In this document: piece after piece, positions 1-64,000 of the stretch
How positions within the stretch are numbered: the stretch's first letter is position 1
How the letters are laid out: each line of letters begins with the position of its first letter
Assembly: GCF_012489685.1 (NCBI RefSeq)
Contig: NC_080046.1
Coordinates: forward strand, 64,805,984-64,869,983
Reading direction: 5' to 3'
From: Lotus japonicus
Lineage: Eukaryota > Streptophyta > Magnoliopsida > Fabales > Fabaceae
Length of the DNA: 64,000 nucleotides
The notes under the pieces: model-generated
Told to the model about the DNA's origin: nothing
The model's database searches: none
What the model saw: the letters and a program-made list of their open reading frames with translations, nothing else
Position numbers and translations under genes: made by a program

Positions 1-285
1 TGATGTACGGGTACGGCACATTGTTTAGTTGCACTGTACAACAAATAATAAAACTACAAAATGGGTAGACCCAACAGATATTAGTATTTTTTATGACCAC
101 AGCTAAGCATTTTCTTCACTCAACAACCAATCTGTAGATTTTTCTAATAATTTCATTGTATTGCATCAAGTAACAAATTTTTTTTTTTTTTTTTTTTTTG
201 AAAACAAAAGTTATATATATAGATATAAAAGGTCGATAGTACAAATTTGAAAGCTCTACCCTTCGCTGAACAAAAATTCACAAAC
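1..285. other. Non-coding end of window; T22 run in a short retroposon-like insert
   Basis: This lies downstream of the last visible allantoinase exon and should be intron, because about 115 expected C-terminal residues are still missing. A run of 22 T (178-199) starts a roughly 60 bp segment flanked by the direct repeat ACAAATTT (173-180 and 241-248). This looks like a very short minus-strand retroposon tail. No exon is visible. Confidence 0.45.
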
Positions 286-3200
286 CTGTAAAGATGATAT
301 GCCACCCCACGCCTTCAAGAAGTCACCCTCCTTAAGAAGCTTGAGTTCAGGTACAGTGGGTGAGTGATCAGAAGTTAATAGGTCAATGTGGCCCTCCTAA
401 AAAATGAAGAATAAAACAGGTAAAAGTAATGAAATTACATATGATTAAAGTAAGGGGATACTTTGTATTATGGAACAAAAGAATACCAATACAGCCTCCC
501 ACAACTTTTCTTTGTTGAATGCATCACGAATGGGCGGGGAACACTTAAAACGAGTATCACCATCTGGTATCTCTTCAGATGAGAAAGCCAAGTAATGGGA
601 GCAAGTCTCAACGCTTATGCTGTCACCACGGAGTTTTGCTTCCTGTACGATATAAAAGTATAACATTAGCATATCCTCTAACCATGAGCTTTTATCATGT
701 TACATTTCACAAGGCTTTGGAAAGAATGGACTGGAACTTTGTTGTAGTGTGCAGGTTATGCTGTTATCAAATATATCTTTAGTTGCATGATATAATTTCA
801 CTAGTGTTTGTTTGCCCTTAAATATTATTTCTTTGTACGGGTCCGTGCATAATTTTGGTGTTATTCACATGGATTTATTAAGAGTTTTTCACTTCCTGTC
901 TCCTGACACGTGCAAAGACTGGATAATTTGTCATAAACCAACTATCCTAAAGTTTAAACAGTTTAGTGAAGAGACATGAATGAATTTATATTATATTTCT
1001 AACGCCCCTTCAGGCAAGAGTCTATTGGTCTTGAAGCGTGGACAATGCACATACCCACATATGTTCTGTTGAAATTCATCTTTTTTATTAGAAAAATGGG
1101 GGCAATAAGGATCATGTTGATACCATGTCATGAAGCAACTATTTCAAAAGCTTAAGTTGTAAGGTGAAAACATATGACTAGTTTTATATTATATTTCTAA
1201 CATTACATTTCATGTTTACCCCCTTAGGCTCACTTTTTTCTTTTACTTGTTTTGTTAAGGAAGATATTTTATCCTCTCCATAAAATACTGACCTTCTTTT
1301 CTCTACAATAAAGTTTCTTCAATTAATCAAAAGAGGATAACTAATTATTAAAAACCTCTAATAGTTTTTTATAAATATATGGTTCTGGCATTATAATGAA
1401 TGTGCATTTAGATACCTTTTTAAACTCATTTCAACATAAAGCTGTTCCTATGTTTAAACTTCAGTTAACTACAGTGATCATTATCAAACAGCATTGCTTA
1501 TGGTTGTCAATCAACAGCAAAAGAGTGTTTCATGTTTAAACATCATAGGAACATAATGTTCAATTATAGAAATAGCCCATAATACCTTAATCAGATCTAA
1601 GGAAACACTTGAATCAGACAAGTGGACAATGTGAACATGTGCTCCTTCTAAAGGACCGCCATGTATAGTGTCCTTTGTAACATCTACAAGCTCTTTAATG
1701 GCTGCCTCCTCCCTGGTTAAGTAAAGAAGAGATTAGGTAATTTTTCAGTAAATTCAATTGGCATTATGCCATTTTAAGACATAAGGTATTATGCTCATCC
1801 AAGATCCCAAATGGATTGTATCATGGAAAAGCATAATGGATATTTCGTACATATCATTAGCTTCTCATAGAATATTCAAAAACATGTCCTGAGAATCATA
1901 TTTTCATCACTATTTCCTTTCATACAATGATAAAGCTCTAGAAAATGGATAGCCTTCATCTTCCTAACACTTTCAGACACTTGCCTCATCAGACTGCAGT
2001 TTCCTACTCAAATAGGAACCACAGACCTTTCCCAGTTCCTACAGTCCTAGCCAATTTGGGCCAAATCCCTACGTAGGCTAATTCAGTCATGAAAACATAA
2101 TATAAGTTTAAGCAAAAGCCTAACCAATTTCAGATTTTGATAAGATATATATTAAAACAAAAAAAAAGCATAACAAAGCATTTATCTGAACTAAACTTAT
2201 GGTGTAACAGCATGCTTTTTCTTCAGAAAGAAAAGCCATAAATAATGTCTTACCATGAAGGTGGCCTAGTGTTGAGATAGGTCGAGTAAACACGTGGGTC
2301 ATCATTACCCTTGAGTTCCAAATTATTTTTAGAATCTTGTTGAATCTCAGCATGTACAAGTAAAGGTCTTCTATATTTTGCCAATACAGACAATCCTTCC
2401 TAACAAATACATTTGCAAAAAAATTGAACAACCCAAAAGGAAAGACCGCTTCTTAGTATAAAATAAATAACATTTCTCCAAATAGCAGATCTTTTGAGGC
2501 AAAGATAATACTAGAAGACCACAGAACAACAGGTAAAGCAACAATCCGTGCCATGTTAGTATGAAAAAATGGAACTGGGTATGCAAGGAAAATATAAGAA
2601 CTGCCACAAATTGAATGGGGAAAAAATCTCATGAGCTAAAACTTCATATAGCTTGAAAAGAACGTACCTTGATATGGTCAATAGTAGTCATAGGAAAGTC
2701 ATTAATTCCTGAAGGACACATAAAAGACTGCAAACATAAATTAAAAAAAAAAAGGTCACCCCAAAATGCAACAGCTCATACATATTTACAATGGCTAGCA
2801 AAACAGCAGTACAAGTAACAATTGGCTCATATCTGTACAAGAGGAGAGGTACAAAGCCTTATTGTGGAGAGAGACAACTCATGTCATGACTCACAACATA
2901 TGTTTTGAAGCAATCATGTTAAATTCCAAGACTATAGATGAATGTAGAAATTCATGAATCACCGACAAGGAGTCTCAAACCATTTCAAATATATATTACA
3001 GAGCCAGATCCTAGAAATTTCTAGAATCCATAGATTCTCAACATTAATAAACAAATAAATCAATGCTTGATGAAGTGTGTAGTGTAAGAACTAACTACTT
3101 TAAAGGGAAAACAAAATCATGTCGTTGACCCCACTGAATATGTCTTTTATCTCTAAGTACAGTTGCAACAGCAATGCATTGGTTTTTGAATAGTTACCTT

Positions 3201-6200
3201 CAAGCCAAGAACACCGGCACTTAGGAGACCTTCAAGAATACTGGTATTGAGTGCATTTTCAGGGACTAGGCCTCCCCAAAAACCTGTAGAAGATTAAAAT
3301 AAATTTACAAATTCACTTAATTGCATGCTAGGGTAAAGTTTGCTGATCATACCAACATCAACATGGAGTTCATTCTCTGCAGCTTCAAGCTGGAAGCATG
3401 TAAATACTCATGTCAAGAACAGAAAAATTAATTAATGCAAAAATTAAGCGCAAGTAACTTGATAAAATCAACACCACAAAAGACAGCTTAGGTATTAGAA
3501 CATTTACTGCCAATAAGATTTAAATTAATGTATTTCAGAAGGAACTCTGCCTTCTATCTCTTTGATGGTTGTATTCATCATAAGAAGATAGATATAACCC
3601 ATAAATAAAATTAATACTTTAAATAATTCAAATCCACACAATTGATCAATCACCGATACCTTAAGTTGCAGTGTTTCCTGAGACACAGTTGTAGGGTGAT
3701 TGTTTAGAGGCATATCAACCACTGTTGTAACACCTCCTGTTGAAACACAAAGTGCTGTAATAGGTCTACGTGATGCAGAGTAACCAAACTGAAAAAGTTA
3801 TGCATATTAACAACAATAGAAACAGACAGGACTGCTACTAAGGTTCTATCATTAGGAATAGAGAGAACAATGATAGAAGTCAACCATTAAGTGACATTAG
3901 ATGAGGACTGATATGTCATAACAACAACACACCGTGCATGCCATGTAGAAGTTCTTGTTTTCATTGCTCTAAGCTTTAAGTCTATGTTCTTAAGAAGTAT
4001 ATGAAAAAACACCGAGATTTCTCCTGAAATGTCCAATCAAGTTTCAAGGCATACAACAAGTAAAAACATAGACCAATAGAGGAAGAAGATCGGCATACCA
4101 GCTGCAGCAGCTCTGGTACCAGTAACAAATCCCTCCCATTCAGTTCTTCCCGGCTCATCAAGATGCACGTGACTGTCAAAGTAAGTAACTTATATAAGGG
4201 GATGACACATGGAAATCATGTTAAAGTTATAAAATTAACCGGCAGAATTCCACTAATTACAAGGAAGGTGTCAATAATGAAACCTTATAGGTTAGCATTC
4301 CTAATCCGTAAACAATTTGTTTCTCTTCAAAAAAATTATAAATATGAAACTACTTTCATCCTTATTTTTAATTCTTTTTTAGTTTTTTTGTCTTCCCCTA
4401 GTTTCATATTAGGTTAAATGGAAGGTATTCATGAAGAACCAGTCATAGCATAGAAAACTAACTATGATAATTGAGAAAGAAAGAATTATTCTTGCAGGAA
4501 GTAAATCCGCTTTTCTGTTCCTATATTTATATAATCTTCTTACCTAGTCTGTTACTTTTATAATGCCTCATATGCTCCAATCTGGTTATTCCAAAGGAAT
4601 TTTATTTAGAATGACTGCTACATAGATGAATGAGACAAAACTCAACCAATGAAACCTATTAGAACCGCATTTCCCTCGTAATTCTGATATTTTATATTAC
4701 AACAACAACAAGAACAAATGTCTTTTTTTTTCACTCAATGGGGTTAGCTACATAAACCAAACAATTCCATTGTGTTCTGTAAAAAGCCGAATCTTCAAAT
4801 AAATCATTTAGGTCTAGTTCTTACTATTTTGACTTAGAGGTTATATCAATCTCTCTACCTATAATGATTAGACTATCCTCCATCTAAGTATAATCAACTA
4901 TGCCGTCAAAAAAAAAAGTATAATCAACTATCCTTATTGATGCTTCTATTTGTCCTTTTATCACATGACTGAACCATCTTTGCGGATATACTACCATATT
5001 GGCCTAAATGAGTGCTAACCCTACTTGCTCTCTAATATATTCGTCATTGGTTTGGTTCATTGGTCTATGCTCATTAATCCATCACAACATTTACATCTCA
5101 ACAACACTAAGCTATTGCCCCTATGGAATTCTACCATCTAACATTCAGTTAAGATCTGCTAGTTGTATGGTTTAGCCGTAAAATTGTCCTTTAAAATGGA
5201 GGGCCCCTTCAATAACTTAGTTAAATAGTGAAAATACTTTTATTTTGTATGATAGATCCAAAAAACCAAATGTATATGACTTGTGATCTTTTCACCTCTA
5301 AGCAAGTGTTAATGTATACTGTGCTAAACTTACATTCCATATACTTAGTCTTCCTTGAACAGAAATCATGCGATTTCAAAGCTTCTTTCCACAACTCTAG
5401 TTTATCATTTTTAGCCTAAGATCAAGCTTGAACTCATTTGCTGAGTGAGACAAATGAGCTTGATGAATCACAAAGGATCTAAGTATCTAAAAGTTAATCC
5501 ATATAGCTTTCACCTATTTTCAGGAACATTCTGCACCCAGCATAGCCAGAGTCATTGTCGCACTATCCAACAATGATGTATTCAGAGCATGCATCCTCAA
5601 AACAGTGAAAGAAATAAACCATGAGAAGATAGTTAGCATGTCTTACACATCGATCAAGCCCGGCATGATAACCGCCTCTCCGTAATCAATCACCACTTCT
5701 TGCTTAGAATTCCCCTGCTTACCATATCCTTCAGTAATAGATACTATCTTCCCTTCATTTATCTCCACTGTCAAAAATTTATAAACAACAAATGGTCAAG
5801 AAAAAATACGGTCTTCACTATGATTAAGCGTGTATGGATCGGCTTTTCTCTTCTCAAAATCAATTCCGACACGCAGAAGCTGCTCACAAGTTTCTCCCTA
5901 GAATTTATTTTGAATTTAGAATCAATTGTAAAATGATTTCCAAACATGCACTAAATGATATCGGTGCCCCTGGCACGAGTCCCGATAACTTAACCTCAAG
6001 TGTAGCCCTCTTTCTTTATACCCTTTAGTTCATCTAGAATCTTTTCCCACAATCTTACTTAACAGGAAAACATTCACAAAATGAAAACATTGCAACAAAA
6101 TATAAAGATCAAGGATTAAAAAATAAAAACCTGATCCAGAAATGATCCCTTGTGGGGTGACAATGCGCTTGCTGGTAATCCAGTAATGACGGTGGGGAAG

Positions 6201-6539
6201 AAGGCTGCACCCATCTCCTGCTAACTATATCATAAAAACACGGCATCATTCAGGACCCCAAATGCACCCTCTAAACAAATATCAAACTTGTCACCATGAA
6301 TTGACAAAAACAAGTTACTATGCAACTTTGAAGTCACTGTTGTACTGAAAAGCTACTGAGTTTCATTGCTTATGTTGATATAATGATATTACAAACATAA
6401 TCATGAATTGACAAAAACATGAGAGAGAATCAAAGCAAATTGAGAGTGAACCTTTGTGAGAGGAGATAAGTGCGAATCCTGGAAGTAGAAGAATAATATG
6501 AAGGAAACTAACAGTGCTAACATAGGCAACACCCTCCAT
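286..6539 (-). CDS. ALN: Allantoinase (3' end outside window)
   Basis: Allantoinase hydrolyses allantoin to allantoate in purine/ureide breakdown, in the endoplasmic reticulum. Twelve exons were read: 6452-6539, 6131-6217, 5647-5767, 4099-4172, 3660-3736, 3353-3389, 3198-3283, 2668-2727, 2254-2399, 1586-1712, 487-642, 286-396. They join in frame to 390 codons; plant enzymes are near 500, so the last exon(s) lie outside. The N-terminus is a hydrophobic signal segment (about residues 8-27). Binuclear-metal ligands of the dihydroorotase-like amidohydrolases are all present: HVH (100-102) in DVHVHLDEP, the lysine to be carboxylated (190) before SFMCPSG, H226 in LLVHAE, H289 in VHLSD and D363 in SDHSP. 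No frameshift or stop was seen, so it should be functional. The start is the first ATG before the hydrophobic leader. Confidence 0.95.
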
Positions 6540-7804
6540 AGTAGCGGCTCCATTTCTCAGTTTCGAATACGCAGATATTCACTTCAAGTCAAGACACTCT
6601 TTTATTTCCATTTCGGATTAATTTTTGTGTAAAGTCAAATCACGAAATCAAGTAGAAAATAAATAAACAATCACCATGTCACCATCCCATCGGCACGCGT
6701 GGCCACCAGCATGATTGTATGTTTCGATTCAATTTAGTAACTCCCAAATCGAGTAAATGGTCAAATTCGTCCGTAAAAGCTCGGCCGTGCTAACAAAGTC
6801 ATCCTTAGAAAAGATAAATACTTCTTGTATGATCTTGATATATTCACTAACTTTGACCAATGTTTTATTTTACTATAAAAAACTTGATCGACATTACATA
6901 ATTAAAGACCGTAATGGTTATTTTCTAAATCTAAAGATGAGAATACCAACGCTTTAATACTTTCAAAGACAAATTTCACTATTTATAGGCCAATTCATCA
7001 TTCACTATATAAAGTTACTCTCTTTGTTGAGGGTGTGTGATTAAATGTGGCGGGTTAGCATTAACAACAAAAAAGAAGGCTAATTAATGTCATCCATAAG
7101 AGGGAGACATCTTCCAAACATGACAAGGAGCACTAGTTCTCCCTGCCTCACACCTAAACAGTCTCTTTTCGCATCGGACATAAATAAACTAAATACTCTA
7201 GAATTTAGTCATCATGATTCGAACACGGCGAATAACATTTCGCGCCAAAAACGTGTTGTCATGAACATGCGTTTGTAGTATTGTAACAATCTACCGACAA
7301 TTGGACAAGCACACGACACTTAAGATCAATATCACGTTGAAAGCCCAACTTAACCGTCGTAATCTCTGCCAAGAAACCACCACTCTGCCCGAAGCTCGTG
7401 GATATTTCTGCCACCCAATCACTTACCATCGCGGAAAACCTCCACACAACCCATGCGGCGAAGGAAAAAAAATATCACTCACAATCAACTAAGAGAGATT
7501 AACGGGACTAATAATTCTTTTTTACCATTTTGAGTTCCAAAAAAAACCTAGATTGAATTTTTCTTTTAAATATTGGGCCGAACATGAACATGAACATAAA
7601 TTCGGACAAGAGGAACGGTCGGTTATGTATGCATTGGAATTACAGAAGTAACCTTAGGTGTATTATGTTGAATGTTTTGTGTAACTCCCTCCATCTTGTC
7701 CACTCCAAATCGAACAACCATTAACCACCATTGTTACGGGACCTTCTCTCATTCCTTCCTTCCATATGAGCAAAGAAGAAGAAGAACAACAAAGGATATT
7801 CAGG
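6540..7804. other. Intergenic spacer between divergent genes
   Basis: The spacer lies between the allantoinase start (-) and the CX3C-protein start (+), so both promoters should be here. It is AT-rich with short open frames only. Around 7050-7500 the composition is more balanced, but I recognise no protein or repeat in it. Confidence 0.5.
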
Positions 7805-10800
7805 ATGATGCCGCAGCAGTGGGCGTCTCCCTGTGGCAACCAATGCACCCACAAATATGCAGCACTTACCCAAATCCCATGTATTCTCAATCCCTCCTTC
7901 AAATTTCAATTACCCTTTTTTTGAATATATGGTTACATGATTGTGGATTCTTCAAAATCATTTCTTTTCTCTTTTTCTCATAGTAATTAATAGACATTGA
8001 TTGTGGGTATGATTGATTTCGTGCTCAATTATGTTTATTTATGAACTTTGATGAATGTCTTAATCCCAAATCAACCCAACCCCCATTCTGGATATGCTTT
8101 GGCTCCCCATTACCATGCTCAATCAAAATTTTCCTTCTTTATGGGTGGCTCATTAGGACAAGTTGTTATGTTATTGTAAAACCAATGAACCCTTTGGGTG
8201 CCTGCTTGTTAGTTACTCATAAGTATTAAGTAGTGATGATGATGATACAAGTATTGTTTTATCCAGTAAAGTTTATGTGGGAAGGGAGGGTTGCATTAAG
8301 GTAGCCCACATACTCAGGGGACTATGGCTGGCTCTTTTATGGATTTATAGCAATTATAGTTTATATGTGAGCAAGATACATTCATGTTATGTTCTACACT
8401 TAGCAAAATTTTTATTATTTCTGTTTGGTTTTAACGCTGACATTGCAGAAAAACTCCTTGTGTTATTGCAGGGCGAGTATTCTGCAAAAAGGGGTGCAAC
8501 TCAGATGGAGAGACGTGGGAGGAATGTGAGACAATTTTGTTCCTTAATCAATTTTTCCTTATCATTGGGTGTATAGATATAATTTATTGATTAATGCTAA
8601 ATAGTACAAAGTACAATAGCACTAAATAAGCACAAACGACCACCTGGCACTTTTGCTGATTTCGGTTCCGTGTATTGGGATCAAACGGCGATTGCTTATA
8701 TTCAACTTCATTACTTTTTTATACCAGTATACTATTTAGCAGTGCCTATGCACTTAGGCACTTAATATCCAGGCTTCATAAATTTCAGCTTCTTGCTTTT
8801 CTGCATTAGTACTAGCATAATAGTGATTGAACTGTTCTTCTTTTATTATCCTTAATATTATTTGAAAATAATTGTACATTTTGCTTCACCTTTAGCAATT
8901 TGGGTAACTATTAGAGTTTGGATCCAATTTGGGTAACTACTAAGGTTTGGATCCAAGTTTTTAACTGCTAAATCATTTTAGCTGTAAAGAATATAAATGG
9001 TCAGTATCTTTTATGCATAATGTCGTAAGCCCTTTTTAATTTTTCCTATTGAAGCATCGCAAAATGCGTATGCCAGGTCAAACTTAGGGTTTTCCGCTGT
9101 AGAAAGTAGAAGCAGTTAGTTCACATTTGGAGAATCATTATCTTTAAACTCCCTCGGAAAGTTCTCCTAGAGTATTAATTAGTAGTGGACCATACTCTAA
9201 GGAAATCAGTATACACAAACATTATCGTACCTCTGATGTGGAACTTGAGGGCTGAAGCCATTCTCCTAAAGCTGTGGGTCCCCAGGTATGCTAGTGGATC
9301 CATACATCAGACTACACATAGAGATAGAACTCAATTGCAATACAGAAATAAGAGTCCAGTCTATCTTCCTTTTATGATCATGGGTCTTCGAACATTTTGG
9401 ATTGCGCTTCTATGCACTAAACCTTGAAACCTTATTTGTAAATGTAGCAAGTTGACAGAACTTGATTCTTATGTATGAATGATAGATTATTTGTTAACCA
9501 GGTTTAGAGGAGTGTGATCATATATGTTACAAGGATCCTGTACTAAAGGACCAGAAGTGGAGTGCCTATATTGACCGCTCTCCTGGGGCTGCAAGTTACT
9601 CGGAGGTATTTTCTATTCTTGCATGCTTCTTTTTCTTGTCTAGTACTCTAGTTGCCATTTTAGTTTTTTTGCTCCTTGCAACTTAGTTTAATGCGGTTTT
9701 CATTTATTCTAACAGAATTTTCTATTATTGGTTTATCCTCTCACAACTTTTTCAGGGTAAACTACAATGTACCGCCTTGAAGTTTTGTCCAAATCAAATT
9801 TGTGCATTAAATTTAAAACTCTACAATGTGCACCATAAAGTTTCAACCTCTTGACTTATAATTTTTATCCGAAATTGTGTGGAACTTAAACTTACCAAGA
9901 GTTGCATTGAGATTTGTCTTCTAAAATGACAAGTAGGAGAAACTGTTAGTTTTGTGCATAAATGGTAGACAAAACAATGGTGCGGGACACTACCAGCTGT
10001 AGTGGTATCTAATCGAAAATAGAAAACTGGAAAATGGTATGTCCTCTGTTGGTTAATTTTTAGAAAAGAAAATTGAAACAGGTATGGAAAATGGCCTCTT
10101 CATTGTTGTTAGTTACTTATTTTTAAATAACGCTAAATTTAGTTTGCATATATACTTAATCACCTCAGGTCCAATGGGGTGTTTGATTTTGGGTATTACA
10201 GGTGGAGGGAAGAATATAAAACTGGATTAATTTCAAAACCATACACTATATTTTATTTATACATCACAACTTCCCCTTATTTTCTTACCCAATCCTTCTG
10301 TCCTAATGCTAAATATTCATATGCAGGAAAGTCTGAACTTTAAGTAAATAAATATGCCCACCGCAACTAATTGCATCATACTCGTAGCTTTTTAATGGCT
10401 TAAGATTAATTATGGAATAGTTTTATTTACACATTGATGATGGTTATTGCCTTCATATGCAGGAATGTTTCCATGCTTGTGTATCTGGCTGCGGCTATAA
10501 GGTCAGTTTCATTTCAAGAACCCAAATTTTGCTTTGGTCATAGATCTTAAACTTTGTTTAAGTTGTTATGTATGAGAATCTTTCAAAAACGGAAAAAGGT
10601 AAACGATGCTTTGCATGAAATCCTGTTTGGACTCCCCATGCCTCCTTCACACAAACAACTTTTTTCATTCTGGAAAAGAAAATAAAAGGAACCATGTAGT
10701 AATTGTATATTTGTATTTCTTCTTCTTATAGTGACTTTGCATCCATATCCTGTTTCTAGAGAGCGCATGGTCCTTTGTATGGTTAAAGGAATTCCCATTT

Positions 10801-11965
10801 CAAAAATCATGACCTTCAATGGAATACATGTTTTTAATCTGAAAAATTGGATATAAAAATGCATCCTAGAACTTTCTTACCTCCATATCTGAAGGCTATC
10901 CACTAACAATTACATTACATAGACTTATAACTCCACAGTGAAGCATCAAAATGGTTCTTTCATTATTTTCCACTTGGGTTTAAGTCTGAGAAATAACTAA
11001 AAAAAGAAAATTTGGTTAGATCCTTTAATCATTGTAGGTTCCACATATTAATGCATGGAAAATGGAACGCGATTCATCAATAGAAATAATATCTCTCTCT
11101 GCTAAATAGAATAATCTTTTCGATAGAGAAGATCAAGTTTTGATATATCAATAGTATGTGCTCCTACAAGGGTTACAAGCACAATGATGGGCCTAACTGC
11201 CTAAGGGATAAGCCTGAATAGCTAATCACTATGGCCTTGAGTCTTGGGCTCAAGTGGCTTTATCTTTAGCTGTGTTGTCCCTTTCTTCTTTTGGATACAC
11301 GAGTTGTTAGGTGGCGCATCCCTCCACGTCCGCCCTCTTTCCATATGTACTATTGTTCCCTCATTCATAAGAATCTACACCACCTTGCTTGTCATTTCTC
11401 TTCGGGATTTGTTCCCCTTTTGTCTCTGATTCTTCTTTATCGTCTCCTGCGGGCCCTGCAACTGTTGGTTGTCTGGGGGTACGTCAAACTGTTGTCTTGT
11501 GTGAGATCCAAGCGGATCAGATATGGTTGGATGATCGGATGACCCTCTGCAGGGTGTTGCCTGATTCGAACTGGGTGAAGTACGTCGGCTCAATATATGC
11601 TGCCGGTTCTGAGCACCCAGGTTAACTTGGACTGTCTCGACCGGGGGTTATGTCATGTGGGCCGACTGGGTAGGAGGGTACTATATGTTTTTTCCTCTTG
11701 GTTTTAAGTACTTTATATTAAGCTGGTATTGTTGATTCGTTGAATAGCTGACATATTTGAGTTAATCATATTGCTAGTATCCAAACTCTTATATGTAAGA
11801 TAACCTAATTGTAGATCTTTTATGTTGCAGTTCGAGGTTCAACAAGAGAAAGCTGAGAAAATTTGTCCCAACAGACCACTAAAGCCTGCCCCTGTTCAGA
11901 AGCCGAAGCCACAACCTGTAGAACCGCTTGACCCACCTGAGGATATGCATGGCATTTCTGCATAG
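7805..11965 (+). CDS. Small conserved plant protein with six CX3C motifs (unknown function)
   Basis: Five exons, 7805-7880, 8472-8525, 9502-9605, 10463-10501 and 11831-11965, join in frame to 135 residues. Two ATGs in tandem (7805, 7808) could both start it. The cysteines are spaced with striking regularity: C10/14, C30/34, C44/48/52 and C80/84/88, always four apart, with a single extra C103. The centre reads YKDPVLKDQKWSAYIDRSPG, and the C-terminal 30 residues are proline-rich and probably disordered. There is no signal peptide or membrane segment. I believe close homologues exist across plants as uncharacterised proteins, but I cannot name a function. CX3C pairs recall small TIM chaperones of the mitochondrial intermembrane space, though three consecutive cysteines at this spacing are not the classical arrangement. 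Intron 4 (10502-11830) contains an unassigned block with balanced base composition at about 11240-11660. Confidence 0.8.
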
Positions 11966-12946
11966 TGAAAACTGATAAACATCCTAATTTTATGAAAAAA
12001 GCATGTACTTAACCATTCTTTTACAGGTTATATTTTCATAGGAAATTGTCTTCTTTTACATCCTCCTTTGTATCAGTAGCATGATTTAGGTTCATTTTGA
12101 AGGCAACAGCATGACTGCTTATGCCTTTTTAAGATTTTAGAAGCTTCATTTTATCTGAAAGCAAGGAATTTGGAAAATTTGGTAGTTAGACAACTATTGT
12201 CTAACTATGATTTCCATGATTTTGAAAAAAATTCAGCTACAAGTTCAATTTTCTATCTCATGGTGATTGGTGAATGACAAAATGGATTTTGTGCATGGCA
12301 ACTGTTAAATTCTTCTTACCTTCATGGCTTAAGTTAAATCCTTAGCTCCATTTGGGCTCATAGTTGCTATGTGATGATGAAGGGTTTCTTGAATGCAATC
12401 TGAATTATGAAATTTACTTCCATCATCATACTTACTACAATAAACTCAGTTGGAGATTCGAACATATTTGTTAAAATGTAACCTTGATTGTTTCACGCTC
12501 TTAATGTTACATATTTTTTTAGCTCGGTAATTTAACTTTAACTAAAATTTTTTCCATTTTTTGGGGGTCATATTAGAAAGAGTTTATGTTAGTATGTTAC
12601 ATATACTTATCAAGGGCCCTTGGTTAATTAATAATTTGGCTTGAACTTTGTTCACATGTCAAAGCAAATATATGTATCTACCTATGGGAAGGCGTTAACA
12701 TCAACAATTACACAAATTGAAAAGGGTTTTTGAACTTTCTACAAAACCATAAAAATATTCTCTCTTTTCATAATCAGAGTATCCAATGCTGGAAAAGTCT
12801 TGTTTAGGCACAACTAAAGAAAAAATTGTATGGAAATAGAAAAATGGAACCTCTTCCAAAATCTTGGCCATTGATTGTTATATTAAGATTGATTAATAAT
12901 AAATTATTAATATGTAGTAAATAAAAGGAATATAAAAAATATTGAA
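11966..12946. other. 3' flank and spacer, nothing recognised
   Basis: AT-rich 3' UTR and spacer. No gene, RNA or repeat with clear ends was seen. Confidence 0.4.
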
Positions 12947-13019
12947 TGTTGCTGCCCAGGATCGAACTGGGGACCTTTTGCGTGTAAAGCAAACGTGATA
13001 ACCACTACACCACAGCAAC
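12947..13019 (-). tRNA. tRNA-Val (UAC)
   Basis: The minus strand folds into a full cloverleaf without an intron. The acceptor stem GTTGCTG pairs perfectly with CAGCAAC, followed by discriminator A. The anticodon stem TTTGC/GCAAA closes a seven-base loop TTTACAC with anticodon TAC (reads GTA, valine). The T arm is CCCAG TTCGATC CTGGG. GTGTAGTGGTTATCAC supplies the D arm and the internal A box, and GTTCGATCC the B box. CCA is not encoded, as usual for nuclear genes. It stands alone in AT-rich spacer. Confidence 0.95.
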
Positions 13020-14450
13020 TTGATGCTATATTGTTGGGATATAACATTTAAATACATGACCAATTCTAAATAGTCTAACCTTGCTTTTATGCATAGAGTT
13101 AGATAAATCTATGGAATTCATTTTATTCTAGTTTTTTTTTTTTGCAAATGCGGTACTGAATAAATCATAATATATAAAATAATTAATTTAAGTATCAAAC
13201 ACCTCATATATAAGTAATATCATAAAAATATTAGTAAAATTCTTCAAACTCATATTGGAGCCCTTTTATGTCATTCTACTTTAAACTCCCAAATCCAAGA
13301 AAAACGTTCACAAGATGAATCAGTTTAGTAATTCCACACTTTCTAGAGCATATTCCTATCAAAATATTAAATTTCATTCAATAATTAAAAATCCCAAATT
13401 TTCACCTTTTTAGATCCTAATCTCATATCTCAAAAATCATTCAAAGTTGATCAAAACTCAACCAATTTTTCACTTGTAAATTTAAAACTGTATTACATAG
13501 AAAATTCATCATAAACTCTAAAGTCATTTAAATGAAAATGAAGATTTAATAATTTTACACATATAAAATTTGAGGGTGAGGAACCAAATTTTTTTAATTT
13601 TAAAAGTAGAAGGACTTGATTAGCTCAAAATAACTAGATGAACCAAAATCACACATGGTGCAGACAATGGGGACAAAAAATTAAGCCCAAAAATAAATAT
13701 AAGATGCTATTTTCATAATTTAAAATAAAAATAGTAAATGTTTTGCAGGCCCACCAAACCCTAAATTCAAAGGACAACTTTGACGTGTAAATATGGATAG
13801 GGACGGCAATGAGTGTCTTCTTTGTCATCAAAATCAAAGAGTAATGTTATGACGTTGTCCTAATCTTACTAGCTCAAATCAAAGACAAATGTTTCTTTTG
13901 AAACTAAATCAAAGAGTAATGTGAACAACCCATTCATTTACACAATTTTTCTAATACACTTGTACTTACTAAATAAGTTTCATGTAAATCTTACTAATAA
14001 TATGAGTTCATCCACTTTTTAGTGAAACTTACATGAAATCAAGTAATAATACTATTAGAAATTTAGAATGCATTTAGCATTTCTCTATACTTAATTTAAT
14101 ATGATGATGATGGTTATGTTGTGTAATTTTTCCATTCCTGAATCAAAATGCTCAGACACCACAGTGTGCTGTTGAATATAGAGGGCATTCATCATGATCA
14201 TTCTCTAGTAGTTTGTATATTTTTCTTTATTGGTGTCAAAAACTAAGTGTGCTCTCAACCAATATATTCTTCACAATTGTAAGCTAATGAACAAATAACT
14301 TGCTATTGGTGTCAAAAACTACAATACATTCCTGTTACATATAAAATTGTCAAAAGTGAGGTTTATAAAGAGTATCCAAGGAGAAGGAGACATTACAAGG
14401 AGGGGAATATAAAGGCTAGAAAAACCAATAATGTGAATGGGAATCATCAT
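13020..14450. other. Intergenic AT-rich spacer
   Basis: No coding signal was found, only short open frames without family resemblance. It should contain the 3' UTR of the desaturase gene close to 14450. Confidence 0.4.
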
Positions 14451-16150
14451 CTACTCTGTTTTGCCAGGCTTTCTCTTCATTCGGCTAAAAGGCCCAACCG
14501 TTCGATCCATAAGATACATGTAAATGACCTGGCTCCAAGATTTATAGGATGCTAACTCATCATAGTACTCTGGAGCAATCTCCTTCACCTTGTGAAGCTT
14601 GTTTCCAGGAATTCTAGGAAAATCATGGTGTTCATTGTGGTAGCCCACATGCCATGTAACAAGATTCAAAGGTCCATAGTATGAATATGTCTCTTGGTCA
14701 GGATTGAAGACATAATGCTCTGAAATGAAGTGACCAGCCATTGGATGCATCCCTCCACCAACAAATGTGGAGAGTATGAGATAGGCAAGGGATTTCCATC
14801 CCCAGAAATAAACCATGGCCACGTCAAGTGCTATCTGAACAGAAAAGTTGATGAATTCCCAGATACCAGGAGGCTTTGGTTTGAGAAACAGTGGTCTAAA
14901 GGCATAAAAGAAGAGCTGTAAAAAGACCCATATGGTTTTTGCGAAAACATTTGTCACGACATGTGCTTCGGCGAGGCTAGGGATATCCATATCAATACCA
15001 TCTACACCTTGGAAGCGGTGGTGCTCCAAGTGATACTTTTGGAAAGTTACAGACATGGGCACACCTATGGGGAGGTTAGCAAAAATACCGAGCCAACGGT
15101 TTAAGGCCGGAGTTGAGAAGGCTAGGTTGTGACTGAGCTCATGGATAGCCAAGAAGAGATTGTGGTTGAGAAATGAGCCAAAAAAATAGGCTACTAGTAG
15201 TATCTTCAGCCAGCCTGCATCCTGAAGTAGAGTAGCAGTACCAAGCTGAAGCAAAACAACTCCACTAATCTGTAACAACACAATTTCAAAGATCATTAAC
15301 ACACCCTATATAGGAGTAACAGATTTCTAGAAACTTGCACATCCACATAAAATGCATTTCCCATCCCTATCCTAATCTACTTCATTATCATGTACAAATC
15401 TTTGGGAAAAAATAGCAGTTTATAATAAAACTATAAAACCATATAATATATTGCAGCTATTATTCCAAACCAGGTATGACAAAAAGAATGGGCCTTTAAT
15501 TTAGCAAGACCCTAGTGCGTGTTTGGATCAGCGTTGTTAAAGTTGATTTTGGATAAAATCGGTCATGGTAAAAGTGAGTTGAAAGTAAAGTGATTTATAT
15601 TTGAATACATATCGGAAAAGTGATTTCTATAGGATAATGTTATGAAATACAGGTATAAAACCTCAAAATTGATTATGTCTAAGACAGAAGCTACTTCTCT
15701 CTAGCTTGTCAGCAAAATTGACATAAATCAATTCTGTAAGTGATTGTCAAACATTTATATAACCCACCTAAAAGTGTCCTGGTTCATGAGAATTGATTCT
15801 AAAGAAAGACAAGTAAAGAATGTAAAGGCAAATAAATATCCAAATAGCCACAATGCCACACAACCTAAGCAACATGTAATGTATAATAACATGAACAATG
15901 AAGAACGAGAATGCCAACCCAACCCAGAAGCCATAAACAGGTGCAAGATTGAAGGAATGAGAGAAAAATGCAAGAAGAAAGAAACCTTGAAGAATGCGGA
16001 GTGGTCAGGGCCGAAGAGTTGCTTGATTTGAGGGTATTTGGAGAGGATCTGACGGCGTCGTGAGGCGTGAGGTTCATCGGTGTAGGACCAGAAGAAGTCC
16101 CCAGCCATGACGACCCCTTCACGATCTTCTCCTCCTCCGCCTCTACCCAT
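14451..16150 (-). CDS. DES1: Sphingolipid delta(4)-desaturase (DES1-like)
   Basis: This ER-membrane di-iron enzyme inserts a delta-4 double bond into the long-chain base of (dihydro)ceramides. Two exons, 15986-16150 and 14451-15269, make 327 residues, the usual plant length. The three histidine boxes are present: HELSH (98-102), HLEHH (135-139) and HNEHH (266-270), with hydrophobic segments between them. The N-terminus carries the family motif [15 protein letters not shown]. The start is the first ATG of the exon; a second in-frame methionine (residue 15) lies just before that motif and could also serve. The long open frame into the intron (MLMIFEI...) is not real: a clean acceptor follows TTGTTACAG, and codon AAG joins ATT in phase. 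The 5' leader has a (CT)12 repeat. Intron 1 holds a degraded 'GTGTTTGGAT'-type repeat near 15524-15770. Confidence 0.95.
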
Positions 16151-16152
16151 TT

Positions 16153-16176
16153 TCTCTCTCTCTCTCTCTCTCTCTC
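16153..16176. repeat. (CT)12 microsatellite in the DES1 5' leader
   Basis: A pure CT run starts two bases upstream of the desaturase ATG; on the coding strand it reads GA. Purine repeats this close to a start codon are common in plant leaders. Confidence 0.9.
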
Positions 16177-18040
16177 ACATCACAATGTGCATTGCAATGA
16201 AGAATGTTATATTAATACAGAGATTGAGATTTGAAATGCCTAACAATAGAAGACAATCCAACCCTCACTCTCTCTTACTGGTCATGATTTGTTTGTCCCC
16301 AACATCACAGCCTGGCCCTGGATATAGCAAACAGAATCTATTTTTAATGGTTGAAAAATATCTTTAACCTTTTTTTACTCTGGTAATTCTTTTTAATCTG
16401 TGACAAAAATATAAATATCTTGAGTGATATGGCAATGCACATACATTAGGAAAATGAGGACAAATATGTAAACTCATGTTAGCTTAACCATGATGTAAAA
16501 AATCCAAAGGTCCTACAAGAGGCCTTGAAAATCCAAAATTAGTGTAGAGACCAATTGATTTTTGAGTGGAGGTGACTTTTATCTACCTTTTCAAACAACG
16601 CTCACATATTAACAACTCAATTGGTTTTGTTGAAGTTGCAAACTGTGTGACTATTAGGGAAGCCCAAAGCATGGCTCCAACGGCTCCATAAGAGGTTAAT
16701 GTGACATTTATGAGAACATGGAGAGAAGAGGAAATCTTCTACGGATCTCAAACAAGCAGGCAAGCAGCAAAAAGAAGACGACGGGAGGAGTGAAAGATGA
16801 CGGTGGATGCGGTGACGAGTTGAAATCCAAAGGTGGAAAATGGAGATTATGGAATGACAAAGCATGAGGTCCTAGTGGAAGAGGATCCCCTAATTCTTAA
16901 CTTGTATTCTTTTGCTGCCGTCTACCGATATCTTTAAAAATAAAATAGGAAAAGTATACTCTTACCACTTGAGCAATCTACTATTTAAAATGTAAAAAAG
17001 TGGATTGTAAATTATAAAAACTTATTATGAAAGAAAGCATGACAAATTAAGACAAATGTATGAAATGTCTTCACTTTTTTGAATGTGTACAGCTAATTTC
17101 CCTAAGATTCCAATCATTAATTATAAAGTTAAAAGTTAAAATTGAAAAATATTATAAATTATAGTAGACGTAAAAGTATATGACTAGCCTCAACCAACAT
17201 AACTCATTCAACAAAAATAAGTCTCCAGTCTCCACGTAATTTATATGCACTAATATGTGACAGTGATACGCAATAGAATTCTGCACAGATATATCTAATC
17301 ACTTATTTTCTAAAATTTCTCACTTTATGCTGCAAAATAATGAGATGTATGCATTAAGAAAACAAATTACACTGCCCGTGCATGTATATCATTGTCTTTC
17401 AATTAACCAGTTGTGATTCACACACCTAATTCACCCACTTTAGATGAGTCGAAACTCACTACAAGTACATTTGCTGTTTTTAAAACTGCAGGTAGTTAAC
17501 GGTGAAGTACTGTAGTGTGTATTTTGATATCAGTATAGTTAATGTAAAAACATTTTCATCGCATCCGCAACAAGAGTTTCATTTACTTTTTGCCTATCCA
17601 TTGGCATGGACGGGGAGTACTGAGGGTGTTTCTGAACTCGAAAGATTCGCATTTTCAATTATCAGAGAGGCACAGAATATGCAAACCTCTTCTTAATAAG
17701 TAATTTAATCTGTACAGGATATACACATGAGCTACATACAATTTACCATCTCAACTTAACTAACAGACAATAGTAAACTTAGGGCCGCTGGATACTTCAC
17801 GAAGACCAGGGAAGCAAGCACTGCAACTCTAAATAACATGTTGGTTCCACGATGAAATGTTATAGGTTAGAAGCTTTGTCTTAGCTTCTCAGTTCTCAGT
17901 AAGTGTGCGTTGGATTCTGTGCAAATCGTGAAACCAAACATGCACTAAATTTACCGAATCACAAGTTTATGTGACTAAATTGAAGACTACTACCCATCCA
18001 AGATCACACCAGAACAGCAAAATGTGTCTGTCGCAATCAC
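16177..18040. other. Intergenic region between DES1 and AIRP2-like gene
   Basis: AT-rich spacer. Short open frames near 16620-16865 and 17502-17700 have no family resemblance. It should hold the DES1 promoter (left) and the 3' UTR of the RING gene (right). Confidence 0.4.
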
Positions 18041-19597
18041 TTATCTTAGGTGAGAGTCATATGTATCAAAAAGGGAATCTGGAATGATCAGAGGCAACTT
18101 ATCTATGTACATGAAAAGTCTTCTAATATTCTCCCTTGTCACTGTTGCCATGTCTACCACATCCCTACTATCAGTTAATACCCACAGATCACCTGAGTTC
18201 ACACTCTCAAGACTGTCTCGGCAAAAGGGGCATGACTGTGATCTTGTTCTCCTGCAAAACATGTCAAGTTACAAATAGCTTTCAACTAAACAGGCGAACA
18301 CAATTTCATATACTGAGACATGGTGCAGGAATAATGAGAACACCAAACAATACATCAGATATATCATACAAGTTAAATTAGAATCATATAACAATCATAA
18401 AGCCTAAAAAGCCTAAAAAGCAACCTTCATAGTCTAATCTTTATAGCGTATACTTCTGATCAATTCTAATTAAACCATTAAGTTCCAATTAAAGCATTAA
18501 TCTACAAATAAACCCTGATGCCAACAAGTATGCTTGGCAAGTTCACAGAATCCAAAAAGATTATTAGCTTATCCGAAGCTATTGTCCTATTCTCATAAGC
18601 AAGTAACAATGTGAATATTTTCTTTCAACTCGCTTTGGCTGAGAAATCTAGTTCTAGAATCTGGTTGGATATCCCATAATAGTTCCACAAGAAAAATAGC
18701 AACATATTTATACTTCTCTGATCATTGCAATACAATACTGGTACAGCATAAGAAGCTGTTTCATTTCTCCAAGTTAATAAGAGCCCTTATTGTTACTCCT
18801 TCCTCATGTCTAAATAGCAATGATCACCACTAGACCACACAATTCAAAACTACTGACCTAGATATGTAGGGAACAAAATCACATCAAATATTACCCACAG
18901 TCCCACACAATATATTATTTTATGTCTTATAAATACAACTTGAATGATTGTTGAATAATCTTTTAAGGGGAGCCTTGATGCAGCAGTTGGAGTTGCTGCT
19001 GAGTGCTGAGTGACTGGGGGTCATAAGTTCATGTCATTGAATCGGCCTCTTGCAAAAATGCAAGTAAGGCTGCCTACAATAGATCCACAATAGGTCCAAC
19101 CCTTCCCTGGACTGCACCATGGTGGGAGCTTTATAACAGCTGGCTGTCCTTATTTTCCTACTTATGTTTGTAATGATTCATTATTAGTAATTAGATAATC
19201 TTTGAGCACTTGATCATTCTTGAAAAATGGAGTTAGGTGAGTAGTAAACATAATCATTCGTGCATTTCCCTCACCATAGTCCCTATATAATAATTTTCAG
19301 GGGGGGAAGTACTTTGAAAGCAGCATTCATATAATGCAAGTATATTATTGTACATATATCAGTGTCAGATCCGGACACATGATAAGGACCTATCGAAACC
19401 AGGTCATTTATGGTGAGACTGATAACCGCTGCACAGCCTGCACTACTTGCAAAATCACTCATAAATCATAACAGAATGCCTCTTACTTTACATGGTTATG
19501 AACAATTATGATTCAACCAAACTGAGCCAATCAGAACCTATGAAAACCCAAAAATCTCATACTTCCTAATTTCAACAAGTCATGATTATAAAATAAG

Positions 19598-19667
<70 letters not shown>

Positions 19668-21532
19668 AAAGTACCATTCATGGTAACATTTCAGGCACAT
19701 GGCGTGGTTGCAGTCTGGCAAAACAATCTTACTATTCATTTCCATGCATATTCCACATTCTTCTTCTCTTTCAATGTCTATGTCTGAAGACTGTCTATCC
19801 TCCTCATCATCTCTTCTTCGATACCTTTCCATGCAAACAGCCTTCTGTTTTTTATCCTCTGTATCAGTGACACCCTTTTGAAGTTGCAATAAAGAGGGAT
19901 ATATGAACCCTGAACAATACAGAAATTCAGTACATTAGCAATTCACATAGACTAAATGCAAACTAATTTATTATAATAAAAAAAGGAAGATAAGGAAGAT
20001 ATACCATAGAATTCCCTAATACTTGCTTTTCTTTCATGGACAGACATGGTAGTTGTCCCGTCCACATACACCTGCAGCATGAGGGAAATTTTGACACCTT
20101 GACAAAATTTCTCAGTTCAAAATGAACATTCAAAAACCAAAACGCCTTACCTTGTAAATTAGGATTCTCAACAGTCCAAGAGCTCCGGCAAGATTGCAGT
20201 CTGTCCATTGCACCAAAAAAAGAAACAGGCGTGCTGCTGGACTGTATGACATTCTCATCTGAAGGCACGCACCATCATATTCCCTCGGAAAATCCGAGGC
20301 CCTGCACACCCAATTGCATGATGATTGATACTCATATACTGATATAAGTAATGAGAATGGCTGAGACAAGGAAGAAAAGATATCATTCCAAAGACTTAAA
20401 TCATTTCCAGTTTTCAATGTTTAGAAAGAACACCATTCAGAACTTAAGCCTGTTATGTCTGAAACTTCTATAGACAAATTTCACTAAGGGCTCATAATAC
20501 CATCTTAGAATTCCAGTTAGGTCTAACTCTACCTCAAAACTAGCTCAAATATGAGGATTGCTCGACTCTAGATAAGGACTTATTTAGCCATATCACACTG
20601 GCCAATGTTGGACTTTAAAAAGACACAACAAAACAAACAACTCATTTGGGGGGGGGGGGGGGGGGGGGGGACTAGGCAGCCTGTGTCACCGTAGCTGGGA
20701 CATATAGAGCACGTTTGGATACACACCAAAGAGCACTTATTGGAGCTTCTATGCTAGAAAAAGCACTAATAAGCTCCAATAGGCAATAGCCAATAAGTAC
20801 TTTTTGGGCCAATCCAAATTGGCTCATAATGCATTGCACATCAAAGATCAGGAAACAACAAATTGGTATCAAAATCATCATGCAGTAGTTGCTAGTAAGC
20901 CAAATCACTTAGGGGATCATTACCCTACCAGAAAAGGTGATAAGAGAAGAAAAAATACTGTCACCATACCGACAAAACAAATTTTCAGATAAATGAAATT
21001 ACAAAAATAACAACAAAAAACCAAGAGATAGACTGAGATGTATATAGATGTCACTACTATTAAAAAAACAAAACATGAGGGAGGTGGAAGCCAGAGGAAA
21101 AACTTCGCCAAACTTTCCACAGTATGTTTGCTGCTGGTTTCTATAAGTATCAAATTATCCCCAACCGGACATAGAGACAGAGAAAGATAAGGCACAGTAA
21201 CTGGAGTGGATAATCACAAAACAGAAAACTAATGAAACCATGAATTTGCAATGAATTAAATACACCATATTTATGAAATAAATTTGATGGTTGACTTAAC
21301 TAGAAAAAAATCATTAGCTGTTGAAGCTAAACCCCAGAAAATAATTCTCAAACCAAAATAATCTAACTCATGATCAAAATAGATAAAAAAAAAAAAAGGG
21401 TATCTAAAATTGTAAACAAAATAAAATAAAAAGTTTAAAGGGTAAAGAAAGAAGGTGACTAACTTACAGGGTATTGGCATGGTGGATATCAGCTTCAAGA
21501 AGTTTGAGGGATTCCTTGAAAGACCTTCCCAT
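18041..21532 (-). CDS. AIRP2: RING-type E3 ubiquitin ligase, AIRP2-like
   Basis: Five exons, 21468-21532, 20151-20301, 20005-20071, 19675-19909 and 18041-18251, join in frame to 242 residues. The N-terminal domain begins MGRSFKESLKLLEADI and contains EYDGACLQMRMSYSPAA and the segment QWTDCNLAGALGLLRILIYK, typical of the Arabidopsis AIRP2 family, which promotes ABA and drought responses. The C3HC4 RING is complete: C146, C149 (CGIC), C161, H163, C166, C169, C180, C183 (CPFC). Tryptophan 173 is split by intron 4 (TG|G). The C-terminus LFMYIDKLPL is also family-typical. Intron 4 carries an Au-like SINE and a (TG)n(AG)n repeat beginning about 10 bp after the exon 4 donor; intron 1 carries a G23 run and a MITE-like sequence. 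All zinc ligands are intact. Confidence 0.95.
18967..19157 (+). mobile_element. Au-like SINE in intron 4 of the RING gene
   Basis: It starts GGGGAGCCTTGATGCAG, has a tRNA-like region with GGGGGTCATAAGTTCATG (degenerate A/B boxes), and ends CTGGACTGCACC...GTGGGAGCTTTATAACAGCTGGCTGTCC followed by a T-rich tail. This 3' half matches the conserved end of plant Au SINEs. Imperfect flanking repeats (ATAATCTTTTAAG at the left, ATAATCTTTGAG near 19195) may be the target-site duplication. Confidence 0.7.
19601..19664. repeat. (TG)17(AG)15 compound microsatellite
   Basis: TG runs 19601-19634 and AG runs 19635-19664, uninterrupted. On the coding (minus) strand it reads (CT)n(CA)n and begins about 10 bp inside intron 4, just after the exon 4 donor. 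It should be highly polymorphic. Confidence 0.95.
20648..20670. repeat. G23 homopolymer
   Basis: There are 23 consecutive G on the plus strand inside intron 1 of the RING gene. Runs this long are rare in plant nuclear DNA and prone to length error in sequencing. Confidence 0.9.
20700..20825. mobile_element. MITE-like inverted repeat in RING-gene intron 1
   Basis: The ends GCACGTTTGGAT and ATCCAAATTGGCTC are roughly inverted, and inside are the inverted pieces TTATTGGAGCTT and AAGCTCCAATAGG. The pattern fits a small non-autonomous hAT- or Harbinger-type element. The boundaries are approximate. Confidence 0.45.
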
Positions 21533-22595
21533 GGAAGAAGAAGAAGAAGAAGCTATGTACATAATAATACTAGTAGTTTCTCTCTAACTCGGAGTCTCAA
21601 ACGACAAAACTTTTCAATCAAAAACCAAACAACAATCTAAAACCCACAACAAAGTTTGATACTTTTTTGTCTCTGTGTTATGAAATAGCAGGTTCCGCCT
21701 CTTCCTGTCACGCACTGAGTCTCTTCTTCAACGCCATGACCCTACACCAGAACTTTGGGGTGGACACGTGTCGCCACGCCATGAAATATGATCATTTTTA
21801 TTTTTATTTTAATATTTTAGTGAAGTTAGTAGATGAATATTTAATATTTATTCATATTTAAAGAGAGGCTTATCCTATCCAGATTTTAGGCTTTTGTTTT
21901 TGGTAGCTTTCCCTTCACGCACCGCTGATGGTGACTCTTTCTCTTTGCCACTCATCATATCTATTTTAGTGCCAATTTTCAATTTTTCCTTCCCTTCTTC
22001 TTGTTTTACTTTTCTACTTTTGTTTTTCTTTTGATATGAGTCATTGCATCATATATAATAATGAGGGATAGTGTGGTTAACTAAAGTCATCCTCCAAGTG
22101 ATAACTCCATAATAATAACTTCATATGTAGTAGTAGGTAAACATTATGCTTTTATTAAATCAATGTTGGTTATCATTACTTATCTTTGAAAAATAGTTAG
22201 GGGATTTCTAGTTGGATAAAGTTAGGTTTGATATGGTTAAATTTTATAGAATTAAGTTGAAAATAGACAACTTGTGTTTTGGAAGTGATATTAAAAAGTA
22301 AGTTTTAAAAATGAACATTTCTTAGAATAAAGTGAAATCACAAAATTAATAAAATTAGTATAAGATGATAGATATAGATAGTATCAAGTTGTTGTCTCAA
22401 TATAGGAAATCTTGTAAAATAGCACTTAACATACTTTGATTTAACTTTTCAAAAATAAATACTTTGATTTAACGAAAAAAATATTAATAATCATATTTTT
22501 TTAAACACATTTGTTAAGTTTGAAACACACTTGTATTTAGCATTGGCTTAACCCGGAGATCAAGTGGTTGAAATATAATTGGTTTGGGTTGAGAA
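21533..22595. other. 5' flank of RING gene and AT-rich spacer
   Basis: Promoter and leader of the RING gene lie at the left end (from 21533). The rest is AT-rich with no recognised feature. Confidence 0.4.
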
Positions 22596-22599
22596 GCTA

Positions 22600-22984
22600 G
22601 TTATGGAGATGTGCATGTTGGAAACTTTGAACTCATTGTTGGTTGAGTTGTGGGCTATTAACCCAGTTTTGGAGTTAATTTTAAAAGATGCTAATTCTCG
22701 AGGGATCTTCGATTGACTCTCTTAAAGTTCCTGAGTTGATTATGGTAAGTGTTGTGTTAGTCAGCCTTTATATGGAGCTGGTTGTTAGCATTTGTTATGT
22801 TATGTCATTTCCTATGTCGAGATTAATTTCTAAAGAAGTCATTTTGATGGTTGATTATTTAGCTAAACCCACTCATGTGTTTAATTTTGATGTACATTTA
22901 TTTCACCCCCTTATGAAGTATCATAGTTTACTCATTTCAGACAACTACGAGGCTGTGAGGTCTAAGAATGTCACCGATTTATAA
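22600..22984 (+). pseudogene. Decayed LINE-type RNase H fragment
   Basis: One frame near 22636 reads LLVELWAINPVLELIL, like the (A)ELWA...GLEL core of the RNase H domain of plant LINEs. Another frame reads VDYLAKPTHVFNFDVHLFH then LLISDNYEAV, like the end of the same domain (ADxLAK...). Frame changes and stops separate them, so this is a dead fragment. No poly(A) or target-site duplication was found. Confidence 0.55.
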
Positions 22985-23033
22985 CCCGGGTTTTATAACA
23001 CACGTTTATTTAACATAAAAACGAACATACAAA

Positions 23034-23703
23034 ATGGATCATTTTGTTAGACTTTTGTACATAAAAAAATATATATGCAAAGAATATATTCATTAAGCAC
23101 AAGGGGTGTTAACCCATATACAAGAGGAGGAGAAAAGAAAAGAGAAAAAAAATACAGGAAGGAAAGGTATTAGACTTTTGTACATGCATAGTGTACTTTC
23201 TAGAAAAGTAAAGTAGTGCACTTTTTTTTTTGTTAATTACACAACTAGTATGAATCACCACTTAAAGTGGCTATACCTAATTTATTATTAATTTTTATGT
23301 TTTGAAATCGCGGGTGAGCAATTTTACTTTCTTTGTTAGCGACGGCAAGAATTCCGCCACAAAGTTCTAGTATATAATATAAAGGAATTAATGACGCAAT
23401 GTGAAGAGAGAATTTTCTGTCACAAGCTATATTCCAACGCTAACTTACTTGCGATGGAAACATTGCATGACAAAATTCCACCGCCAATTTAATACATATC
23501 ATCCACTAGGATTTTGTGACGGCATAAGTTTCGTCGCAAGTTAGTTCGTCTCAAAATACTTTGCGATGGAAAAATTCTTTCCATCACTAATTCCTTTTAT
23601 ATTATAGACTAGGATTTTGTAACGGATCTTTCTCCGTCACTAATAAAAAAAGTAAAAGAATTGAGAAAAGGGTCTAGAAACTTGCAGTGGTCATTTCAAA
23701 ACA

Positions 23704-23741
<38 letters not shown>

Positions 23742-23845
23742 GCAATTTATACTAGTTGTGTAATTAAAAAATAAAGCGCAATACTTTGGTAAAATTTTCA
23801 AACAAGTACACTATGCATGCATGTATAAGAGTCCATAAAAATGAT
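23034..23845. mobile_element. Non-autonomous DNA transposon with long inverted ends
   Basis: The two halves are inverted copies. TTTTGTACATGCATAGTGTA on the left mirrors TACACTATGCATGCATGTATA on the right; ATTACACAACTAGTAT mirrors ATACTAGTTGTGTAAT; TTCTAGTATATAATATAAAG mirrors the 23585-23618 segment. The centre is rich in GCGACGGAAA-like motifs, in the style of CACTA-type subterminal repeats. A (TAA)n repeat (about 23706-23741) sits in the right arm. A 107 bp retroposon tail is nested in the left end. Exact ends are uncertain. Confidence 0.6.
23063..23169 (-). mobile_element. Short LINE 3'-end insertion with 16 bp target-site duplication
   Basis: The direct repeat TTAGACTTTTGTACAT occurs at 23047-23062 and 23170-23185, precisely flanking 107 bp. 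The insert contains TTAAGCACAAGGGGTG followed by TTAACCC, matching (inverted) the LINE tails at 32.7 and 43.4 kb in this window. Oddly, the expected T-run at its left edge is a short A-run. Confidence 0.7.
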
Positions 23846-23847
23846 AT

Positions 23848-24454
23848 TTAAACACCCTAATAATAATAAATAATTTAGAACATCTCTCATTTGATGCAAT
23901 CATCATTTGGTGCAATTAGAGAAGCCGATGTCACCTAACTCTTATACTTAAACACCCTAATAAAGTAATAACAATAAATATCTAAGAATACCCCTCGTTG
24001 GATGCAATCAGAGAAGTTGCTTCTTGTGATTAATTCCTTGAGTCATTTGATCTATGCATATACTCTCGGTGTCTAAAGATGTTTAAGTGTTCTAGTTATG
24101 AGAACTCAAAGTCCATTTTGTTAAGTTGCTTCTTGTGAAACAGAAAAAAAAGTGGATCAGTATGGTGTTATTTTCCCGTTTTATCCCATGAACGAAATGG
24201 AGCGAAAGTTGTGGAAACACAATGAATCTCATGAAAGAGTCACATCGCTAAGCACGAGCCACGAGCACGTAATATATACAAGAGGAAAAACACACTTTTG
24301 TTTCTGGCACCGTGGTACCCTGTTCATCAGCAACAAACAAACATCATCGTGTAAGCACAATCCGTAGTATCTATCTCACAATATTAGATTCATTGACAAA
24401 ACAGGTGACATAAAATAATACAAAAACATGTCCATAGAGCATTTATCACTACTG
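23848..24454. other. Spacer with an imperfect ~100 bp direct duplication
   Basis: AAACACCCTAATAATAATAA (about 23850) and AAACACCCTAATAAAGTAAT (about 23950) each precede a GATGCAATCA...GAGAAG motif, a diverged tandem duplication of about 100 bp. The rest, up to the CBSX5 stop codon, shows no gene and should include its 3' UTR. Confidence 0.45.
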
Positions 24455-26687
24455 TTAGCACATTGATTTCAGCTGTTCCCTGAAAATTTTCAACATATTT
24501 TCAAACGTAACAATCCCCATCAAGGTCCCATCCTCTTCCACAACCCACGCGTAACTCACCCTGTGTGCAAGTGCCTGAATCATCACCGCCACCAACGAGC
24601 TCCACGGATAGCAAACAGTTACAGTCGCCTCCGTTCTCCTCGCCCCCCTCGCCGCCGAGGACTTCCAGCTCTTCCCGGAGCTGCCAAAGTCCTCATCCGA
24701 CGAAGAAGACGTTGAAGAAAACGACGGCCAAGAAGGTAGCACAACCCCACTTTCATCGCCACCAAGCAACAACTCCACAGCCGCACCTAGATTCTGTTCC
24801 TCGAGTCTCTCTTTCACCAGCTGGACCATGTCCTCCGGCGGGGAACCACAGTCTATGTAGGCCATGAGGTCACCGGCGGAGAGAGTGGCAATGGCGGGGG
24901 CGACGGCCTCGTCGCAGGAGTTTAGCATGGAAGGGGAGATTTCACCGACGAGCTTCCCCTGCGGGTCGACAATGGCGACGGAGGATTGGTGGAGGAGGGA
25001 GGCGGTGAGAAGGTTCAGAGCAGAGGAAGCAGGGTCGTCGTAGCTGACGGCGAAGATGTTCTGTGTGTCGATGACGTTGAGGGTGTTGATGGGGCTTGCT
25101 GGTGTTGGGGAGAACACTCCGATTGAGTTGATGAGGAAGCGAATCACGTCCTCTTGTGTGAGCCAACAGTAGGTGCGGTTTTTGTTGTGCAGGGTTCTTG
25201 ACCACTCCAAAGATTCAACCTCTTTTCTCCTTGTCCTGTTCTCTTTGTGTATGGGTATCACCAGATTGTGCACCCCTTCATACATAGCATCGATTCCCTC
25301 CAATAAGCTGCAATCAAATTAAACACATCAAACAAACTGCATGTTTCCAAGTCAAAATTAATTTTTGAGTTAAGTTTTCAAGTTACTTCTTCCAAAATCA
25401 ATTATTAACACTCAAAACTTCAATTTGGGGGGAGGAGGTGAGGTTCCTCTTGCTGCAGTTCTTTTTGTGAACTCGGATGTTTTGACTTCTTTGCCACGTG
25501 ATTGACTAATGCAATGCATTGACGAATCACTTAAAAAAATTTATAACACTCAAAATTATTTTAGGTGATTTCAAGTATCCTTATGTAACTATAGACTCAT
25601 ATATGAGGCCGGCTTAGAACATCATAGTAGAATTGTGTATAATGGACAAAAAGCACCTCTCAGCATAGAATCACTCCTACTTCGAAGTAGGATAGGAGGT
25701 TTTTCGTCCATTAATTGAGATTTTACTACATAATTTTACTAAATGCAAGAGTTCGAATCTTCAATCAATGAGAGATGACTCAAAATGTGGTTGTTTATGT
25801 CTACCTAAGTTGGCGTGTAATGAAATATGTTTGTTATTGTACACATTTATAAAATTGATTTTGTAATATCATATATAGAATCTCACAATAGAAGCTAATC
25901 TCTCTAACTTTTAACTAAATCAATTACTCTTTCTTAAACTAAGTTTGTGCATTTGAGTTGTAGAATTGATTCTAGCAAAATTAAATTTCCTATAGTAATA
26001 ATTACTAATTAACAAGGTTAAAATAACAAATTCCCATTCCCATTAATTTTGCACGTTACAAGCTTTAATATGGCAGTTTGCTTCCATGTTTTAATTGGTC
26101 AAAGGTCAAAAAAATCACCTTAAAAAATTATCGTAGATATTAATTTATTTTTTCCCAATTTATGGAGTCAAACTGAATTTAAAGCCACACAAAAGTCACG
26201 GAATTAACAGAGCCACACACATACACACGAGACACGCGTGACCCTCCTCTCGCATAATGGATGGAATATTCTACAAACAATTAAGAGAGATGCGGAAACC
26301 AACCAACCTGGCATTGGGTTGTAGGTGGCGGAGGAGGGCGGCGGAATGGTCAGGGAGGAGAACGGAGACGGGGGAGCACAGGGCGGCGGAAGGGGAAGCG
26401 AGGTTGAGGGGTTTGCAAAGGAAGCAGATGATGTCGACCATGCAAACCTTACCGATGCATATGCAATCCTTATCCTCCTGTTTGTCTTCGTCAGATTGTA
26501 ATTTGTTGATGTTGTTGGTGAGGGAATGGTGGCAGTTCCAGACGCTGAGGTGGTGGGTGTCTCCGGCGGTTCTCTTTAAGGCGGAGAGGGCGTCGGCGAC
26601 GGTGTCGGTGAGACGAAGGGACCTGAGCGCGGGTTTGCCAAGACAGAGATCGGAAACCTCATAACCTGATAACAATTTAACTGCCAT
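24455..26687 (-). CDS. CBSX5: CBS-domain protein, CBSX5-like
   Basis: Two exons, 26308-26687 and 24455-25307, encode 410 residues. CBS domains bind adenosine-type ligands and regulate partner proteins; this plant-specific group is poorly characterised. The N-terminus MAVKLLSGYEVSDLCLGKPA and the arrangement of a CBS region (VSVWNC-like HLSVWNC, then VCMVDIICFLC), a central region (VAIVDPQGKLVGEIS) and a final CBS motif (AWVVEEDGTLMGIVTFENML) fit CBSX5/CBSX6. A serine-rich linker (SFSSTSSSSDEDFGSS) lies before the last CBS unit. The start is the ATG of MAVKLL; the longer frame upstream is 5' leader. Exon 2 does not start with a methionine: codon AG|C is split by the 1 kb intron. The coding exons are GC-rich against AT-rich flanks, which produces long false open frames. 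Confidence 0.93.
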
Positions 26688-26804
26688 ACACAGAGGGATT
26701 TCAATTTCAATTTCAATTGCAATGTTGATTACGAATGGGAGAGGAGAAGAAGAAGAAGAATCAGAATGTTGTTGAGATTGAGAGAGAAACGGAAGGAGAA
26801 AAGA

Positions 26805-26814
26805 GTATTTATAG
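26805..26814 (-). promoter_or_regulatory. TATA box of the CBSX5-like gene
   Basis: CTATAAATAC on the minus strand lies about 120 bp upstream of the CBSX5 start codon, a usual plant spacing once a leader of about 90 bases is allowed. The leader between contains GAA/TTC-rich repeats. Confidence 0.55.
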
Positions 26815-26829
26815 GAGGAGCACATGGCT

Positions 26830-28260
26830 TTGATTTGGAGAACACAAGGCCACTGAATATTCAGGAACCGTTCAAATTAATTTTTTTAAATTTGACAAAA
26901 AAAGATAAAAAAAAGTATTTACTATTTACCAAAGAAAAAAAATGTTTCCAGGGCTGCCGTCAATTTTGTAACCTAATGGGTAGAGTTTACCATGTGAGTT
27001 TGGATACCAATTAAATTAACGTTTGATCCAGTTAGGGCATCGCGTCCTGGAGCTAGCGTCATGCCCCTTGGGTGGAGGATCTTCATACTGTTGGGCGGGT
27101 CCTCCAGTTGACTTGCGCCTTGTTAGCTTGAAGGTTTCGCGCCACGAGGGGTTCGATGAGTCAAGTCTAGGACACGCTTGAACTCAGCGTCTTGCGGGCA
27201 TGTGAACCGGTCTCTTCATAAGCTGAGCGGCTCGACCTACACAGGAATGAACGAGCGTCTCATGCGAGTCCACCTCTTAGGACTTAGACAGAATCCTTGC
27301 GAGTTGGGCTAGTCCTTGACTAAAGTTTCATTAAGCTGTTCTAAGACCCATTTTGTAATAGATTGCCCCCCTATAAAAGACAAAACCTCATTCATAACAA
27401 ATAAGGTTCTTTCTTAAGCTCAATAATGGTTGCATAAAACCCTAAATCTAGGATCTCCATGTTCATGCAAGAACAACGTTAAAATCATTTGATCGCAATT
27501 CATAAATAATTAAATAAATATTCACTTTTTACTTACAAAGGACATATTGATATCCAAACAAAGCCTAGTTTAGTTGAAATTTTCACTGTGTATTTTTATA
27601 TTTTTCCGAATAATTTATCGAATTAGAATGGTTGAGAAACTGTTTCTGTATTTTTTACCATATGTAATATGTTATTCAATTGGGCACTAGGTTGGTTTCT
27701 ACTATACGTGTGTGTAATTTGATACAAAACTACCATACAACTTTTTCATACCTGATTATCAGTATCTCAAAAGGGCCCGCCCGAATATTTTGTCGTTTTT
27801 TGGCTGCAGTATTGATATATTTAGGTAGCAGTAGCCTGTTGCTTTTGATACTTTCTCATTCTTAGGAGTTAGGTTTGCTAATACATGGCTCACAATTTTA
27901 TTCCAAACCCATCTTTCTAATCAGAGGGAAAAATCATATGGTTCAGTACAAATACCTCTTCTTTCTCATCCCTTAAATCTCTGTACTAGTAATTAACTAA
28001 TTATCATATGAGAGCATCTCTACCGCATATACCTTAGCTCAATTCTTAGCTTAAGATACAGTTGGAGAAAGCTAAGGAAGGGTAGCTTATGTTAAACACC
28101 ATTGTCTTCCACAAATAACTCGTTCGTACTAGGATCTTAAATAAAAGAATAGTTATTTCCCTTCATGCTTCAACAAATATGCATTTGAGCAAAATTTGAG
28201 ACCAATCAAAATGCAGGCATTGAGTGCAAAATACAAATATATGCGATATTGTGGGTGGCT
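26830..28260. other. Intergenic region with an LTR-like, GC-richer block (about 27030-27480)
   Basis: From about 27030 the base composition rises (GTTAGGGCATCGCGTCCTGG...). Near 27370 it has a TATAAAAGACAAAACC promoter-like motif, then AT-rich sequence to about 27480. This resembles the U3/R part of an LTR retrotransposon, perhaps a solo or broken LTR, but no matching flanks or internal genes were found. A GAGCATCTCTACCGC motif near 28013 may be a MITE end. The rest is featureless. Confidence 0.3.
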
Positions 28261-28264
28261 GTTA

Positions 28265-29783
28265 GGGTGCAATTGCAACCTAGGTATTGTACCATGCAAA
28301 AGCCAATTTTACCTGTTATAACAGGTAAAAGTTACCTGCTGAAAAAATATTTAAAAAGACATTTTACAAAAATATCCACCTCTCTTTCCTTTTCTCCATC
28401 CTTGTCCTCCACCGCAGCTCCTCCTCCCTCTACCACCATCTCCCTCATCCCTTCATGCACATCCTAAGAACCCAAATAGATCTGTTACTGTAGCCTTGCA
28501 CCACCGAGATCCCCGTCGGAAAAAGGCACACGAACTAAATCCTCCGCCAGAAAACCCACGCGAATCCAGATCTCAGCATCCCCTTCGACATCGAGGTCGA
28601 CGTGGCGGAGGGACCCGCCGTGGATTGTAGCGGAGGGACCCTGGTTTGGTGTGCAGGTGGTTCAAACTTCGAAATCACGGCAGTGGCTGCGATGGATGTT
28701 GATTTGACCAAAAATTGATTGAAGCCAAAAACCAGTGCTTCAAACCCATTTGTGAAGCTCTGCAACAACTCTCTTTATCGCCGCTCTCATGATTATGTTC
28801 TTGTTGTGGGTGCCAACCTATTAGTTTGAAACAAAAGCACTGGTTATGAGATCTTTGTTCTTCTTTGCTTTTGTTTGAATTTTCTCTTGCTGAGTTGGAT
28901 TGGTTTGAAGGTTAAATTGTTTGGTGGTTTTGACGGTATTTTGTTGTTGAGTCATATGGCTTCAAATTAATGCTAAATCTCCCTCGCGATCCTTCTCTCT
29001 CTAGCTGATTGGTGTTTTTTGAGAAATGGATTTGGTTTTAATTTGTTACATAGTGGGTTCATTTTTTTGGGTTAGAGTGGTAGTGGCTGGGAGTGGAGGG
29101 ATTCTTTATCGTGGAAACCAAGTCTACATTACTACAAGTCCTTGAAATTGCAGAGCAATCATCAAACCCATAAGCAGGAACCAACCCAGGACCAAATCCT
29201 GTGTCAAACTTTCCCAACTGGGGCCACCCATTTACAAAACCCGGGTAGAGAGAAAACAAATTGAGCAAATTAAACTTATGGGGGTGTTTTCAATATTGTA
29301 TGTATATTATTAAGAAAATTTAAGATTTTAGTGGGGACTGAATTGGAGTGATGTTATTAACTGGGTTGATGTTCATATTATTTGGAGTGAAAACAAAAAG
29401 TTGATTAGAGAAGTTGTATGAAGAACCCATAAATTTTCTCTTGCTGGATTTTAGATTTACAGAACCATATATCTGTTTGATTGTTGTGTTTGGGAAAAGG
29501 GGATTGATGGTGGTTGATTTGGTGGTGGTCAAGACCTTTGGTCATGGGGTATTTAGGCTGAGATGCAGTTCTAGACGGCGGCAACAGTTGGTGGTGAGGT
29601 TTGAGTTGAGGGAGAAATGAATTAGAGGGGCTTTATTGTAAAAAGCAAAATAAAATTATAATAAAATACAAATATAAGATTACAAGTTTAACAGGTTACA
29701 CATATAGGATCTAAAGGGAATATTTAATTTCTGTGGTTATAAATGTATCTTGCACCGGTGCAAGACCCAACTTGTATTGCACC
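28265..29783. mobile_element. Possible 1.5 kb DNA transposon with imperfect inverted ends
   Basis: The left end GGGTGCAATTGCAACCTAGG... and the reverse complement of the right end GGTGCAATACAAGTTGGGTC... align over about 37 bases with mismatches. TTA lies just outside both (28262-28264 and 29784-29786), as expected for PIF/Harbinger target sites, although the left end has one extra G. The inside has a C-rich then G-rich stretch (28380-28700) and no transposase. A gene fragment may have been captured, but none was recognised. Confidence 0.4.
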
Positions 29784-30092
29784 TTATCCTTCACCGATAT
29801 TGTGAGACTCAATCAAAAGTAAAATAGGATAAATATGCACGAGTTGCATGAAGATAGTAATAAGATACCAACTAAAATATCAACTATTTGAGATGCTTAT
29901 GTTTGATCCAGTCGTGGTGAATGTTAAATATATTTCTATGAGTGATTACTGAGACTTGTAAACATCAAACTCTCCACCTTAAATCACCTTAAATATTACG
30001 CGGATGGTTATTTTGCAAAAACAATTATTGTGGGTATCCTTTTGCTATTGTCATTGTCATTTAGCTGGGATTTGGGGTGTTTACAATCCGGT

Positions 30093-30354
30093 GGGAATTG
30101 GGTCTGACACCCCACCTATTGGGTTTGACACCCCACTTTATTCAATACGGGAATTAAATTTCCGTATTCAATACGGAATTTAAAATTCCGTATTTTTTTT
30201 AATGCAATGAATGGTTGAAAATGTGCCACATATGCTCAAATACAGTACGGTTTTTTAAGTTCCGTATTATTTATATTAAATACGGAACTTTAAATACCGT
30301 ATTAAATAAAGTGGGGTGCGAAACCCAATAAATGGAGTACCAAACCTAATTCCC
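30093..30354. mobile_element. Mutator-type MITE (262 bp) with 9 bp target-site duplication
   Basis: CAATCCGGT occurs directly on both sides (30084-30092 and 30355-30363). The element begins GGGAATTGGGTCTGACACCC and ends as its inverted partner (reverse complement GGGAATTAGGTTTGGTACTC). The terminal inverted repeats extend about 65 bases through ATTGGGTTT and CACCCCACTTTATT to AATACGG. A 9 bp duplication with long inverted ends is characteristic of Mutator-like elements. The internal part is full of TACGGAA/TTCCGTA inverted motifs. Confidence 0.85.
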
Positions 30355-30682
30355 CAATCCGGTGTATGTTAAGTTACGAATCTATCATGACCTAAGCACT
30401 CATGTCTAATATGACCATGTCTCTTAAAAGAAAATGAGGTAATAGCAGGTCTCATTTGATGATAAGTATCGTGTCAATACCCAATTTAGCTTTAAAATTG
30501 GGTTAATTACATGACCTGTCTCTTATATAATATATAATATTATTTAAAAGTTTTCTACTATTTAAAGGGCCCAAATCATTTTATCCTTATTTATTTGGAA
30601 ATTTAAATTAATCAACATGACTATTTTGGGAATAAATCAACATTTTTTAAAGTAATTTTACTACACCACTCTCCGATACTAT

Positions 30683-31481
30683 TTTTTTTTACAACATAAA
30701 TGGATATTATTGATAATAAGTGATTCATGAGAACAGCCCTCTCATGTATAAGACAATTCCAAATACTCACCTAAAAAACGAAACCACAATCAGCGATGAG
30801 CCTCATTAAAACCTCTTTAGGAAAAACCCAAGTGGGATAAAAACCTAGAGTAGAAAAAAGAGTACCCAAACGCTAAAAGTGCCATACCCAACACACCTAA
30901 GACAGTAAACACCTCAAAAAGTTAGAAACCACATGTTGAAACTAAGACAGCCCTGTACCAAAAAACATATCCCAAATAGAAAATACCATTCCATAGCACC
31001 ACACCAAGATACTATCAATTATTTCACTAAACCAAGGCCAAAAACTTTGCATACTACCAGACTTGAGACCACGAGCCACCTACAGTCAGTTTCAAAGTGA
31101 TGCATATTTCACATTTTTGCATACTACCAGACTTAATACAGCTCCAGAACATTGAAGCAAAATTCTCTCTCCTGTATGCCACTCCATATTGGAACAGAAG
31201 CCTACTGCCAGCAATACCCTGCAACTACATTCCCCTTCACCAGGACTTAAAATATCAGACACAAATTGCCGGAAAGCAATGTCACCCAAGGAAAGGCTCC
31301 CCCCTCCTCCTCTATCTTCCGCTTTCAGAACTGCATTAAAATCTCCACCCAAGATAACCTCCCCTCTATGCCCAACCACCAAAGCTTCCAATTGCGCCAA
31401 AAATTCATACCTCTCTGCATTTGTGTGAGGCCCGTAAACATTAATCAAAAGCAACTTCACCTCTGTGTGAGGAATTGACGC
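30683..31481 (-). mobile_element. 5'-truncated, internally deleted LINE with 17 bp target-site duplication
   Basis: The direct repeat CCACTCTCCGATACTAT is present at 30666-30682 and 31482-31498. The insert reads on the minus strand and ends in an A-tail (T-run from 30683). Its 5' part encodes a piece of AP-endonuclease: LLLINVYGPHTNAERYEFL, then VILGGDFNAVL and GDIAFRQFVSDI, followed by a frameshift. The remainder (30690-31060) is LINE 3' region (ATTAAAACCTCTTTAGGAAA type). Reverse transcriptase is missing entirely. Confidence 0.85.
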
Positions 31482-31528
31482 CCACTCTCCGATACTATAA
31501 TAATATTACTTTAAGAGATATTTTTTTG

Positions 31529-31709
31529 AGATTAATTTCTATCCACTGACGGTGTAAAAAGTTTTACACCATCATTCAATCACAAACTTCCATTTTTCTA
31601 TTTTAGATATTATTAAATTCAAAATTAATTGTGAGCTAACAAAATGGAGGGATGTGATTGAGTGATGGTGTAAAATTTATTTACACCGTCGGTGCATAGA
31701 AATTAATCT
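31529..31709. mobile_element. MITE with near-perfect inverted ends
   Basis: AGATTAATTTCTATCCACTG at the left mirrors AGATTAATTTCTATGCACCG (reverse complement of the right end). The inversion continues through GACGGTGTAAA and TTACACCATCA.TCAATCACA, leaving a short centre. This is the common legume 'GACGGTGTAAA' foldback family; its superfamily is unclear from the ends alone. Confidence 0.7.
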
Positions 31710-31840
31710 ATATTTTTTTACAACAAAGAAGAAGTGCTTACACCTAAAGGTGCAAAGTACATAAACCCAGACACGCTCTTGAGCCTACGGTATAGCTTCG
31801 TTAAAACCTTATTAAGAAAAACTAATTTGAAAAAAAAAAC
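31710..31840 (-). mobile_element. LINE 3'-end fragment
   Basis: A T-run followed by ACAACAAAGAAGAAGTGCTT and then CTTCGTTAAAACCTTATTAA is the reverse complement of the same kind of LINE 3' end seen at 30.7-31.0 kb. There is no coding part. The right boundary is approximate. Confidence 0.5.
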
Positions 31841-31895
31841 TATTTTAAGTGAAATTATAATTAATAAATATGATTTAGTTTTCTTTAAACTATGA

Positions 31896-32091
31896 ATTTA
31901 ATGGAAATAGACCGTTAGTGTAAATATTTTTTTCACATGCAACCAATGATAAGTAGTCAAATCAGAAAATAAACTTTAAATTTAATTATAATAAAATGGA
32001 ACGTAAATGTTTTTGAATACGTGAAATTCAATGATTGGACATTTGTGTAAAAACACTTTACACTGACCGTGCACAACCATTAAACTCTTAA
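31896..32091. mobile_element. Second GTGTAAA-type MITE
   Basis: The left end ATTTAATGGAAATAGACCGT, followed by TAGTGTAAA, mirrors the right end TTTACACTGACCGTGC...CCATTAAA. About 195 bp, with an AT-rich centre. Related in style to, but not the same as, the element at 31529. Confidence 0.5.
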
Positions 32092-32499
32092 ACTATTATT
32101 ATAATGAATTTTATAATTTTGTTTAATTTATACGTAAATAAGGATAATAAGCCATAGGAGGGATTGCTATGAGCAAGGATGCTTAATAAAATCATTGGGT
32201 TGTGTTGGGTTTTTGGCACATTAGAAAGAGAAAAAAAAATCAGAAGGATTTGTTTCTGTTTTATTTTGGGTTAAATATATTCAGTTTATTAAGATTTGAT
32301 TTAAGGGGACTGTGCATGAATTTAAGAAGATTTTATGATGTTTTACAAGGGTTAGTAGTATCCTATAAATATGTAAACTTTGTAACTTTAAAAGTTGTAC
32401 TTGGTACCACATGCTTCATGCCACAAGTAATACAAAGAAGCTATAACTACTCTATAGCCGCAGAGGTAAGCAATTTGGCCGAACTGCATGACTAAAGAT

Positions 32500-32801
32500 G
32501 CTGTGATTTCTCACTCTACAACTTCGTGCAATCGAGGTGCTTGTAAGGTATATCTGGCTTGGTTTATTGGGGTCTTTGGTGTTATTGTAAGGTATTATCT
32601 ACAAGTGGGGTAGGTGAGGTAATTACAGGGTGCGGACTGGTATTATTTGGTTTAGTTGCAGCTGTGTCTGCAGTTAATCTCTTTATTTAAACTTTGTCTA
32701 GTTAGTCTTTTCCTTGTTTCTTTCTTTGTTTTGGGTTGAAGTACCCCTTGTACTTCCTTTCAATACAATCATGGCTTATCTAAAAAAAAAAAAAAAAAAA
32801 A
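32500..32801 (+). mobile_element. LINE 3' end with A20 tail
   Basis: It ends GGGTTGAAGTACCCCTTGTA...TGGCTTATC followed by 20 A (32782-32801), the hallmark of this LINE family (inverted copies at 23.1 and 43.4 kb). The 5' boundary is not visible and no target-site duplication was found. The insertion lies about 250 bp upstream of the acetolactate synthase start codon. Confidence 0.6.
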
Positions 32802-33048
32802 CAGATCCCCTACACTTACAGATTAGGTCCACCCGAATAATGTTTAAGCAACTCAACTAGCAATCTTGCATTAGAGATTCTCTAAGAGGTAGTACTTAAA
32901 ACACAATTACCCAATTCTATAAATGAAATTAATTTTGCCTATAAAAACAAAAAACAAAATAATATATAGCTTTAAGACATAAAAGTAAAACAATAGAAGT
33001 TTAAGGTTCAGGACCTGTGATTTGAAACGTCTGTGCCTGCAACTCGAA

Positions 33049-35019
33049 ATGGCGGCGGCTCCAGCTGCAAAACTCGCGTTCACCACCGTGCCTTCACCGT
33101 CTTCACGTCCCCAGAATCACGTTCTCAAATTCACCATCCCATTTCCCTCATACCCAAACAACTCCTCTCCTCATTCCCGATGCCGTTCTCTTCAAATCTC
33201 CGCTTCCCTCTCAAATCCCACCCCCACCGCCGCCTCAGCCTCCACCGCCGTCGCAACTGAAAATTTCACCTCCCGATTTTCCCTCGACGAGCCCCGCAAG
33301 GGTGCTGACATCCTCGTCGAAGCCTTAGAGCGCCAAGGCGTGACAGATGTATTCGCCTACCCCGGCGGCGCGTCGATGGAGATCCACCAGGCCCTGACAC
33401 GCTCCTCCACCATCCGCAACGTCCTCCCCCGCCATGAGCAGGGTGGAATCTTCGCCGCCGAAGGCTACGCTCGCTCCTCCGGCCTTCCTGGTGTCTGCAT
33501 CGCCACCTCCGGCCCCGGCGCCACCAACCTCGTCAGTGGCCTCGCCGATGCCTTGCTTGACAGCGTCCCCCTCATCGCCATCACCGGCCAAGTCCCCCGC
33601 CGCATGATCGGCACCGATGCTTTTCAGGAAACCCCCATCGTCGAGGTAACACGTTCCATCACCAAGCACAATTACCTTGTTCTAGATATAGATGATATCC
33701 CTAGGATTGTGAATGAGGCTTTCTTCTTAGCAACTTCAGGTAGACCTGGTCCTGTGTTGATTGATATACCTAAAGATATTCAGCAACAGCTTGCTGTTCC
33801 AAATTGGGATCAACCTATTAAGCTACCTGGGTATATGGCTAGGTTACCTAGGTCACCCTCTGATGCACTCTTAGAGCAGGTTGTGAGGTTGCTTTTGGAA
33901 TGTAAGAAACCTGTTCTCTATGCTGGGGGTGGTAGTTTGAATTCTAGTGAGGAATTGAGGCGTTTCGTTGAGCTTACCGGGGTTCCTGTTGCTAGTACTT
34001 TGATGGGTCTAGGTGCATACCCCACTGCTGATGAGAATTCTCTCCAAATGCTTGGTATGCATGGAACTGTATATGCTAATTATGCTGTGGACAAGAGTGA
34101 TCTTTTGCTTGCCTTTGGGGTGCGGTTCGATGATCGTGTCACGGGGAAGCTCGAGGCTTTTGCTAGCCGGGCTAAGATTGTTCACATTGACATTGATTCT
34201 GCTGAGATTGGGAAGAACAAGCAGCCCCATGTGTCGGTCTGCGCGGATTTGAAGTTGGCTTTGAAAGGAATTAATCGTATCTTGGAGAGCAGGGGAGTCA
34301 AGGGTAAACTTGATTTTAGAGCTTGGAGAGAAGAGCTGAATGAGCAGAAGCTCAGGTTTCCATTGCAATTCAAGACATTTGAGGAAGCTATTCCTCCACA
34401 GTATGCCATACAGGTTCTTGATGAGCTCACCAATGGAAATGCTATAATTAGTACTGGGGTCGGGCAGCACCAGATGTGGGCTGCTCAATTTTACAAGTAC
34501 AAGAGACCCAGACAGTGGTTAACATCCAGTGGTCTTGGTGCGATGGGGTTTGGATTGCCTGCTGCTATGGGAGCTGCTGTGGCTAACCCCGGTGATGTTG
34601 TGGTTGACATCGATGGTGATGGAAGTTTTATGATGAATGTTCAGGAGCTGGCCACTATAAAAGTGGAGAATCTCCCTGTTAAGATATTGTTGTTGAACAA
34701 TCAACACTTGGGTATGGTTGTTCAGTGGGAGGATCGCTTCTATAAATCTAACAGAGCTCACACTTATTTGGGAGACCCATCCAATGAGAAAGAAGTATTC
34801 CCAAACATGTTGAAGTTTGCAGATGCTTGTGGTATACCAGCAGCTCGTGTGACGAAGAAACAAGACCTTAGAGCAGCAATTCAGAAAATGCTCGATACTC
34901 CTGGCCCCTACCTTCTCGATGTCATTGTACCGCACCAAGAGCATGTTTTACCCATGATTCCAAGTAATGGTACCTTTCAGGACGTGATAACTGAGGGTGA
35001 TGGCAGGAGAAGTTACTGA
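33049..35019 (+). CDS. ALS: Acetolactate synthase (acetohydroxyacid synthase) catalytic subunit
   Basis: This plastid enzyme catalyses the first common step of valine, leucine and isoleucine synthesis, using ThDP, Mg and FAD. It is a single exon, as usual for plant ALS, of 656 residues from the first ATG (MAAAPAAK); the nine codons upstream in frame lack an ATG. Residues 1-75 are a Ser/Pro-rich transit peptide. Landmarks: [13 protein letters not shown] (81-93), YPGGAS (104-109), catalytic Glu130 in [32 protein letters not shown], the ThDP motif [14 protein letters not shown], and [17 protein letters not shown]. All classical herbicide-target positions carry the sensitive residue: A108, P183, A191, D362, W560, S639 (Arabidopsis number minus 14). 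An AATATATAG box at 32961 may be the TATA. Its 3' end is duplicated as a pseudogene at 43.1 kb. Confidence 0.98.
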
Positions 35020-35945
35020 TTTGCTGAGCCAAATTTATCTTGATACTGGTTTTGTATAATAGTAAGCTATCATCTCCTAGTTTTTGTATTAGTGTTGGCA
35101 AATAAGACAGTGAAATCATTTTGTCACTGAAACTGATTTTACTCTCTACCTCTTGTGTGGTTATATGATGATGTCCTTTCGGTATAGGATCTTATGGTCA
35201 TTTTAAATGTATAAGACTCATCTCGCTGAGTTCACTGTCTCTTTAGGTCGTATTTATACTTCTACTCAACTTCAAGACAACAATGTAAGCTACCTGATTG
35301 AAAACTTTAATATAAGTCAATTTTAATAATAATTCATTTAAAGTGAAGAAGAGGATAAATTTATACAAAAATACTACGAATTATGCTGTTTCCCTCTCGT
35401 AACCTAAACTATGATTTATGCTCAATATTTACTGAGTGATTATAAAAATTAAAAAATGATCATGAAAATAGAACAGACCTATGAACAATATTTTTATTTG
35501 AACGTGAAATATGAACAATACTTACAATAAGAAAATTAATAAATTAAGTGTATTTAGTTTTTCTAGTACTATATATTTAAGTTAGCTAATCTATTATCAA
35601 AACGAATCCATGAAAAAAAAATATGAAATTGTATAAATTCAACAGTACACGAGGATAATTGATTGAGTATCTTTATTTATTTTTCATCAAATCAACTTCA
35701 GATCTTTAGAATAAAAAAATAGACAATTCCCTCTAATCATCATTATGACAGTCAAGATACTTCACTTCACTAATATCATTAATTGGATACAAGTGTAAAA
35801 TAGAATATTGTAATTATTGCCATAATAACATCAATCAGAGATTTCTTCCCGAATTAAAACATGTTCTTTAAGACATTATTTTCACTCATGATTCTCTCTT
35901 CACGTGTCTGTTTAGAAATTAGAACAGGAAAAAACATAGGCAGTA
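35020..35945. other. ALS 3' flank and AT-rich spacer
   Basis: ALS 3' UTR, then very AT-rich sequence without recognisable features. This part is missing from the downstream duplication copy beyond about 35080. Confidence 0.45.
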
Positions 35946-36956
35946 ATGAAGAATCAAGAATCCACTTCAAACCATCTCTCACGTTCTATGAAGCAGAAGC
36001 ACCACCATCATCACTTGCTTCTTCGTCTTGTGTTAGCCCCTTTCATCCACAAGCTCTTTTCTTTGTCAAGCACCGAGGAAAAAGAACCAAGCTTTTCTCT
36101 TGAACAAATCCCAATAGCAATGCCAAACAAGGAGACTATATCGTACAACATGGTTTCCAATTCTTGCAGCAATGGCTTAGTGTGCCTATACTCAGATTTT
36201 CACTGTGGAAGGGAAATTGCTCTATGCAACCCAACAACAAGGGATGTTAAGTTTCTTCCAATTTCCAATTTGGTCACGGAAGTAAAAGATGGCATGGTGC
36301 TAGGAGTTGGAATGGGACATGATTATTACAAAATTGATGATTACAAGGTTGTGAGAATGTGGATTAGTTACCTTGAATGTCGCTGCAAGAAGTACATTGT
36401 TGAGGAATATTGCTTGAGTACTAAATCATGGAGAATAATTGATAGTGCCAATCCATATTGTTGTGATTTTGAAGCTTCTTGTTTCGCTATGCATTTCGAT
36501 GGGTTTTATTTTTGGTGGGCTAAGCTTCAAGACTCAAGTCCAGTAGTTGTTGCATTGGATGTGGGAGGAGGGTATTTCCGCAAGGTACATTTGCCGAAAC
36601 GCGCTGATATTGGTAGCGAAAGTGGAAGATATTTGGGCGTTTTGAATGGCTTTGTATCATTGGTTTGCCGCGATGATCGTCATTCCAACAATGACAACTT
36701 AGACATTTGGGTGATTGATGGAGCCGTTTTCAATAGTTGTACTTCTTGGACCAAATTGAGGACTCTAAATCTTGCTCCTTGTACTCCATTGACGTTTTGG
36801 AAGGGTAAGGAGCTTCTTGTGAAAATGTTTGATATGCTGAAATCCTATGATGTTGAGAGTGGTGAGATTCATCATGTTAGTACTGATGTTGGAGGACAAG
36901 GGATTGCTGATATATGTCAAGCTATACCTTGTGTGAAGAGTCTTGCTTCAATTTAG
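35946..36956 (+). CDS. F-box-associated (FBA) domain protein lacking an F-box
   Basis: A single open frame of 336 residues. It begins in the short segment that normally follows an F-box (SNHLSRSMKQKHHHHHLLLR), then shows the F-box-associated beta-propeller signature SNGLVCLYSD...LCNPTTRDVKFLP, a YKIDDYKVVRM strand, EYCLSTKSWRII, HFDGFYFWWA and a C-terminal VESGEIHHV. In F-box/FBA proteins this region binds the substrate of an SCF ligase. The 40-residue F-box expected ahead of it is absent: an in-frame TAG lies three codons before the ATG and the upstream sequence is not F-box-like. So it is either a truncated gene or a decaying pseudogene with an intact remainder. A 3' fragment is duplicated at 44.1 kb. 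Confidence 0.7.
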   Translation: MKNQESTSNHLSRSMKQKHHHHHLLLRLVLAPFIHKLFSLSSTEEKEPSFSLEQIPIAMPNKETISYNMVSNSCSNGLVCLYSDFHCGREIALCNPTTRDVKFLPISNLVTEVKDGMVLGVGMGHDYYKIDDYKVVRMWISYLECRCKKYIVEEYCLSTKSWRIIDSANPYCCDFEASCFAMHFDGFYFWWAKLQDSSPVVVALDVGGGYFRKVHLPKRADIGSESGRYLGVLNGFVSLVCRDDRHSNNDNLDIWVIDGAVFNSCTSWTKLRTLNLAPCTPLTFWKGKELLVKMFDMLKSYDVESGEIHHVSTDVGGQGIADICQAIPCVKSLASI

Positions 36957-37141
36957 GGATGAAATTAGTATTAGTTAGTAGCTAACCATGATTATGATGA
37001 TGCTAATTCGCTTTAAAAGTGGATTAATTCTTCAATGTACAATGTTTGATCAAGCATGAATTTTGATAGATGAATCTGAGTTTTATTTTTTTCACCCAAC
37101 TAATTGCTCTTAATAAGTTTCATTTTGGTCACAAATATGTT

Positions 37142-37347
37142 ATTTCTTTAGGAAAATGCTGTGGGGCACGACTTTGGGCCTCGTGCACCACGCACGAAGC
37201 ACTTTCTGGCGGTTTTAAACCGCCAGAAACCGTAACTTTTTTTTTTGACAGTTGTAATTTTGTGGCGGTTTAAAACCGCCACTAAATGACTCTCGTGCAT
37301 CATTCGTACCTGTTTTGTCGTACCATATAGCATTGTTCATTTCTTTA
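37142..37347. mobile_element. Mutator-type MITE (188 bp) with 9 bp target-site duplication
   Basis: The direct repeats ATTTCTTTA at 37142-37150 and 37339-37347 flank 37151-37338. The ends GGAAAATGCTGTGGGGCACG and (reverse complement of the right end) GAACAATGCTATATGGTACG form inverted repeats that run inward to two perfect GGCGGTTTTAAACCGCC-type palindromes. The element is absent from the equivalent place in the downstream duplication copy (about 44520). Confidence 0.85.
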
Positions 37348-37559
37348 TGCAAATTTCGGAATATGTAGTTAATATGTCATTCTTATTTGGAGCAAATAAC
37401 AACACCTTATTCAGAGGCAGAGCAAATAAAAAATAGTTAATAAATTTGTTCTTTCAATATTTCAAAAAATTTGTATATTTAAAATTGAAAATTGAACTAA
37501 TAGTTTATTCTAGTGGCAAGGCAATTAAGAAAGGAAAAGAAAAATTGAAGTAAACCCTG

Positions 37560-37563
<4 letters not shown>

Positions 37564-37599
<36 letters not shown>
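37564..37599. repeat. (TA)18 microsatellite
   Basis: Uninterrupted TA dinucleotides upstream of the chimeric gene; the same position in the other duplication copy (about 44670) has only CTATATTATATGG. Confidence 0.9.
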
Positions 37600-37602
<3 letters not shown>

Positions 37603-37795
37603 ACAAAACCCTGATTTACATGGATTTGTTATTGAATTTCTATACTCCAAGTCCAAATAGGGTTTTCAATTTCGTGATTTTGGACTCAAAACTGGTTGCA
37701 AATTGCAATTGAATGATTAATTAACGCTTCTTCGATTTCATACACTCAACTATACATACTTTGCAGACGAATTTGGGGTTTCAAATTCCATTCCA

Positions 37796-40700
37796 ATGTC
37801 TGACGTCGAAAATCATACCTTCCATCGTGGTTCTTCAAAATCTTCCCCCGATAAGGTGCATTTCTCAAATAATTTATTTCTCTACTTTGAAGCATTTTTT
37901 TTTTCTGATTTAGGTTTTTGTTTTGCTTGATGAATGTTTTGCAAATTATTTTGGGAAATTTAAGGATGCCCCTTTTGTCTGGTTTTGTTTCATTGATCTC
38001 AAACATGAATTTTTGCCCCATTAGCAGAGTTTAAGGTAGTAATTGTTCATAAACCAGCTCAAATGAGACAACTTTCTTACTGGGTCCATGTCATATGATG
38101 TGATACTCCCGGATGTTATTTTACTTAGATGTGTTTTAATCACATATCACAGTGATTAGATTGCTTGTTCACTCTATATTTTCGCGAATATTTCCTTTAA
38201 CAATAACAACGAGTTTTTATCGTACTAGGTGAGATCGGCTATATGAATAAAATGTCATAATGTGATGTCTTGTATATTGTGCAGTTCAATGAGATTAAAA
38301 TTTGTATTGTGTACTGTTTGTTTGCTTTTTGGTTTATTTTTTTGGCTTGTGTCTCTTTAAGTGTTGGTCAGATGAGATGACGATGTTTTTAAATTACTAC
38401 CTCAGTCAAATTCTCATGGATCTGGTCGTGAGAGTACGAGGATGAGGAAGCAAGATGGAGAGAGGAGAGATTTTCATGACCGCCATCACAGAGACTACAA
38501 GGATGGAGGCTTTAACGGAAGGGACAGATATAACAGTTATAATCGTCATCGCAGCCGTGATTATGATAGGTTAGACTATTTAACATTATGTTCTCCTCTA
38601 TTCTAGTTAGATTTTTTCTAAAAAGTTTATGGGTTAGCACTTCTCTATGTGCAGCTTTTATCTATTTATCATTTTATTTACTGGGTACGTATGTTCCTTC
38701 TGTTAATTGTAGGCATAATGACCGTGTTAAAGATGGTGAAAGAAGGCACAAATATGAAACACATTCTAAGAGATCCCGGGGAGAATCTAGATCCCCATCC
38801 AGATCCCCTTCTCGTTCAGAGAGGTATTTGGACTTCAATTTTCTTCGTTGTTCTTTAGGGATAGCTTGTTTGATTTCTAAACCTATTGATTTAGCCTCAC
38901 TTTTCATCTCATTTAGCACAATTAAAATATATAGTGGCATTTTAGGCTTAGTAATAATTGATTGACTCACCTGTGCTTCCATCTGTTCAAAGGTGAAACA
39001 GACATAAATTGAAAACAACTTACTTCGAAAAATTTTGTGGTCATTCTTGTGTACATTTTTCTACAAATAAAAGTGGCATCCCGATGTTTTAAAGCTCCCT
39101 AAATGGAGGGATCCAACTTACTTCTATTTTGGTTTGCAGCAAAAGGATCTCTGGCTTTGACATGGCACCTCCTTCTGCAGATGGCACATCTACTGTTTCA
39201 GGTTTTTACTTAACCTCTTCATTCAGGTTGCGTTTGGGTAAAGAGTATGGCAATAAGCACTTATCACGTATGCATTTATTCATAAGCTTATTTGGCAAGT
39301 GCTTATTTATAAGCTAATCTCAAAAGCTTATGAAAACAAACTAAGAGCTTATATATAGGTCAGAGGCTATTTTCCACAAACTTACCCAAACACTTGCATA
39401 AGGGCTTATGCTATAAGATAAACTCGAATGAAGTCTTCCAAACACAACCTTAGTATATTACATTTACGGACTCCTCTTCAGATTATGTATGCAAACTTCA
39501 TTTTTGTCTGCGTATTCAGTCTGCAATAGTTCTTGCATTAATTTAAGTGTTTTTGTTGATAGAAGAAGAAGAAGAAGAGGTCGAAGTTGAAGAAGAGGAA
39601 GAGGAAGAGGAGGAGGAAGTGGAAGAGGAAGAAATCAAGGAGGAGGAAGTCGAGCAGGAGGAAGTCGAGGAGGAGGTAGAGGAGGTGGAGGAGGAGGAGG
39701 TAGAGGAGGTGGAAGAGGAGGAGGAAGTGGATGAGGAGGAGGAAGTGGAAGTGGAGGAGGAAGTGGAAGTGGAAGAGGAGGAGGAATTGGAAGAAGAGGT
39801 GGAAGAGGAAGAGGAAGAGGAAGAGGAAGAGGAAGAGGAAGAGGAAGAGGAGGTGGAGGTGGAGGTGGAAGTGGAAGAGGAAGAGGAAGAGGAAGAGGAA
39901 GAGGAAGAGGTAGAGGAAGAGGAAGAGGAAGAGGAAGAGGAAGAGGAAGAGGAAGAGGAAGAGGAAGAGGAAGAAGAAGCAGCAGAGGTGGAACAGGAGG
40001 GCAAAGGGGCAGTGCCCAATTCTCTACCTGATGCCATCATTGATGACAAAGGGGCTGTGCCGGATTCTCTACCTGAAGTAGCAGTTGAGGTGAAACAGGA
40101 GGACAATTGGGCAGTGCCAGATGCTCTACCTGAAACAGTTGAGGTGAAACAGGAGGACAATGGGGCAGTGCCAGATTCTCTACCTGAAGCAGTTCAGGTG
40201 AAACAGGAGGACAATGGGGCAGTGCCAGATTCTCTACCTAATGGCAACAATGATGGCAAAGGTTTTTCAGTTCATAAACTAATTATGATTTTTTCCTGTC
40301 ACACAATTGTTTTCCCTAATAAATTTGGTATTTTGATACTGCATTTGCTCACTGTCCTCTAGGTTTGGCCTACTTTTTGATTATTGTTGAGTTTATGTTG
40401 TTATCGCGTGTCTACATATAGGATTTTATATTGTATGGTCGAGATGATAAATGATAGTGGGGGAAATGTGAGAAAGTTAGGAAAAGTAAAAACCAGGGAG
40501 CAATCTCCGAGAAACTGAATGTTTCATATGTTACTGAATTCTGCGTTGAGTTTTTTGCATTTTCTTTTTTCTCTTGGATTGAACTGTCTTTCATTGGATC
40601 CATTTTTTGCACCTTGGCCGCCTCTCTTGGTAGTCTCTTAGCATAACCATACTTGCTGATTTTTGTGCCTAATACTACAGATTAACTAGTCTGCTGCTTT

Positions 40701-43077
40701 GATTTGATATTGCTCCTTGTCCAGTTTTCTATAACTTGTTTCGTTGGAGGTAATATAAACCTCTCTATTGTCATTAGGAAATGATTTAGAGATGAGCATT
40801 TTTTTATTTTTCCAATTTCTTGATTCCGCTTTTATCTTCATTGTAGGTTCGAGTCAACTTATGGGGAAAGAGAAGAACTTGGGGTCAGTTTCGTCTGCCG
40901 CTGAAAACCTTGAAGTAATGGCACCATCTACTAACCATCACATGGGAGAGAATAATGCCATGCTTAAAGCATCTGTTCCTTCATATGAGACGCCAACGCT
41001 GAAAAAGGGGGAGTTTCACCCAAATCTTGAAATTTCTAGTCAATCAAAATCAAGAGAAAACCTGATTTCTGCTGAACATGGCAACAGTCAAGGATTGGAT
41101 ATCGATGTTAAAAATGCTGGATCACTTATACAGGGGAAAACCCTCAGAGTGTGCGGTGAACCAGGTAGCAATAGTAAAGCTTACTTATACGGTGTTGAGG
41201 ACATAGATTCTAGGACTATCAAGTCATCTTGTGATGCTGAAAAAGATGATGTTATTGGTCTTCCACCAAGCCATTGCTTTGTTGAGGATGCTGATGGTGA
41301 TCAGAATTCTAAGAACAAAGTTTTGCAGTCAGAGATGGAGTCAAGAATTGATGTGAAACAAATGACATCAAGGTTTGGTCATTGTTGTTCAGTATGTCCT
41401 TTTATGTTTTTCTGTTTACTTATAAGATGGCCAAACTTTAATTTACACAGCATGTCGTCTCTTTCATAAGTAACTTTTTGCCCTTTAACAATTTGTTTAA
41501 GTTGCTTCTTATAAAGTTCCTGTCATTAGCATTAATTGATTAACTCCTGACAGGAGGACTATAAGTCTGTCTCCCCGTGCTGAGATTAAAGATGGAAACA
41601 AACGTATATGTGATTTTTTTGCTAAAGGATGGTGCATCAGGGGTAGTTCTTGTACCTTTCTTCATATAAAGGAGGTTGTGAATAATACTGATCGGGAGGC
41701 CGAGGTAGACTTTGTTGATGCACATCAGATGCGAGGCTTAAGCTTGGAAGAAGGTATACCAAATAACTTTTGGTCAACCTGTTCAGGAATTTTCTCTGTA
41801 AACATGTTTCTAATAGTGCTATTTGTCCTTTAACAGGTGTTAAGGACAATGTTCACACATCAAGAATGGTTAGTACTGAAATTCCATTTACTGCTTTAAA
41901 ATGAAAGCATATTTTGCATTCTTCTGAATTGCTTTTGAAATGAGTATGCAGAATGAGGAAGAAGCAAGTCTAAGTTGGCATCGATCTCATGAAAATCAGA
42001 AGTTTCTGCCAAGAGACAACTTGTTTCCGGAGAACAGATTTGCCTTTAATGCATCAAACAAATATATCAGCCCAAACCTTTCCTCATATTCATCCCGTGC
42101 AGAGCCTTTTGTTGGTTCATCTAGGGTTTCATCACATTCCTCTGGATATAAATCTAAAATCCGTTCTTATGATTGGGAGCCTTCCGTACCATTTCAACCA
42201 TCCTTTTTTATTACTTCTATGAATGCATCCATCCCTAGAGATCTTTATGGCCCTGTCCGAGACAGAATTGAGATACTTAATATAGGAGATGGGTCTTTGA
42301 AAGCCACCATTTTAACTGAAGGACCAGCTTCATCACAGGTACGAACATACGCTGCTGTAGTTGGGAAACATATGTCTGATCTTAATGAGGACAAAAGCTC
42401 AGTGTCTTCTCATAATAGATTTTATGAAAATGAGCCCAACAAAAGTTGTGTTCCTCGTGAAAAAGATTGTCTTGCAACTGAAACAGAGATAACATCAGGA
42501 ACTTATGAGAACTACCAAAATGGTAAAATAGGCATGGGACAACATACCTTTGGTGTCAAAGATGTTATGAAACCAGAGAAAGGAAGGGCTGAGCATGATA
42601 CTAGACATCATGGTGAAGGATCAAGTCACAAAAAGAGAAGAGTAGAAATGGATAAGAAAATTCATGAAATGGATGTTGACTTTCAAGCGAATGGAAGTAT
42701 GCAGAAAGAAACAAGGGAACTGAGAAATTTTCGTGCGGCTCTTGTTGATCTCGTAAAAGAGTTGTTGAAACCATCTTGGCATGAGGGCCGTCTCAGCAAG
42801 GACTCGCATAATCTGATAGTTAAAAAATCAGTTGACAAGGTCATTAGCACCTTGGAGCCTCACCAGATTCCGACCTCTGTAGATACTGCTAAGCACTATG
42901 TGACTTCATGTCGGGGGAAAATTGCAAAGCTGGTCACGGTAGGTATCCTATTTATAGAAATATTGTAATTTGTCAATGAAAGTGCATGGACATTGTTGTT
43001 TGGTTGTGATTTGTTCTCCATTTGACAGAAATATCTTTTATTTGCAGGGATATGTCACTAAATATGGCAAATCTTGA
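37796..43077 (+). CDS. Chimeric gene: U2AF65 RS-domain N-terminus fused to FES1-like CCCH protein
   Basis: Ten exons: 37796-37855, 38406-38569, 38713-38823, 39140-39201, 39563-40261, 40847-41372, 41554-41753, 41837-41868, 41952-42938, 43048-43077. All junctions keep phase, giving 956 residues. Exons 1-4 (132 residues) duplicate the first four exons of the U2AF65 gene at 44880: Arg/Ser-rich, SRGESRSPSRSPSRSE, then RISGFDMAPPSADG. Exon 5 encodes about 140 residues of Glu/Val, then 18-residue repeats (VKQEDNGAVPDSLPE). Exon 7 has a CCCH zinc finger, ICDFFAKGWCIRGSSCTFLH. Exon 9 has YDWEPSVPFQPSF and a conserved C-terminal region; exon 10 ends GYVTKYGKS. The CCCH part matches FRIGIDA-ESSENTIAL 1 (C3H27), a nuclear factor acting with FRIGIDA in flowering control. 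Without the fusion there is no ATG before exon 6. Whether it is spliced as drawn is inference. Confidence 0.8.
39226..39449. mobile_element. MITE in intron 4, upstream copy
   Basis: The ends GGTTGCGTTTGGG and CCAAACACAACC are inverted repeats, and the inside has AAGCTTAT/ATAAGCTTA inversions. The same insertion sits at 46309-46531 in the U2AF65 gene, so it was present before the duplication. Confidence 0.75.
39563..39985 (+). repeat. Purine-only GAA/GAG/GTG tract encoding poly-Glu
   Basis: About 420 bases are almost entirely A and G on the plus strand, with sparse T and C, built from GAGGAA and GAGGTG units. The frame used by the chimeric gene gives Glu with scattered Val. The opposite strand gives a false Ser-rich open frame. 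Extended purine-pyrimidine mirror tracts can form triplex DNA. Confidence 0.9.
40084..40245 (+). repeat. Three 54 bp tandem repeats (18 residues each)
   Basis: The units start at 40084, 40138 and 40192 and encode VEVKQEDNxAVPDxLPE(A/T) with few changes. Two more diverged units precede them from about 39985. The period is a multiple of three, so copy-number change would keep the frame. Confidence 0.9.
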
Positions 43078-43092
43078 TATGTCACTAAATAT
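43049..43092 (+). repeat. 27 bp tandem duplication at the FES1-like stop codon
   Basis: GATATGTCACTAAATAT occurs at 43049-43065 (inside exon 10) and again at 43076-43092, overlapping the stop codon and leading straight into the ALS-derived sequence TTCCCAAACATG. It marks the breakpoint between the CCCH gene and the second duplication copy. Confidence 0.9.
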
Positions 43093-43372
43093 TCCCAAAC
43101 ATGTTGAAGTTTGCAGATGCTTGTGGTATACCAGCAGCTCGTGTGACGAAGAAACAAGACCTTTGAGCAGCAATTCAGAAAATGCTGGATACTCCTGGCC
43201 CCTACCTTCTTGATGTCATTATACCACACCAAGAGCATGTTTTGCCCATGATTCCAAGTAATGGTACCTTCCAGGACGTGATAACTGAGGGTGATGGCAG
43301 GACTAGTTACTGATTTGCTGTGTCAAATTTATCTTGATACTGGTTTTGTATAATAGTAAGCTATCAGCTCCT
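43090..43372 (+). pseudogene. ALS 3'-terminal pseudogene fragment
   Basis: Corresponds to the last ~74 codons of ALS plus about 60 bp of 3' UTR. It lacks a promoter and all catalytic sequence. An in-frame TGA replaces an arginine codon (CTT TGA GCA against CTT AGA GCA in the functional gene), and several other substitutions are present, including the residue before the final SY. Confidence 0.93.
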
Positions 43373-43409
43373 TTTTTTTTTTGGAAGACAGTCTCCCCTA
43401 TTGTTTGAT

Positions 43410-43735
43410 TTTTTTTTTGATAAGCAATGAAATGATGTATAAGAAAGAGGCACAAGGGGTGCCAACCCTTACACAAAAATAATAAGTACATGAAGAAACA
43501 GAAAGATAACAGAACTGTAGAAAATAAAACAGCAAAATGGATGGGAGCGAATGGAAAACAGAACAGATAGGAAACAGGGGAAAAACTATGATAGGGCCCT
43601 TCAAAGATAGAAAACAGCCTTCCATACAGTTCGAGGGTCAGGCCAGGCAGCTGCAATAATTTTCTTTCCCTTCAAAGTAACCAAACTAATCAACATCTGG
43701 TCTTTCTCAAGTGGATAAGACACTTCTACATAGCT
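43410..43735 (-). mobile_element. 5'-truncated LINE tail with 16 bp target-site duplication
   Basis: TCCCCTATTGTTTGAT at 43394-43409 and 43736-43751 flanks a minus-strand insert starting with a T-run and GATAAGCAATGAAATGATG, then GCACAAGGGGTGCCAACCC. Same LINE family as at 23.1 and 32.7 kb. No coding capacity. Confidence 0.85.
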
Positions 43736-43801
43736 TCCCCTATTGTTTGATAACTGGTCTGTTGGGCCTAGCATTTTTGGTGGACTTGTTATCTTTGTTA
43801 T

Positions 43802-43834
43802 CTTTTTTTTTGATACTAAAGGGGGCAAAGCCCA
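43802..43834 (-). mobile_element. 33 bp retroposon tail with 13 bp target-site duplication
   Basis: TTATCTTTGTTAT at 43789-43801 and again at 43835-43847 flanks only 33 bases: a T-run, then GATACTAAAGGGGGCAAAGC. It is an extremely short LINE-like insertion inside older LINE 3' sequence, which itself ends TTGACTTATC and an A-run near 43932-43940 (plus strand). Confidence 0.7.
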
Positions 43835-44090
43835 TTATCTTTGTTATATTTCTTTTTCCTATCTTGTTCTTTGTAAATTGCTTATGGGTTGAAGTATACC
43901 TTTGGGTTTCTTATCACATTTTTGACTTATCTAAAAAAAAATCTCATGAACAAAAAAACTATCTAAATTAAACATATATAATAACCAAAAAAAATAAATA
44001 CATTGGGTAAGTATGATGACAACAGACCTTATGTTGAAAGATTTTAATAATATTGGTTATAGATTATTAGTACATTGGGTAAGTATGATG

Positions 44091-44340
44091 GCAACTTGGA
44101 CATTTGGGTGATGGATGGAGCCGTTTTCAATCTTGGACCAAATTGAGGGCTCTAAATCTCGCTCCTTGTACTCCATTGACGTTTTGGAAGGGGAATGAGC
44201 TTCTTGTGAAAATGATATGCTGAAATCATAAAATGTTGAGAGCGGTGAGATTCATCATGTTAGTATTGATGTTGGGGGACAAGGGATTGCTGATATATGT
44301 CAAGCTATACCTTGTGTGAAAAGTCTTGCTTCTATTTAGG
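44091..44340 (+). pseudogene. F-box-associated gene 3' fragment
   Basis: Matches about 36704-36956 (GACATTTGGGTGATGGATGG ... CTTGCTTCTATTTAG). Small deletions (the CACTGTTCTTGG part and TTTG before ATATGC) and a stop (AAATCATAAAATG) break the frame. The preceding GTACATTGGGTAAGTATGAT is itself a local direct repeat (43999 and 44071). Confidence 0.85.
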
Positions 44341-44879
44341 GATGAAATTAGTATTAATTAGTAGGTAACCATGATTATGATGATGATAATTCCCTTTAAA
44401 AGTGGATTAGTTCTTTAATGTACAATGTTTGATCAAGCATGAATTTTGATAGGTGAATCTGAGTTTTATTTTTTTCACCCAACTAATTGATCTTAGTAAG
44501 TTTCTTTTTCGTCAGAGATATGTTATTATCACATTCTTATTTGGAGGAAATAATAATAGTAATAAATTATTATTTTTTGTTTCAAAACATTTATTGTATA
44601 TTTAAAATTGAAAATTGAACTAATAGTTTATAACAGTAGCAATTAAAAAAGGAAAAGTAAAATTGAAGTAAACCTATATTATATGGATTTGTTATTGAAT
44701 TTCTATACTCCAAGTCCAAATAGTGATTTCAATTTCGTGATTTTGGACTCAAAGCTGGTTGGTTGGGTTGCAAATTGCAATTGAATGATTAATTAACGCT
44801 TCTTCGATTTCGATTTCGGTTTCATACACTCAACTATACATACTTTGCAGACGAATTTGGGGTTTCAAATTCCATTCCA

Positions 44880-47800
44880 ATGTCTGACGTCGAAAATCAT
44901 ACCTTCCATCGTGGTTCTTCAAAATCTTCCCCCGATAAGGTGCATTTCTCAAACAATTTATTTCTCTACTTTGAAGCATTTTTTTTCTGATTTAGGTTTT
45001 TGTTTTGCTTGATGATGTTTTGCAAATTATTTTGGGAAATTTAAGGATGCCCCTTTTGTCTGGTTTTGTTTCATTGATCTCAAACATGAATTTTTGCCCC
45101 ATTAGCAGAGTTTAAGGTAGTAATTGTTCATAAACCAGCTCAAATGAGACAACTTTCTTACTGGGTCCATGTCATATGATGTGATACTCCCGGATGTTAT
45201 TTTACTTAGATGTGTTTTAATCACATATCACAGTGATTAGATTGCTTGTTCACTCTATATTTTCGCGAATATTTCCTTTAACAATAACAACGAGTTTTTA
45301 TCGTACTAGGTGAGATCGGCTATATGAATAAAATGTCATAATGTGATGTCTTGTATATTGTGCAGTTCAATGAGATTAAAATTTGTATTGTGTACTGTTT
45401 GTTTGCTTTTTGGTTTATTTTTTTGGCTTGTGTCTCTTTAAGTGTTGGTCAGATGAGATGACGATGTTTTTAAATTACTACCTCAGTCAAATTCTCATGG
45501 ATCTGGTCGTGAGAGTACGAGGATGAGGAAGCAAGATGGGGAGAGGAGAGATTTTCATGACCGCCATCACAGAGACTACAAGGATGGAGGGTTCAATGGA
45601 AGGGACAGATATAACAGTTATAATCGTCACCGCAGCCGTGATTATGATAGGTTAGACCATTTAATATCATGTTCTCCTCTATTCTAGTTAGGTTTTTTCT
45701 AAAGAAGTTTATTGTTTAGCATTCTCTATGTGCAGCTTTTATCTATTTATCATTTTATTTACTGGGTGCGTATGTTCCTTCTGTTAATTGTAGGCATAAT
45801 GACCGTGTTAAAGATGGTGAGAGAAGGCACAAATATGAAGCACATTCTAAGAGATCCCGGGGAGAATCTAGATCACCATCCAGATCGCCTTCTCGTTCAG
45901 AAAGGTATTTGGACTTCAATTTTCTCCGTTGTTCTTTAGGGATAGCTTGTTTGGTTTCTGAGCCTATTGATTTAGCCTCACTTTTCATCTCATTTTTAGC
46001 ACAATTAAAATATATAGTGGCATTTTAGGCTTAGTAATAATTGATTGACTCACCTGTGCTTCCATCTGTTCAAAGGTGAAACAGACATAAATTGAAAACA
46101 ACTTACTTCGAAAAAGTTTGTGGTCATTCTTGTGTACATTTTTCTGCAAATAAAAATGGTATCCCGGTGTTTTAAAGCTCCCTAAATGGAGGGATCCGAC
46201 TTACTTCTATTTTGGTTTGCAGCAAAAGGATCTCTGGCTTTGACATGGCACCTCCTTCTGCAGATGGCACATCTGCTGTTTCAGGTTTGTACTTAACCTC
46301 TTCATTCAGGTTGCGTTTGGGTAAAGAGTATGGCAATAAGCACTCATCACATATGCGTTTATTCATAAGCTTCTTTGACAAGTGCTTATTCATAAGCTAA
46401 TCTCAAAAGCTTATGAAAATAAACTAAGAGCTTATATATAGGTCAGAGGTTTTTTCCACAAACTTACCCAAACACTTGCATAAGTGCTTATGCTCTAAGA
46501 TAAACTCAAATGAAGTCTTCCAAACACAACCTTAGATTACATTTACAGACTCCTCTTCAGATTATGTATGCAAACTTAATTTTTGTCTGCGTATTCAGTC
46601 TGCAATAGTTCTTGCATTAGTTTGAGTGTTTTTGTTGATATTGTCTATATATTTATAAGGTGTGATAAATTTACTTTTGAAACTAAGAATCATTCTTGTG
46701 TTGTTTGGCTGTTGTGTGTGGTTTTGTTTCTGGCTTGTTTTTATGGTTGGGTAAGAAGGCAATGTTGGGCTGCATGTCCTACCAACCTACCTGTCAGCGT
46801 ACACCCTGTTGCATATTCAATGGATGGCCTATACATTCTGTAGCTGGACCTTTCACTCTCAAGTGGCAAAAGTTGCCTATATGCCGTGATCAAACTCATT
46901 TCTAAATTTTTATATTATTCATTCTATATATTAGGTATGATATATTCTCTTTCATTTTGGCTTTATTTATTCCGAAATGGATGCCTGTAGGCTAGTCTTA
47001 TTGTTTGAGCTAGTGACGACCTTCTAAACCACGCAATATTTTTCTGTACCAATTATCTTCTATATACTGTTGTTTTCTTAGAAGTTAATAATGCAGGTCA
47101 AACACTGGGTATTAATCATTTAAATCAAGGAACTGCACAAAACTTCTCACTGTTTGGGATATCGCAGCCCCAGGTGCTAGTTTGTCATAAGTATCACGAC
47201 ATCAGATTTTCTGTTATTTTAATCGTATAAAAACTAGATGGTTTAATTTGTCACAGATAGGAGCACTTTCCTTAATGCAAGTTCAGCCTATGACACAGCA
47301 GGTTGTGCAACTCCTGATTCATTTGTGGCATTGTGTGTTTCTAGGCTTATATGTCTTTATGACAGTTTCTAATTTCTTGTTTTAAAGGCTACAAGGCACG
47401 CACGGAGAGTGTACATTGGTGGGCTTCCTCCTTTGACTAATGAGCAGGTTCTCTATATGGATGCACTCCCACATAAGATCTAAACTATTTTTAAATGATT
47501 GATGACGCTTAGAAGTATTGCTTTATAGTTCTATGTGAACAGGTTTACCTACTTTAGAAGGATAAGTAATATGTTGCAATTATATTAAGACAATATATTG
47601 TGTCAAAAAGATTCAAAGTTAATTATGCTAGTTTTCTAAAATGAACTCTTGCCAGAAAAGACCCTTTCAAGGGAAAGTTTGAGCTTATTCACAGTCCAAG
47701 AAAAATATTTGATAATCCTTTGTGCTAGCTGCATTATTTATGTTTTTACTTCTATTTTTGTTATGCTGGGGGGTGGGGGTGTTGTATTGTATAAGAGTAA

Positions 47801-50800
47801 TTAATAATCCAATGAATATAGCTTACTATGCTGTGCTATGTGCATTCCATTAACAAAATTGGGTTAGATTGCAACTCTCATACTCTTGGAATTGTTTCCT
47901 TGTTTTTTTGGAATTGTTTTGAGGTTCTTTTTTTTTTTTTGTTACAGTCAATTGCAACATTCTTCAGCCATGTCATGACTGCTATTGGGGGAAATTCTGC
48001 TGGAGCAGGTGCTGTATGCATGATAATTTATTTGTGATTCGATGCACCTGTATATGAGTTGACGCACTATACTCAATACCTTTTTAGGGTTTAAGGCTCA
48101 ATAACTTTTTATAGAACGTTGTTTCTTTAAAATTCAATGTTTGAATTATTAGTAATCATGTTCATGTTGACATTGTGTTTTAAATTTAAAGTAAACTGCA
48201 CTATACAGGTTTCATTACCAAATAGTTTTATGTTATGCAAATTTGAATTTGACTACATGTTTTCTTATAGTTCAACATGTTGATAAAATATTCAAAAGGA
48301 AATTGTCTTTAAAGAGCCATTGCACAGTATAAGTGTGAGTCTTATGCTTGTGGCAAGTGGCAACACACACACACACGCATAAAATGTTCTTATTTATTTA
48401 TTTATTTCCAAGATTGCTTGGTTGTACTGTTTATTCAAAATTTTCTGATTAATAGGTGATTCTGTTGTCAATGTCTACATCAATCATGAGAAGAAATTTG
48501 CATTTCTGGAAATGAGGACTGTTGAAGAAGCTAGTAATGCAATGTCATTAGATGGGATAGTATTTGAGGCAAGTACTGGCATGTTAATCTCTTAAAATGA
48601 CATCGTAAAGTGTTACATTAATATGAGATAAATGATAGAAGGGATTATGAGCATGTTACTTGTCATGCAGTCCATGATTTTATTTTCCTTCATAAATTAT
48701 AGCTGAATGCTTGGTCAATATGGAAATTGCCATCTGCAGTTGGTTTGGGAGTGGAGTGCATCCTAGAGCTAGGGATACCTGATAGGCTGATACATTTCCG
48801 TGCACTTTTTCACAATTTTTTTTCTTTGATTTTTATTTTTCATATATGCCCATGGATGTGGTTTTTAGTTTTTTACAGTTGAAGATTGCTTGCTGGTAAA
48901 GTAAGCATTTCACATAACATAACCATAAGTTCTTTACCTTTGTAAGAGGCTATTATCTAGTGCATTCTCAATCTGATGCTTCATGTAGCCTGTTTGTTCC
49001 TCTGACTTTTCTAGAATGTGCTCTTGTCAGCCTCCAAGTCAGATTCCCCCTTCTCTCGTCTAGTGCCAGAGTTTTTTCTCCTCGTAAGTGTCAGCCCATG
49101 AACTAAATTATATGTGACTGCCCTCTCGGCTGGGAAATCCCTCTGCGTAGCTCAATAATAAATTCCCACCCTTTCATCTTCTTCTTTGAATCTTATTTGT
49201 TTAATTAATTGACTAGAGGACAAGGAATGGGGTTCCGCCTGGAAGAATGCATTTCCCTAAACGAGTTTGTCTTAATTGAAACTGGAGAAGGAACATCAAC
49301 CGGAGTCTAAGAGGGTGGGCGCAAAGACCCGCATCGAGCTTCCCCGAGGGACTTAGAGAGAGTTCTCTTTAGGTATTCTCTACCTATCCACCTGTCTCTC
49401 CATCTCCGGCCAAGGCCAACCGACACCTTCATCTTTCTATCCATCCCCATGGCTCTGACCAGCAACTGAAAATAAACACCCACCTGCATAACCTTTCTCC
49501 GCTCTGTAGAAATGGATTGCGAGTTCACTTAGGCAATTAAATGCTTGGTAATTTCTATTGAATTTATTATTTGAGAGAAAACTACATATTGACACGTTTC
49601 CTGCGGTGATATCTCAGGGTGTTTCTGTGAGGGTTCGTAGGCCTACAGACTATAACCCTACATTAGCTGCAGCTCTAGGTCCTTGCCAGCCAAGTCCATA
49701 CCTTAACTTATCTGCCGTTGGATTGTCTGGAGGGTAAGCTTACAGTTTGGTTTGATGCCTATCTCTACATTTTATATGGATTTTACATAGTATTCGAGCC
49801 AGTTCTGTTTTAACCAATCTGGATTTGTTCCAGTACAATTGGTGGAACTGACGGACTTGATCGCATCTTTGTGGGTGGGCTGCCATACTACTTTGCTGAA
49901 GAACAAATTAGAGAATTGCTCCAAGCTTTTGGGTAATGTTATCATGCATTTATTTGGTTTTTTGTCTACTCTAAAATTTTATTTTGACATGCAATTGATA
50001 CCTATGGATTGAGATTTTCTTTACAAACACAAACCTGACTTGTTCATGCTGTGGTGGCCTTTGACCCATTGCAGCCCTCTCCGGTCTTTTGATCTAGTTA
50101 GGGATAAAGAAACTGGAAATTCTAAAGGATATGGTTTCTGCATCTATCAGGTGAAGGAAGATGTAATGTATAATCTGTAGATGTTCATGATGCTATTACT
50201 TTTCAACTGTTACTTCTTTTAAGTATGGTAACTTTCTAACAAAGTATGAAGCTTGTTTAATATCTTTCTCAAAATTTATTTTCTGGGAACAATCTTGTTA
50301 GGATCCAGCGGTAACAGACATGGCTTGTGCCTCTCTCAATGGCCTTAAAATGGGCGACAAAACATTGACTGTAAGGCGTGCTACTGTCAGGTTGGTCTTT
50401 TTACTGAAATAAGTATTATATGCTTGAACTTTGATTTTATCCATTGCCTTATATTATTTTTTGATGTTACTGTGTTACTTCATGGCATACAGAACTTCAA
50501 CTTTCCTTCCTTCAATATTTTCAAATGCTATAAAATATGAACATGGATCTGTGACTCATGGAGAAATAGAAGGGAGAAATTTCAATTGAGAAGAAAGGAT
50601 CAATGAGGAAGTAGTTTACTGAGACTTTAACTGAATAATTTATCAGTCAATGAGTCCTTTTTAATTGGCAAACCTCCGGCAGTTTAAAGTTTACTATTTT
50701 AAAAATCCTTAAATAGTATTTTTCAAAATAGGAAACTCTAATTTGATAGATAAGAATTATTGCATTAAATCTCTAATTTCTAAACCCCTTAATATCCTGA

Positions 50801-52342
50801 TTGCTGATTAATCATACTTACCTTAGATATATGGAATAGAACATTTTATATATGCTGCCAAGCTTCTGTATATTGGTTTCGATAACCTTCAATCGCCTGT
50901 GCTTTGGTGTTTTGGCCTTTTGGGGTAGATCCTCTATTATTTTCTGCTTTTTGTGTTGGAACAAGGAAGTTGAAAGGGATTTAGATGAATCTTTTAAACA
51001 TTGTTCTGATATTCTTCAATGCATTTGTATTGTTTAAAATATGAAATCTTCAATTGTTTATATTTTTACCTCTTTTTGTGTATTAAATTCATTGTAATGT
51101 ACTTGGGCAGTGGACATTCTAAAACAGAGCAGGAACACATCTTTGCACAGGCTCAACAGAATATAACTATGCAGGTGAAGCACACTAATTTCACCTTCTA
51201 TTTTTCTACTACTTTTACATTTACTTTTGCTCATGATTATATATGTTCAATTGACAGAAAGTAGCTTTAGAAGTGGTCGGGTTAAATATCCCAGGAGTTG
51301 AAAGAGTGCCAACAACAATTGATGAAAGCGCCACCAAAGTTTTATGTTTGACTGAGGTGATTCTACTTTCTACTACTTTCATAATTTTATTTATTAATCA
51401 AAATACTTGATGCATAGCTTTTCTTAGGTGATTGGCTTTCTATTTCTTTTTCCTCCCTCTACTTGTTTCCACTATGTCATAATTTACTATGTTTGTTAAC
51501 AATTTGTCTCAAGTGATACTTGTAGTCTTTCCCTTCACCTCTTTTGCCTGGTTTTCTTTAAAGGCCATTACAACTGATGAATTGATGGATAATGAGGAGT
51601 ATGAAGAAATAGTGGAGGACATGCGGGATGAATGCGGCAAATTTGGTATGCTTGTTGCGTAATATGTTGTGTAATCTGCTTAAAGCTGTCCATTTAAGTC
51701 ATTATAGTATGTTTCATTTTCTCTAGTTTAAGGAGTAAGTTCAATCTATTTAGAGATATAATTAGATGTTCAGGCAACACTAAACCTTTGCCTGCCTGAA
51801 GATCTTTTTAAACTCGTTTAAGTTTTGGAAAACCATGCTTGGGAATTAACTTCCAAGACTGTTCAAAGGGATGGAAAGAACTAGAAATTATATATTAAGT
51901 TTTAGAAGGGTTATTTTGGCATGTCCACAAAGGTCTTTGGGCTTCTGTTTGATTTTTTTTCTTCTACTTGGTTTGACTTCTTCTTAGGGACCTTGATGAA
52001 TGTTGTTATTCCTCGTCCAAATCCCAGTGGAGAGCAAACTCCCGGCATTGGAAAGGTATGTAGTTCACTTTACGGTGCATTTGAGTTCTCCCGAGTCGCG
52101 TCAGTTGCTATGATAGACATGTAGCTCCACCTTTTCAGTGTGTCAATTCATGTGGTAGGAATGATTCAAACTCAGTTGTTTGAATGTGTTGTTTTCTCCT
52201 GCAGGTTTTCTTGGAATACTCTGATACAGCTGCTTCTTTCGCGGCCAAAAGTGCGCTGAATGGTAGAAAATTTGGTGGCAATATGGTGACTGCTTATTAT
52301 TATCCAGAAGAAAAGTTTCATAATATGGAGTTTGATTTATAA
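44880..52342 (+). CDS. U2AF65: Splicing factor U2AF large subunit (U2AF65)
   Basis: U2AF65 binds the polypyrimidine tract at 3' splice sites and recruits U2 snRNP. Eighteen exons: 44880-44939, 45487-45650, 45794-45904, 46223-46284, 47097-47173, 47257-47301, 47388-47447, 47948-48008, 48456-48568, 49618-49733, 49834-49932, 50075-50150, 50302-50390, 51111-51174, 51258-51356, 51564-51645, 51988-52055, 52205-52342. All join in frame to 527 residues. Domains: RS-rich N-terminus (about 1-115), RRM1 from RRVYIGGLPP (about 178), RRM2 with RIFVGGLPYYF and GYGFCIYQ (about 295-375), and the C-terminal UHM (about 410-527) with VFLEYSDTAASFAAKSALNGRKF and AYYYPEEKF. Intron 9 uses a GC donor (GAG|GCAAGT). 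TTTGCAG just before the ATG suggests an intron in the 5' UTR. Copies of exons 1-4 form the chimeric gene upstream. Confidence 0.95.
46309..46531. mobile_element. MITE in U2AF65 intron 4
   Basis: Same insertion as at 39226-39449, with GGTTGCGTTTGGG and CCAAACACAACC ends, differing by a few substitutions and a small deletion just outside the right end. Confidence 0.75.
49015..49545. other. Organelle-like insertion in U2AF65 intron 9
   Basis: This stretch differs from the surrounding T-rich intron: balanced composition, both strands rich in GGAA/TTCC, with phrases like GGGTGGGCGCAAAGACCCGC and TTCCCCGAGGGACTTAGAGA, in the style of plant mitochondrial non-coding DNA. It has no long open frame. 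I cannot name a matching mitochondrial locus, so this is a compositional call only. Confidence 0.35.
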
Positions 52343-52646
52343 TCAAATGTAATAGGGAATCATCATCTATATGTAAAGTCCGTAGTTCACTTTTCGTGAC
52401 TCCAAGTTTTGAGTGTAACTCTACAGTTTATTAGATATAATCGGTAATATTATTTCTGGTAAATTTATATGTCGATTCTATTGTCATTGACGTATCATTG
52501 CCTTCATGAAAAAAACAACTTAAATTTTTTTCTAGTGTTGGGATTTCTGTTATATTCATAAAAAAATACTTATATTTCAATTTATCGTGATACATAATTT
52601 TTCATTAGAAGCGCCTTTAATTTAGGCTATTCTTTAATTTATCAAC
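52343..52646. other. U2AF65 3' UTR and flank
   Basis: 3' UTR followed by AT-rich spacer. No clear polyadenylation signal beyond AT-rich motifs. Confidence 0.5.
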
Positions 52647-52649
52647 TAA

Positions 52650-53042
52650 AAGCATCTCCAATGGAGTTTTTATTTTGGGATCTTAAAATAAGATTCGGAT
52701 CTTATTAGATCCCACTATTGGAGTTATCCTATGTGGCATGAGATCTTAGCTTTTGTTAAGATCCGTGCCTCAGCTCAGGTACTCTCAAATCTGGGATCTT
52801 AAATAAAATATTATTTTTTTTCTCTCTCCTTCAATATTATAACCAAAGTGAAAAATAGGGAGATAAATAAATAATATAAATATATTGGGTACCGTGGGTC
52901 CCGTCAAAAGTAAAATAAGATCTTAACCATTAGAGTGAAATATGCATTGAGACCTTATGAGTGTCTTAAATCCTATGTGGTAATCTGGGCCCATAAAAAA
53001 TGAGTTAAATCCCAAAATAAGTTCCTACCATTAGAGATGCTC
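52650..53042. mobile_element. Harbinger-like MITE (393 bp), TAA target sites
   Basis: AAGCATCTCCAATGGAG at the left and GAGCATCTCTAATGGTA (reverse complement of the right end) are inverted ends of the widespread 'GAGCATCTCCAATGG' family. TAA flanks both sides (52647-52649 and 53043-53045). The interior repeats AAGATCC/GGATCTTA motifs. Confidence 0.75.
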
Positions 53043-53045
53043 TAA

Positions 53046-54352
53046 GGGTGTGAAAGGAGTCTCTTGGCTTCATTGACTTGAGGTTAAGTTGGAATGTAAA
53101 TACAAACTCAGCCCCAAAAAAAAGACAACTCCAGAGGGTTCTCTTCCACTCAAACTGAACTAGCTAAGGAAGAAACATTCATAGTTAGGTAATCTACGAC
53201 AATTCCAAATAATTGAAACTTAATAAGATTAGCCTGAAGGCTTCTTTCACCTTTGAAATAACCGAAGACAGTTTGTCTCAACCGCATTGAACAAAAGCCC
53301 AACTGAGATGTCAACACCATTGCTCACTAAAGACAAAGGGCATCCCAAGGAGTAGATGAATCTCTTGAACATGTGATCAATGATTGTCATTGGAGTAGGG
53401 GTGTGTGGTTTGTATTGCCACTAAAGCCATGGAACAATATCATATCACTTGAACAATCACCCTTAGTAATTTTATTTTGGATGATAGTAATTTTAATAAT
53501 AATGATAATAATAAATGTTATTATTAAATTGACAAACGGGAAAAGAAAAAAAAATCAAAATCCGGCATGATCAGCGGATGCAACGTGAAGGTTTGAAAGT
53601 GGGGTGAGTTGGATCTTTGTCATAAACGTTATGGATAAGACCTTTTCTTTTTCCTCGTATTCCGATTCCAAATTCCTTGTCTCCTCCACGTCATCACATC
53701 ATGACTAGATCTGATGCTGTCTAATCCTCCTACATCATTGTCTACCAAATACTACTACACCATCCCTTTTTCTCTTAAATCAATTCTTTCTAGATTTAGA
53801 AAACATTTCAAGACTACCTAAGCCAAAATAAGAAAAATGATAGACATAATGTCAAAAAAATAAAATAATGTGATATGGAAATTTTAGAAAAAAAAATAGA
53901 GTGAGATTTGACAACTGAAATGTAGAAATCAGGATGACAACAACAAGTAAACACAAACATGAAGTAATAATTTCTCCCTACTAGTCATTTTTAATGCAAT
54001 GTCAATTTTCATATTGCTTTACTTTATTTAGACACTTATTTTATGGTGATTTTTGATCTGTCATAACTCATAACATAAAAAAATTTAAAAATACGCGGTG
54101 TCGAGTCATCACAGTCCTGTAACGTGATTTGTGGAATATTAATGTTGTTGATGAATTGAATTGAAAAGTATACAATAAAAAATCAGTTCTGACTTGTATA
54201 TCATATCATATATGAAATTAATTAATGAGAAATATATTACTTGTACTATTTCATCCTTATCCAGTTTTGATAGAATTGCCACGTAGAAACACGGTATCTC
54301 ACCTTCCAGTCAAACTGAGAGCTAGTATTGTGATCCATATTGTATTTGTGTC
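53046..54352. other. Spacer and promoter region of the aluminium-induced-type gene
   Basis: No gene was found. The last 500 bases are AT-rich, with ACGTGATTTG near 54122 and other ACGT cores, possible bZIP sites, but none is strong enough to call. Confidence 0.4.
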
Positions 54353-54360
54353 TATATATA
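54353..54360 (+). promoter_or_regulatory. TATA box
   Basis: TATATATA about 115 bp before the start codon at 54474, followed by a TC-rich leader (CTCATATCTCATTCTCATTC). The position suits a plant core promoter with an ~85 base leader. Confidence 0.6.
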
Positions 54361-54473
54361 TCTCCCTGAATCACTCTTTCATTTCATTACTATCCGTTAT
54401 CATTCTAAGCCTTTCTATCACTCATATCTCATTCTCATTCTCCATTTGTAAACACAAGAGTTTCATAGCAAAG

Positions 54474-56169
54474 ATGTTGGGAATTTTCAAGGAAAAGTTG
54501 ATCAATGCACCCAAGGAGCTGAACAGTCCAGCTTCTTTGATTTCTCAAACAAAGCCTAAGCAAAGTCATGAAATCCTCAACAATTTCATGTCCTCCTGCA
54601 CCAGTTCCTCCTCCAATCCTTTCTTCATGAGCTTTGGAAATGATGCTGTGCTAGCCTATTCCCCTTCAAAGAAACCCTCCATTCATCAGAGGTAATAAAG
54701 AAATCCCATTTTGTCATTTTGCCTTTAAGACATGTTTGCTTGGCACTGAAATTTAATTTCACCTAATAATTGAGGGATCAATCATCAATTATCAGTTCAT
54801 TACCTTTCCAAAATTTTAAGGCTAGATTAAATTGGTTGTGTTAGATGATATGATTAGTTATAGCATGTTTGGAAATTCTTCATTTTAAAGTTAGAATCAA
54901 TGAATCATATTAGGAAAAAACTTATGTGAGTAGCTTCTGATCACAAAATTGATTATGAAGAAATAGAAGTTGATTCAAACATACTATTAATGGATCTCTT
55001 ATTTCAGAAATGGATTTATGAATATGTCCATTAATTTGTATCCCTAATGAAAAAAAGGGCAAACCTATGTGAGGTTCAGATCCACTTTGTAGATCTAATG
55101 TAGGTCATCTTAGCTTATATTTTTGTAAGTGGCACATAGTACAAACCTTACCGTTGCGTCGATACTTGGTCTATTTGTATTGCTAATACAATTTTTTTTT
55201 TTGTCACAGGCTGTTTAGTGGTTTGGACAACATATACTGTGTTTTCTTGGGTAGCCTGCACAACCTTAGCCAGCTGAACAAGCAGTATGGGCTGTCAAAG
55301 GGAACCAATGAGGCCATGTTTATCATTGAAGCTTATCGTACCCTTCGCGACAGGGGTCCTTACCCAGCAGATCAGGTCCTCAAAGAACTTGAAGGAAGTT
55401 TTGGATTTGTGATCTATGACAACAAGGATGGAACAGTTTTTGTTGCATCTGTGAGTCCCATATCTGAAATTCTAAATGTTGGATCATAATGTTGTGTTGA
55501 AAATGTATGTTACTTACATAATGTTGTATTGTCTATTTTGAGCAGGGTTCTGATGGCCAGGTTGGGCTCTTCTGGGGTATTGCAGCTGATGGTTCAATTG
55601 TCATTTCTGAAAACCTGGAGCTTGTAAAATCAAGCTGTGCTAAATCATTTGCACCATTCCCAACTGGTATGTATTCAATTTGGTTTCTCTTTCCATTGCA
55701 AAAATTGGATTTAGATTTCAGGGAGTTTGAGAAATCTTAAATTCAGGCCATCAACATCTGAGTCGTCAGTCTTTAATCGAACGACTCAGATTACTTGAAT
55801 GTGTGAATTTAGATAGTCTCCAAATCCATGGCTTTTGTGCTTAGCTCTTGTAGAGATTATTTAGATTTCAATTTTTTATCAAAATAGTACAACTATAAGG
55901 TAATGGCAAAATTAAAAGGGACTCATAGAAAGGAACCATAAAGAACTTAATGCATGGCTTGTGTTGAATTTGCAGGGTGTTTGTTTCATAGTGAGCATGG
56001 TCTTCTGAGCTTTCAGCATCCAACTAAGAAGATGAAAGCAATGCCTAGGATTGACAGTGAGGGGATTATGTGTGGAGCCAACTTCAATGTTGATTCTCAA
56101 TCAAAGAACCAGATGATGCCTCGTGTTGGAAGTGAAGCTAATTGGGCTATTTGGGGCTCTGAAGCTTGA
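54474..56169 (+). CDS. Aluminium-induced-type protein with YGL and LRDR motifs (TSJT1-like)
   Basis: Four exons, 54474-54691, 55210-55450, 55546-55666 and 55976-56169, encode 257 residues. The family (DUF3700) has a class-II glutamine-amidotransferase-like fold and is induced by aluminium, auxin or dark stress; its enzymatic role is not established. The signature motifs are Y99-G-L101 and L118-R-D-R121, with ELEGSFGFVIYDNKDGTVFVAS as the central strand pair and GLFWGIAADGSIVIS after it. The C-terminal tail (IDSEGIMCGANFNVDSQSK ... WAIWGSEA) is typical of the longer stem-specific TSJT1 subgroup. The start is the ATG of MLGIFKEKL, conserved in the family. No catalytic N-terminal cysteine is seen after processing of this start, as in other members. 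Confidence 0.95.
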
Positions 56170-58333
56170 TTAATTTGATCATAATCTAAGTTATTTTCTT
56201 TTCTATTTTGGGTTTTATTCGTTTTGGCAAGGGCAACTTAATATGATTAGAGTGGTTGACTTCTAATGTTTGCTTTTAGGCCTTTTGGAATATCTAGCTT
56301 TTCTCGTTTGGCTCCATTGTTGTGTACATATCTATGTAGCGACTATGGTAATTTCCACTATGAATAACAGAAATTTGAGTTTTCACTTATGGATCTTTAA
56401 GTGTGTATTTGCTTCCACTATATGTTATTATTAGTTCTTTCTTCACAAAGTGAAGCAGGGCATGAGAAAATTCAGCACACATGATTGATTTGCATATATT
56501 TTGCACGATCAAAATGGATGAAGAGTTTGGTCATGTGGCTCCTCAACATTCGACATAGTTTTTGTGGCAAATGGATCCTTGAATATGATGCATCAAAAAT
56601 GTTTGCATACCAATTACATGTTATCAACCTTGTTCTAGCTATTCCGGGTGGACATTTTTTCCATGCACAAGAATTGAATAAACGAGAACAAACATGTATC
56701 ACTTGAATCAATTACCTGTTAGTTATAATTTAATGTTAGATTTGGAAAAATAGGATTTCACTCGTGGAAATCATCATGTTTTATTTGTTTTACAACACAA
56801 GTTGGAAGAAGTGTCATAATTTAGAGGGTTAAAACCTTTATCTGTTCTTCGCATATATACTTCAACTCGACCATTTGACGGATGTTTTCCCTTCATGTAA
56901 ATATACAACTTATTATATATTATTTTTCGTGGGCTAAAGGTTTACTTAAACATGATATTCTTGGTATGAGAGATATAGTCGAGATGTTCCACTTGACATG
57001 AAGTAACTTCCAGAATTTCTTATCAGGAATAGGAATGAAGTAAATTGCAATAACAAATTAGATCAACATATACAATATCCGTCTAGTATTGGCATTTTAG
57101 GAATTAAACGTGACATTCCAATACAATTCTCTATATATATATAGTGTAAAGTTGTTTCATTCTGCAGTAAGGTAAAGTTGTTTCCTCGTAATTAGTATCT
57201 AACTCACTACCCACATCACATGACAGCAATATTTGTAATTGGCAAACATCTTTGATAAATTGAGAATGTTGTCTGTCAATTTATAAAGCCCAGTACATAA
57301 AAGACATCATCATCATCATCATTGTTGTTAATTTAATCACAGAACTTCACATTTGTGTATAATGAATAGATTGAACCAGAAGTGCTTAGATGATCACAGA
57401 TTTTTTGCTCGCCATCACCTGAAGAGAGTCCAAGCCAAAGATACATCAGACATTGGAAGACGGAAGCATGGACCACACTCCAACTATGGTCCCGGAGGCA
57501 TGCCTTGATATGTGGAGATGACCGGAGCAGAAACTCACCCAGACTTTTTGAAACAAAAAACAAAATGAAGCATGGCTGGCTTGTCAAAAGAAGCAGATCA
57601 CTATCAACCTCTTCCGGCCAAACTGGTGGTTACAGTAGCCAAATTTCTTTTATCCATGTCCATAAGAATCTGCAATAAATCAAGATAACTCATGGTGTTA
57701 TCCAATATTTGAGGATTGGATGGCAAAGAAAATGCAACATATATACCACAAGGGTCCTGCACTTGAATTCCCACACTTGTGATGCATTTTACAGGACAGA
57801 TAAAGAGTTCAAGAGTTAAAGCCAGAAGACTGGTTACAATTATAATAGACTCAGCATCACCACAATCAGCCAAAACTAACTATCTGACAATTTTGGCTAT
57901 ATACCTTGAGAGTGAATAGAATGACTTATGCTTGATCTAAGAAATTTGTAAATTAAAGAATTATTACTTTGATGCTTTATGAGTAACAGGAATTTTTAAT
58001 GAAGACTAACTTTAGTTCGTTTGAATTGGCATAAGCACACAATCCAGATACGACAACACCAGAAGCAACACTTTGTGGCTTCTACTTGGAAGTGTTTAAA
58101 GCGTTTCCAAACGCATAACCAAACATGTTATTAAAATACTTGGAATCCAACAAGATGATTAGTAGAATAAATGCTAAATCCAAGTTTGGTTCGTCACCAA
58201 CAATGACAACATACAACGAACCTGTGTGTCAGGTAAATTTACATCTCTTATCTCCTGTACAATTCCAGTCAGCATTTGTATGAAGCCATAAATATATGCA
58301 CTGCTTCCATCAATAGTTTTTTTATGGAGCCAG
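56170..58333. other. Convergent intergenic region
   Basis: It holds the 3' UTRs of the aluminium-induced-type gene (+) and MED16 (-). Open frames near 56472-56711 and 57333-57873 resemble no family and have no codon structure I trust. A (CAT)n run sits at about 57308-57322. Confidence 0.4.
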
Positions 58334-61300
58334 CTACACAACCCGAGCCCATGTTCCACCACACATTGGACAGCCATAAGCCCAACGGCTGATCCACCAA
58401 GTCTCACGGTCATTTTGACTACCAAGGTTAGCGGAACCTGGTGAAGCGAAAGCAGAAGTCTGCCGCAGACATCTTATGCACTACACCACACACAAGTAAA
58501 AAAGAAGAATAAAAACCTGGCATTGATTGCTTTAGAGAATGAAAAGAACTCTTGAACAGACTCAATGACAAGCATTTAGTAGTTATAGAACCTTATGTGA
58601 ACAAGATATCTTCACTTACCTTGTACCAGACTCCTTCGAGGCCAGTCTTCCACAATGTAGTAACAACATCTCTTCGAGATCCCATTATACCGAGATAAGC
58701 TCCCAGGCCCACAGAAGTGTTCAACCCAAAAGCCGCATCTCGTTCAGACAACCTGCGCTTCCTTGGCCATAAGCCATTGGCTCCATAGTAGATATCCGAA
58801 TTTTCCGATGAGCTGAAATCAAATGGACTTAAACTAACAAGTTTTGGTGCATCACTTGAAGAATCCGCTTCATCTGTATCAGTCCCAGATCCACCAAACA
58901 AATTGCGTCTATGCCATTCTTCTGCTGGAGGGTGGAGTTCTAACTCACGTAGTAGAAGACCAGCAGCATCTGCACCTCTAGGGCGAGGCATGTTCTGCAT
59001 AAACATTTTTTATTTAGTTTTGGGGCCGTGGTCATTACAGGGATGTTAGTCTCAGTCCAAATAAACAGACAGAATTTAATGCAATGCAACCATATGAAAC
59101 AAAACGAACAAAAACATGTAACCTATCAAAAACTCATTATTCAAATCATATTAACTGCTCCTACATGATCTAAAACAGTGCGCTTTATCACTAAATCAGC
59201 AATAACATATACAATAAGAGGCACCCTTACTAAAGAAGGACAATTGAACCACTTTCTAATAATAAATGTGTGGCAGAAATATATCACGTCATGTTCATGA
59301 AATACCAATTATACCTAGTTTTATTTGTCTCACAGAAAGACTAAGTTTGAAATGAGAAACCACAAAGCTACCTGCATATGTGGGCCAAGAGATGCTTCCA
59401 CAACCTCTGGCAGTACAGTATAGTTCCCATCAATATAATGCAGGCGCACTTGAATGTTGCTACTCCCCACTTGAGAAACTGGCAAGGGATGTTGCAGCGC
59501 AGAGGTTCGCCGACAGAGATCCATGAGTACTAGAAAAAGAACCTTGACCTGCATTACCAGTGAAGTAAGACCTTAAGTACAAGAAAGAATAAAATCGATT
59601 TCTAAGACATTAATCTCAGTCACAAGTCACTAAAATAAGAGCCATTGGGCAAGTCATAATACAATTATACCTCTTCAAAAGTATATCCTTGGCCAGCATT
59701 TCCAGTACCAATTCTTGAACGCCCAGGTGATGGTTCTTCTCCTCCTTTTGATCCAGACACAAGCTGACCAACTCGACCTGTTTGACCATCCATATTTGAC
59801 AATGGTTTTGCATTCTCCTCCACCTTGCCAGGAACAGAAGCATTAGGTTGAGACTTTTGTGCATTCGTATCAGCAGATCTCTGCGAGCCACTCATATAGC
59901 GAGGAAGTTGTGTTCTCCGAAAGAAAAAGCAGAAGAGTAAAAGCTGGCATAATCTATGAAGGAAATGACAGTCCCCAATAAGTCGAACTGCAGGTGTTCC
60001 AGGAAATGTTCCTGTATTAATGCTTATGGGCACAAAGGACGAAGGACCACTGATAGGGGGGGTAGGAGTTGGGTTGGACACTCCATCAGGTGTGCTGCTA
60101 ATCTTGGCAATAGCCCCATGTACCCAAGCTTGCATTTGTGTGCTTCCACTAGAACTGGTTGTCCCATTTTGACCTCCTGAATATCATTTTGTTTGCTTTA
60201 ATTTGATATGAAAAATACACAATAAAGATAATACAGATGGTTCAGAAAATTAAAATATTCAAGGTTGGACAAGGGATAATTCTCCATGAAAAGAAAAACA
60301 TCAAGTCTTTGCTTTTATGGTAGATAAACAATGTCCAGACTTCAGAAGTTAGACATAAATAAAATCAAACAAACTATAACACTAAAAAATAAGCCTTTTC
60401 CTGCTAGGTAGGGTTTGGTTAGATGGATTAAATGAAGCCAGAATGTCATGAATCATGTTTACTGACAGACCATTTAAATCCAAATCTTACATAATAGTTT
60501 GCTTTATAGGTTTCTTCAGTAAAAAATATTTATTCAAAAGCACAGTATATCATGTAATTGCAGGCTGACCCTGATTTGTTGCTGAAGTTGCGGAATTTTG
60601 GGTAGGACTAGCAACCATATTCCGGTTGCTTCCAGTCCCTGCGGTCACAGCATGACTTGCCAATGTACGACAGAAACTTGCATAACGCCGCAACCGTGTG
60701 ATAAAATGTGAGGCCAGATCAAGAACTGAATCAACATAAGCCTGCATGATATTAAAAAAAAAGTCATGTATATACAGTCAATTGTTCAACAAACTCAAAG
60801 AATGCCAGCTCATTGAAAAGAAGGAATTGAAGAGCTTAATAATATATGAACACATTAATAGGTAGGGAAATATATTTATCTACATGTGCAATATATATGC
60901 AACAAGTTTAGTTCTTTTACATTTGTGAATGTAAATGAAGTATTTATGGCAAAGATTGAACAAAGCAGAGCACGCAGACAGAACTAAGCAGTTAATAACC
61001 GCTGCACCAGAAAGTTGTGTCCAGTAGTTCTCATTATAGCATGCGCTTACAGTTACAAATGTAAACAAAACAAACCTGAATAAATGGAACTAGTGCAGGT
61101 TCAACAGCCACTTCTTCAGGGTCAATGCTTGATAATGTCTCTCCAGATACCTGCCAAGGATCAGGCACTAAAGCTGAAGGATTTATCAAAGCAGACTCAA
61201 TTCCTTTCCCAAGCATATCCAACAACAACCTGGCTTGCATATCCAGAACCATTGCCCTCACATCTTGAGCATTTGATCCTTCAAGTAGCCTACACTTTAT

Positions 61301-63561
61301 CCTGTCCAGACACTGCAATCATACAACACCAAGTTATTTTCAGCAAGTCATTTCCACCTGCTTTAAAACACTAAAAAAAAGTAAATACATAATGTTAATA
61401 GTGCTTATAACAAGTGTTAGAAGTCCCACATTGGCTAGAGATATGGTAAAGACAGCCTTTATGAAGGGTAGAGCAACCCTCAACTCTTGAGCTAGCTTTT
61501 GGGTTGAGTTAGGCCTCCCAAATTCTAATAATAAGAATTGTCCCAAATAGAAGATGCAGAAAAGGGGATGGTAAAAAATGAGCCTTAGCAGCTTTTCTGA
61601 AGGTTTAAAAATCAGACTCAGACTAAACTCATAAATAAACTTGAACAATCTTGGCTAACAAAAAATAATTAAAAAATGTCCACACTACTAATAGAATTTT
61701 TTTTGGAGGGGGGGGATCGATACCAGCTTAAAAGTTAAAACTGTGAAACAAGAAGGCGGGATCAGTAGGTGGAACTGAACAGCAATTTTTGTTGGCATAA
61801 CATCCTAAGTTCCTGTCAGGAAGCCTAAAGCTAAAGCTTCATGGGACTGACCTCAAATTATTATGTCAACTATGAACAGTGTAACATCAAATTAAGCTCA
61901 TTAAATTCCACAAGTTATTCAGTGAGGAGTGAGGACAATTAGTAAAAACCATGGCTATGACTTGTATGAAAAAAAAATGCTCTTAACAAGCATTGGCTAC
62001 AGGGTCCATAATCCAAGTAATATTATATACATGAAACACTCCATCAACAGCTTTATGTAAAATAACAAAATTCACATGACATCCTTGGAGGTTGGAGCTA
62101 ACAATGAAGAAGATAACTATGAAAGCTAATGTGATAGTTTGCAGAAATATACAGGACAATACTGTTGTCTGTGCTCAGCAGTAGGAAGGGAATGGAAGTC
62201 TGCATCTAAGACTGCAATAACGCTGTTAAGTGAAACTGCAACAAAGAAAAAAGAACTCATTAATATACAGTATCAATAGCACATGATGCAGGGACTTTAT
62301 AGTAGAGTGCATATATGAAATAAGTAAATTACGTTGTTCTTTTCCTCTAATTTTCCTAGCATAAACTTCAAGGTATTACTAGAGTATATCTCGGCTTGTG
62401 TGATTAAGTGCGTGCTCTGGTGACACCGTAATTGAGTTCTGTTGACACTATCAGTTAGTTGAACAGCTCTAACAGATCTAACTATATAGGCGTAGCATCT
62501 AAGTCCATGAATATTAGAGTTCCAGTTAGTTTCATTTTGCTCAACAGATTTAACACAGAATATCAGATTCAGCTAATTTCTCTCACTCTAAAAAATTCTG
62601 TTTTCTATAATTTTCTGACTTTTTAATCCTATTACAAGGAAACATAAAAAGATAGTAGCAGGACTACATAGTTTGCATCTCTAACTTCATTGCACAAACT
62701 TTGAAAACAAAAAAAATTGAACCTCCTTACCAATACCATCCTCAGCAGCACTCTGCGTACAGCCCACAGCATCCCACCAATCAACTCCAACCAAAAGGCT
62801 CCACCAAAACCTGTTTTTCCTTACAGATGTCAGTGAAATAAACTGCTGAAAAATTGAAATAAATTACAACTTCCCGTAAACTTATGAGCAAGTTAAGATA
62901 GAGAAAACATGTGATGTACTAACAAGCATTTTTAGAAATCACCTTTCAGCAATTGCACGTTCCCAGGTTGATGAATTGGCTTTTACTTGACTAGTTGGAA
63001 CAGCAGGAGGAAGAACCCGGATTATTTTCAATATTGTCTGATCCTTGCTTGTGTCATGCCAAACAGAAGCAGAACAACAGCTTGTTGAAGAAAAAGATGG
63101 AGCAGCAATTGCAGACCCAACGTTGATCTGGTAATTGTCAACAGGTGCAAAATTTGGACCAGAAAAGATGTGGACTCCACCCCGAAGAAAAGCAATGGCA
63201 ATTTCACCACCATGAGCTGAGTAAACAACTCGGGCAAGTGTCCTAACATCACTTGGAAGATCAAAAGGATCAAAATTGACCCCTTTTGACTTATCAAAAC
63301 AAGACATGGATACCTTTTGCCCATCAGCATTCATTCCAACTGCAGGTGCTTGATGATTCTTGAAATCATTTGTTGGTGGAATACTCAGGTCCACTTTGGA
63401 CTGCCAAACAGTTTGCATAGGAGGCTGTCCACCCATACTGGAAGTAGGGTTTCCAAATATTGGATGGAGGACAACATGCTGTAAAGATGATTCCCAGCGT
63501 TGCACTCTCCACCCAGTGATTGATGGGCCCTCATCTGGATCATAAGGGGACATGTACTGTC
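58334..63561 (-). CDS. MED16: Mediator subunit 16 (C-terminal part; 5' end outside window)
   Basis: MED16 (SFR6) is a tail subunit of the Mediator complex that links transcription factors to RNA polymerase II in cold, defence and iron responses. Nine exons in the window: 62943-63561, 62731-62810, 62153-62235, 61076-61312, 60570-60741, 59671-60176, 59372-59548, 58620-58994, 58334-58480, all in frame, about 798 codons. The N-terminal WD40-like part (about 450 residues) lies beyond the right edge. Landmarks: MSPYDPDEGPSITGWRVQRW, RFWWSLLVGVDWWDAVGCTQ, SLNSVIAVLDADFHSLPTAE, CRLLEGSNAQDVRAMVLDMQ and GLEGVWYKCIRCLRQTSAFA. The C-terminus has paired CIRC and CPMC cysteines, a possible zinc site, ending GGTWARVV. 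The exon with donor AATCAGG|GTCAG was fixed by frame with the next exon. Confidence 0.95.
61415..61530 (+). mobile_element. Short solo-LTR-like repeat in a MED16 intron
   Basis: It starts TGTTAGAAGTCCCACATTGG, contains GAGCTAGCTTTTGGGTTGAG then TTAGGCC, and ends CCAAATTCTAATA (a degenerate inverted match of TGTTAGAA). Flanks ACAAG/ATAAG could be an imperfect 5 bp target-site duplication. It fits a TRIM-type solo LTR common in legume introns. Confidence 0.5.
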
Positions 63562-63967
63562 CTATAAAGGCAAGATAAGTTACATACTTATACTATCAAT
63601 TTCCAAGCTAAACAATAAGGGCACAAGAAACCTCTAGAACAAAGTTCTAACAAACATCACAGCCAGCATTGTTCCAAAACTTATAAACATAGACAAGGCT
63701 GGACATTTAGCCGCATATCTAGCCTAATGATATATCACTTTAGTTGGTCACAGATGGAATGTCAACTAGTGCATGGATGAATAGTGAGAGATTAGAAGCC
63801 CCACTATCAAGAGGGAACATGATATAGATTGTATTGTATCTGTCTCATTAGTGCCATTTGATATTCATTCTTTTATTCTCCTATGTGGATATTAAAATCC
63901 TTTTGTTTCATAACTGATTAGGTGCTATTCTGACGACAAGTAGATGCTATGGGAGTGTGGAACAGAG

Positions 63968-64000
<33 letters not shown>
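63562..64000. other. MED16 intron running to the window edge
   Basis: No coding exon is visible upstream of 63561. A (GA)n repeat (63976-64000) reaches the end of the window and continues outside. Confidence 0.6.

Follow-up and report, generated by a model that had tools for sequence, protein, structure and literature searches.

That gene fusion can give rise to new proteins is well recognised. Microhomology combined with copied filler at the junctions of a rearrangement is a mark of template-switch or theta-type repair. Among described systems, chimeric gene duplicates, as presented in the accessible part of Katju 2012 (PMC3449122), are parts of donor genes joined by duplication at the DNA level, with the donors surviving. 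Here, we describe a chimeric gene within a 64,000-nucleotide window of the genome of the model legume Lotus japonicus (the whole stretch analysed) that shares these features, its parts coming from at least two separate, identifiable donor loci. It differs from the duplicates treated in that part of the paper in having three gene donors, one of them ~0.4 Mb away, and in having an in-frame product with a splice acceptor on a breakpoint. In structure and origin, this is, with good confidence, a young gene derived from a three-locus rearrangement. It is young enough for its repair scar, its donors and the two breakpoints all to be read, and such cases are useful. A sequence-only reading had described a U2AF65 N-terminus joined to poly-Glu and a FES1-like protein. 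Its core, a young in-frame fusion of U2AF65 and FES1, holds; its view of the poly-Glu tract does not, and the donors now number three loci.

Explicit splicing yields ten exons with 2871 nt, encoding 956 residues, with one terminal stop, no internal stop and GT-AG at all nine introns (Table 1), so that the earlier count of 956 open codons with junctions in phase was correct. The intact chimeric frame looks like that of a recently born gene. The fusion is no chance resemblance, each half having its own paralogous donor.

Table 1. Features of the chimeric gene and its surroundings, in window positions
Feature	Position	Strand	Basis or remarks
ALS-like gene of 656 aa, intact; source of first part of 43087-43379	33049..35019	+	Open frame and Pfam
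F-box-like gene, first copy, 336 aa, open frame	35946..36956	+	ORF and Pfam
Promoter-proximal region and 5′ UTR of chimera (pairs with 44671-44879)	37607..37795	+	U2AF65-derived; alignment
Near-identity to full U2AF65 copy; probable gene-conversion tract	37736..38458	+	Identical runs
U2AF65 RS region, residues 1-132; exons 1-4 of chimera plus introns	37796..39201	+	Match to 44880-46284
Chimera exons 1-4	37796-37855, 38406-38569, 38713-38823, 39140-39201	+	Explicit splicing
Breakpoint 1, U2AF65 intron 4 to FES1 exon 1	39558..39562	+	Comparison of all three sequences (chimera, U2AF65 copy, FES1 parent); acceptor phases
Chimera exon 5; poly-Glu tract (139 residues), then repeats	39563..40261	+	FES1 exon 1 minus about the first 60 codons
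Chimera exons 5-7	39563-40261, 40847-41372, 41554-41753	+	Explicit splicing
Chimera exons 6-10 with introns; remaining FES1, CCCH finger, C-terminal region	40847..43077	+	Pfam and homologues
Chimera exons 8-10	41837-41868, 41952-42938, 43048-43077	+	Explicit splicing
Breakpoint 2, FES1 to ALS-like	43049..43092	+	Three-way comparison; BLAST FES1 end 43081, ALS-like start 43087
Copy of ALS-like 3′ end; last 227 coding nt and 66 nt past stop	43087..43379	+	94.9% identity to 34793-35085
Truncated second copy of F-box-like gene tail	44088..44527	+	90.7% identity to 36691-37144
Full-length U2AF65 gene (second 5′-half copy and only 3′ half seen)	44880..52339	+	tblastn

Exons 1–4 were correctly identified earlier as a copy of U2AF65 exons. 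They differ from the neighbouring full gene at 11 of 397 coding nt (9 synonymous, 2 replacement), and 130 of the 132 residues of the RS-rich N-terminus are identical. The full gene itself was delimited with a Lotus japonicus U2AF65 protein (P0063), whose tblastn pieces cover residues 1–98 and 112–527, the exons not being individually spliced; compared with solved structures, U2AF65 matches RRM relatives. A duplicated U2AF65 promoter had also been proposed, and a copied promoter-proximal region does precede the chimera: 37420–39561 matches 44544–46640, a stretch that also takes in ~360 bp of intron 4. The similarity to U2AF65 thus extends further than had been stated. Within the promoter-proximal region and 5′ UTR, 8 of 188 aligned nt differ, in addition to gaps of 9, 12 and 1, and a (TA)n tract at ~37563–37600 is absent from the other U2AF65 copy. 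While the chimera retains these 5′ elements, it differs from U2AF65, which has RRM1, RRM2 and a C-terminal UHM, in that Pfam finds no RRM family in it at E 0.05 or better; for this reason, it is not expected to bind polypyrimidine tracts. A search of exon 4 against solved structures for the U2AF35-binding motif gave two chance matches, and we do not claim that motif. The two copies are identical over 37736–37869 and 37934–38458 (525 bp), and intron 1 differs at 1 of 547 positions, introns 2–4 at 33 of 814 (Fisher P 9e-7). This region is a probable gene-conversion tract.

FES1 acts with FRIGIDA in flowering. A 586-residue query from the FES1 part of the chimera gave 62 homologues (best E 8.8e-240, several with 100% query coverage), the best named of which are called FRIGIDA-ESSENTIAL 1. 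Pfam places a zf-CCCH domain at chimera residues 558–578 (E 2.2e-6, above the family cut-off), with the spacing C-x7-C-x5-C-x3-H read from the sequence. Together, homologue names, finger and long similarity uphold the assignment of exons 5–10 to a FRIGIDA-ESSENTIAL-1-type protein. The DWEPS..PF and NIGDGSLKA regions and the GYVTKYGKS end of the family are likewise present. The parent, an 857-residue gene of six exons with an intact frame, lies on the same strand of this chromosome at a distance of ~0.4 Mb. It has no RS region; in the chimera, 132 U2AF65 RS residues stand in place of its first ~60, and the poly-Glu tract is 139 residues long versus 113. A 342-residue protein (P0007) is equally close to the two (8 and 8 of 17 sites) and is assigned to neither. 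The sequence-only reading had treated poly-Glu as a joined element apart from FES1. We reject a separate third partner of this kind, since the tract is encoded in exon 1 of the parent and since 16 of the 62 homologues have a Glu-rich N-terminus (a run of 30 residues with 18 or more Glu somewhere in the first 300).

This Glu-rich feature, found in FES1 proteins of several plant families, is what might suggest that the RS-polyE-CCCH architecture is ancient and common to many plants. We reject this idea, the probability of which is close to nil. When each of the 62 FES1 homologues, many of which are fragments or lack the N-terminus, is set against the RS region of Lotus U2AF65, at most a single 5-residue word is shared. 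All 58 matches to the RS region (525–588 aa, from candidates of ~526–1673 aa) carry an RRM. Furthermore, the Lotus FES1 parent has no RS region, and divergence is only ~5%. No instance of the same fusion was found in other plants, either among the 62 homologues, fragments included, or among the 58 RS-region matches from candidates in that size range. The earlier view of a new rather than ancient fusion is therefore sustained within the sequences searched.

How did the parts come together? A block comprising the end of the ALS-like gene, the F-box-like gene and U2AF65 exons 1–4 is present twice, and the FES1 piece lies exactly at the junction; the chimera consequently combines a U2AF65 5′ region, a FES1 body and ALS-like 3′ sequence. 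The ALS-like gene, which we take to be acetolactate synthase, has three TPP_enzyme Pfam domains (E from 3e-51 or better to 8e-37), and the F-box-like gene matches b-prop_At3g26010-like, an F-box protein beta-propeller family (E 8.5e-7). The segment that starts at the ALS-like end, spans the F-box-like gene and stops in U2AF65 intron 4 has undergone tandem duplication, and between the copies lies a 3.5 kb piece copied from FES1. The product carries the promoter-proximal region of U2AF65 with its 5′ UTR and RS region, FES1 from within poly-Glu to the stop, and ALS-like 3′ sequence. An assembly artefact can be rejected, because the copies differ by ~5% over most of their length; noncoding divergence is ~5% outside the probable gene-conversion tract. 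With U2AF65 intron 1 and the 5′ flank omitted from the comparison, the three sources have diverged to a similar degree (U2AF65 introns 2–4, 33/814; FES1 introns, 55/1037; ALS-like and F-box-like, 43/731; P 0.24), which is consistent with a single event. It is improbable that a simple tandem duplication came first and the FES1 piece was inserted later at its junction. The wide errors on the divergence estimates would permit two events close in time, but the estimates agree, and both edges of the FES1 piece coincide with both duplication breakpoints.

The junctions themselves are informative. At breakpoint 1, the two sides have in common a 4-bp microhomology, GATA, at 39558–39561. At breakpoint 2, short microhomology to ALS-like DNA is accompanied by filler: GATATGTCACTAAATAT of 43049–43065 recurs at 43076–43092, running into ALS-like sequence. 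Such microhomologies and short copied filler would fit replication template switching of the MMBIR/FoSTeS type or polymerase-theta end joining, pathways between which sequence alone cannot choose. The AG of the exon 5 acceptor, 39561–39562, lies on breakpoint 1. The T-rich tract of U2AF65 intron 4, together with an AG from FES1 Glu codons, makes a new in-phase acceptor, which is presumably used. All seven AGs within 39546–39576 preserve the frame, and since the AGs nearest the breakpoint are in the right phase, the frame agreement is less coincidental than it appears. Poly-Glu repeats can thus give a fusion tolerance of splice-site choice, as the chimera shows. These several in-frame acceptors downstream of U2AF65 exon 4 count against the unlikely alternative that only an internal promoter is used, with translation from a Met in exon 6 and exons 1–4 giving rise to aborted U2AF65-type transcripts. 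Such an in-frame Met does precede the CCCH finger and, as had been claimed, the spliced frame of the CCCH part has none before exon 6; but the parent start codon, its ~60 first codons and the upstream DNA all lie outside the copied piece.

Is the gene functional? In a neutral simulation, zero stops and zero frameshifts in 2454 non-repeat coding nt has P 0.0008–0.004, a value that rests mainly on the absent frameshifts. The indel rate behind it comes from introns, where just 9 indels were counted over 1851 aligned nt, and may overstate the exon rate. An intact frame is unlikely under neutrality. The absence of stops is weak evidence by itself (P 0.10–0.17 in one computation, 0.03–0.21 in another). 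Evidence of selection is mixed: conservation is strong in the RS region, constraint is weak in the C-terminal half of FES1 and none is detectable in its N-terminal half. Between the two U2AF65 copies, RS-region dN/dS is ~0.07, which may reflect conservation in the full U2AF65 copy or gene conversion. In the FES1 part, dN/dS is 0.42 for the C-terminal half (P 0.017, uncorrected, one of six regions tested), 1.3 for the N-terminal half and 0.68–0.82 overall, depending on the method (P 0.24 against neutrality). Exon 9 has diverged less than the FES1 introns (P 0.02), and 60 codons around the finger hold 7 replacement changes and 1 silent change.

It is quite possible, at somewhat less than even probability, that the locus is an unexpressed chimeric pseudogene whose product is not made or is inert, with the frame still open because the event is young. 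The near-neutral FES1 part and the chance of missing stops noted above would fit this. In addition, the chimera has lost a P at 727 and a D at 581 that are conserved in 11/11 and 10/10 outgroups with a letter there, and protein searches found no L. japonicus fusion protein. On the other side stand the joint absence of stops and frameshifts and the GT-AG kept at every intron. Replacement changes are, moreover, similarly many in the FES1 parent: of 58 differences between chimera and parent, 15 are assigned to the chimera and 18 to the parent, about equal numbers. A 212-residue query for the fusion N-terminus (region 1–134) had no match among 107 candidates of ~117–371 aa; this says nothing against expression, given that the repeats would interrupt contigs built from short reads. 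The likeliest reading, at about even odds, is that a U2AF65-type promoter drives the chimera, giving an RS-tagged nuclear FES1 variant whose function would partly overlap that of intact FES1. More tentatively, it may be a functional gene born in one multi-template repair event, with its acceptor made at the breakpoint and RS-tagged FES1 acting in splicing bodies.

A literature search returned no paper pairing FRIGIDA-ESSENTIAL 1 with U2AF65, nor Lotus japonicus with FRIGIDA-ESSENTIAL. In Arabidopsis, U2AF65 mutants are altered in flowering time and FLC expression, according to the available portions of two papers (PMC10145705, PMC6510283). The name FES1 is absent from those portions of both, and on that basis a link between U2AF65 and FES1 would be new and testable. 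The Gifu genome paper, in its available portion, reports an RNA-seq atlas, PRJNA622396, and also names L. burttii reads, PRJNA635235 (PMC7508351).

Finally, we predict that the copied ALS-like sequence at 43087–43379 serves as the 3′ UTR of the chimera. Retro-insert-like sequence directly past this ALS-like tail counts against our account of the locus.

Here, we show that the gene at 37796–43077 on the forward strand is a real, young fusion gene with three donors: U2AF65 (exons 1–4), FES1 (the body) and an acetolactate-synthase-like (ALS-like) gene (3′ sequence). The frame proposed in the sequence-only reading is exact, with 10 exons, 2871 nt and 956 residues, GT-AG borders in all nine introns, and a single, terminal stop. 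Residues 1–132 are 98% identical to Lotus japonicus U2AF65 (P0063; UniRef I3T7G4), and a whole-genome search at DNA sensitivity places U2AF65 exons 1–4 at two sites, both inside the window. Outside the window, the FES1 part has a same-strand match of 95% identity at C6:64435852-64438949, plus a single 42-base match elsewhere. The former locus is an intact FES1 parent of 857 residues and six exons, which begins natively with MSDPDSP and carries a poly-Glu tract. Because the FES1 portion of the chimera starts within this tract, about 60 parental residues were lost. Poly-Glu had been read as a separate fusion partner; this is not so, since the parent carries the tract and 16 of 62 FES1 homologues, including non-legumes such as Hevea, reach 18 or more Glu within 30 consecutive residues among their first 300 (the others have fewer Glu, or are later-starting models or fragments).

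Donor, neighbouring and repeated features, in window positions
Feature	Position	Second copy	Basis
Full U2AF65	44880-52339		P0063 mapped along it
ALS-like gene	33049-35019		open frame, 656 residues; three TPP-enzyme domains
F-box-like gene	35946-36956		match to F-box-protein propeller family, E 8.5e-7
Repeat, ALS-like 3′ end	34793-35085	43087-43379	window self-comparison
Repeat, F-box-like	36691-37144	44088-44527	window self-comparison
Repeat, U2AF65 5′ half	37420-39561	44544-46640	window self-comparison

As the three repeated segments show, the order ALS-like 3′ end (of what we take to be acetolactate synthase), F-box-like gene, U2AF65 5′ half is present twice, the second F-box-like copy being truncated, and the FES1 piece sits between the two block copies. 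At the first breakpoint, GATA is common to chimera, U2AF65 and FES1. The second breakpoint has FES1 homology up to just past the stop, then a repeat of 17 nt whose first occurrence lies 27 bp upstream, and then ALS-like DNA with short homology. Microhomology and copied filler are hallmarks of template switching and polymerase-theta end joining, either of which would fit these junctions. The exon 5 acceptor AG lies on the breakpoint; the used frame of exon 5 is open, and the other two contain 7 and 12 stops. From 15 of the 25 AGs at 39500–39640 the frame is open to the end (from 10 it is not), and all seven at 39546–39576 preserve it. AGs near the breakpoint being mostly in the right frame, in-frame fusion would have been likelier than one in three.

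The copies differ at 33 of 814 sites in U2AF65 introns 2–4, at 55 of 1037 in the introns of FES1 and at 43 of 731 in the ALS-like and F-box-like segments taken together; the three sources agree (P 0.24). At 6–7e-9 per site per year, this divergence of about 5%, which excludes U2AF65 intron 1, suggests an event roughly 4 million years ago. Intron 1 differs at only 1/547 sites (P 9e-7 versus introns 2–4), and the U2AF65 copies share a 525 bp run of identity; gene conversion probably extended over exon 1 and through intron 1 into the start of exon 2 (37736–38458 / about 44820–45540).

U2AF65 exons 1–4 differ between copies by 2 replacement and 9 silent changes (dN/dS 0.07). Past poly-Glu, the FES1 part differs from its parent by 64 replacement and 26 silent changes; dN/dS is 0.82 by our own count, with neutrality not rejected (P 0.24), and 0.68 by NG86, all these values comparing copy with copy. 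By region, dN/dS is 1.3 in exons 5–8 and 0.42 in exons 9–10 (P 0.017, uncorrected for six regions), and the 60 codons round the finger hold 1 silent versus 7 replacement changes. Polarised with 11 outgroup proteins, 58 replacement differences divide into 15 on the chimera, 18 on the parent, 12 at which neither copy is matched and 13 that are ambiguous; chimera and parent therefore change at similar rates. In neutral simulations, with an indel rate derived from 9 intron indels, 2454 nt escape both stop and frameshift at P 0.0008–0.004 (no stop, 0.10–0.17; no frameshift, 0.01–0.03).

With the RS region of Lotus U2AF65, each of the 62 FES1 homologues has no more than a single 5-residue word in common, and all 58 RS-region matches carry RRM, at 525–588 residues (candidates, about 526–1673). 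Within the proteins and literature searched the fusion is new, its general kind being already known. Because no FES1 protein named as L. japonicus is among the homologue matches, the fact that the database lacks the fusion reveals little about expression. FES1 is linked with FRIGIDA. From a U2AF65-type promoter and with the RS region, the predicted product is likely a nuclear, broadly expressed FES1 variant, with about an even chance of being functional. Arabidopsis U2AF65 mutants show altered flowering and FLC (PMC10145705, PMC6510283); neither text names FES1.

Several smaller features were seen. At chimera positions 599, 617 and 622, the FES1 parent has altered residues that are identical in 11/11 outgroups, which looks as though both FES1 copies have been relaxed since they duplicated. 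A (TA)n tract (37563–37600) lies upstream of the chimera and is absent from the promoter region of the other U2AF65 copy. Just past the predicted 3′ region, an insert of about 330 bp within 43394–43751 begins near a T run and has a 16-bp direct repeat, TCCCCTATTGTTTGAT, on either side (43394–43409 and 43736–43751), resembling a reverse-oriented SINE or other retro-insert. Finally, an inverted self-match of about 180 bp at 31529–31709 (79% identity) is perhaps a small hairpin element.
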